This document shows, piece after piece, positions 1-64,000 of a stretch of 64,000 nt of DNA (positions are counted from its first letter, which is position 1; every line of letters starts with the position of its first letter). The stretch is from Patiria pectinifera (lineage: Eukaryota; Echinodermata; Asteroidea; Valvatida; Asterinidae), in assembly GCA_029964075.1 (NCBI GenBank), contig CM057142.1:5471770-5535769 (forward strand), read 5' to 3'. A model generated the notes under the pieces. It ran no database searches. It had not been told where the DNA came from and saw only the letters and a list, made by a program, of their open reading frames with translations. Position numbers and translations under genes: made by a program.

Positions 1-1496
1 TCAGTCACCAGTTTACCTAGTTGTGTTCTTTAAATGATTATTTTTTAAAATACTTATGTCCAAATGGCAGCGCCCAGCTCTTCAAGTGGCACTGAGTGGT
101 TAGCAGCTTTTTAAATCTTCAAAAATAATCGCCAGTGATACATAAATTCGATTTCAAGATTTCTGATGTAGGAACGGCAACTTTCAGCTCCCGACAGACA
201 TGTATACCGTATTAGAAAATGTCTGCGCATAATGTTCAGCACACTAGAATTGACCACAGTGATTCTTGTTCCAGGGTTCTCCTTTGAAGTGTCCCACATA
301 TCAGGAATAGCGACCTCTGCCTGAACTCCTCATATCACAGTTGGCAATCAGCACATACTCACGTATGTACAGGGAATGCATGGACACGAAAATGTTCGAG
401 ATTTAACATTCCTGCACACCATCAAGTAGTGCAGAAAAAATAAACCCTCCACAGAAATGGACCCTCATTCACATTTCGAAAATGCCAGTGAAGACATCTT
501 CATGTTTACATGTAGTGTTCACATGATATGTACATGTACATTTACATGGGTAACTGTCGTTCTCAAAGGTACATGTAGTCCGTTGTCACAGAGCGCTGTC
601 TCTTCATAACTACATGTACATGCATCAACTAGTCTAATTTAATGCCTGTTCATACTTTCAGGCATGAGAATGAATTTCAATGAAAAAAAAGGACACAAAA
701 CAGGGGAAAAAAAGATGTGAAATCAGGCAAAAAAGCCCCAATACAGGCTCAAAATAAATAAAAATGCGGAAATTTGGGCAACAAAAAAACAGGAATTCCT
801 GTTTAAACAGGAAGATTCTCATGCCTGTACTTTGCGCGAACGCGAATTTGTGATGTCATTGCAAGTATTCACGCTGCTAATTCGTAAAAAAAAAATGAGC
901 ACATGTCACGTCAGCAAATTTCGCAGTGCATATTTCCTTTGTCCAATTCACTTTGCATTCGCAAACATACATGCACATGTGCATGATTTGCATAACATGT
1001 ACATACATGTACATAGTATACATGTACACGTCCCCTTTTTCAATGTGTTTCCACCACTTCAAGTCGTTTCCGCCAGCGTGCACATGAAAAGATTAAAGAC
1101 CACCGGCCCGCATGTACTGGATTATTCCAGCAGTACAGCTTTGGGCCTTTTTATCATCAATATCTCATTTATAACTCAAAGTGAATCATCGTTCTTTGTG
1201 CATCGGGAAACACTGTCAGACTGATTCTAATCGCGAGGCCTCGCGGCTACCGCGCACGCATTAAAAAAAAAATTCTCTCTCTCTCTCTCCCGTCTCTCAG
1301 CGAGGGGACAATCAGCGAGATTGAATCAATAAGAATTATCTCACTTTAATCGGGCAGCTGAGGCGACAGAAGCCGGGGAGGCCACTGGCGTCTTGATGGA
1401 GGCATCTGTGATGTCTTAGCATTAGAGGAGATGGCATTGTCAGCTTAGACCTACCATAAGCTCATTCAGCCAAACATCTGCGAGTGCTGTCTGTCC
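1..1496. other. Left-edge non-coding sequence, no gene recognised
   Basis: AT-rich spacer with dispersed ACATGTACATGTA-type simple sequence (520-620, 990-1030) and a (CT)n tract at 1271-1290. Open frames here show no family similarity. It would belong to the GALNT first intron if that gene extends past the left edge. Confidence 0.5.
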
Positions 1497-2180
1497 TTAA
1501 CCCTAACTCCCTCGGCAGATTTTTGCTACGATCCTTCCTGAATCCTCCAAAAATCCTCCACTGAGCAGGAAACTGGATAGAAAAATGTTTGGACCGGACT
1601 GTACGTTTCAGGTCTTCAAGCTCCATCTTCATCAATCCAGCATTCTGAAAGATCTGACAGCATTGAAGCCGGTGCAGACTATGTTACCTGTAGCGTCATG
1701 CCGACAGGCAACCGCCGGGCAACCCAAACATTTAAGCATATTTTACACGTTCTTTGGCCCACATTAACCCTAACTCCCTTGGCCTTTTTGCTAGGATGTA
1801 GCCTTAATCCTGCAAAATCCTCAAATTGGCCTCATGGAAAAATAGCATATAGCCTCCATCCTGCAAATTCCTACGTTATTTCTTGAATATGGTCCATGGA
1901 GGGGTGACCACTGCCTGAATCCTGCAAAATCCTCCGGCTATGACTGTCAATAGGCTGAGGCAGAGGCAGTGACATCCTGGAGCAGTGCGGAGGATGTCAA
2001 GTATAATCAAGGACTAAATTTATGCACAGCTGAGCATAAACAACACAAGGTCCGGCCCAAGACCTTGACACAGTGCATACTCCGAAATCAGCAACGCACT
2101 TTGGCCATGTAACCTCAATCCTGCAAATTCCTCCAATTTGCAAAAAAGGATTTTGGAGGATTCAGGGCGGTTAGGGTTAA
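1497..2180. mobile_element. TTAA-site element with CCCTAA ends
   Basis: Begins TTAACCCTAACTCCC and ends GGTTAGGGTTAA. The interior repeats variants of AATCCTCCAAAATCCTCC and an internal TTAACCCTAACTCCCT at 1764, so it may be two related copies. TTAA plus CCCT ends is piggyBac-like; no transposase is present. Confidence 0.55.
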
Positions 2181-2203
2181 ACAGTAAATTATGTCAACAT
2201 AAT

Positions 2204-2490
2204 GTGGAGTCAGGTTGGCATAGCAGTACTTTCCTCGCCTTCCACTGCTGTGACCTGGGTTTGAATCCCGCCTCGGGGCCTATATGTGGATTGGGTTTTC
2301 AGTCCCTGCCTGATTCCGTGGGTTTCCCCAGAATATTTTTCTGAGCTTTTCTTCCCACCTGTAATAAAACTGTAACTTCTTCTCATTGTCTTCTTTCCAC
2401 AGGTTTCTTCAGGCTTGTGAGCTACAGTGCCTAGGGCGCTTTTGAGGAATCCTTGGTTTCATTACCAGAAATGATTAATAATAATAACGG
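2204..2490 (+). mobile_element. tRNA-derived SINE, family A
   Basis: The head carries a B box (GGGTTTGAATCCC), followed by a body with GGATTGGGTTTTCAGTCCC and TGATTCCGTGGGTTTCCCC, and an AATAATAA tail. A second copy lies at 17880-18085 on the other strand. Confidence 0.7.
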
Positions 2491-2987
2491 TAAAAGTCAA
2501 AACAATTCGTACTTCAACAGGTATACTGCGCATGCAGTGCCGAAGAGAACCGTTTGCTGAAATTCAGCATCACGTGACCACAACATCCACTTTTGTAAAC
2601 AAATGTCACAAGGTCTATACCCTTAGTACGGTATAATGTTCAGTGAAAAATTTTATTTTGTTGATTACTCCTTTCCAGCAAATTATGTAAGGAAACCATA
2701 CATTGAAAGTACTAACTAGCAGCAACCATGCAAACACAGTAAAGCTGTGCAGAAAAATATTGCCAAGTACCGATACATGTACAGTACAGGCCAAGCAAAA
2801 ACTATCTGCAAAGTCACAGGCAACATTCGTAGCATGGCATATTGGCTGAAAGCTTGTTTTTGCTAAGAAAAAAATGTTTGTGCTTATCAGATGTTTGCGC
2901 TAAACAACTCGATCAAATTGGCCCTTGAGCTTTACCAACTCAAATGTGCAAACACAACTTCACCCACCTAAAAGCTTTAATATTCCA

Positions 2988-3216
2988 GGCCCCAATTTCA
3001 TGGCTCTGCTTACTGTAGCAAGACAATTCTGTGCTAATGGTTAGCGTATTTTCACAGGTTAGCGAGGAATTCTGGCTTATGCGCATGCGTACATTCTGTA
3101 ACTAAGAATTCTGTGCTTACAAGGTTAGCACAGAATTTTCCTGCTAGGGCTGTTAGCACAGAATGGTGATCGTAAGCATAGAATTATGTGATAAGCAGAG
3201 CCATGAAATTGGGCCC
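2988..3216. mobile_element. MITE with GGGCCCAATTTCATGGC ends
   Basis: Inverted ends GGCCCCAATTTCATGGCTCT and the complement of AGCAGAGCCATGAAATTGGG, with internal GTTAGCACAGAATT repeats. Related end fragments occur at 15236-15290 and 16325-16475. Confidence 0.65.
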
Positions 3217-4029
3217 TGTTTTTTTTACGGAGCTGCTAGGCTCAAACATTGCTATAACTTAAGCACAGATAATATTTGCTTTAATATCAGACAGAGGTTA
3301 CCGCCCAATATGTCATGCAAAGAATACTGCTCGACTGGTACTCAGCAGATTTTTGCTGAGCAGATACATTGTAAAATTGCTAAGCAACCTTTTTCTACTT
3401 TGCTATTGTGATTTGCACTATTGGTGATCGTGCAAAATTTGTTTATATGCGTTTGTGCGATCTATCGATCATGTAGGAAATCTCAAACTTTACTTCCTTT
3501 TTCCAAAACAATCTTCCATAGCCGTGAATTAGAAGGAAAAGGCAAGTGACCAAGAGCAACGCAATCGATTGAAGGCAGCACGATTGACCGACAAGGCGGC
3601 ACAAATGACCGACAGCACAGCGCGACTGACCAATCGTGCAATAGCGCACTGAGATCCACCGATCACACCCAACAGCTCGGCGAATTTGGGCCCAGGTGTT
3701 TCCGTCCAGCCCAGCTTCAACAGCCTGACACTCTGTGCATGTCATTAACCCAATTCCTACCAAATGGACAGGCGACACACTAGATCGAATGCCCAGTCAT
3801 GATAATTCATCTGTTGTATACCTATCAGGTTTATAGGTAGGTGTTAAAGTCTGGGGAGTTTACACAATGTAATGGGATGTCACTTCAGTATCAAGTTTCT
3901 GAAAAGGGCTGATAATTTTTAAATAGGTGGGTTTTTTTTGGAAGGGGGGGTTGAGGGAGGGTATGCCTTCCTGTTTGAAATTCAATAGCGTTCAAAAATT
4001 CACAAATGTGACTGGATCTCACGAAATGA

Positions 4030-4366
4030 AACTTATCCCTAACCCCCTAGGCCCTTTTTGCTAAGAACCATCCTCAATCCTCCAAAATGTTTCACTTACG
4101 TTCAAATGAAGGATACCCAGCGCCTCAATCCTTAACAAATGTCAGACAGTCCTGCCTCTCAAAATGCATTTATCCTCAATCCTCTAAAACCCTCCTCCTC
4201 TTCAAACACCATTCATCTTCAATCCTCAAAAATCCTCACGTGCTGCAACACCACTCATACTCCATCCTCCAAAATCCTCATGTTTCTCAAAAACCATTCA
4301 TCCTAAATCCTCCAAAATCCTCCAAAACCGCCAGGAGGATGTTGGAGGATTGAGGTGGGTTAGGGT
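4030..4366. mobile_element. CCCTAA-ended minisatellite-like element
   Basis: Starts CCCTAACCCCCTAGG and ends GGTGGGTTAGGGTTTTAA; the interior is about ten degenerate CAATCCTCCAAAATCCTC units. Same group as 1497-2180 but with decayed ends. Confidence 0.5.
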
Positions 4367-6216
4367 TTTAAGGACATGTAAGGCCAATTTTGTATGTGCT
4401 CTTGATTTTCAAAAAAATGTATCACTTAGTTCGAAGTCTTTATGTACATGTACGTGTTCATTGTGTGTCTGAAAGGTTGAGTGTTTCTATTTATAATATT
4501 CTGTTCAAAGGTCAATTACTCAAAGTATGTAGCTCTGACAACTTGTGACTCATCCAATGGGGTTGGCTAACAAATGAAACAATATTTTCTTTACAAATTT
4601 GAGAGTAGCAGTCTTCATTTTGCTCTTTCCTTCTGAAGTAACTGCTCTGTCCCCTGTTCCTCATATCATACCTTGCAGCCTGTGACCCATCCCCTCGTTC
4701 AGCAGAGCACCTTTAAACCAAAGGAAACTGCACCTCTAGTGGACCGTGCCCTGCACTGTTCTACTTAACATTTCTAATTTTGTTTTGATGAGCGTTTCTG
4801 CTTCCTGAGTTTCCGGACACTGCTCGTCAAGATTCTGACCAACTGAGATGTGCTCCATGCCTTTCCCCGGCCCTCTCCCACCCCCATGTAAATGAAGTCC
4901 CCGCAAGAATTCAAATCAATATCGTGGGTATGCTCCTTAATAGCACTGCGGATCGGAATTTTCATTTCACCGGTCCCTCAACGCGGACAGAATCTCCCAA
5001 TGGTGTTCCGAGTAGCCACTCCGGTTTCATGTTCGAGCACGTTTCTGTGTAAACTCAATTAATTCGGCAAACACGCTGAGAATGTGCAGCGGCGGCCACT
5101 TTTATGAGTTCCCCTCGGTCCCCGTGAGTACAGTCGAAGCAGAGGGGAAGTTCAGCCTTGCACGTAAAACAAAGGTGGTCCAACCTTATGGTGAGCACTG
5201 TGTAATGGTTCACTGAAGAAAAAAAATGCCGGAGGGGGGAAAGGGGAGTGGAATTAACGGATATAGAAAAATAGACCTGGTGGGGGGTGATTATATTTCC
5301 AAGTCCATTACCCAGGCAAATGTAGTGAAACGTTCAATCATGGTTCAGTGACGTCCGAGCAGCGTCTCAGGGATAATGTGTTGATATGTGGTGTGTATCG
5401 GTACATACATGTGGTTGGATGTCAGGACGGACTTCCTTGCTGTTCAATAAGGGTTTCATCGAGTGGTGGACATGTAGCATTCAATTACTTTCTGATTGTG
5501 TCACAAAGATACGTGGCACTGTGCTGAAATGTGGTGTGTATCGATCAGTGTATACATGTGGTTGGATATTAAGAAAGGATTTCCCTGCTGTTCACGGACA
5601 GGTGTTCATACTGTGCAAGTGAATGTAACCTCACTAGTCACTATAAATAGTGTCTATCAGCTAAAGTCGCAAGGGCCACGTCACAAGAACCCATTTTCAC
5701 AGGCAACTTGGAGCCACCCAAATGCACTGCAATCTCAGGGTACCCTCCGGCAGTACATTTTTATGACAGTTATCCTCATAATGTATAACAAAAATTTCAG
5801 CTTCCCTGTAATTTTTTTTTCTTGGACATATGAATGTAAGTAACCAGTTGCATGTATGGCCTTCAGCAGTTTGCTAATGGCAACTCACCAGCCGAAAAAT
5901 TACTCTCTGTCTAGACAGAACACAAACTCCCATTCAGGACGCACACCTAAAAGAACAAATAAACCACAGGCTTTAACCTTCCCTCCTACCAAATCCCCCC
6001 CCCAAAAAAAGGGCAAGTAGCTTTTAACATGATTGAAGCTTTAGGCAATACATGTATAACACATGCATGAACATGTGTTAAAGTGGTGTACACATATATG
6101 TGGATATGATGCATTCAGGACTCTGGATGCTACAAATATATGTGACGGAAAAACGCTGTGTTGTGTTGCACCAAAATTACACCTCCGATTGTTGCTAGAA
6201 GAAGTCTGTTGATAGG
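4367..6216. other. Non-coding spacer with a CpG-richer patch
   Basis: No gene recognised. The segment 4950-5170 is GC- and CpG-richer than its surroundings and has no repeat signature. The open frame 4774-4965 (-) next to it resembles nothing I know. 5380-5600 holds a tandem duplication around GTGGTGTGTATCG. Confidence 0.35.
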
Positions 6217-6568
6217 TTAAACCTCCTGCTGTCTGAACAGTCACAGACAGTAAAAAATTCAATCCTCTTCCCCTGCCATGCCTTTTACACCTAGGATAGT
6301 CACCAACAGTTGAATCATATTTCAAGCAAGCACTGTGACTAGTCAAATTCAGTCAACAGATAAAACCAGACAAGGTTGTAGGCACAGCTGGCTTATCAAT
6401 CACCTACAGTCAAAGCATAGCTGTATCAAGTGACATAAACAGTCACAGCCACTCAATCCTGCTTTATGTCAGCTGGAAGCTCTTCACTCTTAAAACAGTC
6501 ACTTGATTGCGTTTGACTGAAAGGACAATTTTGCAAAGAATGCATGCATGTTTAAATACAAGGGTTAA
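6217..6568 (+). mobile_element. TTAA element, CCCTCC-ended family, copy 1
   Basis: Contains CAGTCACAGACAGTAAAAAA, a GACTAGTC core, AGGCACAGCTGGCTTATCA and AACAGTCACTTGATT, and ends AGGGTTAA. Further copies lie at 28167-28513 (-), 36490-36618 (partial) and 49419-49886. Confidence 0.65.
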
Positions 6569-7532
6569 AGAGACTTGCTCAAAAGACACCATGTCCATCT
6601 AATACAAAAAAAACACTGTTTGGGCCAAGGTAATAGGAGGACAATAATTGAAATGACCTGTAATTTGAAATTCAGCAGAGGGCAAGTCCAAGAATTCACA
6701 CTCACACACACTATATCCCATATGTAACAAAAGTTCAATGCTCTAAGATATTTATGGATTTCAATGTCTCTTAATTCCTCTGTTGGGCATCTGCGAGGAG
6801 AATACCCACAAGAATTTTTATGTTATTAGTCTTTGCGATTATGCAATTAAAGAAAACATGGTGCTACATATGAGGCAAACAGGGGACAACAATACCCCTC
6901 GAGCCTCTCGGCTGAGGGGTAAAAAGGGGACCTTTTCTTGGACTTACCGTACATGTAACCTTGAGCAAAGGAAATTCATAGACCTGAACCCTTGACCTTT
7001 GAAGTGTCACTCCAATTGGGGGAGTAACATGTAGGGTAGGGAGAGGGGAAGTGCTCCTGAACACCTCATATTTTCATATTTCCACAAGAGCAGCCTGCAG
7101 GAATTTAAGGGGAAATTCTCATTTTTCATTAACAAGTATACCAAACATATTCATACCAAACATATTTTGGGGGTTGAAAAAGAAATGAACAGAACAGGAT
7201 ATTGAAAGTGAACATTTTTGTTTTACATGTAAATCCACAGTGTACTGTTCTTAGAATGAAAAAAAATGTAAATTGTCACATTCATGTAAGTTCCATTACT
7301 AAGAAATATGTGTATGGTGCAAAGATTGCACACAAAAATTACTCTTCAACCCGTATTTTTCTTGTTCAGTAGAACACTGCTCCATTTAACATCCCCTTTG
7401 ACCCTCAACTTCAATGTACAATTTATGTCCCACTGAGTTTACTATGGAAATGCTTCACTGCACCCAAGTTGAACGTATAATTGTGGCCATTCAATATATT
7501 TGACTGGCGGCATTTTTCAAACAAGCTTCAGC

Positions 7533-7817
7533 TTAACCCTAAAGGGGCCGGGGGGGGGGCGGAATCCGCCCCCCCCCCCTCAACATTTTCCGTGATAGCC
7601 TCTACGCGCCGTGAAAACTGATTTTCGCATATACGTCGTGTACACAGAGCAGAATTGCCATTCGTACATATGAATAATTAATTAGCCATAATTCCAAAAC
7701 ATATATATAAATAACATATATATAAATAACATATGAATAATTAATTAGCCATAATTCCAAAACCCTTTGACCCCCGGCTGAGAAGTGGTCAAAATAACCC
7801 GGCCCCTTTAGGGTTAA
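7533..7817. mobile_element. Intact TTAA MITE with 16-bp perfect TIRs
   Basis: TTAA flanks CCCTAAAGGGGCCGGG, whose exact reverse complement precedes the right TTAA. The interior has a direct duplication of CATATGAATAATTAATTAGC at 7667 and 7731 around an (AT)n core. No coding capacity. Confidence 0.85.
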
Positions 7818-8699
7818 GGAAGGTGACACCATACTCGTGATTATTACTGCTCATTTGGTATTTTACTTTCAATTTTCCAATTTTTTTGTCATGAAGTGTC
7901 ACTTTGAAATAAATGTACCCCGAATAAATGAAACAAGTTGTACATGTACATCTGAGCCAAAGAGAATCTCATGCAAATAACTGTCTGCACCGGGCATGTA
8001 ATGGATACAGTTTGTCGGACACCTGCAAATCAAATGCACCAGCAGTCATGCATAAAGATGAGGATGTCTGCAAACGTCTTTAGAAGGGATCTTAGGGCAT
8101 TGAAATTCAAAGAGACCGATTCTTTAAATTGAAAAAAAAACTTTACATGCATGATTATGGCTGGCACTGATGTAAGCATTTCTTTCAATTACCCATTCGT
8201 CACGAAAAACTGAATTTCGTTGAGACCCATCTGGAATATGTAAGTGTTTACAACAAATCTGATAGAGCCTTTGCATATGTGCACTGCAACAAATATCAAG
8301 GAATGTAATTTCACCATCTGGGCCCTTGCCATTAGACCTACCAGTAGAACAATTTTGGCAAAGTGCCACATGCTGCATTGCTTCAAAATGCCACCTGTGC
8401 CAAAAAAACCAGATGTATTGCATTGGGGAATTTCTCCCAAGCTTCCCCGAAAAATGAAGCAGTCATAGTTCACAGGAAGAGATTCTCTGAATCCTGCCGA
8501 ATGGTCATTCCTTCCATTTCTTTCACTTCAAGCATGGGCTATCTAAGTTGGTTCGAGACACCCCAGATGTATATTTTACAATACATACATGTACAGTGTA
8601 TATATATTGTAAATTCGCCTGAGCTGCGCACAACTCTAAGGAATGTTTTGCGAATGCTCATAATTTCAAAGCACATGTGCTCTACTGGAAAATCCCATT

Positions 8700-9139
8700 T
8701 AGGGGTGTGCATTTACGGGTAGTATGGGTATCTGGTACCCTATTGAAAAAAAACCGGGTACCCGTTAAAGAACCAACCCCAAAATTTAAATCTCAGAAGT
8801 TGCTGTAAAGGTTGTCTATTAAGGTCCGCCAGATAATACTACCACATTGGAGCGTTGATACAGCAAGATACGCACATGTACACTGAGCTCACTAGGCCTG
8901 CATGTACCATAGCTTGAAGTTGCATTTTCATAAGCATCATCAACGTGAATCTGTTTTGTTTTTCCATTCAGCCTGAATGTCATTTTTGAAAATTCTCCAT
9001 AAACACATTGACATTCAAAACCTTTCTTTTTCATCGTCTGAGAAGTAAATGTAACTGTAAAGTTGGTTACGGGTAATCGATTCCATAATTTTGGAACCGA
9101 TTCCTGACATCTGCGGTCGGGTACCGATGCACGGCCCTA
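8700..9139. mobile_element. hAT-type MITE with 8-bp target duplication
   Basis: Starts TAGGGGTGTGCAT and ends ATGCACGGCCCTA, flanked by ATCCCATT at 8692-8699 and 9140-9147. Contains GGGTACCCG motifs near both ends. Duplication size and TIR form fit hAT. Confidence 0.8.
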
Positions 9140-9641
9140 ATCCCATTTGATGGATTTCCTTGCTAATGAACTGTACGGAGAAATGTACATTTTAAAACGG
9201 AAACAAAAAATGTGACTGCATGTACATGTACACTCTACACTCTATTAAGGCTAAGGACTGGAGACATGGAAAGACTATAAACATATGTACCACCAGACTA
9301 ATCCGGGGAACCAAATTACAAGTCACGACTGAAGCTTGCACGTAGGTCACCAGAGGCAGGCTGCTCTCAAAGTCAAGGCGTACAAGCTTTCTAGTAACTG
9401 TACTGGTTGAGGAGCATTTAGTGCTTGCATACACATGTATGGCCACCTACCGGTACATGTAAGTAATGGCAACTGGGCAATTCCACACCAAAGTGGACAC
9501 TGCTAAAAATTAGAAAATGTATGAAATCTTCAGAACTACACGTACAAGCATCACAACCTCAAATGTAGTATCCAATTTAAGGGGACAAGACCTTTCAATT
9601 GAGTGGTGTGCCAGTGAGATTGATATGGTCAAATGAGGTTG

Positions 9642-10228
9642 TAGCCTTCATCAAGACATTCAACGCTAGTGTCCAATGATTAATGGTCGGCCACCAACAA
9701 AACAGTAGCCGCGCGCCATGAAATCACACGTACTAGTACTGTACGAAGCGCGAAGAGCGACCTCGCGCGTCTAGGCTACGATACGCAAATCAGGTGGTGC
9801 TGAACCAATGCCTTGGAACATCAGTGGGCCACGGCTTATCTTTTTCTGGTAATTTTCGTTATTCTATCCCTGGATTTATATTGAGTTATATTTACTCTGC
9901 GGACTCCAAACTTGTTGCAGAATGTAGCCACACTATCCAGCTCTCTGTCCACGTAAAATATGAGCCTCCACGACCCAGTACCGAATAATAATCTCATCCT
10001 CATTCGCATACGGGCTCATCACTGGTAATCCAGCAACAAAATAAAGAAACACATTTAAGCCAAGGCTCACGGATGTTCCAAGGCGTTCTTTCAGCACTAG
10101 CTGATTTGCATATTGTAGCCTAGCCATGTGAGGTCGCTGTTTGTGTTTCGCGCAGTACGTGTGAGTGCATTGTTTGCGGCCAACCATCGATCATCAGACT
10201 CTATCATTGAATGCCTTGACCAAGGCTA
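9642..10228. mobile_element. Mutator-like foldback element, 9-bp target duplication
   Basis: ATGAGGTTG flanks both sides (9633-9641, 10229-10237). The ends TAGCCTTCATCAAGACATTC and the complement of GAATGCCTTGACCAAGGCTA align without gaps for 51 bases and, with gaps, for roughly 200. Long diverged TIRs plus a 9-bp duplication are typical of MULE-derived elements. No transposase. Confidence 0.75.
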
Positions 10229-11015
10229 ATGAGGTTGCAGATTTAGTCTGAAGGTTATCTCTATTGTAGACATACTGCACCCAGAAAATCTAACCCTTCC
10301 GAAGCGATTTTCTTATATTTTGATTTAACTGCCGTGCCCAGGAATAACATCCCAATGTTGTATTCTGAATGTGCTTCAGGGTTACTGTTCAATCTTAGGC
10401 CAAGTCCAAATTACTTGGCTACGGCTGACTACAGTAACACACATGTCTATGGGAACCAAACATGGACACTTGTAAAAATTGCAAGCCGTTTGGACTCAGG
10501 CTTAGATTGTGGATTTGTGGATTATGCTGATCCGTCCTGGGAGGCAGAAAGCAACCCAAAAAATGCCAAGAAATTAACTTCCAAACTCAACGACTGATTG
10601 AATCATACATAACAAACTCATTATAATCATCCATGTCATAAATTACAGCACACCATAAATTACCAAAACATTAACGCATAAACATAGACACTGCACACAA
10701 TCCCATCTCCAAGTCACCCGCATCTACGGCCACACTTGCCAAGGTCAGGTGTAAGAGCCTAGTACTGTTTTTTTATTTATTTTTTTATTTTCCTTTCATA
10801 AATATTGAATCTTGTTTCACACTGCTTGGATGATCGAGATGAATAGGTCAATTCAATTGGAGATTCGTGGGTGACCCTGAAGTTGATTAACATCGATGTA
10901 CGGTACACCCTCATATACCGCTAGCTTCAATTGGCGTTTTCCAAACCTAGGCATGGTCCTCAGCTGTGGCATCAACTACAAATCGAGAATCGTTTTCAAG
11001 CCTTAAATGAATAAA

Positions 11016-11826
11016 GGAGGAGTGTGGCCAAGTGGTTGGAGTTTTCTAATACTCATGATCAGATGGTCAGGGGTTTGAATACAGTTGCTCGCCATATGTT
11101 GTGTCCTAGGGCAGGCTACATTACCCTGACTTGCCTTTCTCCACCAGGAATATAAATGGGTACCACTCCTTGCTGAGGAGTAATCTGTGATAGACTGGCA
11201 TCCTATCTTTAAAGGGAATATACAACATTTGCAAACATCGAAAAACAAACAACCAAATTTTTACCAAATACCTACAATGTAAGTGCTAGGATGTTGGTAA
11301 ATGACAGTCTAAAGCAACCTGTAAACTTATGGCACCTGGTGTGAAGTCATTTTCAAGAAAATGGTATATTTGTAAAAATTTCCAGCAGTGGTCGGCCGAC
11401 CACCGTTGGAAAAACCTAACTATTTTTCAACTATTGCTCCAAATTCACCATTAATTCAGTCCAAATTTTGTTTGCTATTTGGTTACATGTTCATGAACGT
11501 CTGCAGGCCAGCTAGACTGGTTCCCTTACCTTACAATTTTCCGGCATCTATAAATTGATCCATTTCATCTTTAGTGGAGTCGGGGAACCAGACTACAAGA
11601 ACAGTTTTGTTTTTCTTGGTTTTTCCAGCATTTTCGAACACAAAACTTCAAACATGTCAGTGTAACAATATTTGATCTATTATACTAACCCCTCAAATAG
11701 TTCATTTCTGAAAATTACAGCAAAAGCCAATGATGTACATGTATATTCCCTTTAAAATATTCCCAGTCTTGTCATGCCACAGAAACCAGCCTGATGAGCC
11801 ATATTGGCACAGAACAGACTTTACTT
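11016..11826 (+). mobile_element. SINE family B copy, split by a nested MITE
   Basis: The tRNA-like head (GGAGTGTGGCCAAGTGG, GGGGTTTGAATAC) and body (ATAAATGGGTACC) match the intact copy at 56574-56870. The match stops at 11208 and resumes at 11756 (CAGCCTGATG...GACTTTACTT). Confidence 0.8.
11209..11755. mobile_element. TTAA-AGGGAATATACA MITE nested in SINE B
   Basis: TTAA-AGGGAATATACA at the left and TGTATATTCCCT-TTAA at the right. The interior has GGTCGGCCGACC and an AGACTGGTTCCC segment shared in inverted order with 59141-59631. Confidence 0.85.
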
Positions 11827-13299
11827 ACATGTACTGATGTTTATAACATTGAAATACTCTATTTTTGCGTCGTGTGTTGTTAAACTTGATAATTGGAACA
11901 GAACACGGATGTATACGTTGAGCCAGAGTTTCCCAAGTCAGGGGCCTTGAAAAAAATTCAGAATCCAAAGCCAGTGACGAAATTGAGGTTTGGAAAAGGC
12001 AGGCATATACATGTATATGCTCATACCAGTATTGTACAGGTACATGCACAAGCATGCAGCCAGCAGAAGCCAGCAATTACTGATGGCGTTTTATACCAGA
12101 GTAGTTCTGATGGCCCACTTGATGGATTTTCAGATCAATAATGGAGCAGTGCGCCACACGATAAATTGTGGCTGTATAAACAGAGGCTTTTATTTTGGCT
12201 TGCGGCAAGATCAATGTTGCCTCACACACCAGAGTCTGGACTGAGCTCATACGTTTTAATAAAGGGGTGCACATATAAACAAAGTTCACGTGAATGGCAT
12301 TATTGTGTGAATAACATGTTGTATTTTAGGGTAATTTTCTTTTTTTCTTTTTTATATTTTGATGCATTTTATTATTGTTATGCACGTAGGCACTCATGCG
12401 TTTGACTGGTCATATTATATCACGAGTGTGACTTCAAATGAGCTGTAAACTGTAAACTAAGAAGTATGTAGGCCTACATGTACGTATTTGATAAATACGG
12501 TATTATTATTATTATTTCATTCCAATAAAATTGATCTAATATTAAAATAAACTTATTTTACATAATGTATTTCATTAAAAATTACATGTCAATGTATGTA
12601 AATGATGTTTCACAGCTAACTCTATTGAAGCTGAGTGACAAATTGTTTTGAAAGTATTTAATTAATTCTGACATGAACATTAAAACTTTCATGGAATTAA
12701 GTTAGTTGTTCTAAATTTAAACCAAAAAAGTGTGCACAATGTATGCCACATGCAGCGCCTGTAAATATTTCCTTGAAATGAAGAATGAACATTTTGTAGA
12801 GAAGGATACAATTGAACACCATTTGACTATCACATTGTGTCATGCATGAGTGGTTCCGTCCACTCATTGTCCGCTTCGTAGTCAGAGTGCCTACAGCAGT
12901 CAACCAGCTAAAACTACAACTGAAACATATGCAAACATGAGGGCTGTTTACACTTGTAGACACGTACAGCATTCTACACGTAGTTCAAACGCCTGGTAAA
13001 TGCTCCTAAGCCAGTCCTCGCCAAGTGTATGAACAAATTAACAAGGACTCTCATGCTAAGCACAGAAATTATTTGCTGAACAACAATGTGGTTATCATAC
13101 AAATAATGAATGTTTATGAGTGCAATGGTAAGAATAATTTCAATACAATCAATATATTGCAGACTTTGCAGGTGACTGTGACTTAATCTAAAACAAGAAA
13201 AGTGTGTCTTCCAACACAAATGCCCCTCCACCCCAACCGTCCCATAACTTGACACACTGCCACCCTCTTGATATGATCATTTATACGAGCTATCTGGTT
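11827..13299. other. Non-coding AT-rich spacer
   Basis: No gene or clear repeat ends recognised. Contains an ATT/TTA microsatellite near 12505-12520. Confidence 0.45.
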
Positions 13300-14661
13300 A
13301 TGTGGGACTATTCAGTTACATAACCATTGATTTGTTTAGTTAACACTGATCTTGACCTGTGGCACCCCCCTCCCTCTGAATTAAAACTGGTTTCACAGGG
13401 TAGGTGTTGTGTAATTAAATGTGAAGTGAAAAACAACAAGATCCTACAGAATGAAGTAGAAAGAGATGTACCACTTGAAAGCTACCTGACAAGTTTCATG
13501 ACAATACACCAAGTCTAAATTGAGTTATCGTGATGACAAGCGTTTCTTTTGTTTTAGCCATATTGACCTTGACCTTGTACCTGTAGCCCCGAAATTCAAT
13601 AGGCTTCTTGGAGAATCCACTATCAAACTACCTGCCAAGTTTTATGACAATCCATCAAGTCTATCTTGAATTATCGTGATGACAAGCATTTCTTTTGCTT
13701 TAGCCATATTGACCTTGACCTTTGACCTGTAACCCCCGAATTCAATAGGCTTCTTGGGGGTTCCACTAGCAAGCCATCTTTAAAGTTTCATGACAATACA
13801 TCAATGCTAATTTGAGTTATCGTGATGACAAGCACTTCTTTTGTTTATGTTATCATAATGTATTTCTTTTGTTTTAGCCATATTGACCTTGACCTTTGAC
13901 TGGTAACCCCCAAATTCAATAGGCTTCTTGGGCGTACCCCTAGCAAGCCACCTGTCAAGTTTTATGACAATCCATCAAGTCTTCCTTGAGTTATCGTGAT
14001 GACAAGCATTTCTTTTGTTTTAACCATATTGACCTTGACCATTGACCTGTAACCCCCAAATTCAATAGGCTTCTTTGGGGTTCCACTAGCAAGCCATCTT
14101 TAAAGTTTCATGACAATACATCAATGCTAATTTGAGTTATCGTGATGACAAGCACTTCTTTTGTTTACGTTATCATAATGCATTTCTTTTGTTTTAGCCA
14201 TATTGACCTTGACCTTTGACCAGTAACCCCCAAATTCAATAGGCTTCTTGGGCGTACCCCTAGCAAGCCACCTGTCAAGTTTTATGACAATCCATCAAGT
14301 CTTCCTTGAGTTATCGTGATGACAAGCATTTCTTTTGTTTTAGCCATATTGACCTTGACCTTTGACCTGTAACCCCCAAATTCAATAGGCTTCTTTGGGA
14401 ACCCACTAGTAAACTACCTGCTAAGTTTCATGACAATCTATCAAGTTTATTTTGAGTTATCTTGATGAAAGCATTTTCTTTTGTTTTAGCCATATTGACC
14501 TTGACCTTGTACATGTAGCCCTCAAATTCAAAAGGCTTCTTGGGGAACCCACTATCAAACTAAATGCCAAGTTTCATGACAATCCATCAAGTCTATCTTG
14601 AGCTATCGTGATGAAAGCAAAAGTGTGACACACACACACACCCAGACACACCCACACACCC

Positions 14662-14692
<31 letters not shown>

Positions 14693-14742
14693 GAAGGACA
14701 AGACAGAAACAGTATGCCCTTCGGCTTCGCCGGGGCATAAAA
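13300..14742 (+). mobile_element. Helentron/HINE-like element with core tandem repeats
   Basis: About eight units of 145-175 bp, each containing TTGAGTTATCGTGATGACAA, TTAGCCATATTGACCTTGAC and CAATAGGCTTCTTGG, are followed by a CA/CCCA microsatellite (14628-14693) and a terminal hairpin CCTTCGGCTTCGCCGGGG then CATAA. Core repeat, microsatellite, 3' hairpin is the layout of non-autonomous pearl/CvA/DINE-type Helitron relatives. Four units form a 320-bp two-unit higher-order repeat (13812/14132 and 13987/14307). Confidence 0.7.
14628..14693. repeat. CA / CCCA microsatellite
   Basis: ACACACACCCAGACACACCC followed by (CCCA)n and (CA)n, between the last core repeat and the 3' hairpin of the Helentron-like element. 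Confidence 0.9.
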
Positions 14743-15212
14743 AAAAGTCGGTCTCTGGTCAGACCAAAGTTCTAGAATTGATGCGGTGATCCGTTTTTTG
14801 GGGGGTTTTTGGCTTTTTTGTTTGCTTTCATGCTTGGATTGTACAGCTGTCACATGACACAATACTGAACGGTCTAAGAGTTTTTTACTCCACAAACAAC
14901 GGACATGGAAATAAGTGGCATATTTCATGTATTTAGACACGCTTTAATTTACAATCACTATCGCATGTCATCGTGTCGATACGCGACTAGCCGCCATTGT
15001 TGTTGATCAGCTGGCAGCAACTTCGTACCCATGGTCTACTCTCGTTCATTCAACATCAACCTCGTACCGAATCTATCACTGGGTACGAGCTGCCCACGAA
15101 CATTTGAGGTGGTGCAGCAATAGAGGGCGCTGTTGTAGCTAGCGAGGAAATTTTGAAGGAAATTAAAAAATCAACGCGCGTGATGACCAGAGATCGATTT
15201 TTTTTTGCCTTT
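14741..15212. mobile_element. GTCTCTGGTCAG-ended MITE, divergent copy
   Basis: Shares the end TCGGTCTCTGGTCAGACC and the GCAATAGAGGGCGCTGTTG block with copies at 44757-45147 and 60509-60895, but the middle third is unrelated. It abuts the Helentron-like 3' end. Confidence 0.6.
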
Positions 15213-15737
15213 TTATCGACTATATAATTTTTAGCCCATCAATTTGCTAAGCCATATTTTCGGCTTAGCTATGAAAATGGGCCCAGATGTCTTCAAAAAC
15301 AGCTTCTTCATTAAGCACAGAAGCTAATAAAAATGAGGACTGACAGTTCAAGGAATTCATCAATGACCATTGGAAAATTCTCCCCCGCAAATTTAATTTG
15401 GAATGGTTGGGATGAAATAACTGGTACTTGAATTGGGATGTATGTAATTGCCTGTACTGTCAGTCTGTCACACACTACCACACAGAAATGTTATGAAAGG
15501 TATTCCAAAGATCTACAGTAATTTCATTAAAGTCTCCCGAATGAATGTTTACAGTGTGTGCAATTTAGCAATTATTTTACAAGGATGGAGCAGAAATGCT
15601 TCAAGTACATGCATTCGTCCGTCAATATCTGTCCATCATATTAATCAATCTACATGTAGTACTTCCATCAAGGGCGTTAATCGCTTCTCAAATGTGGGGA
15701 GGGAACATACCAGTACATGTACCTTGATCAGGGGTTT

Positions 15738-15830
15738 GGGGCCCGCTTAAGGGCCTGAAAATTTTGGATTTTAGATGTTCTGTGGTGCGATCTGAGGCAA
15801 TTTCTGACCACTTTCACCAATTTTTTTTTT
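15738..15830 (-). mobile_element. Fragment of the 26283-type hAT element
   Basis: The reverse complement matches the interior of 26283-26597 (TGCCTCAGATCGCACCACAG, GGGCCCTTAAGCGGG). No ends are present. Confidence 0.6.
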
Positions 15831-16017
15831 AGCAAAAGATTATCATTTAAACATCATTTTCGAGTTTGGGGTCATCGAATCAGCTATTCTGAGCTATAGA
15901 ATCAAATTGGCTACACATTTTTGGGGATGAAAAAAAAGAGGGGGTGGGGACAAACAAATTACGATATAATATCATGTGATATGTGATAGGTCTATGTTAA
16001 CACAGAAATAATTGTTA

Positions 16018-16165
16018 ATAATAATAGCGGCCATCTTTTTATAGAGGGCATCTTTTGCTATTTTAATTCAGTAACAATAAATGCACAAAAAGGTTCACTC
16101 ATGCATAATGCCAGCAAAACAAAGGCGCTGCCCTCTACGATGGCTGTTACACGCATCAGGTGTAT
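16018..16165. repeat. Dispersed repeat with GCGGCCATCTT end, copy 1
   Basis: Resembles 27050-27200 in order: GCGGCCATCTT, TTAATTCA(G/T)TAACAAT, AATGCACAA, TCATGC, then GATGGC. Probably a small inverted-repeat element. Confidence 0.45.
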
Positions 16166-16324
16166 TGTTGTACAAAAATATACAATGTATCAGTGTAGTT
16201 AATGCTTAATCACAAAATTTAGTAAAACCAAACAGGGCAAAAATTTCTGCCAATGATGTACACTATTTCACTGCGTGTATGCACTAAAGGTCACGCGCAT
16301 GAAGATTTCTATTGTTACGTCACT

Positions 16325-16475
16325 AAGTTAAGCACATTTTTCCTCTGAGGTATAGGTAAGCATGCCTTTTGTCTTGCTTACTGCTTACGGTCTCCATGAA
16401 ACAGACAGAGGCTCTGTTAGCAAAAAATTGTTTGCTTGGCAGTGCCATGAAATTGGGCCCAATTTCTACATGCCC
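16325..16475. mobile_element. Fragment of the GGGCCC-ended MITE
   Basis: Ends AGTGCCATGAAATTGGGCCC and contains TTAGCAAAAAATTGTTTGC, as in 2988-3216; the left end is missing. Confidence 0.5.
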
Positions 16476-17000
16476 CACTGTTTTTAGATGTGTACAAATG
16501 GGATACATTTGATATTACATTTCAACCCAACTCTGTCTTTAGAAGCAAGCTGCGCCCACTAAGTAACTAGCTGTATGGCTTTGACTTGTGGGTCGGCTAA
16601 TCCAAAGTTCAACGACTTGATCAATTATCTGATTAAATGATGAATTCCATGCAGCCTACGTGTAACAGTAACAGTGTAATTTGCAATCTGTGAAAAGGGT
16701 AGCACTTTGTGAATACTGTGTGTGTAAATGTACAGGTCATACATGGTTCATCCAATTTAGGGTCCAAAGTGTGACCTTTCCCATCCCTGTTGCCTTGAGT
16801 TTTCTACACATACATGTACTTTGTAATTTGCCATTCAAGTACCATAAGGAAAGACTTCAAATTATCTTTTTATTTGTTGGGTATGTAGTTTGCAATTCAT
16901 AATCACTCTTGGAGGACATCTGCAACCATCCCATCAAACTCAAACTGTAGGTTTTATCAGGTTTTGGCTGGTTAAGTACCATACATTATGAACAGTGGAG

Positions 17001-17290
17001 TGTCATGGCGTAGCGGTTAAGAACACCGGACTCATGCTCTGGTGTTTCAGAGGCAACAGTGGCGTGGGTTCGAGCCCTTCGGGTGGACACTTGTGCCCTT
17101 GAGCAAGGCACTTAACCATTATTGCTTCGTCCTTCGGATGGGACGTAAAGCCGTAGGTCCCGTGTGTTGTGTAATCCAATGCAAGAAAGAACCCAGTGAC
17201 ACTTATCGCTAAGAGAAGGGGTTTGCCCCGGTGTTTCTGGTCTCCTGTATAAACTCCCACACAGAGTATTTAGGAGATGAACCAACCAAG
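17001..17290 (+). mobile_element. tRNA-derived SINE, family C
   Basis: Head GTCATGGCGTAGCGGTTAAG with B box GTGGGTTCGAGCCC, then CTTGAGCAAGGCACTTAACC, CTTCGGATGGGACGTAAAGC and a long tail region. Architecture is that of a Leu/Ser-tRNA-type SINE. Confidence 0.75.
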
Positions 17291-17599
17291 AACCAAGACA
17301 TGTTGGACTTCGGCCGCTGGGTACCAAAGGCCCAGGGAGACCCTGTTGACTTCTGTGAGCTTCAGGGCAGAAAGGCATGACAGACTTGTGGAAATGTTGG
17401 ATTTTGGGGAAATGGACAGGCATTTTTTTTTCGTGAGTGAGCTCACGGCTGTTCCCTAACATGGTCGCTGCACACATTATACAGTGCACGTAGGCCTGTA
17501 CAGTGCAGTAATGCCTTGCATGACTTTCTGTTTGCCAACACATTGTTTCATAATTTCATTTCAGGTTTGGTACTATCACTGGCCAGTCACCCACACAGA

Positions 17600-17816
17600 C
17601 CCAGCCATACTGAATCAATCAAAAATTCAACAGTTTTGACCTGTTGGAGTTTGGCAGGTTTAGTACCGTTGTCAGTACCATGCCTGTTGAAGTTTGGCGG
17701 GTTCTGTGACTTCTGTCCAGTAAATACCGAGCCTGTGTGTAGCTGTTGAAGTTTGTTAGGTTTGATACTCACTGCTCTTTCTAGTGCAAGAGCCTAGGGA
17801 GTTAGGGTTAAGGAGA
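17600..17816 (-). mobile_element. CCCTAA-ended element, partial
   Basis: The reverse strand starts TTAACCCTAACTCCCTAGGC and contains three degenerate repeats of CAAACTTCAACAGG. The other end is unclear. Confidence 0.45.
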
Positions 17817-17879
17817 CAAAAGTATAATCTGGGTCTGTATCATATATAGTCGGCAAAGCATCCCAGGGGAAACATCACA

Positions 17880-18085
17880 CCAACTTAGAGAGAAGACAAT
17901 GAGGAGAAATTACAGTTTTAGAGGTGGGAGGAAAAGCCCAGCAGATATTCTGGGGAAAACCCACAGAATCAGGCAGGGACTGAAAACCCAATCCACATAC
18001 ATGTATTGACACAGGTGGGATTCGAGCCCGGGTCACAGCGGTGGAAGGCGAGGAAAGTACCACTACGCCAACCTGACTCCCCCCC
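17880..18085 (-). mobile_element. tRNA-derived SINE, family A, second copy
   Basis: The reverse strand shows GAGTCAGGTTGGCGTAGTGG, B box CGGGCTCGAATCCC and the same GGATTGGGTTTTCAGTCCC body as 2204-2490. Confidence 0.75.
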
Positions 18086-19109
18086 ATAGATGTAACACAG
18101 TAACAGGGACAGAAAGAAAAGTGGGTCCCAAATTGATAGAATGATCCTACACAGGTACCGGTACATGCATGTGTTCATATTGAAGGATTTGTCTATGTTT
18201 TCATACAAAACTTGCATGCCTGAGATCACCTGGTGTTATGTGGGACACACTACCCATGGAATTGTTCAGTACAATGCGTATTACAACACATGGCCCCACA
18301 TACTAGGTCAGAACTATTGAAATGTCGTGTCAAGTCAAGTCACCACCTCAAAACACACCCACTGACAATAGACTTAGCTACACTTGATTAGCTACGGTGC
18401 TCCATGGAGCTATTTTGAACCCCTTCTGTGACAGCCTTGTCCTTACATCAGGTCATGATGTCAAACTGGGAGTGAAAATTGAAATGTTATCGGGAATATG
18501 CAGTATAAATTGGCTGTGAGATGACTGGCTGGCGGGCGTCAGCAGGAAGAACCGAAGGTGGTCCAGGGGTTTGGTAGTCTCAATAAAAGGTCACAGGGTC
18601 AAACCCAAAAATGTTGTCAACATTTCTCCCACTATGGAAACTGCAGTCTACATGTACATGTACAATGTACATTTACAAAACTTTTACCAATTTTAGAATA
18701 TTTGCAGCCGGACAATAATTCAGGTAGATCTTTACGTGCGTTTTAGGTGCTAAAAGTAAACTAAAATAAAACCCTTTTTTAGAACAGATCCTTGACAGAC
18801 TGATGTGTGTGTGGTGTGGGAGGGGGGGGTGCATTGATCGGTTGATCTAAAGCAAATTCTCGCAACAGAGGCAACAACTGGACAATTCCATGATAAAGTG
18901 GACAGGGCTTACAATTCGTCAACCGAAACGTATCCCTCTTGAGATTTTATGATTGAGTATTTTTTAATAATGGAAATGGTAGCATATGACTTACAATAAC
19001 ACCCTAATGGTGTAATGGCACTGAAAAGATTTTTCCATCAGTGCACAGTATGAGAAAAAAATTCAAATGCAGCTTGTTTAATTGTTTTCCCCACATCCTT
19101 TTCTTGTCA

Positions 19110-19205
19110 CGTTAGTTGATGATGATGATGGGAGAGGTCGTCTTCAGCCGACGCCTTTTCGGGAACCTCTGATGGTCACCTTCCATGCATCCCGGTCCAG
19201 CAACA
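19110..19205 (-). pseudogene. Short LINE-like tail fragment
   Basis: The reverse strand reads LDRDAWKVTIRGSRKGVG followed by a stop, resembling the DR(D/E)AW-R end of LINE ORF2 proteins. Next to it is a (GAT)n tract. Too short for family assignment. Confidence 0.35.
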
Positions 19206-22200
19206 GCTGAACCGGTTTAGTTACCGAGCAAAATCTTATTGCCAAACCAACAGAGGTTTATTTTGTTGGCCTTTTTTTTTGTGCAGTTTAGTCGCTTCCT
19301 TTCAAGGGATCTTGTGTGAGCAAAATCCAGCCTTTGACTTTACAGAACAACAGCACAAAGTTGAAGGAAGATCCCCCCTAAATGTAACGGTGAGTTAATG
19401 TTGAATTGCCCAACTACTTTTTTAAGGAGGGGTAAATCTGACACGAGAAACCTGGAAGAAATTACTTGTTCTCCCCCCAACCACCCACCCCTCCCCCCCA
19501 CCCCCCAACAATAAAAGGGGGAACACAAGTAAGAGTCTTAATTGTACCAGGCCAGCACAATTTCATAGCACTTAAATTTCAGTAAACCTTTTAGTGTCAA
19601 GAGAATCAAAGCCCATGAAATATATTTAGGAATATATTCACAAATAAAGAATGGCTTTGACCTTTTGGGCAGACATTTTAATGCAGCTAGTGAGATCTTG
19701 TATAAAGCACGATCACTCACAACAGCTTGTCCACAAGCCCATGAAAGGTTTCTAGCATTTAGAGAACGACTTCTGTGACCAAAATGGTGTGGCATCAAAG
19801 TCCAACAAATCAATCAAGATAAAGCCGTTTCAGTCAAACTTGGAAAAACAGCCGTCCAGATCATGGGGTCAGAAAATTGTTGCCCTCTGAAAAACTTTGG
19901 ACAAATTGATACTTATTCAGTACATTTGATAGTTAGGTAAATGTTTATTTTATAGTTGCATGAATTCCCCATATTCTTTTTGGGGGTTTCATCCCGAAAA
20001 ATAGATTTTTTTTCAAATTACTATATTTCTAGCAATTGGTTACTCATTTTTTAATGAGACAATCGACCCAAAAAAAATGGCACATATTTTGTTATTACAT
20101 TTTTACTTGGCTGCCAGCCAATAAATCTGATATCGCGTGGTAGGCTGGTTCCCGCCCCGCAACAGGTATTGATAATGTACAGACCAAGAGCCAATCTGCT
20201 CACAAAGTGGACTGTTTGTGCCCAAAACAAAAAACTTTTTTTTCCAAAGGATTGCAGACATCCAAAAAGGGGAAAAAAGAGCTTTATTGGGTTGGAATAA
20301 ATATACAAGTTGAAATTTTATTAATAGAAAAACAAATTAAATTTGTTGAAGAGCATGGGGAATGCGACTTGAAAGGTACACAGGAACATTTGGTTTTTGA
20401 ATATTTTTTCTCTCTTTTTTTTTTGGGGGGGGGAAGTGACAAACTTGCTCAAAATCTTAAGAGGGGTGCCTGACAACTACCATAACTTGTTGAATTTTTC
20501 ACTCAGTATTAAAAAAAAAATTATTTTAGCACAATTTTTGGGGTCTCGTAACTGGATTACATTGCAAACGCATATTTGAAGAAAAAAAATATATAAAAAA
20601 AAACAGGCAAAAGACAAACTTTAAAGCCAGATTTTTTTCTCATTTTTTGGCAGGCAGATTGGTGCATTCATGGTTGAAAGATCTAGGCCTGTATGTGAGT
20701 GAATGCCAACAGCTGACATGCAAGTGCTGCCAAAACATTAGAACGTGCTATGGCAGTCTGGCTGTGTGACTACAGTTTTCAAGGACCATCCTAGTCCTGC
20801 AACCCTGTAAAATCTGGATCCCTGGTGGGTAGGAAATATTATCTGAGCAACTAAGGAATCAAATGCTGTGTTAACTCCCCTGCATGTATAATCAGTGGGG
20901 TATAATTAGTGAAGCACATTAGGCAAAAAAAAATAGTTCAGCTTCCGATTGCATTGCATTTGAAAATGGGGTACTGTAGGTAGGTAGGGAATTGTATTTT
21001 TTTTTTTTTTTGCCAATTTTTTTTGTGTACGATCATATGGAGGTGTCTACGTGTAGTCTACTCTAGTCAAGGGTAAAAGGTTGAAATTTATGGTTTGGTT
21101 TTTTTTTTATCTTCTCATTTTTCCCAGAAAAAAAATTAGGGTTGGGGCTGTCAGAATAGGGTAGGAAGGGAACCCGAAAGCACAACTACCTTTTTTTTTT
21201 TTTTTGCCTTATGTTTCACACACAAGGGATGACGGCATATGGGCATTTTATTTACAGATTTACTACATGTATACATTTAATATGTATGTAATGTGCGTAA
21301 GTTGATTTCCGAGCTCATACATGTCCATTTCAGGATTACACCTCTAACAGGTTATAAATGCGTTACGTATACAATCCAACATACACGTTTCCATGTACAT
21401 GTAGGCCTACATGTACAATGTACATTCACAATGGTTGTAACTTGTAAGAAAGAAAAGTGTTTGGCCAACCAATCGCATAAATCATGGGTACCAACACACC
21501 GACATACATGTATTTAAGCAAGGGGCAGGATAAGTCAACCCTGACAGTACTAAGATGGCGTGGGTCCAAATCTCAAGACAACAGCTGTATGAATCATCCA
21601 TCAGAAACTCAACGTTTTGTGAAATTGTTCTGGACAATCCCACTCTGCAGAACACAGAAGGCAATTAGGACACATGGGCTTTCTTTCTTTATTTTATTCT
21701 GATGCACAAAGCCAAATAGTGTCTTTGCGTGAGTGTCAGGTGTCGTCAGCGATGCCGCGATGCGTTCAAATGTCTCTCCCAATGGCCTTCCTAAACTCAC
21801 CCTTTCTTACCTTTGAGGGGGTATGTCTTGTACATTTAGCCCATTGAACGAACAAAATTGTAAAAAAATTTGAAAAAAAAAATTGGAATTGTTGAGAAAG
21901 GTGATACTGAATAAAAAATTTAAATGGGGAAAACAGTACACAAAGTAAATGATACTAGGTGCATTTATGCACCTACCGGTAGTACATTTCCCATCATTTG
22001 TGGTTAATTTGAAAGTTTGTAATAAAAAGCCGTATCCTCTTTCAGTAATCCCTGTTTTCTATTTCCCAGGTTTGAAGAATTGCTAATGTTGCTAGCATCG
22101 TGACTTTGGCCTTGATCCCTGGCTACATGGCACACACGACACTGGTTATTTGCTTTTTCTGACTAGCATTTCTGACTAGCGTCCCATGAAAAAAAGCGAC

Positions 22201-22236
22201 ATTGACAAATTAGACATTAACGAATTGCCAACATAG
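19206..22236. other. Non-coding spacer rich in homopolymer and ACATGTA tracts
   Basis: Many T/A runs (20400, 20996, 21190) and ACATGTACATG simple sequence (21400). 21720-21842 resembles 50580-50720 (both with AATGTCTCTCCCA and TGAGGGGGTA), a further dispersed repeat. No gene recognised. Confidence 0.45.
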
Positions 22237-22309
22237 GGCTGGATAGCTCAGTTGGTAGAGCACCGGAATGGCAATCTGGAGGTCGCCGGTTCAAACCCTG
22301 CTCCAGTCA
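22237..22309 (+). tRNA. tRNA-like sequence, anticodon GGC (Ala), possibly repeat-derived
   Basis: Folds as a full cloverleaf: acceptor GGCTGGA with TCCAGTC, D stem GCTC/GAGC, anticodon stem CCGGA/TCTGG with loop ATGGCAA, and T stem GCCGG/CCTGC with one mismatch around TTCAAAC. Anticodon GGC is unusual for eukaryotic alanine tRNA, and a decayed relative lies at 39738-39811, so a tRNA-derived repeat is as likely as a working gene. Confidence 0.45.
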
Positions 22310-23206
22310 ATTTCTTTTTTCAACTTTGAAAATCATATCTACTCTAGCTAAAGTGCAGTCATTTTCCTAAATGTAGTTCCAATGAAGTGCATTTGAAAAG
22401 TAAAATGTAGCCTAAGTAATCTTCTTGATACACAAATGTCTTTTTCGATAAAATCTCCAGAAAAGGACTTTTCAATGTTGGCAAGATTTCCGACTCGTAT
22501 TTTTACATGTTTGGATGGTTTGTGGAAAATCATGGCAGCCACGGATATAATAATAAACTTCCTCCTCGATACGACACACAGAACGCGTGATTTCAAATAT
22601 ATAGTTTTTCGTACTATACAGTTTATATTGACTCTTGCATCATTCCGGATCGCGTGTGTCCAACGTGTGTATTGACCCACACGCACATGATCAATTTTAT
22701 GTGACATGTTCTGTGATGGGTCAAAGGTTTCAGTCCGTGCAAGTTTGTGCCGCTGCGCTGCAAACGAAAGTTTGTATGTAGATATGTACGTTAGTTACCT
22801 TTTTTAAATTTGAGCTGTATTTGGAAAACTTTTAACTTTATCAGAAAACCTGCTTGATTTGTGGTGGTTCTGGCTGACACATTGATTTTCTCGCGTGATT
22901 ATTTTAATGCGCGCAGCAGTCTTTGACCCAATCTGAAAATGTTTGAACGTATCTGGAACCAGGAGAGTGGCATCGGCACTTTTGACATCACATATTCAAA
23001 ACTAAAAGAGCTTAACTTTGGAGAAAAAAAATTCTAAAATCTCCTTAATTCACTCAAGGAAAACTAAAGGTAGTGGATATTTTGCCGGAGGTAACGCCGG
23101 CAAACTAACGTTTACTAAAGGTTTGCCGGCGGCAATCCATATCAACAGAGGGCGCTGTACTCTTTAAGATAGGGCTGAATTATAACATGTATTAAATTCC
23201 CATCAA

Positions 23207-23290
23207 AGTTGTGTAGCACAGTCGGTGCAGTGGTTAAGCAATGGCTCTAATGAGTGGAATGTCCCGAGTTCGAATCCTGATCCCCGCCAC
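23207..23290 (+). mobile_element. tRNA-like SINE head
   Basis: GTCGGTGCAGTGGTTAAGCA (A-box region) and GAGTTCGAATCC (B box), with TTGTG/CACAA ends able to pair. No tRNA anticodon stem is convincing. Confidence 0.5.
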
Positions 23291-23872
23291 AATTCCAAGG
23301 TTTCTTTTTCCCATCCCCAAATAAATAAGAATATTCTTCTTTTATTATTTTAATATGTCTCAAACATCTTATTGCAGAGTATTACTTTTTCTTTTTCAGA
23401 TTTGTGGCTCTGGAGGATTTTTTTTTAAAGGGAAATAAAGTCCGAAATTATAAAGTAGTCTGATTCCCATCTTGTAAATACAAAAATACAACGATAATAT
23501 TGGCATGGAGCCATGGACTAAAATTTGTCACCGGAAAATATTTAAGTACAAAAAAACAGTAAATGCGCATGTTCAGTTTACTGAAGGTTTGCCGTCTCCG
23601 GCAAAATATCCACTGCCAAAACTAAAACCCTCTTCACTTAAAATCGTATTATTTAGTTTAGCCGAAAGCAGCCTGAATGATGTTCGCTATCCGGTCTAAC
23701 TAGGAAAATGACTGCAGTCTGTAGGCCTACATTGAGAAAAATTAAAAATTGAGGCCAACATCGTCCACCTTACATGACTACCGTGTATGCATGGTTCATC
23801 GAGCATGATGTTTGGATTAGAAATCATACAAACTACAATGACCAAGTGTGTACATTGCCTAGGCCTACTCAC

Positions 23873-23983
23873 CACTTCCTGGTCTTCATCTGGCGAATTG
23901 TGCAGGTACAGAAACATGCCCACGACCCAGGCAAGCGCCATCAACAAGATCAACCGGGATTTTCGTCGCATCATGTTCCCCAT
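23873..23983 (-). CDS. GALNT16: First coding exon of a GALNT2/14/16-type polypeptide GalNAc-transferase (partial gene)
   Basis: The exon encodes 37 residues starting MGNMMRRKSRLILLMALAWV, followed by VGMFLYLHNS, PDEDQEV and a consensus donor (GTG|GTGAGT, phase 0). A short basic tail, one hydrophobic signal anchor with W-V-x-G-x-x-x-Y and a polar stem match the N-termini of Golgi type II GalNAc-transferases of the GALNT2/14/16 group, which start mucin-type O-glycosylation by adding GalNAc to Ser/Thr. Translation may start at residue 1, 4 or 5; family members begin at MRR/MRK, which favours residue 5. The catalytic and lectin exons were not recognised between 1 and 23872, so intron 1 probably runs past the left edge. 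Proximity to ERH/SLC39A9 favours GALNT16 over GALNT2 or GALNT14. The identification rests on one short exon plus synteny. Confidence 0.55.
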
Positions 23984-24417
23984 ACCTAGTGTCTACTTCT
24001 CGAGCACAGTGTAGAAATACAACGGCAGATCAGTGCCAACACAAGTTTTCCTGATGATCCAAAACCCCGCACACATGTGTGATGACCACTGTCTGTATGA
24101 GCAGCGAGTGCCACGCAAGTGGTGGTGACTAAAGTGGCACAGAGCGGCACACGATTAAAACGACGCGTGTTGCTGTTCAGTTCACGTACATGTACATGTA
24201 CATTCAGTATGTGTACACGTTATCAAGCTGCCTGTTTGATGAGTCTAATGTGTGTATGTGTTGTGAATGGGGGGAAAAATCCAAGTGGCTTTAGCGTTGC
24301 TCGGGTACCCTGTTTCGATCCATTGCACAGTGTTTATTATTTATAAGAGGTACCCGCCGCTCCAAAAATCAATTAACGCGAGAGGGCGCTATATTCAATA
24401 GACGGTATGCACCTGTG

Positions 24418-24840
24418 CCCGGGCCGGGTGACCGTTTTAGCCGGATTTGGGCCAAATTTGACAGAATTTTGCGGGGGGAAAAGTTTTGACAAAATTTAGC
24501 AGAATGAATCTGTTTTAGCATATTTCTAGCAGCATTCTGTAAAATTGGTGATCTGACAGAAAAATATGGCATATTTGAAAAATGTGAGGTTCCCTGACAT
24601 GTATTAGTACACAGTAAAGTACTTTTGCAAATTAGCCAGGCTAGACACGTGCAAATTTGTTTATAAAAAAAATTGATAACATTTTTATAAAGGAAATTTT
24701 GTGATTTTTGTTTTGTATCATAAAAAGGAAATTTTATAACATCTGCATTTTGTGTAATAGGTGATTTAGCAGATTTTTGTTAAATCTAGCAGATTTTTTA
24801 AGTGCATCTAGCAGAATTTTGCCATTAGATTACTGCCCTG
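24418..24840. mobile_element. hAT-type MITE with 8-bp target duplication
   Basis: CACCTGTG occurs at 24410-24417 and 24841-24848. The inserted block starts CCCGGGCCGGG and ends CTGCCCTG, with several TTAGCAGA repeats inside. It lies just upstream of the GALNT first exon. Confidence 0.65.
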
Positions 24841-24894
24841 CACCTGTGCTTTGGGGATTGCAGATTCATCAGCAAGTCTCGTAGCTGAAGTTAT

Positions 24895-25000
24895 CAGCCT
24901 CTGTACTTTCCGATGGAGCTATGGAAGCCCATAGTCCACTGAGCACCATAGGAAAGCACACACGTAAACAAAGTGTGACGTCATCAGTAAAGAGGCTATA
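24895..25000. mobile_element. Palindromic AGCCTCT MITE, copy 1
   Basis: Hairpin ends AGCCTCTGTAC and TCATCAGTAAAGAGGCT, with ACGTAAACAAAGTGTGACGT in one arm. Same family as 27979-28107 and 55168-55293. Confidence 0.7.
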
Positions 25001-25675
25001 ATAGCTTATTCACAGAAATTGTACCAAGATCTTATTACTGGTTAAAAACTATAAGCACTAGAAAAACAACCCCAGATGTACCAGTACATTCTACGCCCCC
25101 TCTTCAAATCAACACCCACTAGATTAGTTGCTGTTGAATTCCAAACAATAGATTTCCAATTACAGCAGCCCAAATTCATCCACTTTTTCCTGTGGTACAA
25201 AATTAGAGTTAATTTGTATGCAAATTGCTATTTGAAGCACGCTTCAGAGTCAACCTGTATCTTTTCAGAACAATTATAAAATAAGTCAATTATTATAATG
25301 TAGTTTTGTAATAGTTTGTATTGAAAAGCAATTTATGAATGTTTGAGTATATTGAACCAACAAAATAACTAAAATTCATGCTACAGTCTACTGAATATGA
25401 TAAATACACACATTTTCGCATTTTTTATAAGTTTTTATTTCACAAAACAAAGGCAGATCTAATATTTTACCACTTTTTCCTGTCAAATGTAATTCTTGAA
25501 ATTCAAAGAGTGACAAAGTAAACATGTTTACCAAATTTCTCAGATTGTTTTTATTGACCAAGGAATGAGATGCTGTAAAATAAAAAGAAATTAAAAGCAA
25601 AATGGAAACGCCCAATCTGAATAATTTAATACAATTTCCTTCCAAAATAAACGTTACCACTAAAAAATAATTCTA

Positions 25676-26043
25676 TAAGGCCAAAAAAAAAGTCTCCGGT
25701 TCTGGTATGCGCGTGCGTCGCCGTAGCCATGCGCGTCGGCAAAATGAAAAAGTTTTTTTTTCAATGAAAGATGATGTCTCAAAACCGCCAAACTCACTGG
25801 TTTGACTGGAATCCTGCTGCTGGACAATTTTAACGTGTTTTTAGATTGGGTTATGGTTGAGAATAAGCTTTATGTGGCCTATCTGGACTCCCATATATTT
25901 GCACTAAGTTTAGTCGGGCACCATTTGCAGTCATCAGCCGACATTTGAAGCAAAAAATTGGGTAAAAAAAAAAAAAGCCGCGTCGCCGCACCACTTTTTG
26001 GGCAAGCTCCATACCAGAAACCGGAGACTTTTTTTGGGCCTAA
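25676..26043. mobile_element. Foldback MITE with GTCTCCGGT TIRs, TAA target
   Basis: TAA-GGCC(A)n-GTCTCCGGTTCTGGTATG at the left; the right end is its near-perfect complement ending GGGCC-TAA. A sister subfamily of the GTCTCTGGTCAG elements. Confidence 0.75.
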
Positions 26044-26282
26044 ATTTGGGGTCCACTTTTTTCCGGTCCCTGTTGCATCTGACATCTATGATTTTATAAT
26101 TCTGATGCACTCCTTAATGCAGTCATCCTCCAAGAGTGATTCTAAACGACAAACTACTACCCAACAAAAATCGTTTGAAGTCATTCTTAATGACACTTAA
26201 ATGGCAAATTACAAAGTGTCAAGGTAACAGGGACAGGAAAAAGTCACACTTTGGACCCTTAATTTATAGAATGAATCACAGC

Positions 26283-26597
26283 CAAGGGCAGATCCAGGGG
26301 GGGGGGGGAAAGGGGGCCATGCCCCCCCCCCCAAAACGAAACCAATTTTTTTTTTTTTTATGTGACATCGCAATAAAAGCAGGCAATGAGTACACCACCA
26401 TCTTTTCCTCAAAAAAACATTGGTTAAAGTGGTCAGAAATTGCCTCAGATCGCACCACAGAGCATCTAGAATCCAAAAAAAAATTGGGGCCCTTAAGCGG
26501 GCCCCGAACCCCATGCCGTAATGTTTTTGACCCACTTTTTGGGGGACCAAATTTTTTTTTTGGCCCCCCTCAAAATTGTGTTCTGGATCCGCCCTTG
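26283..26597. mobile_element. hAT-type MITE with GGGC(A/G)GATCCAG ends
   Basis: Ends CAAGGGCAGATCCAG and CTGGATCCGCCCTTG, flanked by ATCACAGC and ATCAAAGC (7 of 8 identical). G and C homopolymer runs are inside. Confidence 0.75.
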
Positions 26598-27049
26598 ATC
26601 AAAGCTATCCACTTCCATTTCACACAAATTAAAAAAAGGCTCCAAATTCAGTTTTAGGAAAAAATGTTGCAACCTGACGCCACTTTTCTCTTCATATATC
26701 ATCTCAATGAAGGTCAGTCATTGCAAAAATGATGATAAGACATGGTTCTGCGACTGAGAAACATTTCCAATTTTGTTAGGAAATACTTGACTTTCATTGG
26801 CTTTGTACACAACCGTCTACTCATTATAGGCCCGTTTGTTTACGGTTTTGACCTGAACCGGGTACCCTTTCCCGGTATGTGTATGTGTTATTTGTCAGGT
26901 TGTGACTTTTTTCCCCAGGTTTAAATAAACTCACGAATAAAGTCATTAAATAACGTTATTAATTCTATTGTCCTGTCTATTTAAAAAATGCTCAAAATAT
27001 GCACTAAGTCATGTCACATTCAGCCTACGATGGGCCAATAGATGGTTTA

Positions 27050-27200
27050 CATTCAGCGGCCATCTTGGAGGTAAGTTCTCTTATGTTAATTCATTAACAA
27101 TGAATGCACAAGGCATCTAATCATGCGTACCCCCATCGAACAAAAGTGCACGCCTCAATGATGGCCGCAGTGCAAACAATCTATACAAGTGGAAATATGG
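27050..27200. repeat. Dispersed repeat with GCGGCCATCTT end, copy 2
   Basis: GCGGCCATCTTGGAGG at one side and ATGATGGCCGCAG at the other form a short inverted pair; relative of 16018-16165. Confidence 0.5.
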
Positions 27201-27978
27201 TCAACAGTGACGCCAGTGCTAATTTTGGTTCATTATAACGGAAAGTTATATGAAAGCGCAAATATGGTTAGAAATTAAAAATCAAATAACATGACAGAGA
27301 TGTGCTATTACATATTTAAATTCGTCTTTCATTTGTTTAAAAAAAACAAAACAATTCATAGGTTGAAGTAAAAAAAATTTGGGCATACGCAAAAACAGCA
27401 AGCGCCCAGAGAAAACAATGGGCAGAAATATTATTATTAAAAAATTACCCTTCTGTCTGGTGTTGACCTTTTCTGCCCAGCTTGGGGAAAGATTCGTGAT
27501 TCAGCAGAGGATTTGAATTGACCATAATTTCACTAGCAGGGGTAAATTTTAGATTACGCTCTCTACATATTAGTTTTTTTGTTTAATAACTACATTTTCA
27601 AATTGCCCTTCATACTTTTTAACAAAAGAAATTGGAATGATATTTCGTAAACCGTTTTTAAGTTTTAATGTTTCGTCAGTGAGATGCCTGAAACGAGTAA
27701 GTTTGGTCACGTGTGGTGATGACTTTTGCACTTGAAAGCTGTAGAATACGGATTAACATGTAACGGACACCGTTTGCAAACATTCACAAATCGATCGTAC
27801 AAAAAATGAAATATCCTTCTTGGTTTGTACATAATAGGATCAAGCATCCTGTGACATCATTACACCTAGTATGCTGCCATTTTTGAGAAAAGAGGAATTT
27901 ACTTTATTTCCTTGCCATGGTAAGGACCAAACCATCACTAAGTTTAGTTTGCAACCAGTTACATATCTGTGAATGAGA

Positions 27979-28107
27979 CTAAGCCTCTTTACTAATGACG
28001 TCCCACTTTGTTTACGTGTGTGCTTTCCTATGGTGCTCAGTGGACTGTGGGCCCATAGGAAAGTGCACATATAAACAAAGTGGGACATCATCAGTACAGA
28101 GGCTTAT
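27979..28107. mobile_element. Palindromic AGCCTCT MITE, copy 2
   Basis: Arms TAAGCCTCTTTACTAATGAC and its near complement flank GCTTTCCTATGG...CCATAGGAAAG; almost the whole element folds into one hairpin. Confidence 0.8.
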
Positions 28108-28166
28108 TACTCTTCCTGAGTGACAAACAGGGGATCATTCCACACGAGGGTGAAAGTCTCAACATA

Positions 28167-28513
28167 TTAACCCTCCCTCTCTGGCTGGCAATTTCAACAA
28201 GGCCAGCCCAGCAGTCAAAATAAATCAAGTGACTGTTTTTTGACAGTCGAGTGCTCCCTGCCTTCATAAAGCAGGATTGACTTGCTGTGATTGTTATGAA
28301 ATCTGATACAGCTATGCTTTGACTGCAGGTGATTGATAAGCCAGCTGTGCCTACCAGTCACCTGCTTTTGTCTGTTGATGGAATTTGACTAGTCACGATG
28401 CCTGTTGAAATATGATCTGACTGCTGGTGACTAGCCTGTGTAAAAGGCATGACAGGGGAACAGGATTGAATTTTTGACCGGCTGTGACTGATCAAGTAAA
28501 AGGAGGGTTTTAA
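28167..28513 (-). mobile_element. TTAA element, CCCTCC-ended family, copy 2
   Basis: TTAACCCTCC to GGAGGGTTTTAA, reverse orientation to the copy at 6217-6568; contains the TCAAGTGACTGTTTTTTGAC and TGATAAGCCAGCTGTGCC blocks. Confidence 0.75.
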
Positions 28514-30639
28514 TGAATATTGCGTCCAGAAAAATGAAGATGCATTTTCACAGTGTTTTCAAAATGTATGACATCTACTGATCTGAAATTTGATGGGTTA
28601 TTTGTTTAATAAGCTGCTTCACATTTTTGTATTGTTGTTCCATGAAGCTGCAAAATTACATTTTGTTTTGACTCCATTTCAGGTTGCTCATGGATATTGT
28701 CACCACAGGTTTTGACCACAAAGTTCATCACTAAAAAAAGTGTCAACATGAAGCTGACAGCATTTATTGATTAAAATTTATCAAGCTTTGACTTTTGTCT
28801 ACAAATTCAAGGCAATGCATTTGTGCCCAACGACAGAAATGCGACATGATTGAAGATAAATGTGACCCGGCAGCTTAACTATTTATTTACAAATACACAA
28901 TAGAAAAATAAATACAATGCACTTTTTAAAAAGCCAGGTATTATATTTTGAGAATTAATTTCCTAAAGGCATCAACCCAACACAATGTCCAACGTGAAAC
29001 AAAAAGATCAGTCTTTATGAGCCCGGTGTCATTAAGCTGCTAAGCAGAGACAGTTGCTTAACAAAATCACACGGGCACCAGTTACAAATGTCACACATCT
29101 GAGTTGGGTTTGGCTGGTAACCCATTCTGCTTACCCCAAATTTAACTTAAGTCAAACTTCATGGCAAACAGGTTCAAAGGAAGACAAATGTACAACAGTC
29201 AACTGCTGATAGTGTTTCCCCAGGCAAGGTAAAAAAGTCCTGTGCGATTTTGTGAATTGGCCAAACAAGCAAGCTGACCTTCCAACTTGTTTTTATTTTT
29301 TTTCTCAGGCCTTCAGTTGGGGTCAGGGTCAGGAGTCAGGTAAAACCTAGTCTTAGTTCAAGACTGGATTTATTTTTAGGATGCAGCCAGTCATAGCTGC
29401 AGCAGCAGAGGCCACAGTCAACAAGATGAATCAAGTCCAGTTTTGGGAACTAGGAACAGAGAAAGTCTGTGCAATCAGCACACATTAGCTTGAATATAGC
29501 CCATGTGTGGTATGCTCTGGATTTCCAAGTGCCAAAGTTTGCAAGACTGGATTTGACCCGACGGTCGTACTCAGACGCAGCTTGATCCTGAAAAGTCAGT
29601 CGCTGACTGCTCTGTGTCGTCGCAGAGTCGACCTGAGGCCGGCTTAATGAACTCTTCAGGTGAAGTGAACTTAGCATGTCCCAATGAAAAGAGATAGAGG
29701 TGAACTTAGCATGTCCCAATGAAAAGTAGGGAAGGGTAAGGTAGTTCACAACCCCTTAATCCAAGCCCCCTCCCCCACCCCAGAAAATCACTATTCTCAA
29801 TTGGTCTATTTCAATCCTTTTGATGAAAGCAAATCACAATAGACTCCAAAGTCGAGCCAAACACCACAACTCCGCACTAATGACGTCAATTTTGCTCCGC
29901 GTCGTATGTGCGTAGGCAAGACAAACTTTCACACAATCATGCGCGCACATGCATGCACATCTGGCCGCAGACATTCGCATTGAAACGGTGCTGCAAGTGT
30001 GCGCGTATTCTTCACACGAGAAGTTCGTTTAGCATGCTTGTCTGATATCGGGGCACTTGCTATTTTTAACATTTAGTGCAGAGTGCTATTGCACGCACAC
30101 TGCACACTCCCATGCTGTGACTTGAAATGCCCTAACACTACATCGTTGTCCCTGTCATTCACGTAATGCACTTTAATTAAGGATTGCATACACTTTCAGT
30201 TTGTATTTGAAGTACTGCTACAAACGTTACATTTAAATGCAGGGATACAACCCTAGCATTTATGATGCAAAATTTTGATGTGGTCTTCAAAAAAGTTAAA
30301 AGGTTAAACAACATTTACTCCCTAACTAGCGCTAAGTATTGAGCCAAACCCACCCTGCAGAGTTGGTCTTTAATTGTTTATTCATAAATACCTAAGACGG
30401 TTTACCCATTCCTATTGGTCGAGAACCAGTCACGTGGCCGGTTTTAAATGGTTGATAAAGACATGGCTGGCTGGTCTGAAACACTTTTGCAGTGTCACAT
30501 GAAATTTTGACTCCTGTGAAATCTGCTGCCAGCACCGTTTTATTGGTTGAACGTTCACAATCCTCATGAAGGCATGCGCAATACTACCAGTGAGTCAGTA
30601 TTTCATAATGCTAAATTCCCTCAACACCGGTACTCCGAT
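28514..30639. other. Non-coding spacer
   Basis: No gene recognised. A 33-base tandem duplication around GTGAACTTAGCATGTCCCAA lies at 29660-29727 and creates the open frame on the reverse strand. Confidence 0.5.
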
Positions 30640-30986
30640 ATAATAATAATAATAATAATAATAATTTGGGAGGCTAATCACACTTACTCGCAGCTGGTAT
30701 GCTGAATTGCGAAGGACGCGGCTACAACGTGGTCTGGCTGCTGGCACGTAAAGGCGCCCATGGCTGCCGGCCACATCGACCCATATATGACCACAGGGCA
30801 CAGCCTGAGATCTAAAGTGTTTGATTTTTCCGGAGGGAGGAAAACCGGAGGGCCCGGAGAAAAACCCTCGTGGCACAGGAGAGAACCAACGCACAACTCT
30901 ACTCACATGTGATCCGCGGCCAGGATTCGAACCGTGGTCACCTTGGTGAGAGGCGAGCGCTTTACGCACAAGCCACCCATGCCACA
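30640..30986 (-). mobile_element. tRNA-derived SINE, family A-like
   Basis: Reverse strand: GGGTGGCTTGTGCGTAAAGC, B box ACGGTTCGAATCC, GAGGGTTTTTCTCCGGGCCC and an (ATT)n tail at 30643-30665. Confidence 0.8.
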
Positions 30987-31167
30987 AATTATGCGCGACG
31001 CATGCGTCAATCTCCATATAAGGAGTTGTTTACCAGAGGGCCTTACCATTGTATAGCTAGAGGGGTGTTTTGTTGATCGAAATTGTTGAAGAGTTTTGAT
31101 TTTTTTTGACCGAAAATGTATTTATGAATGGGAATAAATATGTGATTGGTCGGTATTAAACACTACG

Positions 31168-31204
31168 CTGATAATTACCCTCGCTTTCGGCTCGGGTAAT
31201 TATC
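31168..31204. repeat. Short palindrome
   Basis: GATAATTACCC and GGGTAATTATC are exact complements separated by 15 bases (CTCGCTTTCGGCTC core). Confidence 0.7.
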
Positions 31205-31379
31205 AGAATTCAGGATCACCTCCCAAACACAGACTTATTCCCTTAGTTAACTTAAACCACAAGGAACAACTGAGATGTACAATCTCTAATCAAATTGTAG
31301 ATGCACCCCTAAAAAATAGACTGAAGCAGGATTCGGACTAGTCTATGCGCGAACAGATTTGCTGATTAATTAGGTAAGA

Positions 31380-31690
31380 CCCCGCCTCTTGACTTCCTAG
31401 AGTTTCACCAATCAGCAGGCGCTTTCTATAGGTCTATCGGGTCTTCGGTCATTCACCCGTTGCGCGTCATAGACATGGATTTAAAAAAAAAATGTCATGG
31501 CGCGCGGCGCTCCCGGCTGTTGTTGTATTACAAAACGTTGCACACGAATTGACCAATCACAGCGTTAGTCCTGAATTTGGGATGAAATGACGTCACGATT
31601 GACTCCGATTGGCTGGCGCGCGGCTTGCATAAATCTGCATGCTTTGACATATCAGACGTTAGAAAGGAGATGGCTCCGTGGATAACGGGT
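31380..31690. promoter_or_regulatory. Cluster of CCAAT boxes and a CRE-like site
   Basis: CCAATCAG (31408), CCAATCAC (31553), GATTGGCT (31607), a full TGACGTCA (near 31589) and GCATAAAT lie within 300 bases, just past the SLC39A9 stop. This could be an unrecognised promoter or GC-rich transposon debris. Confidence 0.25.
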
Positions 31691-31839
31691 GATACTCAGA
31701 GTAGATTCGGACCTGAGACCTCCAAAATAATGCACTTGTGCCGGTACCCCATTTTGAAGGTTGCAGGTTAGTCCACTTCAGGCAATTCTTTGGGGGTTCA
31801 ACCACAACTTTGGATTTTAAAAAAAATAATGCCAAGTAT

Positions 31840-32079
31840 TTAGTGATGATGACCTAACGACAATACCAATGGAGCTAAGCACCCACTGACTACTGCAAGG
31901 AGCTCTAACCGACTGAAACCCGACGTCATTTCTGTGCTGCCTTCTACGTCCGACGATACGCGCCGCAACCCGGCAATCTCTGGAAGAACATGGACCGTCG
32001 CGACATACAGGAACGTGCCGGCGGAGAAGAGCATGGAAATGCCTGTGGCGTTGAACGTGGATAGGGCTTCTTTGCTAGC
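31840..32079 (-). CDS. SLC39A9: SLC39A9 exon 7 (C-terminus)
   Basis: Acceptor TTCTAAACAG precedes [35 protein letters not shown], a polar loop without the HSH cluster found in human ZIP9, a last helix [20 protein letters not shown], and TAA at 31842-31840. Confidence 0.95.
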
Positions 32080-35000
32080 CTGTTTAGAAGACAAGAAAAA
32101 AAGAAATCATAAATTTTCGTAAAAGCTTAGTCTGATGGTTCTGTTTACCGAGGACTTTTGATCAGCATTCTGTGCTTGCAATCATAGCACACACATTCTA
32201 CACTATCCATGTAAGCACAAGCTCCTTAATTATGGCAGCCAACCCAACAAACATGCTTACTGTTTTAACTGTTTCTGCTAGCAGCTAGCCAACATTTCTT
32301 GTTTAACACTGGAAATATGAAAAAGCATTATCACAAAATGTTTCTGCTAATTATTAGTGGAGATTCCTAGCTTACGACAGCCACAAAATTAAAACCTGGT
32401 TTCTGTGCAAATATCATACAAATACAACATGGTAATGCAAAATAACCAGTCCCTAGGTGCTCATTGACTTAACCCCTGCACAAAACAGAGAGTAGTAGTT
32501 AAAATCGGCCAATATAGAGTGACCAGTACATTTGCACTTCTTCCCCGAAATAAACAATGTTGTGTTTATTTTATTACTCCTCATACATGTCTGGTTTCAT
32601 CATCTACAGTTGAACAATTCCATGAAAAGTCCTTCATGCGGAATTGGTTTGTCTTTCGTGCATGTTTTTAGTATGGTACCACCAGCAACTTCCATGTAAT
32701 CGCAACGGTAGCATTTGGGAGTCTAGGAGCTAATCTTGAAGGTAGTACTTCCCAGTCCGTCAACAGTACAAGTATAGCATGTGAGTGCATGTGGGTTAGC
32801 TATTTTTTTTTGACTTTCCAGATGGGTTGCAACAAGGCCAATAAAAAAGTGTGTTTGGCTTATAAATATGTATGAGAGGTAATCATAAATTCTACCACAC
32901 ATGTCGTAGGTTGAAACAGGATCAATAGTGTAGGGGTGTGGGTGGGCCTGGGGATACATGCCCCCCTCCCCTCCCCCCTCCAAAAAAAACCCAACAACAA
33001 CAGAATTTTGCTATTTAGTAATTAAATCGTAAGAGGAATGCAGATTACTAGAATTTTACACAATTTTTTTTCCCCTAATCATATGGATTGATGAAATCTG
33101 AATACTGTGACAAGGAAAAAGAGTGTCCTCAAGTGTCAAAAGAGTACAGCCCCACCCCCTTTTCGATTTTGCAACACCTGGCTAGTCGACCGGCACTGTG
33201 ATAATTTGGGGGAAAAGTTGTGTTTCTCTGACCACATGCTCTGACTATCACCACCGAGTTTAAACACTTCTGGTTCTCCTCAGAATCACCCCTGAATCAG
33301 AGAGAGTCATTTCACAATGACCATCCACAAACTTCTCCCAACTTGTACTCTCCGCTACGCAAAGTTTCCAATCGCATTTATTGCCAAACTTACGTGACTC
33401 AAACCAAAATATGTTACAAGGGCCGCCACAGGTGCTGCCATAGAGAAGACCACAAGATGTCTGCGTATCCTGTTGCGTTGGTAGTTCTCGTGCAGTAAAA
33501 ATGTCACCAGGCCAAATGCCGCCGGTGCCTGTGTTCAGATAGGGCAAAAACAGTTGTAGGATTCTGCATTAAAGGTACAGTCCATCATTTGTAATTTGTG
33601 TGTTTTGTTCGTTTGAAGCAACAAAAGTGCTCAAAATCTAAAGAAGGGTGCTGAACAACTAACCTGATGAAGTTTCAGCTCAACTTCAGCTGTATACTTC
33701 GAGAAAAACAACATTCTAGGATCTCGATTTCAAATCAAAAGTTGTTGAATCATGTTTTGAATTGGGCCCGAATTCAGCATCCGAGACACGTTCTCACTAG
33801 CCAATCGCAGCTACGCGATGTCGCACACCGATCCGACGAATTATAGCAACCACGCACACGTGTGCTTCGTGTCAATGCTTGCGCGCACTTCGCCGAATAA
33901 AAAAACGAACTTCTAACAGAAATTTTCAATGGTGCTTCTTAAGACGCACCGCTGGAAAGGCCTTCTTTCGTTGATTTCTTCAAAAAGACAGCTTGCCAGA
34001 AAGAATAATTTCACAGGGAGTTTAGTCCCCTTACCATCTTTCAACCAAGTATGTTTTTCAACAATAATTACACCAGTTACTTTTTGGATAGCTGCAAATG
34101 ATGGACTCTGGCTTTAAGACAACTTAAGAAGTCAACAGTGTTGTTTGTTGAGTCCTATTTTCGCAAGTTCAACAAGTATACTGAAAAAACAATAAGAACC
34201 GAAAATGTCTGAAATGCTTTTGTTCTGGACAAAAAGTCTGAAAAGTTTACAATAACGATTATATTTCAGACATTTGGTCACCTTCTCATACATGTCATGT
34301 ACACCTGTCCCAAGCAATAACCTGTCAGATATTCTGTTAGCCTCAAAACATCTGAAATGTAAGCCTATCAAAACACTTGCCTGTTAGACAACTGGACACG
34401 TCTGAAACTGAACACAGCCAGTTTTTTTATACTAGGCTTACGTTACAGATGTTTAAGATAAACGTAAGTGGTTTCAGCAGGTTTATGTTACAGACATCCA
34501 GGGATTATGTTTCAGACATAAAATGTCAGAAACGGTGACCAAATGCCTGAAAAATAATAACCATTGTTCACGTTTCAGACATTTTGTCCGCAACAAAAAC
34601 ATTTTCCAGATATTTCTGGTTCATAGTAATATCAGATGGGACAGAATAACGAGACAGTGTGATCCAAGTGTAAGCTTTTGTGTATGGGAAACCGAGAATT
34701 TTGACACAAAAAGTATGCAAAAAATGTCCCTGCATTTTGTAAAATTTCACATTTCTTGCATGAACTCGTCAGCTTTTGTAACCTTTTATTACAGATTACT
34801 CGGGGACTCAGAAATGAGCTTAACCCCTTGAGTACAGTACAGTACTAAAGTGCTACAAGAAAACACTAAATGCTCAAAATATTGGTAAAGTGAAATGAAT
34901 TCCATATGTGGGAATCTGAAATATTGTACGCAGGGGACAGCAAGATGAAACTAACCAGTAATATTTTATTAGAAATCCTTATGTGACATTGCCTACTCTC

Positions 35001-38000
35001 TTCAGGGCATCTCAATTTTATGTAAAACTAAATGGCTTTTCTACTAAATATGCATCCAAAAACTGCACACCCATATAATTATCCCTGAGCCTGCATTGAC
35101 ATTGCTGATTGAAATATTTTCTGCACGAAAACACTTCAAAATCTTGCTGGTTTCAAAACCCAGTATGCGTGTATACCACAGTAAATCTATAAATAAGGCA
35201 CATAGGTTGTCATAAAATTCATGGATTTGAAATTAACTACTCAGGAGGACATGAATACAAATTCTCGGCTCCAACATCAAACCCACCGTGTCAACAATTG
35301 AATGTTTGTCCAGGTTTATGACAAAGCATGCAATGAACAGTAAGGCTGATCTGGTACACGGTACCCTGTGGAGACGTGCACAGTAGGAAACAAAATATTG
35401 TATACGTCTCCCAGGGCAATTTCTATAGGTGAATACGTCTCCACAAGCTTATCACAAAATCTTTGTATTTTACTCAAAAACTAGGAATTTCCAAGGTGTG
35501 TTGATCCGTCGCAAATTGAAGTATTTTATGTAAGGGATACTAAGTCCGAATTTCAGCCCAGGAAATTAATTCTGGTTATAATATGAGCATTTTGAAAGTA
35601 CACTTTCAAACTTGAAAACTTTAGTACACGAGAACAAAGAAATGACTCTACAAGGATACAAATTCCAATATGGGTGTGCCAAATGTACGAATATTTGATC
35701 TTCAACCAAATATCTGAATAGCACTTTTCCGATACAAATATTGGAAAAATGAGAGCGATCTCGATGATGAAAAACATCAACAATGCTATTTTAATGATAC
35801 ATGTTGCATGGTTTTATTGTTTGTAAAATACCACACTTTTATTGAAAGCCACTATTTGAGGTTCCACAACAAATATTAGTTCAACTTTCTTTTTCAAATC
35901 AATAAATTGTTGAATTCCGACACGCAAATTCTAATCAGCTGCCAGTTTAGGCTGGAGCATGTAAAACTTGATTAACGTATTTCGAGTATTCGAATAGGCG
36001 ATCAAGTCCAAATTAGAATAATCGAATACAAAATTATTTGAGTATTAAATTAGTTGAAATGAATAGGTGGGATTTCTACCTTATGCAACATGATTGCAAT
36101 GAACACAATCATCTGGACATCTGTTCGGCCCATGGCTGCCGCTCCCATGGCAACACCATCAGCTGGTGAGGAGAAAAAAAAAATCAGATTATTGTGTGTT
36201 GTACAAATGCAATGAATAGTGACATCTGTTTATGCAAATTACAATACAGATTAGCACAGATGTAGTTCAATGCAATGAAGTAAAAGTGTGTTGCTGTTAA
36301 CCAGTTCACATCGATGACGTGTATACACATGAAGGTTTTGCGGTATTTAGAATGAATGAGGGATAAACAAGCAACGAGCCAGGCTGGAATATCCGTCTGC
36401 GACCTGCTCGCAGCGAGCGAGGCCGGAAATATCAGGTGTGTAACCTGCAGATGATGGCCTAAACACTTCTGGCATCGAGGTTTGTGAAAAACAATCCCGC
36501 AGTCACAGCCATCCTGCTTTATGTAGGCCGGGAGATTTTAACTGTTGAAAACAGTCACTTGGTTGATTTTGACTGAAAGGACAACTTGGCACAGAATGTT
36601 TGTTTGCATAGGAGGGTTAATGACATACGCTACATTTATTTCTGTTTACGGAAAAGTCGCAACTAATTTTATCCGGAATGTGCCCATGCCCACATCAGAT
36701 TTGCGTGGGCGCCAGGCATACGGCTGTAATGCACACGTGTAGCCATCGAGAGGGTACTTGTGCACTTGAGTCCATGCATGGTTTTCCCTTCCCCTAATCC
36801 ATTCCCTGACAAGTGCCATACATACCTGCTGCGTGTACAACTAGTCCTAATGTAGCTGTGAACCCAATTCGAGTTGTTCTGGATGCATTTTCACCTTCAC
36901 CTGCTGGGGAAAAAAGACAGGCTCTGTGATCTTATATGTCCAAATGAACTTGAAAAAATAACTTTTGTAATTGTCATTTTTAAAATTACATAATTAATTC
37001 TATTATTCACGGCACATTGTAAACACTTTCGTCGTCGTCTGTTGCACACTCGTTTTCTAATTAAACATTGCGCGTCTGATCTGTTGTCTCCAGCCAGCTC
37101 TGTCATTGGTCTCCTTGTAAACACTTTACAATTGTTGACTGTTGTGATGTGGAATATAGCGCATATCACCTTTGATAACTGCGAGGTTTTTTTGCCGGAC
37201 ATGAGAATGATTGGTTGCAGTTCTCAGTCAAGAGGTGCGCGGGCAGGCCCTACATGCGCGCGCAGCACAGCGGTAATTTATATGCAACGCAGTGTACAAT
37301 GTATATGACACACTTTATATGGAACGCAGTTTATGAAGTAACGGTAGCCTTTCTAGACCAATGAATTTACAGTATCAAAAACACAATATAACACTGAGTT
37401 TTAAGCCAAGGCTGTAAAACAAAGTCCTGAAGATACTGACAATTTTGAAGTACATGGGGTTTGGACCGAGTTGGGTGGTGTTGGATTAGGTTGGGCTAGG
37501 CTGAGCTGGGTAGAGTTTAAAGTTAGATTTGCTAACTTGGAAGGCTTGGCTAGGATGGAATGGATTGGGCTTGCTTGTACATTCATGTTCAACTTCAAAT
37601 CTAACTTTGCAAAGTGGAATGTGATTTGAATTTGTCAGACCGGATTGGACAGTGTATCCATTAAGCCCAGACCATGATGATTTGACCAATAACAGCCATA
37701 ATTTATGTCCAAGAAGAGTTGGCATGCTTGCATTTGTATACCTGTATGACGCACGCTTCTGGCTCATGCAATATGATATTGAATAGACGCGAATGTTGTT
37801 GCGCAGTAGGCAGGGCCCGATACTTGTTATGATTATGTTGAACAGGGTTCCTGCACCTATAGGACAATCAAATTCCATGACCAAATTATGAAAATCTATG
37901 ACCTAGTTCATCAAAATGCAGATCAAACTGTAAAAACATGTCACTGATTTTTCCAGGTTATACCGTACATGTAGCTCTGTCTAGAATAATTTAATACTTG

Positions 38001-41000
38001 TATAACCAGCCTAAACAAACATACATGTACATTATTTTTTTCTCATTTCAATACAAACTTACTTGTTATTTGTGCATGGGAATGACCATGTGCGCCACCG
38101 ATCTGATCCACCAGTAGCATGAAAACAAATCCCAGAACTAATGACACCCCTATAACATAGTGGAGCTCTGCTTCGTTGTGTGTACTGTGAGTGTGAGCGT
38201 GGGCTTCTCCATTTGCTTCGTGGGGGTTGCCATCGGCCGGCTGCCCTCCCGCCTGGTTTTCTGCCCCTACAGCTGGCGGGTTCACAACGTGAACGTGTGA
38301 TTCTGTAGTAAAGCACAGTCGACGATGAATGTAAAATTCAATATTGGGTTTTGCCGTTCACCGACGTAATTTCATAACCACTGTATTTTCAGTGCTGTCC
38401 AAAGGCTTGTGAGAAAAATACACAAGGTTACTCTGGTGGGACTCAAACCCATGACCTCCTACTTACTAGTGCAGACGTCTTACCACTTGACCACAGAGCT
38501 TGCCAGAGTTGGCTGGCTGGTCCAAATCAAATCAAACAGCACGCACCACAACCAATCACTATATGATGGGAATTTTCACATCGGGGAGATGCACATTCAT
38601 ATCAATACTGGGTTTAACGCTGACACTTTATACTTGGTGAACTTTGTAAAATAGATTTGAACAAGCAACCAGTCCTGTATTAAATCCAACACAAGTCCGT
38701 ACAAGTCATCACAAGTCCTCACAAACCATCCAGTCTCAAGTCAAGTCACAAGCTATTCAACTTTATCTTCAAGCAAACTTGAATCCTTGATCCTGATTGG
38801 TTGATCCATGACAATAATAGTGTGATACATGTATTATAATACCACAGTCTATGCTATTCCAAGATGCACGTGCCAATCCTGCTCCATGCACGTGTAATAG
38901 GATAACCGCTGAAAAGTTTGTGTACAGCGTCCGTGTTCCATCTTTACTATGTTTCAAGTTTGCTTGAAGACAAATTTGTTATCGCACGAGCGCGAGTGGA
39001 ACACGGAAAATGTAGTGGGTCTGCGTCCCACATGCCATACAGACACACTATATAATTCCATATTCCACTCACGCTCGTGGGATAACTAATAGAACTGTGT
39101 CAAAGGCATTTCTTTATAAATGTTCATACTTTTCACTTGTGACTAGACTTCGGTGTGTGACCAGACTTGTAATGGACTAAACTTTTAACAAACAAACAAA
39201 CAAACAAACAAACAAGGTACTGTACAGATGAAAAAAACAATCAGCTTTAGATTTTTTGTGTGTGGAAAATATCAAATTATCCAAGCTTCTGGATAGTTTG
39301 AATATTAAATGACAAGTGTACTTTATTTTGAAATTAGGAGTGTAACAACATCAGTTTTACACAATATGATATGTATCACTATCACGATACTGAAGCCATG
39401 ATGCAGGTTTCTTTTTTATTGTGAACTTAAGTTAGGCAATTGTGGCAGCTGTTTGACTTGTACAATTGTATTGTATTCATTTACAAGATGTCCGCATGCA
39501 GTGCATGCATATTGTTGGTTTAATTTTTAAGCCAGTGAACCCCTTAAGTTTTTTGAGGACGTGAATTTGCTACAGCTGCTTATTAGCTTTCAACTTTCAC
39601 TTTCAAACCAGTTTGAAATGGTTGATGTATTTTTCACAATTACGAGATGTATTACCAAATAAACCATGGAGGGAAACTGACTAGGCAAATGATAATCATT
39701 TTAAAGTTGAACAAAGAAATTGAACTCAGCTAGATTTGAGCTGGATAGCTCAGTCGGAAGAGCACCGCAATGGTAATCTGGAGGTTGCACGTTCAAATTC
39801 TGTTTTTGTTCAACTTTAAAAAGATGCATTAAACTATGTGTGGGGGAACACTTCTTTTTTTGGCCCTTGTAAAAAATATCATTTGCCACAAACATGCATA
39901 TATGAAGAGTGAAAGAAAAGTTGTTTTGAAATAAAAGTTGTTTTTAAACTGTTACTACTGGGAATTGATTCCTCAAAAAGGTGGAATCATGGTTCTTGGT
40001 TTGGAAATTCTGATTTGGAATTCTGACCTGGAATCACCCAACCTATTTCAATATTGAGGCAATTTTTGTCATACACAGTATTGAGTCCCAAATTTTTTGA
40101 GTAGTACTCTGAAGATCTATTGGCCAATGAGGGTGACAAACGAAATAGTCAGAAACAGGGCTCAGACAGAGACCATCAGCACACTGATTCGTCAGAGACG
40201 GTGGAGATGGATCGGACATGTGTTGCGCATGGACCCGAGCCAAAACCCACGCATTGCGCTGACCTGGGCACCTGAAGGGAAGAGGAGGAGAGGAAGACCA
40301 AAGGAGACATGGAGAAGGACTGTGGAGAGAGAGAGGATGGAAATGGGGTTTACATCATGGTCAGAGGCTGGCATTGCTGCGAGTGACCGGAGTGCTTGGC
40401 ATAAACGAGTGACTGGCCCAATTCTCCCAAAGGAGACACGGAATTAAGTCAAGTAAGTCAAGACTCGGTGTGCCAAATGCCATGCTTGTATGGCACAATC
40501 CCATGGACTACATGTATCTGCCGTACTATTTGTAAAGCATAATCAGTTTACTAGTGCAGTACTCACTCCAACAGATTCCAACAAAACATGCTGTTGGATT
40601 TTGAAGGTTTTTGGGGGTGGTTAGGATTGAACATTTCACTGACGATGGTTACCTTGTGTCGTTCCCGCAAATAATGTGTGTACTCCCTCTGGAATTATGA
40701 CAGCCAATGCTGTGCCAACAAGTAGACCTGCCCCCAGGACTGTTACAAATCTCATCTTGCTCTATGGGAGAAGGGAAAAAAAACCAGCATAAATATCACT
40801 TTAGATGCTGATAACGCAGACTGCAATCTGCAGCCCCTTGATTTACCCGATGGAGAATTTGTACCAATACAGACACAGAATTGTTGTACACAAATGGTAG
40901 TCCCTAGTAATAGAGAAAGCATTGCGCCAGCAATGTTACTATCATGGAAAATAATGGCACTTTTGTTGGAAAAAAAAAAGAAAAAAAAAGTGCTGTGGAC

Positions 41001-43434
41001 ATTTGGCCAGTGCCTGGTTCTCTTTAAGTAAATGTAAAAGAGGATTGCATACGACTCTTTCAATTCTAGACTAGTCTCTGGGGAAAAAAATTCATTTTTT
41101 CACTTCAGCTGGTGGAGTGAAATATGTACTGCAGCCGTGTAGGGCTAGGCCGGGGGGGGGGGGGGGCAGAACGTATGGGTGCCCCCAGCGGGAACGTGTC
41201 TCATTTGCTTCATCAACAGAAGCGCGCTCACATCGCAGGCAAGAAAACCCATTGTATTGTATACAACGCTATCCGTACACCACTCACACACGGAGCCTGC
41301 ACGCAGAGCTACATGTAGATAGCCACCGTAGCTACAGCGCGCCGGGCCCTACAACGCTGTCCGTACACACTCACACATGGAGCCGGCACACACAGCTAGA
41401 AAGCCACCGTAGCTACAGCGCGCCGGGTCCTACAACGCTATCCGTACACCACTCACACACGGAGCCTGCACACAGAGCTAGATAACCACCGTAGCTACAG
41501 CGCGCCAGGCCCTACAACGCTGTCCGTACACCACTCACGCACTTAGCCTGCACACAGAGCTAGATAGCCACCGTAGCTACAGCGCGCCGGGCCCTACAAC
41601 GCTGTCCGTACCCCACTCACACACGGAGCCTGCACACAGAGCTAGATAGCCACCGTAGCTACAGCGCGCCGGGCCCTACAACGCTATCCATACACCACTC
41701 ACACACAGAGCCTGCACACAGAGCTAGATAGCCACCGTAGCTCCAGCGCGCCGGGCCCTTCAACGCTATCCATACACCACTCACACACAGAGCCTGCACA
41801 CAGAGCTAGATTATAGCCACCGTAGCTACATCGCGCCGGGCCCTACAACGCTATCCGTACACCACTCACACACGGAGCCTGCACACAGAGCTAGATAGCC
41901 ACCGTAGCTACAGCGCACGGGCCCTGCATGCTTTTCAAAACGGCACGATAGCGTATTTAATACAATGCTCAACGGTCGACAACGCACATGGCTGTTTTCG
42001 AAACCTCGACTTCGTCTTCGGCTTCGCCTCTGAATTCTGAACCACTGAGATGCAAACCAAGCGGAATTGTTCAACTCTTGGTTTCGTATCAACCGACTGA
42101 TAGTTCTTGAAGCATTAACAGGTGCCAACATCTAACTGGAGTCCCCAGAGTTGCCTTTCAGCAGCCTTAACTTTTCTTAACCCGAAACGAAGCCAGAGTT
42201 TTGAAAAGGCCCATAGACAGTCACCACGCAAACACACCGAGCCAGTCGAGTTTCTAGTTACAAACAACGTTATCGCTTACTCGTTGAGCCAGGCACCAGA
42301 CTGTGATACAGCAATAAACGTTGGAGATAAACCATTTTGATTTTCTTCAAGTTCATAAATTTGGCCAAAAAACAGTCATGTTGAACTGAGCGACTCTGGA
42401 GTAAAGATGAGACCTCTGATATTCCTTTCAAGGAATAAAAACGAAACGTTAAAAAGGTGTTTCCATAAAAAAGATCATTTTTGTGCGGGGATTACAGGGG
42501 CGTAATTGATGGTGCTACTATACACGGTAGGTGCATTGATCACGTGTCGGCATACATTATTCACTGCACGATAGAAGTAACGAAGTAAATACAGATTCTT
42601 TTCTAGAATACCCCTAAAACTATGGGTCTTACACGTAAGACCCATAGTTCTAGGGGTAAGACTAATAGTAATAGTAATACACATTCGGTATAGAACAAGT
42701 GCTTGAATATATTAGTATTATCACCATTTTGCACACCCCTGTTTTATGAATGGTATAGGCACACAGACCATCGTTCGAGTTCTTCTCAGGGTAATCCTTA
42801 CCTTTAGGACTCTGTTCCTATATAAGGTTAAAAGACTCACCAAAAACAGCTGACTAAATTACACTCAAAAGTGACATTCTGATATTTCTTGACACATTTG
42901 AACAGTTGCCAATGACTTCTTCTGAATATCAGCAGGTTTAATTTTGTGGAAAGCGGGTAGGGCTTTGTTTTATGAGGGGGAAAAGGGGGTAAAAGACGAC
43001 AATGACAAACAGAAAATAGTTAGCAAGATAGCGAACTGCTAAAAAAGGTAGGAAAGTCACATTTTCTTTGACTAGGCCCCCTAACATGCCTAACAATAAA
43101 CATACATGTAACAATGAAATCTGAAGCAAAAAGACTGCATTACTCCTTTAGCCTGCAAAAGTCACTTAGGTACTGGACAGTCATCTGCAAAAGTAAGTTT
43201 TGAACAGAACTCGTAAAAAATAGGGGTGTCCTAAAGATAAGGATTACCCTTCTCAGACGCTCCACCCCCCTCCCCCCCCGGCTAGGCCATGTAGGCCTAC
43301 TGATGAAATTTGTACGATAAATTTTGTACACAACTTGCCTCAGAAAGCGGTACCGTAAGAGGTATTGTTCCAGCGATGTAGCATCCAATTAACATAGCAA
43401 AAGATAGCGCTAATATTCCCCAGGCGTCCTCCAT
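31840..43434 (-). CDS. SLC39A9: SLC39A9 (ZIP9) zinc transporter, complete, 7 exons, 326 aa
   Basis: ZIP9 is a ZIP-family transporter that moves zinc into the cytosol from the Golgi or outside the cell; in vertebrates it also acts as a membrane androgen receptor. Coding exons are 43434-43339, 40761-40653, 38302-38063, 36903-36826, 36162-36080, 33528-33394 and 32079-31840. All phases join and total 981 nt including TAA. The N-terminus [20 protein letters not shown] is the first membrane helix. Exon 3 holds the His-rich loop (HAHTHSTH) followed by [20 protein letters not shown]. Exons 4-5 form the metal-binding helices with LVVHAAADG and IMLHKAP. Exon 7 carries [20 protein letters not shown] and ends GHHH. 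Length is close to human ZIP9 (307 aa). Intron 1 uses a GC donor and exon 4 has a tandem acceptor. Identity is certain; exon boundaries are predicted by eye. Confidence 0.96.
33394..33528 (-). CDS. SLC39A9: SLC39A9 exon 6
   Basis: Encodes [40 protein letters not shown] and FGLSH in 45 codons; acceptor GAACACAG, donor CAC|GTAAGT. The true frame is masked by a longer open frame on the same strand. Confidence 0.93.
33569..34117. mobile_element. TTAA element with AGTCCATCATTTG ends, intact copy
   Basis: TTAA-AGGTACAGTCCATCATTTG at the left; the right end is the complement of TTAA-AGCCAGAGTCCATCATTTG. It sits in the SLC39A9 intron between exons 5 and 6, about 40 bases from exon 6. A second copy is at 59094-60101. 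Confidence 0.8.
34187..34622. repeat. Diverged 100-bp inverted repeat
   Basis: 34187-34285 (GAACCGAAAATGTCTGAAAT...ATTTGGTCACC) pairs with the complement of 34525-34622, spacer about 240 bases. TTTCAGACA/TGTCTGAAA motifs recur throughout. Probably an old foldback element. Confidence 0.65.
35690..36060. repeat. TTCGAATA-rich transposon-like remnant
   Basis: TGTACGAATATTTGA near the start and GAGTATTCGAATAGGCG near the end suggest a decayed inverted-repeat element. Boundaries are unclear; it lies immediately downstream of SLC39A9 exon 5 in transcript order. Confidence 0.35.
36080..36162 (-). CDS. SLC39A9: SLC39A9 exon 5 (metal-site helices)
   Basis: Encodes [20 protein letters not shown] then FIAIMLHK; acceptor CTCACCAG, donor AAG|GTAGAA, phase 0. 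Together with exon 4 it completes the HAAADG and LHKAP motifs that hold the transport-site ligands in ZIP proteins. Confidence 0.94.
36298..36450. mobile_element. Fragment of the ACCAGTTCGCG-ended MITE
   Basis: AACCAGTTCACATCGATGAC, TTTTGCGGTATTTAGAATG and GACCTGCTCGCAGCGAGCGA match the arms of the intact element at 52576-52820. Confidence 0.6.
36490..36618 (+). mobile_element. TTAA element, CCCTCC-ended family, partial
   Basis: Right half only: CAGTCACAGCCATCCTGC, AAACAGTCACTTGGTTG and the end GGAGGG-TTAA. Confidence 0.6.
36826..36903 (-). CDS. SLC39A9: SLC39A9 exon 4
   Basis: Encodes [20 protein letters not shown] followed by VVHAA; donor GCAG|GTATGT, phase 1. The acceptor reads CCCAGCAG, so splicing can occur at 36903 or at 36900, adding or dropping one residue in frame. 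Confidence 0.92.
36901..36906 (-). promoter_or_regulatory. NAGNAG tandem splice acceptor, SLC39A9 exon 4
   Basis: The reverse strand reads CCCAGCAG|GTG. Both AGs keep the frame; the split codon gives Thr-Gly-Glu or Ser-Glu. Confidence 0.7.
38063..38302 (-). CDS. SLC39A9: SLC39A9 exon 3 (His-rich loop)
   Basis: Acceptor TTTACTACAG; the split codon gives E, then [12 protein letters not shown], a low-complexity Gly/Ala/Gln stretch, [11 protein letters not shown], helix [20 protein letters not shown] and [12 protein letters not shown]. Donor ACAA|GTAAGT, phase 1. The extra Pro/Gly-rich stretch explains most of the length excess over the human protein. Confidence 0.95.
38425..38510 (-). mobile_element. 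tRNA-like SINE head
   Basis: Reverse strand: CTGTGGTCAAGTGGTAAGAC (A-box region), then GTCATGGGTTTGAGTCCCAC (B box) and CAGAGTAA. In SLC39A9 intron 2. Confidence 0.6.
39188..39215. repeat. (AACA)n microsatellite
   Basis: Seven perfect AACA units in SLC39A9 intron 2. Confidence 0.9.
39699..39821. mobile_element. Inverted repeat enclosing a decayed tRNA-like sequence
   Basis: TTTTAAAGTTGAACAAA and its complement TTTGTTCAACTTTAAAA flank GAGCTGGATAGCTCAGTCGG...GTTCAAATTC, a relative of 22237-22309. The right flank of that copy also carries a CAACTTTGAAAA relic. Confidence 0.7.
40097..40447 (+). pseudogene. Non-LTR retrotransposon ORF2 C-terminal fragment
   Basis: The open frame contains [32 protein letters not shown] and [10 protein letters not shown], the post-reverse-transcriptase tail common in LINE ORF2 proteins of marine animals. 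The RT domain is missing, the frame starts without ATG, and it lies in SLC39A9 intron 2. It is a 5'-truncated LINE copy in the opposite orientation to the host gene. Confidence 0.8.
40653..40761 (-). CDS. SLC39A9: SLC39A9 exon 2
   Basis: Acceptor CCCATAG precedes [20 protein letters not shown], then [16 protein letters not shown]; donor CAAG|GTAACC, phase 1. This is the second membrane helix with the ZIP-typical IPEG(V/I)H motif. Confidence 0.95.
41250..41932. repeat. 82-bp tandem repeat, about 8 units, in SLC39A9 intron 1
   Basis: Units start ACAACGCTATCCGTACACCA and include CACACGGAGCCTGCACACAG and CCACCGTAGCTACAGCGCGC; starts at 41263, 41351, 41432, 41514, 41597, 41678, 41760 and 41845. 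CpG-rich, unlike the surroundings. Confidence 0.95.
42609..42658. repeat. 24-bp near-perfect palindrome
   Basis: Arms built on AACTATGGGTCTTAC, one mismatch in 24 and a 2-base centre, in SLC39A9 intron 1. Confidence 0.9.
43337..43338 (-). promoter_or_regulatory. GC-type 5' splice site of SLC39A9 intron 1
   Basis: The donor reads GAG|GCAAGT. Protein alignment requires the exon to end at ...PLSE and exon 2 to begin SKMR, so no nearby GT donor fits. GC-AG introns are a known minor class that keep strong flanking consensus, as here. Confidence 0.8.
43339..43434 (-). CDS. SLC39A9: SLC39A9 exon 1
   Basis: Encodes residues 1-32, ending PLTVPLSE. The ATG at 43434-43432 is the only start that gives the family N-terminus. 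The exon ends GAG followed by GCAAGT, a GC donor in otherwise ideal context, and is phase 0. Confidence 0.93.
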
Positions 43435-44153
43435 TATTGTTTACACTAAATCAAGATCCAAAGTACCAAAATTTTCTTTTTTGACAGTCAATCGGAACAT
43501 CGGAACTAGCCCAGCTGCCTACATGTACTCCGATCCGCTATTGACAACGTGTACGATATCTTTATGCGTGATCGATCGTGATCACTGCAGTGCATGCAGT
43601 GCAGTACTTAGTCTGGTTCTAAATTGTGAGCTCAACAATACGCACAAGATTGCTACTTTCCGATTGGGTACCACACTTCCGGACTTAAGAATCAGACGGT
43701 ATACATTTCATGAACTCTTGAAAAGTAAACAATGTCTTTTATTCCTTTTATATAAAAAAAAAAGTACAAATAGAAAAAGAGCCAAATTCAATCAATTCGA
43801 AATCTAATCATACCCACTTAAAATTCTTCAATTCACGAATTTTACACTCAGTTACATTATCGTATAATCGATGCAAAAATAAAGTTTGGTTTGATATTGA
43901 ATAAGCAACAGCCGTCGGATATTAACTAATAAAAACCACGCTAGCTAGCTGGCGCTAGTTGAACGTAAGTGGCGCTCTCAACATGCAACGGTATTCGTCG
44001 TCCACGTCGAGAGCTGGATGTGGCAGCTGCAGCAAAAAGTGATCGAAATCATCTTCTCATTAACACGTCTCTTCAACTAGAAAAACGTCGAACGGCATAA
44101 TATAGACCAATTTGACGTTTGGAGCAGATTCCCAAGAATTTTCTTTTCTCAAA
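43435..44153. promoter_or_regulatory. Bidirectional promoter region between SLC39A9 and ERH
   Basis: The two start codons face away from each other about 720 bases apart. The interval is richer in CpG than its surroundings (43970-44100) and no transposon ends were recognised in it. No convincing TATA box was seen. It must contain both 5' UTRs and probably one shared promoter. Confidence 0.6.
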
Positions 44154-44156
44154 ATG
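44154..44156 (+). CDS. ERH: ERH exon 1, tentative: start codon only
   Basis: Exon 2 opens right at codon 2 (AHTILLIQP), so exon 1 should end with ATG next to a GT donor. CTCAAAATG|GTACGG at 44154 is a suitable ATG-GT in the divergent promoter region. The donor is only moderate and no transcript is available to confirm it. Confidence 0.35.
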
Positions 44157-47100
44157 GTACGGTGTGAAACCCTTTTCAAGCTTTTGAAATGTTCGATAGG
44201 CGAGTTCGACCCACACAATCACACTTTTTTCACAGGCTTGTTTTATGTTGGACCACCATGCGATATGCATGGCCAGATGGCATTGCATTCTGGGTAGTGT
44301 CGATTTACAGACTAAGTACAATTTTATAAACAAAATGATTTTCACTCAACATTGGGCACTGCATAAATGGAAATCAGCCCTGGGGCAATGGTATATATAG
44401 ATGCAAATGTACATTGTAGGTTTTGATGCTTTAATTATCATTTGTTTAATTTTCGTTTGAGAACGTGCGCACGTTGCATGCAAGCGTTACCTGCACAGAT
44501 TATGGAGGATCGAAGATATTTGATTTTCAGAAGGCATTATTAATTAGGCCTACATATTTTGCCCACATGGATGAGTTTACGCAGGAAATTAACATATATA
44601 TTTTCGTGTAGCTAATTTTCGTGTTGTGTTTTGTCATCTTCGTCGCTGTTCCACACAAAACAATTCAACACCCTGCACTCTATGGTCTACCAACAATTTT
44701 TTTGTTGGTTTTAAACATTGCCAACTAGTCGGATAACTTATGTGAGTCAAATGACCTAAGGCCAAAAAAAAAAATATTCGGTCTCTGGTCAGACCAAAGT
44801 TCCGGAATTGACGCGGCCACGCGGCTTTTTTTTTTCATTTATTTTTTTTCTTTTTTTCTTCAAGCTTGGATTGTACAGACAAGGTGGGGTACTATTTTGC
44901 TTTTTTGGTGTCCTCATGTACATTGGTGTCCTCCATAATTTGCCATGGTGCTTTTGATCATTTGCCTTGGTGCAATTTCCCATTCCTTGGTGCTCTTTGG
45001 TAAAAAAAAATATGAGGAGGTGCGGAAATAGAGGGCGCTCTTGGAGCTACCGCGGAACATTTTGGAGAAAAAAAAATCTTGACGCGCATGATTAAAATCG
45101 ACCCGCGCGCTGACCAGAAACCGCTTTATTATTTTTTTTTGGCCTAATTTAGGATTTTTTCTCTTAATAGGAACAGGGCCCGCAACTTCATAATCAGCAA
45201 TAATTAATTGCCCCTAATTTTCGTAAATGTCATACATACTCGGTTTTTGCCCTTATCTTTTGTTCTCACTAGTCACTAGCCAATCGGACTAGTGAAACAG
45301 ACTCTAGGTCTCATCCATGGACCTTTTCACTAGTCTGCAACAGTTTTTAAATTTTTGCACCAGAATGCCATTTATAAACAACCATGTTATTTACAATAAT
45401 TTTGACTTGCCAGGCGGACTACTTAGGGATTGGTTTTGACTAGTCCACCACTGGTTTTAGTTTTACTCGCATTTGGTGAGTGGACTACCACTAAGGTCAA
45501 ACTCTGCATACTGCCTTGATTTTGCTGAAATAACACTAATGCAAACTGTAACGCAATAGACTATGGAAGCCTATATTTATGGCAGTGAAACATGGCATTG
45601 CAGATGTAAGGTTTTTAATTAGCAGTTTGATCACGGGGGATTGTTGCTCAATAATAATGATTAGGATCCAGGCGAGTAATTCTGAAGTGCGTGCCAGTGA
45701 CCTAATTTGATCATAAATGTTTGTGGGGGTTTTAGCGGGTTTGTTTTTGTTTGTCCCCAAATCTTCCTCTTACTGTGTTTAATCATGGAAAACCTTACTT
45801 TTCATTGTCTTTCCTTCTTATTCATGACTCAAACCGAACAATTTATTTTTCAGGCACACACCATTCTCCTCATCCAGCCAGGGCCAGCTGAGACGAGAAC
45901 GTACTCGGATTATGACTCCGTTAAAGACTGCATGGAAGGTGAGAGGATGTTATGCCCAACTGTAGTAATGACCCCAATTATAGTTGAGATTGTCCCAACT
46001 GGGACAACGATTTAGTTCAGGCATAACAGATATCCACATATCTGAGGCAGAAACTTTGTATACTGACACTGTGCTTGCATGTACATTGTGCCCAGCTTTT
46101 ATACGTAAAACTACTTCATGATTAGTCATGATTTACTGACATTAATACACATGTTCGTTCAATGTATTTGGTTTAGGCAACTGTGTATAAACTTCAGGAC
46201 CTAATCCATTTGAATCCCTGGAAATTTATGAGTTTTTTTTTTTTCCCTCTCAATTGGGTTCAGGAGTGTGCAAGATCTATGAAGAACACCTGAAGCGATG
46301 CAACCCCAACAGCCCGTCCATCACATACGACATCGGCCACTTGTTCCAATTCATTGATGACCTGAAAGACCTCAGCTGTCTAGTGTAAGTGTCCCTATCC
46401 ATGTCTTCTCTCTTTTTCACCTATTGTTTGATTCGAGGGATTATATTTAGAAATTAAGTTACAACATGAGGTAAATAGACATGAATCACAAGGCAGAGTC
46501 TGCCCTTACCTCTGCAGTTTTAAAAGATTTGGCAAAGTAGTAAGAGGCTGGAGACTAGGACCAATTTTAGGAACTTGTTCAACACAAAACTTTGCTTACC
46601 AAAATAGGTTACCAGGCAGTGTGACTGGCGACTATTTTTCAGCCATTTTTTGCACTCTACATAGCATCATCTAGGCCTATCCCTTGATTTTATTTTACTC
46701 AGCATTTCTTAGAAATTTGGCCTAGCAAAATGTATTCCTTGAAATGTTTGAAAAATGTTTGGAGCACTTTCCAGATGTACAGATTTGTCTTTGAATGGGA
46801 TTCCTTGATTTGTTGCCAATAAATCATCAAGTAAATAAACAATTTGAAGCATTCATGTGTTTCAGTTGAATGAATTCAAAATCTTATAGGACCTGTCTGT
46901 GGTCTTTTACAACCTCACAGATTTTGCAGATTGGAAAAAAGCCATTGACAAGAAATATAATAGTTTGGTATCCTGAGAAATATTCACATATATGTAAATG
47001 TTAAAAGTTGATAAAGTTGTATAAAAGTAACCATTTCTAAGAGTACATGTACTGAGGGAGTCAGGCAGTGTTTCAACTACATGAAAAGTTATTTTGTAAA

Positions 47101-48807
47101 TGCAACAGACTGCAACATTGTAATATTATGTTGCATAATGTTGCATTTAGCAGTCAACTTAAATTGCTTCACCCATGTTGCCCTTGGATGCTTTGTTGCA
47201 TTTAGCATGGTAACTGCTAATAGTGCCATGGCTGGTACAACGGAAGCCACTGTTGCATTTTGTTGCATTTAGCATGGTAACTGCTCATAGTGCCAAGGCT
47301 GGTAAACAGAATCCACCGTGGCATCTTGTTGCATTCAGCATGGTAACTTCTCATAGTGCCATGGCTGGTACAACAGAATCCACTGTGGCATCCTGTTGCA
47401 TTTAGCAGGGTAACTGCTCATAGTGCCCTGGCTGGTACAACAGAATCCACCTTGGCATCTTGTTGCATTCAGCATACATGTAGTATCTGCTCATAGTGCC
47501 ATGGCTGGTACAACAGAATCCACTGTGGCATCTTGTTGCATTTAGCAGGGTAACTGCTCATAGTGCCATGGCTGGTACAACAGAATCAACTGTGGCATCT
47601 TGTTGCATTTAGCAGGGTACCTGGAAAAAAAGACTCATGGGAATTAGGGTTAGACCATGCAAAAACTTTGACTGTTTTTACAGGGAGCCCCTGTCTTTTT
47701 GAAAATCAGTAACATACATGAAATTTCAAGAACAACCTGGGCACAGCAGTTCATAAGATTCATTCACGTATCACAAGATGTTTTTTTTTTTTTAATGAGA
47801 GACATGGTTTTTTTCCTACTCATTTGCTGCTGTTCTTTCTACCTTGCTACCCATCCCCATAACCTCTAGTTCTGTGTCCACCAAAAATATAGTTACTAAC
47901 TAGTCTCTAACCTTAAATCCTAACACTTCGGGTATTTTTTTTATTAAAATATGTAGCACTGCAAGAACACAAAGCCTATCCTTTGACGGCACATTTAATG
48001 AGGTCATTAACCCTAACAATCCTTCATCCAGTCAAACTCCAACACCAGGGTTTGTTGGAATCTGTTAGGATGAGTACTGCACTAGTACATACTGATTATG
48101 CTTTACATGGGGTTAGGCAAACCACAAATGAACATACATGTAGTCCAACTGTTGTATGTATACAGTTTACCATGTGGTGTTGGAATTTGCAAGGATGCAG
48201 AAGGTTCCTAGCAAATCACCCTAGGGGGTTGGGGTTATTCCCTATTCAAATAGCTTATATTATCCAGTGTAAGATTTTGTTGATGGTCATGACGTGTTTT
48301 GGTAGACTATGTGAACGACTACACAATATATATTTATAACGGCTAAAGAAACAAATCAAAATATGAAGGTTATATTTAAATGCATTGAAAAAAGGAATGA
48401 ATTTAATCAATTGGAAATAAAAATGTTACTGGCAATAACAATATAACTGACTTACTTCAATAACTAACTTGCATCAGCTGTTTATGGTTTATGTGGCTGC
48501 AACTTCAAGTCAAAAGCCCCTACCTGTGTTTTTTGTCAAATTGTTATTTTATTTTTCAAATTCAAGAGAGAAAATAAAGCAGTTTCTGCTTTTTGGACAT
48601 TCCAATACCAGAGGGCGATTTGTCTTTTGGGTGACACCCCCCCCCCCTGAAAAAAAGTGACTCGGTGAGCACACTTCTTACTGACTGCTCTGTGGCTGTT
48701 CCCATTCCAACAGGTTGGATAAGAAGACCATGGCGTACCTTCCTTGCAACAAGGACTGGGTTAAAGAGAAGATCTATGTTCTCTTGCGGCGGCAAGCCCT
48801 CAAATGA
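44154..48807 (+). CDS. ERH: ERH, enhancer of rudimentary homologue, about 100 aa
   Basis: ERH is a small, very conserved nuclear homodimer linked to mRNA splicing and to microRNA processing (DGCR8/Microprocessor partner in vertebrates). Coding exons are 44154-44156 (tentative, ATG only), 45854-45938, 46264-46384 and 48714-48807; phases join exactly. The product reads (M)[63 protein letters not shown], then either the 48714-48807 tail ([19 protein letters not shown]) or the alternative tail at 51125-51218. Human ERH is 104 aa. The gene is transcribed away from SLC39A9. A 67-bp minisatellite lies in the intron before the first terminal exon. Identity is certain; the ATG exon is the weak point. 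Confidence 0.93.
44757..45147. mobile_element. GTCTCTGGTCAG-ended MITE in ERH intron 1
   Basis: TAA-GGCC(A)n-TATTCGGTCTCTGGTCAG at the left and GACCAGAAACC...GGCC-TAA at the right. The interior matches 60509-60895 in opposite orientation (GGTGTCCTCATGTACATTGG, GAGGGCGCTCTTGGAGC). Confidence 0.85.
45854..45938 (+). CDS. ERH: ERH exon 2
   Basis: Acceptor TTATTTTTCAG; encodes [20 protein letters not shown] then DSVKDCME; donor GAAG|GTGAGA, phase 1. This is the first beta strand and start of helix 1 of the ERH fold. Confidence 0.95.
46264..46384 (+). CDS. ERH: ERH exon 3
   Basis: Acceptor ATTGGGTTCAG after a long T tract; encodes [40 protein letters not shown]; donor GT|GTAAGT, phase 2. It contains the invariant [11 protein letters not shown] segment. 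Confidence 0.97.
47150..47622. repeat. 67-bp minisatellite in ERH intron 3
   Basis: About seven units with CATAGTGCCATGGCTGGTAC and CTTGTTGCATTTAGCA (starts near 47221, 47288, 47354, 47421, 47494, 47561). The repeat makes the frames seen here; they are not genes. Confidence 0.95.
48007..48240. mobile_element. CCCTAA-ended element, decayed
   Basis: Starts TTAACCCTAACAATCC and ends CCTAGGGGGTTGGGGTTATT; internal CCAACACCAGGGTTTGTTGG palindrome. Confidence 0.45.
48714..48807 (+). CDS. ERH: ERH terminal exon, copy A
   Basis: Acceptor CCATTCCAACAG; completes Val and encodes [33 protein letters not shown]. It matches the canonical C-terminal strand and helix of ERH ([15 protein letters not shown]). 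A possible polyadenylation signal ATTAAA follows at 49058. Confidence 0.95.
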
Positions 48808-49057
48808 TGAACCATAATGACCATTAAGCACGGGTGAGGGCCTTTTCGTAATAGCAGTCATTTTTTAGGGAAGCACAAGTCATAGATTCGGGGAACCGTT
48901 CAGAATTTGGGGAGTACAGTCATAATGACGAGACTGTTTTATGCACTGCATGTCAATTATGTTTGCAGTCCAAATTTGGATCTCTCTTGATTAGTCGAAG
49001 GCCATGTTGAAGCTGTTCTTGCATGTATGCAAATAGTGATTAACGCAAAACAATGAC

Positions 49058-49063
49058 ATTAAA
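49058..49063 (+). terminator. Candidate polyadenylation signal after ERH copy A
   Basis: ATTAAA about 250 bases past the copy A stop codon. It would allow a transcript to end before copy B. No transcript support. Confidence 0.3.
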
Positions 49064-49418
49064 TACTGCTTTTAGTGCTTAATCTTGGCAAGACTTCTAG
49101 ATATAACGCTAAGATAAGTATTTTATTTCATTGTTTCATGAGTTTTGGCTCCACCTTGAATCTGATCGTCTCGTGGTCAACACAGATACACAAAGATATT
49201 TTATGACTTTGTGCATTTGTTGACCAGACTGTTTCCAGATTTAACAATTTGTATCAACTAAGAAACAATCATCATGTCCACCACTTTGCTGTCCCTGCTT
49301 TTTGCACCTGCTTCAGCATTCTTTCTGCTTTTGCTTCTATCATGCTTTGGTCTGTGTTACTTGTGATTTTTGTTTGTTGTGACTTTGGCATTAGCCTGAG
49401 AATGATGATGCATTTTGT

Positions 49419-49886
49419 TTAACCCTCGTTTTGTTGGATCAGTCACAGACAGTCAAAAAATCAATCCTGTTCCCCTGCCATGCCTTTTACACAGGCTAGT
49501 CATGAACAGTCATATCATATTTCAATGGAGAAGTTGCGCAAACGAATAGTGTACGCGCGCGTGTTGGTTCATGGGCTGAATCACGCGCTAATGTCTTTCA
49601 CAGACATTTTGTGTGCGTGACGTATTCACTTCGGTACTCCATAGTCACTGTGACTAGTCTAATTCCACCAACCGACAAAAGTAGGTAACTGGTAGGCACA
49701 GCTGGCTTATCAGTCTCCTGCAGTCAATGCATAGCTGTATCAGATTTCATAACAATCACAGCCAGTCAATCCTGCTTTAGGAAGGCAGGGAGCACTGTCA
49801 GCACTCAACTGTTAAAAACAGTCACTTGATTTATTTTGACTGCTAGGCTGGCCTTGTTGAAATTGTCAGCCAGAGAGGAAGGTTGA
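49419..49886 (+). mobile_element. TTAA element, CCCTCC-ended family, with an insertion
   Basis: Same order of blocks as 6217-6568, but about 120 bases (49526-49641, TGGAGAAGTTGCG to GGTACTCCA, rich in CGCG) interrupt it between TTTCAA and CACTGTGACTAG. Confidence 0.7.
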
Positions 49887-51124
49887 ATCGTTACGCTTTA
49901 CAGATGATAAAGTATATGGCTCATTTGTCTCTAATTGGCCAGAGGAACTGAACTTGACAGGAAACCAATCCATCAAGCATACATAATACACAAAATCTCT
50001 CATTAGTTGTTCACGCTGTTTGCAATCTGCATGCTGCTATAAGTGTTGGTTTATTTTTGGCAGTAATGTTGTAGTCATTTTAGCACCAATAGTTAACATG
50101 TTTTGTGTCTAGAATGTGGTAAGAAACAATTGAAATGTTTTTAGTTTCTACTGGTTACTATATCCTAAGAACATAAACCTCAGGATAATGACACCACAAT
50201 ATTGAGCAGTTGAGCATATCCACTTTAACATTTCCCAATGATACCCATATTGAACAGTCTAGTGCACTGTAGCACATACATGTAGTGTCCCCGGTGACCC
50301 AAGTACAATATATACATTTTGCACCATACGTTCTTATTAGTTAAAGTGAAATTGGAAAGTATGTGAATTTATTCAAAAGCACTTGTATGTTCTTCACACT
50401 TTCACATAATGTTACTTTGTGCTATTCTTTGAATGGTGATAAGCCACTTAATATGGGCTGTGTGCACGAACAACAGGGGGCGCTTTTTTACCACAACGAG
50501 AGCCCCATGGACAGGACACATGGTGTGCGCATACTGGTTCATGCACATATTAGCACGAAATACGCACAACAAATTTTATTCTGAATGTGCACAAAGCGCG
50601 CGTCTTCGCGTGAGCGTCAGGCGCCGTTGTCCACAATGCATTCCAATGTCTCTCCCAGTGGTCTCCCCCAACTCTCCCTTTCTTACCGTTGAGGGGGTAC
50701 TTGTGCACGGAGCCCATATCACGAGTTCTTTTGCATTATGCACTGTTGTGGCAAGATTTTATGTTACCAAGTTTTTATGCTTTCTGCTTTCTTATAATAC
50801 TGATGTGTACATCTCTGTGCATAATTTCTCTCATGTGAGTTTGAGATGTACAGGAAATATCCATGTTGTTGGGTGTGAAATGACACAGAAGTTGTTTTTG
50901 ATTCAGAAGTCATCATGATGCACCCTTTCACTGATACTTAGACGAAAGCTATTTCTACTGCGGTGATGCCTGGAGCGTCCCAACTCCAATCACAATTTTT
51001 ATTTTCATTGTTTGTTTAAGTTCAATTCTCAAAAATTGGTGACTGAACAACAGGTCACAAATTCTGCTCCGCTTTGCTTACAAATTGGATTCTTTCTTTT
51101 TTCTCTTCAATTTTTGTGTATCAG

Positions 51125-51218
51125 ATTTGACAGGAAGACAATGTCGTATCGTCCCCACAACAAAGACTTCTTCAAGGAGCAAATCTACAAGCAGCTGAAG
51201 GACCAGGCATCGAGATAA
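51125..51218 (+). CDS. ERH: ERH alternative terminal exon, copy B
   Basis: A second copy of the last coding exon, 2.3 kb downstream of copy A. It has the same length (94 nt), the same entry phase and a strong acceptor (long pyrimidine tract, GTATCAG). It encodes V, then FDRKTMSYRPHNKDFFKEQI, YKQLKDQASR, TAA. By eye 16 of 30 residues equal copy A, including DxKTM, Y-P-NKD, KE-IY and QA. It keeps an open frame without frameshift. It would yield an ERH isoform with a different C-terminal helix; use in mRNA is inferred, not shown. Confidence 0.8.
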
Positions 51219-51491
51219 GATCAGGGGAGCATTGCTGGACCCGTCAGGAGTCATCTCACTCATAATCCTGAAAAAAGTTCAAGAAAACTTCCCCCATACG
51301 ACTGATAACATCTTAGTCATTAATACCTGGGCACTCTGTTACATGAACAGCCCCGCTCATTGAAGCAGTGGCTGACAAAAATTCCTATGAGACTCCCCAG
51401 AGCAACGGAAAGTTTCTTTTGAACAATATGTAAACCCCATCGGGGAAATTTTCTCTGCAAGTTTTCTGGGATTTTTATCGAGATGTCTACT

Positions 51492-51801
51492 TTAACCCTA
51501 ACCCTCCAGGGTATTTTGGCTAGAAACCCTGCCAAACGCAGCAACATGCAACACTTGTCTAAGTGACAAGCCTGCCCAGTGTAGCAAGATCCATCAGGTC
51601 AAAAGTCTCGAGGCCAAATTGCCTCAGAGTCTGTGGTCCCCCAACGCAGCAGGATACAACTCGGGCATTGTTCCATGGGACTAGCTCTCAGTGTCTCAGA
51701 AGTGGCCGGTTTCTGCACTGGTGTTGGTAGCATTTTCCATCAAAGTGCACCAGACTTTTCCACCTGATGCACTGTGCTGCGTCTGGCAGGGTTAGGGTTA
51801 A
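51492..51801. mobile_element. TTAA element with telomere-like ends
   Basis: TTAACCCTAACCCTCCAGGG to CTGGCAGGGTTAGGGTTAA. Interior CTGCCAAACGCAGCAACATG and TTGCCTCAGAGTCTG. Lies just downstream of ERH copy B. Confidence 0.75.
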
Positions 51802-52575
51802 GGCATGTATACTTTCAACTAACAAACGTGTCGCACGTATCTCAAAATTCATGGGCAAACAGAAAGAGAGCGTGAAAGAAAAGAAAAAAAACACATAAAA
51901 CTAAACTTGTGCCTGACCTTGAAATCGTGTAAATATTAAAAATTCCCGGTGACTGCATACTTTTTCTGAGTTACAAAATTAAACAAGTTTAAACTTGGCT
52001 CGACAGAATTCTTCCAGCAACTGTTTTTCGTTAGGCTTTGTTTTTCATAAGGAATAACATGCTCAGTATGATAATTTGTCTTTTAATGGTGTCATAAATG
52101 CCGTAGAGTTGAAAATGAAGTACTGTTGCAATACCGCTGATGTTCAGATGAACATGAAGAAGTCTTTGCTATGGGGAAGCTAGCACCATATTCTTTTGTA
52201 CATAATTACAATTTTGTCATTTTTAGATGTTTTTGTAGCTATAGTAGGTTGTACTTACAGGCAAAATATGTGGTACAACTTTATTAAGGGGTAGTTCTGA
52301 ACAGCATCAAGAATTACAAGCGCGTTTTTAAATTAAACCCTTGAAAAATTGCAGGAAGTGTTTGGTACATAAGAGTCTTTATATCAGTGTGCAACTACAT
52401 TTATCTCCACTGCAAGATTGTTGGCAAGGTTGTGGCCTGTCCATGGCTGTGTGAGAAGCTGTTTACTATTGGTACAGGGAATTGCAATTTTTGTAATTAG
52501 GAGGACCTTTTTGAGTACCAAGTTGCATAGAGTTTAAAAGGCCTGTATCTGTTCACTCCACATTGTGTTTGTTTA

Positions 52576-52820
52576 ACCAGTTCGCGCCGGGATTATTTTG
52601 ACAAGAACGGAACGAGGCATGGGATAACTTTTCACTCGACCTCATGCCAGGCAGGTTGAAGCCATCACCCTCGGGCAGCACACTCATATTTCCGGCCTCG
52701 CTCGCTGCGAGCAGGTCGCTGACAGATATTTCCGGCCTCGCTCCCTGCGTGTTTATCCGTCATTTGTGCCGAATACCGCAAAACTTTTGCGGGTATACAC
52801 GTCATCCGGCGCGAACTGGT
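52576..52820. mobile_element. MITE with ACCAGTTCGCGCCGG perfect TIRs
   Basis: The 15-bp ends are exact complements. The interior has two ATATTTCCGGCCTCGCTC copies and GCGAGCAGGTCGC. Fragment at 36298-36450. Confidence 0.85.
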
Positions 52821-54128
52821 AAAAAAAAAAAACTGAGGAAATTCAAGCAATTGTGTAGAAATGAAAAGTCATCCAAGGCAGAACAAATAAAACCAAGTTC
52901 GCAACAAATAAAACCACGTTCGCAACGTCAGGCCACATTAATTTTAAGATTCAAATAAAACCATCTGAAATCTGGACGTCAAGGAAAACTGTTGCCAGAA
53001 GATGTCTAAAATATCGCAATTTTGGTTTTCTTCAAAACTTACTGGAATTTAATCTGTTGCTTATTGTACATGTTTGGGATGTTTCATAATATTCAATACC
53101 TTGCTATTTTCAACTTGTGTTAATTTTTAATAAATAAAATTCCAACCATACCCAGTGCAAAACAGTTCATAGTTTTACACCTTGGAATTGTGGTTTGCTA
53201 AAAAAAAAGATTCTAAACCAAGTCACCAACCAAGAAAACATTGTCGTATCTCAAATCAGTAATGGTTGATAAATAATATAGTTGATCAAAATTGGTACTT
53301 TGTTGGCCAAGTAATTTTATTTGGGGATTTTGTGAGGTTTTCATGTTGTGGCAAATTTCTACCAGGAGAAAGGTATTTTGTTTTTCCCTGTCTTGTATTT
53401 AATTAGCTTGTGCTGTACTTTTTTATTTACATTCATTGCTTTTCAACATTGTTAAATTTCTTTTACGTTTTTGTCTCTGTACATATTTCCACATTTCTTT
53501 TCAGTGTTTAAGTAGAATAAAATTTTGATCTTTTTTGAGAAAAAATAAGAAGTGTTAACGGAGTAAGTCATTGTTGGTTTTATGTAATGTTGATTCAAAC
53601 TAAAGAGAAATTGTGAAACAGTTTTACTAGGTCAAATTTGTGATGATTTGTGATGCTCATTTTAATCACAAGGCTAAATTGTACATATTTAATATGTATA
53701 GCATAGCATTGTGATTAAAATGTGCATTGCATTTCATGAGCAATACTGACATTCTCAAATTGTGGTTGATTTTTTTTTTATCAATAATACATCCATCATA
53801 ATCCATGGCTGCAAACATACTACATAGTAACTCCACATTTATTCAAAACATTAAAAAAGTTAACAGGCAGATACGTCAATACAATGCATTTGTCTCAATA
53901 ACTGAGGTAAAACGTGTAAATGATCCAGCTTATGTTTGTATGCTTGCAAATAATCTGGAGGAACAATAACATAATAGGCAGAAAATGAGGTTGGCGAAAG
54001 GACTTGTGTAAGTCTAATGAGAAATAGCCTCTCGCAGCGCCCTCCTGCGGCGGAGCTGTGTGGCTAGCTAGCTAGCTGTGTTGCAACGTTCATCAACTTC
54101 GGTCTTCATTTTTGCAGAAAGTTTGAAG
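52821..54128. other. AT-rich spacer between ERH and CHURC1
   Basis: Likely ERH 3' end plus CHURC1 promoter. A (GCTA)n stretch at 54063-54078 precedes the CHURC1 start by about 50 bases. No other gene seen. Confidence 0.5.
53129..53138 (+). terminator. Candidate polyadenylation signal after ERH copy B
   Basis: Overlapping AATAAATAAA in an AT-rich stretch, with another AATAAA at 53516, between ERH copy B and CHURC1. Position suggests the end of the long ERH transcript; unproven. Confidence 0.3.
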
Positions 54129-54167
54129 ATGTGTGTAGAATGTGTAAGAGTGAAATGTCCGGACAGG
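54129..54167 (+). CDS. CHURC1: CHURC1 exon 1
   Basis: Encodes MCVECVRVKCPDR with the first CxxC pair; donor AGG|GTAGGT, phase 0. Confidence 0.92.
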
Positions 54168-57105
54168 GTAGGTGATCCTTAGATGCATGTTTTATTAATA
54201 CAGGAAACCAAGTACCAACTGGTGTAAAGTTGGGTAAAAGGGGTAAACTCGCGGATGTCTGACAGATTGAGAAAAATTTTAAGGGGAGGGGCTGGATCTT
54301 ATTTGAAGCCGGGGGGGGGGGTGTCTTTCCCACATTTTCGATTTCTTTCTTTTAATATATCACTATTTTCTCAAATCTGTGGAGTGAAATTGGACAAGTC
54401 ACGTTGAAGACCAGCGCTGAAATAGCTGTCTTCACTGTCAATGACTGTCTCTGGCTCAAATTGGAAAAAAAATCTACTCGGTACTCCCCTCGCCTTGCGC
54501 AATTGCGCTCTCTTATATTCATGATCTTTTGTATTTTTGTGAATGTGAAGTTATGGGCCCCTCTTTTGATTTAATTGTAGAGTGTTTTTCATTCCCAGAT
54601 GACAGAGAAACTAGAACTGCAGCCTAGTATAATAAATCAATATTAAATTTCTATGACTATGGCCCCATTTTATTTTTTTGCAGAAAACACGATTCTTACT
54701 GATTTTTCAGTTGATGCCATGCCAATCAACATGGTTTTGTGCATTCATAGAGCATGGTAGTCGATCGCTGTCTTTATTTTTCGTGTTGCGTTTTTTGATC
54801 TTCATTGTTTAACCTCAAAATTCTCTCAAACATTCAAAACCTTAACCCCCCCCCCCCATCTTTTACAATATTCCTGTTGGATTTCAACAAATGTTGCTTA
54901 CTATTTAGATGATTCCAGTAACCTTGGGGCGGTTTCGGTAATGATACTCTTTAATTTATTGTACATTATTAGGGCAGTGTGTGCTTGGAGACTGGTTCCT
55001 ATCTTGTCAACTTCCAGGAATGCGCAAGTTGCCACAACAAGGAAAACATCAAAATCCAGAACCAGCAGACCGACACGGACGAGGATGAGGAAGAGGAGAG
55101 GGTCGTCTATGACCGTCAGTATTACCCCTTGTGGCATTTCTGCATACGTTGCATTTGTACCGCCAAATAAGCCTCTGTATTGATGACGTCACACTTTGTT
55201 TACGTGTGTGCTTTCCTATGGTGCTCAGTGGAACGTGGCCCCCACTGGCTCCATAGGAAAGTGAACATGTAAATGTCATCAGTACAGAGGCTTAATTATT
55301 CATGCTTAACCATTTTAACCCTTATTCTTTGAGTGTAAGACTCTTCCTGCCTGTCGATCACACAGTGTTCATTGACCATTTAGAATGCAACGTTTGGTCT
55401 GGTGACCACAGTAACTAGGTCAAACTAAGTCACAAACGCTGTGAGAAATGAGCACAAACAAAAGTGGGCTGGGCTTATGGCCGAATTTGGAGGGGACCAC
55501 TTCTTGCTAGTCAGTCAGAATGCCAATTCCCCTTTATCCAGAGTGCATTAAAAGATAAAAATCCCAATTTAAGCAAAGACTCCCAAATGGATTACTTTCC
55601 CAAACTTTTTGGGAGTATAAGTGACTGATGATCAAGCATCTTTGTGATTTGTGAGAGATTTTACACACTGTATGCACACATATGTTCATGTGTCTTGTCA
55701 CTCGTGACAGAAGAGTGGTACAAACTAGTTTTTGTAGAGTTAACAACAGGATACAACCTCAGAATGGCTGACCCTTCCTGGCTGTCAATCAGTGTGCATT
55801 AACCAATTAGATCACGACTTTTGGTCAGGTGACCACTGTATAAAGGCATGTTCAAATGTTCTCATGGAAGGTCTCATAATTTATTTGATATTTTCCTGTC
55901 GACAGATGTTTGTGCAGTGTGTGAGCATCTCATAGCAGAGCATCGGTACGAGTTTAGAATAGAAGGCGACTATCAGGTATTAAAAGGAAATATTAACTTC
56001 TTTTGGGGATGCACATGTGTTTTTGAAAGATTTCTGAATTAAAAGGTGGAAACAAAGAAAGCAGTGAGACTCAACATCAAATGATATTGTGGTGATTTTC
56101 TACTTGCCTTGATTTGAAAGATGGATTTTTTCTGAGATAAGAAATTTCTCTTCCTTTTAAGTGAGGGATTCCCGATCCTGTGGCACCCCTTTCCACTACA
56201 GTGTGTTACAGCAGAGTTGTAACCATGTCAATCACAAATCAAACCACAAGTGAAATCCCAAGTAAGGTCACAGTTAACAAGGGATGAACAACGACAATGT
56301 AATATTGTTGTCACAGTTCATTTGAATAGCTTGTGACTTGACTTGTGGCTGGACGGTTTGTGATTGACTTGTTGTGACCTATGTGTTGACCCCCAAAAGT
56401 AGTCAATTCAATTTGCCCATTTTCTGCTACAGTACTCGTGAAATTTCTGAAGCTAGTGGATTTTTTTAAGTCACACCACCCGTTTTCAAAAATGTAAATT
56501 TTCTGCTGGCAAAAATTAGGATTTTACTTTCTCAAAATCTCAAAATTCCACTTAATTGGGTTGTCCACTTTTGGGACTGGGGGAGTGTGGCCTAGTGGTT
56601 AGGGTTCGTAACTCGCGATCAGAGGGGCAGGGGTTCGATTCCAACTGCCGGTCATATGTTGTGTCCTTGGGCAAGCCACTTCACCCACACTTGCCTCTCT
56701 CCACCCAGGAGTATAAATGGGTACCGGCATTAGCTGGGGAGTAACCTGCGATGGACTAGCATCCCATCCAGGGGGAGTAAAAATATTCTCAGTCATTTCA
56801 TGCTACTGAAACCGGAGATAAACACCGGCCTGATGGGCTACATTGGCTCGTGACAGACTTTACTTTTTTTTACTTTTGGGACTTCATACCTGTGACTAGC
56901 TTCATTGCAACTTTGCAAGTCTTAGTTACAGAGTCAGATATGCTGCAAAAACCCTTATTATGTAGATTGCTCGAATACTGACAAAGCATTTCTGTGTCTT
57001 TCTTTTTATCAGGAGTACTCCATGCTTTGTATTCTGTGTGGCCGAGCTGAGGACACAATAAGCATCCTCCCCGTCGATCCAAATAAACAGGCCAGTATTT
57101 TCTGA
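54129..57105 (+). CDS. CHURC1: CHURC1 (Churchill), complete, 4 exons, 114 aa
   Basis: Churchill is a small zinc-binding protein first described as an FGF-induced regulator of the switch between mesoderm and neural fates; its molecular role is debated. Coding exons are 54129-54167, 54973-55114, 55906-55976 and 57013-57105, total 345 nt with TGA. The protein starts MCVECVRVKCPDRGSVCLET, continues GSYLVNFQECASCHNKENIK, an acidic stretch (TDTDEDEEEER), VVYDHVCAVCEHLIAEHRYE, FRIEGDYQ, and ends EYSMLCILCGRAEDTISILP plus VDPNKQASIF. All CxxC zinc-ligand pairs of the family are present. Human CHURC1 is 112 aa. The gene lies downstream of ERH on the same strand and converges on TRMT6. Confidence 0.95.
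54973..55114 (+). CDS. CHURC1: CHURC1 exon 2
   Basis: Acceptor ACATTATTAG; encodes GSVCLETGSYLVNFQECASC through the acidic stretch to VVYD; donor GACC|GTCAGT, phase 1. A palindromic transposon copy begins 53 bases after this exon. Confidence 0.94.
55168..55293. mobile_element. Palindromic AGCCTCT MITE, copy 3, in CHURC1 intron 2
   Basis: TAAGCCTCTGTATTGATGAC to CATCAGTACAGAGGCTTA, with TGACGTCA in the left arm and CTTTCCTATGG/CCATAGGAAAG pairing inside. Confidence 0.8.
55906..55976 (+). CDS. CHURC1: CHURC1 exon 3
   Basis: Acceptor TGTCGACAG; encodes H, VCAVCEHLIAEHRYEFRIEG, DYQ; donor CAG|GTATTA, phase 0. Carries a CxxC and conserved His residues. Confidence 0.94.
56220..56390. repeat. CTTGTGA / TCACAAG inverted minisatellite
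   Basis: Left half carries TCACAAG-type 7-10-mers, right half their complements, so the segment can fold back. Similar short tandems occur at 38680-38755 and 61085-61440. Confidence 0.6.
56574..56870 (+). mobile_element. SINE family B, intact reference copy
   Basis: GGGAGTGTGGCCTAGTGGTT, B box GGGGTTCGATTCC, CTTGGGCAAGCCACTTCACC, AGTATAAATGGGTACCGG and a T-rich end at 56870. In CHURC1 intron 3. Confidence 0.85.
57013..57105 (+). CDS. CHURC1: CHURC1 exon 4
   Basis: Acceptor TTTTTATCAG; encodes EYSMLCILCGRAEDTISILP, VDPNKQASIF, TGA at 57103. This is the family's diagnostic C-terminal block. Confidence 0.95.
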   Translation, partial: EYSMLCILCGRAEDTISILPVDPNKQASIF

Positions 57106-59093
57106 CAGAAGGATGGAAGTGTTTTGGACTTGGGACCATCAAGTCTTTAGATGCTGTCGGTTCAGCAGAGCACAGCTTTGATTCTGGGCTACCTGCCGAG
57201 ACATCTGAAGCCATGTACCCTGGAATTACATTGGAGACTTACGTCCAACAATGTCTTCGAGCATATCCAAAAATATATGGTTTGGGCTTTGTCATAGTTT
57301 ATTGAAGGCCAAAATCATGATCCAGCTTGCGGTACTGATGACCCAAAAAAAATCAATGATCATAACTGATATATGGATGAACCCTAACCCTTTCAGATGC
57401 AACGCACTGCAGCTGGTGTAAAAGTCTGGCTGGCCTTGTTGCATTCAACCATCAACCCAATTGCATATAGTGCCAATTCTGAGACAGTGAGAGCTAGTCG
57501 TGTTGAACAATGCCACAGTTGTATCCTGCTGAAGTTGGCGACCACAGACTCTTGAGGCATTTTGGCCTTGAGATTTTTGACTTACTGGATCTTTTTACAC
57601 GGTTGGGGCTACTTAAGCCAATCTTTAGGCCCATGTTTGGGGTTCATGTGTATCTATTTATAAAGCAATATTTTTGATGTATTGAAATGGAAGAGTTTGA
57701 AACTGTGGCTTCGTCTCCGCTGCAACTTTGTCTGCAGCTTCAGAATAATTAAGGATCCTTTGAGGTTCAAACCAACTGAAGAAAACGCTGGAAACATATA
57801 AGACTGAAGGACAGAGCTGTGTTGAGCCCGAGTCGAAAAAGTTCAGAGGCTTGAACCTTCTGACACCAGAGCCTTTTCTAAATATCAGTAAATGTGACTC
57901 ATCACACTGCTTATCAAAATTGCCAGTTGTACTTTAAAAAAACAACACACACAATTTTACCGAGTACATGATATTTTATTTTTGTATAAAACCAAATCTA
58001 AAACAACATTACCAGTAAATCAACATTACCAGTACAATTGTCGATCAACTAACAATGACAAGATAGTGGAATTTTCAGTCAATGTGTTTTATGGTTTTAC
58101 TTGCTTAAATGATTGCAAAATATGTGTATAATGCTGAAATTTAATAATCATGATATTCTTTGGGGAAAAAAGAGAAATGTTCAATGGAATTTTAATGTGG
58201 CTGGCTGTGTCATTCCTACGGACTTTTTAACTTGAGAACTTCTTGTCACGCAATGACTTACGAATGCAGCAACTATCTAGATTTTAAATATGTCTTTTGT
58301 ACAAAATAAATTATGCGTAAGCTAATGTACAAAACAATGTTATGTCGAGAAACTGAGTGTCATTTAATCCTTATGAGGTTGTCCATAAAGTATGCACGCA
58401 CGAAGTGGGGGGGGGGGAATTGTTAGCATTGCGTACACCATAAAGGGGATAAGCAAAGCGATAATTTGCTTTTATTATTAATTTGTCATGAAATTAATGC
58501 ACTTTCTTATATTTAATACTTTCCAGGACCAGCTTTTGTGCATCAAAAATTGTTATAACACAATACCCTTCAGCCACACCATTTAGATTTATCTTCTCAG
58601 TGCCACCGCCAGAGGTTTTCTGATGACGTCATTTATTTCAGACTTTGGATGCGACACATGAATCCTACTACTACAGCAGGTTTACTAAGACATTAAATGA
58701 TAGAATAGAATAGGGTTGTGTGAAAGAGTCAAATATAAATATGGAATGTGTATACATATTAAAAAGGGGAAGGAGGGGTCTGAAAAGTCAGCATTTTGTG
58801 CAGACACACTTTATGGACGGCCCCTACATGCGTGAGTGAACGCTCGTTTGGCTTTTGAAGGACAACCAAGAACAGATGACCAACAAAAAAAAATCAGCTA
58901 AATTCGTACTTGAGCCATACGCGCACAAACCAGTCCAAGCAAGCGGTGTGTCCCTCCCACTGGGGCATTTTAAAGTGATAAAGAGCGCCATCTATAGTTT
59001 ATGCACGGAGTCCATATTGGCCCATTCAAACCAGCACAGTATCATTTTTTAGCCCATGCAAACTCCTGTTACCATGTGCAGTGTTAAAGGTAG
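57106..59093. other. CHURC1 downstream sequence, no further gene
   Basis: 3' UTR plus AT-rich spacer. 57378-57560 shares CCCTAACCCT, TTGTTGCATTCA and CACAGACTCTTGAGGC(A) with the 51492-51801 element and may be a decayed relative. Confidence 0.45.
58305..58310 (+). terminator. Candidate polyadenylation signal for CHURC1
   Basis: AATAAA about 1.2 kb after the stop codon in otherwise gene-free sequence. Position only. Confidence 0.2.
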
Positions 59094-60101
59094 ATTGGAC
59101 CATTTGCAGCTATCCAAAAACTGACCAACCAAAATATTGTTTAAAGGGAATATACGTCATTTACTTTTGCTGTAATTTTCAGAAATGGATGGAATTGGGG
59201 GGTTGGAAATATATAGCAAATATAGTTACACTGACTTTTTTGAGGTTTTGGGTTCGAAAATGCTATAAAAACCAAGAAAAACAATTGTTTTCCTGTAGTC
59301 TGGTTCCCTGACTCCATAGAAGAAGAAACAGAGCAGTTTACATACATTGGGGAATTGTAAGGTCAGGGAACCAGTCTAGCTGGCTTGTACCCGTTCATAG
59401 GTCAATTGGGGCCAGTATTTGAAAAAAAGCCAGTTTTTTCCAACGCTGGTCGGCCGACCAGCATTGGAAATTGATACAAAAATACCACTTTTCTTGAAAA
59501 TGACAGTATACCAGGTGCCATGATTTTACAGGATGCTTTACACTGTCATTCACTAACAGTCCAGCAAGGTATTTCAAAATGATTTGGTAGTTTTATTTTT
59601 GATGTTTGCAAATGTTGTATTTTCCCTTTAAAAGCTTACTTGCTTTAAAAAAGTAACTCCCTGTGAAATTATTGCTTCTGGCATGCTGTCATTTTGAAGA
59701 AACAATAAAAGAAGGTCATTTCCAAAGATGTGTCAAGTGACTCATTCGAAATTTACATTAGTAGTTGGTTTGTAGTTGGTGAATCCATGAATGTGTGTGC
59801 GCAAGCATTGACACAATGCACACAGTTGCTATTATTTGTTGGTTCAGTGCGTGACAGCGCGTAGCTGCAATCGGCTGAATGAGAACGTGTCCCGGACGCT
59901 GATTTCGGGCGCAATTCCTAATGTCTCAGCAACTTTTGAATTGAAATTGAGATCCTAGAATATTGTTTTCTCGGAATATACAGCATTCACAGAGCTAAAA
60001 CTTCATCAGGTTAGTTGTTAAGCACCCGTCTTTAGATTTTGAGCACTTTTGTTGCTTCAAACAAAAAATTTACAAATTACAAATACTCCTCTCAACCTTA
60101 A
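59094..60101. mobile_element. TTAA element with ACCATTTGCAG end, split by a nested MITE
   Basis: Matches the intact copy at 33569-34117 in reverse: CATTTGCAGCTATCCAAAAA, AACTCCCTGTGAAATTATT, GCGCAAGCATTGACAC, CTTCATCAGGTTAGTTGTT. The match is broken at 59141-59631. Lies downstream of TRMT6. Confidence 0.8.
59141..59631. mobile_element. TTAA-AGGGAATATAC MITE, nested copy
   Basis: TTAA-AGGGAATATACGTC to GTATTTTCCCT-TTAA; contains GGTCGGCCGACCAGC and GTAGTCTGGTTCCCTGACTC. Same family as 11209-11755. Confidence 0.85.
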
Positions 60102-60254
60102 ACAGGCCCTAACACAAACATTTGCAGAAGACAAAAGTAAATGCAATTTGACAAAAGTAAAGGCCATTTGAGACTTAAATGCCATTTCCAATACATTTAC
60201 TCAGCATATGTCTTATTCAGCATCAGCCCGAAGGATGTGGTCCTTTTTCTGGGT

Positions 60255-60344
60255 TTATGTTTCATTTGATACTGTAGTTCCCGTCAGTAAATAGCCACCA
60301 GTGCCGCTCATGTTGACGTTGGGATGGGTCCTCTCGGGAAGTAC
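60255..60344 (-). CDS. TRMT6: TRMT6 terminal exon
   Basis: Acceptor CGTTTCCAG; encodes VLPERTHPNVNMSGTGGYLL, TGTTVSNET, TAA. Shorter C-terminus than the human protein. Confidence 0.92.
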   Translation of the reverse strand, partial: VLPERTHPNVNMSGTGGYLLTGTTVSNET

Positions 60345-63005
60345 CTGGAAACGAAACAAAACCAAACTCGTCTATTGTTTGACTATCAATGCATGAGTTG
60401 CCGAAGAATTGAGGAAGTTTGTTTACATGTGGCACCTACCCTCAAATACATTAAGATTTAAGAAGCCTTGTAAATTGTGTTGGGAAAAATTTCAACTAAG
60501 AGAAAGGATTAGGCCAAAAAAAAAAAGTATTCGGTCTCTGGTCAGCGCGCGCGTCGATTTTAATCATGCGCGTCAACCTTTTTTTTTTCCAATATGTTCC
60601 GCGGTAGCTCCAACAGCGCCCTCTATTGCCGCCCCTCCTCATTTTTTTTTACCAAAGAGCACCAAGGAATGGGAAATTCCACCAAGGCAAATGATCGAAA
60701 GCACCAAGGCAAATTATGGAGGACACCAATGTACATGAGGACACCAAAAAAGCAAAATAGTACCCCACCTTGTCTGTATAATCCAAGCTTGAAGAAAAAA
60801 AAAAAAAGCAAAAAAAAAAAAAAAAGCCGCGTCCCCGCGTCAATTCCGTAACTTTGGTCTGACCAGAGACCGAATATTTTTTTTTTTTGGCCTTAGTTGC
60901 CTAGTGCAAAATGAACACAAATTTGTGTCAACAAATGATGTCAACATTCCCATGCTGGCAAGTTGGTATTTTGTTTTTTACAGCAGCCGATTGATCAAAT
61001 ACACCTGATAACAGCCGAAGTCGGACCCACAAATCACCTGACAAGTCAGGTGACAAGTAAATGGATTGAACAGTGGCAAGACAATGCCTTTCTGACAGAC
61101 ATATGATGAATTTGTGATTAGCTTGTGATGACTTATGACTGACTTGTGATGTCTTGTGACTGATTGTGATGACTCGTGATTTGATTTGTGCGATTGGTTT
61201 GTGACGGCTAGTAATTGACTTGAGATGGCTTGTGATGACTTGTGATGACTTGTGATTTCTTGTGATGACTTGTGACGATTTGTGTGATGGATTTGTGATG
61301 AATTTTGATTGACTTCTGATGACTTGTGATTGTCTTTCAATTGACATGAGATAGCTTGTAATTGATATGTGACTGACTTGTGATTGACATTGCGACTGAC
61401 TAATGACGACTTATGATGACCTATGATCGTCTTGCGATAACAACTCTGCAAAGGGGTCTTCTGCTTACCTGATACTCCCTCAGCCACGTCTCTGTGACTC
61501 GGATGTTGACAGCATTGTTGCAGTTTCTCAGCCATTCATTGCATTCCATCAATGGCTGCCAAAATCAAATTGAATGACTTAATATTAGTCAAACTGGACA
61601 GATACTTTTATCATCTAGAACTGCTGTTGTCAATGCAAAATACAGGCATTGCCCTGCTGGCATCATTTTAGAAATTACCAATCTGCCAGTTGATCAGAGC
61701 CGATCCCAAAGTGCCTTTTACTGACCCACAAGGAATCAAGATCACGTGACTTTAGAAAGTGTACATTTGGAGAACAAAAAATGTGTCATTAGTTTCCCGC
61801 AGTTTCAGGCAAAAATGCCCTCAGAGTCAGGCTTGCAACTGGGAATTTAGCAAAAAATGAGGAAATTCCAAACCACACAAGACTTTGTACAGTGTTTTTC
61901 AAGTTGTAATGGCATTCATGAGAAGTAAAAAACGAGGAAATCAGCTGATCCGAGGAAAAGTTGCATGCCTGCAGAGTTAAGGGCGGTTCATACTTCACAG
62001 CAAATTTGCTGCGCCAAAAAATTTCACAAATTTGCATTTGCTTTTGTGCTGAGTATGAACTGGCCAGTAGGGTAAAATCGAATTCAATAAAATATAGCCA
62101 ATAACAAACAATATGACCTTTTCAGGTATTTACCTCAATGTAATGACAGTAGACCACAAATGGCCGGGAAGGCGCTAGGAACTTGAAAAGCGCTGTAAAG
62201 ATTGGAAGAGGTTGGAATCTGCATGCCATCACTAACCTACAAATAAAGTCACAAACACACAATTATTAATGGGAAATCACTTGGCTACACTTCTGATGAA
62301 ACTTTGTTGGGAATGCTTTATGCCGTTTAATGCGAGAATGGTCAACAAGTGCAGTCAAGGCAAGACTTGAAGATTTGCATGGTGAAAATTCAAAAGGTGT
62401 AAGTAAGGTTTGTGATAGCACCCATGTAGTCAAATCTCTTTTGTGACTGTGTGTAGTTCTGAAAAGAAGTGCATTCTTTGAAATCATTTTATATTGGAAA
62501 ATACATAGGCACAAAAATTGCCTTCTGAAATTCCTCATCCTTTATGACTTTTCCAGACGTTGAAACACTTGGGTGATGTCATGATAACCTCATGATGTGA
62601 TTCATTTGTTAATTTTGAAGGATTGGAATAATGAAAATTGATTGCATCATGGAGAAATTAACCAACTCGATCAAACTTTTGTTTTAAACAATTATGAAAA
62701 CTTGTGTGTTGTGACGGGCATCATCATGACTTCAACAATCACACCCAGTGTATTGTTTGTATTTTAGCACATTTTACATTGATGATTCACCATTGTAAAG
62801 TAACAACAAAATAGCAGCATCAAGATGCTGACATCAATTTTAAATAAACCTTTCTGCCAACACATTGTAATACTGTTAGTGTACAGGGCAACTCTGACCC
62901 TGTAGTTGTCAAAACTTACACATCCATCTTGGTGTTGTGAAGGAGATCCCGGACTCTACTCAGACTCTCCCTTCGTCTTTGCTTCCTGGCTTCCTTCTCG
63001 GGATT
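60255..63005 (-). CDS. TRMT6: TRMT6, tRNA m1A58 methyltransferase non-catalytic subunit, last four exons
   Basis: TRMT6 pairs with catalytic TRMT61A to make N1-methyladenosine at tRNA position 58. Exons present are 63005-62920, 62236-62134, 61555-61469 and 60344-60255; phases join and end at TAA. The basic helix (EARKQRRRESLSRVRDLL) leads into VLVMACRFQPLPIFTALFKF, LAPSRPFVVYCHYIE, PLMECNEWLRNCNNAVNIRV, TETWLREYQ and VLPERTHPNVNMSGTGGYLL, TGTTVSNET. SRPFVVYC, ETWLR-YQVLP and SG-GGYLL-G are typical of this family. The protein stops soon after GGYLL, so the lysine-rich tail of human TRMT6 is absent. N-terminal exons lie beyond the right edge. Confidence 0.92.
60509..60895. mobile_element. GTCTCTGGTCAG-ended MITE in TRMT6 terminal intron
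   Basis: TTA-GGCC(A)n-GTATTCGGTCTCTGGTCAG, and a right end complementary to it ending GGCC-TTA. The interior has four degenerate ACCAAGGCAAAT-type units, and the frames seen here come from them. Confidence 0.85.
61085..61440. repeat. TGACTTGTGA minisatellite in TRMT6 terminal intron
   Basis: Thirty or so degenerate 10-12-mers on GACTTGTGATGACTTGTGAT, ending about 30 bases from the TRMT6 exon at 61469. It generates the long false frames on the reverse strand. Confidence 0.9.
61469..61555 (-). CDS. TRMT6: TRMT6 internal exon
   Basis: Acceptor TTTTGGCAG; encodes PLMECNEWLRNCNNAVNIRV, TETWLREYQ; donor CAG|GTAAGC. Confidence 0.93.
62134..62236 (-). CDS. TRMT6: TRMT6 internal exon
   Basis: Acceptor ATTTGTAG; encodes LVMACRFQPLPIFTALFKFL, APSRPFVVYCHYIE; donor GAG|GTAAAT, phase 0. 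Confidence 0.93.
62920..63005 (-). CDS. TRMT6: TRMT6 internal exon (basic linker)
   Basis: Acceptor TCTACGACAG, 28 codons NPEKEARKQRRRESLSRVRD, LLHNTKMD; donor GT|GTAAGT, phase 2. Only this frame is open across the exon. Confidence 0.8.
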
Positions 63006-63130
63006 CTGTCGTAGAGAATGATGACTTGGATTAATGTCAAGAAGAGTTCATCTCCACCCTCTACTTTGTTTTGAGTAAGTAAGATCTATTCAAATCTACA
63101 TCAGGTGAATAAGGATTATAATAACAACAT

Positions 63131-63360
63131 GGTGCTTGTGTCCTTGGGCAAGACACTTGACTACAATTGCCTCTCTCCACCCAGGAGTATCAATGGGTAC
63201 CTGTGAGGGTAGAGACCAGATTGCACTGATCTCGGCTGCAGAAAAGTGGTCTCATGGCCTGATGAACATGGGCTAATAATTGTGAAGCAATTTGAAACCT
63301 ACCTTCTGTGGAAAGCACTACATAAGCACCACGCATGGTTATTATAATTATTATTAATTT
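63131..63360 (+). mobile_element. 5'-truncated SINE with B-like centre
   Basis: TGTCCTTGGGCAAGACACTT and CCACCCAGGAGTATCAATGG match SINE B, but the 3' half (CTGTGGAAAGCACTACATAA, ATTATT tail) differs, so this is a related family or a chimera. No tRNA head. Confidence 0.7.
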
Positions 63361-63689
63361 AGAGTTACAGTATTAGGAAAACTTGACATTTTTAATATAT
63401 TTATTCCACTTCACAACAGTAAGAATTTATACCTGCACAACACACACAGTCTAATCAGATGTGCCACTTGCACTAACTGTTGATTATTTGGTAATGCCAA
63501 CAGACTCTTCTAAAAAACTTCTTTGTGTTTATTCTTTCATCTTGAAACCTGGAAGGATTCAGATATTTACATACAGCCTTCTTTCATTACAGATGACAAA
63601 ATGTTGTATTCATGGAATGAGGAAGTTAAATTTATATCCTCTTTCCAATATATCACTGGCATTTTATGCTCAGTGGTTTCTGGTAGGCC

Positions 63690-63915
63690 TGTACGACTAG
63701 TGTGACTAGCCAATTAGTTGCCAATACTAAAAACCATTGGTAGTCACGACTATCTATTTCTAAATAGTAGACTAGTCGTTATGCCATGACAAGTCCCGAC
63801 TACTTTCAATAGTTGTGACTATTGAAATTCACTAGCCACCCACACCTGAAAATTTGTAATCCTATTTATCGCTACCAGTTGTGACTATTGAAATTCACTA
63901 GTCATCCACGCCTAG
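63690..63915. repeat. ACTAGTC-rich tandem/inverted repeat at the right edge
   Basis: AGTTGTGACTATTGAAATTC occurs twice (63811, 63878) along with TAGTCGTTATG and CTAGCCAATTAG. 45270-45490 shows similar ACTAGTC-rich sequence. Confidence 0.6.
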
Positions 63916-64000
63916 TTTCTGGGAACCTTTCGATTGAGAAAAAAAAATTTACCGTTTTTTTGGGGGTGTGATTAAGGGAACAATGATGCACTTCAACATG

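Follow-up and report, generated by a model that had tools for sequence, protein, structure and literature searches.

A starfish ERH gene with two tandem last coding exons that may encode alternative C-terminal ends

Background

Can ERH, a scaffold protein of little-changing sequence, be made with two alternative C-terminal ends from one gene? The question is raised by a 64,000-nucleotide stretch of DNA from the starfish Patiria pectinifera (the window, in what follows), in which the third exon of ERH is followed by two similar candidates for the fourth. The ERH dimer has been connected with the microRNA Microprocessor, with splicing, with mRNA export and with heterochromatin (PMC10605862), and a natural second version of its C-terminal part would amount to evolution's own experiment on the protein, in a kind of animal that is used in developmental biology. 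The original prediction for this locus started from ERH as normally a single-form protein; the gene is single-copy in most genomes, with exceptions such as C. elegans and P. patens, which each have two (PMC10605862).

Results

The window contains one ERH gene, on the plus strand, and this gene has two alternative final exons behind its exon 3, here called A and B. The features to which we refer are these:

44154..44156, plus strand: probable ERH coding exon 1, the start codon (ATG/GTACGG), with a weak-looking donor
45854..45938, plus strand: ERH exon 2, 28 residues and the first base of a Gly codon (acceptor tttttcag, donor gtgaga)
46264..46384, plus strand: ERH exon 3, from Gly to the first two bases of the Val-71-equivalent codon
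48714..48807, plus strand: terminal exon A, 94 nt, canonical-like end, stop TGA
49058..49063, plus strand: ATTAAA, possible 3' end of isoform A
51125..51218, plus strand: terminal exon B, 94 nt, diverged end, stop TAA
51935, 51978 and 52332, plus strand: ATTAAA downstream of B
52886, 52907, 52954 and 53516, plus strand: AATAAA downstream of B
53129..53138, plus strand: AATAAATAAA, possible poly(A) signal of isoform B

Human ERH has introns after Met (phase 0), in Gly-31 (phase 1) and in Val-71 (phase 2) (PMC10605862). In the starfish gene the intron between exons 2 and 3 lies in phase 1 in the Gly-31-equivalent codon, and exon 3 ends in ...CTA GT/gtaagt, splitting the Val-71 codon in phase 2, such that introns 2 and 3 both match in position and phase; intron 1 would match as well. 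Since the human intron 1 lies directly 3' of the Met codon, the start codon is probably that at 44154-44156, which was picked by position and context from the five ATG/GT[AG] sites between 42001 and 45854. In an alignment with human ERH, exons 1-3 agree at 54 of 71 positions; joined to A or to B, they give an ERH of 100 amino acids in either case.

Two 94-nt last exons, entered in phase 2 and closed by in-frame stops, had been predicted behind exon 3, and coordinates, length, phase and stops are all as claimed. The third base of the split Val codon is supplied as G by A and as A by B, giving Val either way, and 30 codons and a stop follow in each. Both exons are on the plus strand and preceded by an acceptor, and they agree in phase and length, with B 2.3 kb further downstream; homologous, equal in acceptor phase and each provided with its own stop, they have the make-up of tandem alternative last exons. 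Scored with approximate weights, the acceptors rank 47th (A), 120th (B), 234th (exon 2) and 43rd (exon 3) among 3536 plus-strand AGs. Branch-point-like motifs occur at -30 of A (CTGAC) and at -45 of B (CTTAC), and a long pyrimidine tract precedes the acceptor of B.

Both isoforms belong to the ERH family. As joined exons without the Met-Ala start, they match Pfam ER (PF01133) over positions 2-98 of the 98 in the profile, with 144.9 bits for A and 141.6 bits for B against a cut-off of 25; scored alone, exon A reaches 27.9 bits and exon B 24.0 bits, slightly below that cut-off. NCBIfam assigns isoform B to no family. The residues H3, L7, Q9, D66 and Y79, which are invariant in the ERH comparison of a review (PMC10605862), are all present in both, and Tyr-79 and Pro-81 (human numbering), whose equivalents are among the dimer contacts of S. 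pombe Erh1 (PMC6335422), are kept in A and B; the numbering offsets are our own, anchored on named residues such as Asp-66 and Tyr-79. The likeness to known ERH thus extends to a full-length profile match, a size of about 100 amino acids, human introns 2 and 3 and the dimer residues. The difference is the presence of two alternative C-terminal exons; the word isoform does not occur in the review (PMC10605862). In the open-licence literature we found no report of ERH isoforms, and none of enhancer of rudimentary in starfish or of ERH exons in sea urchin; the titles found for enhancer of rudimentary with echinoderm were all unrelated.

When the 31-residue B peptide was searched in six frames against the 613.5-Mb genome, two scored candidates were obtained and both were matches, B itself (E 2.9e-14) and A (E 0.006); the 31-residue A peptide likewise gave two matches from two candidates across the whole genome, A (E 3.4e-14) and B (E 0.005). 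Copy B is more than a chance match. An exon-4 profile built from A, B and human ERH gave 78.5 bits for A and 74.3 for B in the window, with the next best at 6.4 bits; because A and B are themselves inside the profile, the informative part is the gap to the third match alone, and by this measure the window holds no third exon-4 copy. The motif D-x-KTM is common to A and B and absent in human ERH, the comparison sequence, as had been noted. It had been taken to suggest a lineage-specific duplication; on our reading it would mark only a resemblance of A and B where human differs, and no more.

A and B are identical at 54 of 91 nucleotides, 16 of 30 residues and 13 of 30 third codon positions, and 6 of the 16 codons for shared residues are the same. 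Their dN is 0.37 and dS is not computable, silent sites being saturated, which suggests that the duplication is old. The flanks are unrelated, with scores of 22 upstream and 16 downstream against maxima of 28 and 27 respectively in 200 shuffles. Despite the saturated silent sites and the unrelated flanks, copy B has retained its frame, its phase, a stop and 16 of the 30 residues, and it is no recent artefact.

A pairwise codon model gave an omega of 0.062-0.108 over four settings. A pairwise omega of 1 is rejected (2ΔlnL 12.2-13.3), an omega of 0.5 more weakly (2ΔlnL 5.3-5.8) and an omega of 0.3 is not rejected (2ΔlnL 2.1-2.8). With the A branch fixed at 0.02-0.1, omega on the B branch is about 0.23, and the comparison with 1 yields a 2ΔlnL of 5.1-5.3, for which our chi-square reading of a 2ΔlnL of about 5 is a p of about 0.02. 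Thirty codons carry limited power, and the case for coding constraint on the B branch alone is therefore moderate. The idea of a second coding last exon is supported, with signs of constraint in its frame, phase and stop and in the low pairwise omega.

Exon 4 corresponds to residues 72-101 in human numbering and, going by the order of elements given for the protein (PMC10605862), takes in strand beta-4 and helix alpha-3. A and B differ at 14 of 30 positions, among them Val-93, Leu-94 and Arg-97 of A, which are Lys, Gln and Asp in B, and Trp-86, a residue classed as conserved or conservatively replaced (PMC10605862), which is Phe in B. The expectation that B would change surface charge holds for helix alpha-3, where the net charge of residues 83-99 goes from +3 in A to +1 in B, but barely for the exon as a whole (+5 against +4). 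Many substitutions in ERH have been reported without change in behaviour (PMC10605862).

At residue 72, A carries Leu whereas B carries Phe. At the equivalent position, Tyr74 of S. pombe Erh1 contacts Mmi1 (PMC6335422) and Phe73 of worm ERH-2 contacts TOST-1 (PMC8458385). Phe-72 therefore gives B a partner-contacting aromatic that is absent from A. The notion that B is no more than a worn version of A, which we had considered, is weakened by this residue.

Discussion

The explanation that we favour, with a probability of about 0.82, is that an old tandem duplication of the last exon provides for two ERH isoforms, which would have the dimer core in common and differ in helix alpha-3. Duplication of a terminal exon is, in itself, a familiar event. 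In proposing how the two ends would come to be expressed, we suppose that each of the two junctions is in use. The canonical-like isoform would arise when exon 3 is joined to A and a 3' end is formed before B, perhaps at the ATTAAA at 49058; isoform B would arise when A is skipped, 46384 is joined to 51125 and the transcript ends at a more distal poly(A) site, possibly around 53.1 kb. Whether the transcript is cleaved early, with A as its last exon, or continues into B would decide the outcome, and the layout is consistent with such a choice. The ATTAAA at 49058 is the sole representative of four hexamer types between A and B, and the 50 bases after it are not notably U- or GU-rich; we regard it as a weak candidate for the poly(A) signal of isoform A. 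Eight non-overlapping poly(A)-type hexamers follow B up to 53600, AATAAATAAA among them.

The first alternative to be weighed is that B is a decaying relic that no longer enters the mRNA. B is indeed the more diverged copy, with 13 of 30 residues as in human ERH against 19 of 30 in A, the model of a neutral B is only moderately worse, and a short B branch might have kept the pattern by drift. In simulations of free drift from A (20,000 runs per rate), the share of runs that retained at least 16 residues and had no stop was 45% for 0.2 substitutions per site, 24% for 0.3 and 7.8% for 0.4, falling to 2.0% for 0.5 and 0.015% for 0.75; the runs modelled substitutions alone, and real drift would produce indels as well. 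Drift is excluded by these rates solely if B's own branch is long. The intact frame, length, acceptor, phase and stop, in the face of saturated silent sites between A and B, nevertheless speak against decay, and we consider a relic improbable; B may, at most, have been lost from the mRNA recently.

B could also be nothing but 3' untranslated sequence of an A-type mRNA, with a regulatory, noncoding role. The weak poly(A)-like hexamer stands alone before B, hence read-through transcripts are possible, and there is something of a parallel in Drosophila, where SXL switches e(r) polyadenylation and the longer, mainly ovarian transcript is reported to be untranslated (PMC10605862). However, constraint at the level of amino acids is unexpected in untranslated sequence, and the 2300 bases after A have a single GTRAGT donor-like site, at 50833; we think this very improbable. 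Less probable still is a second ERH gene that ends in B and has its remaining exons unassembled or unrecognised. The assembly is in 1020 contigs and may be incomplete, but exon 3 as DNA has a single match in the 613.5-Mb genome (one of one candidate), and the whole-genome Pfam ER search at E<=0.001 returned ERH exons 2 and 3 of this locus alone (two of seven scored candidates), neither exon-4 copy being among its matches. Nor does the window hold any further exon 2- or 3-like stretch above 7.6 bits, and the position of B, 2.3 kb behind A on the same strand and in matching phase, again argues against a separate gene. An assembly artefact, by merged haplotypes or mis-assembly, has no supporting point that we could find and is the least probable of these alternatives, given silent saturation and unrelated flanks unlike those of allelic copies and a locus on a 54.9-Mb contig.

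Under the favoured explanation of two isoforms from one gene, both proteins are predicted to fold as the ERH beta-sandwich dimer, with AA, AB and BB combinations possible, and B would show a different alpha-3 surface. Altered Microprocessor partners had been put forward as a consequence. A review places DGCR8 in the same ERH groove as PID-3 (PMC10605862), and this groove, as used in other species, would be unaltered in isoform B. For CIZ1 the binding site is a cleft to which alpha-1, alpha-2, alpha-3 and a loop contribute, and the residues critical for its binding lie just before and within that loop (PMC10605862). Owing to the groove contacts in other species and the position of the CIZ1-critical residues, a Microprocessor change is not our first guess; going by these published contacts, a change is more to be expected at surfaces containing alpha-3 than in DGCR8 binding. 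Such surfaces, or the pocket at residue 72, would be the better candidates for a partner site, although none is established, and we find the alpha-3 partner, as a part of our explanation taken alone, doubtful.

The locus has analogues in other organisms, all of them partial. C. elegans, with ERH-1 and ERH-2, and P. patens, with two ERH genes, resemble the starfish in having two ERH versions per organism, and the ERH-2 of the worm, a diverged version, functions in the PICS/PETISCO complex; however, these versions are separate genes, while the starfish pair are exons of a single gene whose products would differ only after Val-71. The e(r) switch by SXL in Drosophila shares with our case the alternative 3' ends of an ERH mRNA, but there it is the transcript end that changes, whereas in the starfish it would be the coding end. 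Tandem-duplicated mutually exclusive exons, as a general class, are likewise homologous tandem exons of the same phase; here, by contrast, the exons are terminal, each has its own stop, and their usage is putative.

A bolder suggestion, to which we would give somewhat less than even odds, is that ERH function has been split here by splicing and not by gene duplication. AA, AB and BB dimers would be formed, the B end serving separate, perhaps germline or developmental, partners, which would match, at the level of exons, the division between ERH-1 and ERH-2 in the worm and would have been kept since an ancient duplication. An apparently constrained second C-terminal part that differs at alpha-3 could tell apart the roles of ERH that require this helix and those that rest on the shared dimer core.

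Additional observations

Pattern searches for relatives gave 88 and 19 matches in prokaryote contigs, none of them a relative by tblastn, and 54 in viral contigs, none a relative; neither result has a bearing on conservation. COX1 had no match in a search of the 613.5-Mb genome. A neuropeptide gene marks the genome as that of Patiria miniata or a very close species, hence as an echinoderm one, in line with the original prediction. The pattern of the starfish peptide S1 matched the same genome once, within an open reading frame in which AFHSALPF, GYHTGLPF and PAGSPVFHSALTY are encoded as well, each preceding GKR; these three peptides have been reported for Patiria miniata (PMC3594158).

The neighbourhood of ERH

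Upstream of ERH, a plus-strand gene, the window carries a second gene and two repetitive or repeat-like features:

43434 down to 40630, minus strand: neighbour gene, two readable exons
41262-41925: tandem array, 82-bp unit, 8 copies, 90% matches
40085-40447: open frame of 120 aa

The neighbour gene and ERH are arranged head-to-head, with about 720 bp between the start of the former and the inferred start codon of the latter. The two readable exons look like those of the zinc transporter ZIP9/SLC39A9, and the Pfam Zip model matches the gene with an E-value of only 0.0095, which falls short of the cut-off. SLC39A9 also adjoins ERH in human, and the two genes would then be an old pair with a common promoter. 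The 120-aa frame, for which a search of Pfam found no match, looks like the last part of a reverse transcriptase from a non-LTR retrotransposon. A further tandem array lies within ERH itself:

47193-47623: 67-bp unit, 6.4 copies, in the intron between exon 3 and exon A (the first of two alternative last exons)

The 3' end of isoform B

At a possible 3' end of isoform B, the predicted protein form ending in the other last exon, TTTTAAT overlaps the possible poly(A) signal AATAAATAAA (window 53125-53138) and is similar to a cytoplasmic polyadenylation element. On the plus strand of the window, TTTTAT and TTTTAAT have a joint frequency of about 1.5 per kb, and so the presence of TTTTAAT here may be due to chance.

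A SALMFamide locus elsewhere in the genome

L007 (G000:C16:974749-977774), outside the window: L-type SALMFamide precursor gene, peptides matching published ones of Patiria miniata

Three peptides encoded at this locus, AFHSALPF and GYHTGLPF among them, are reported for P. miniata (PMC3594158).
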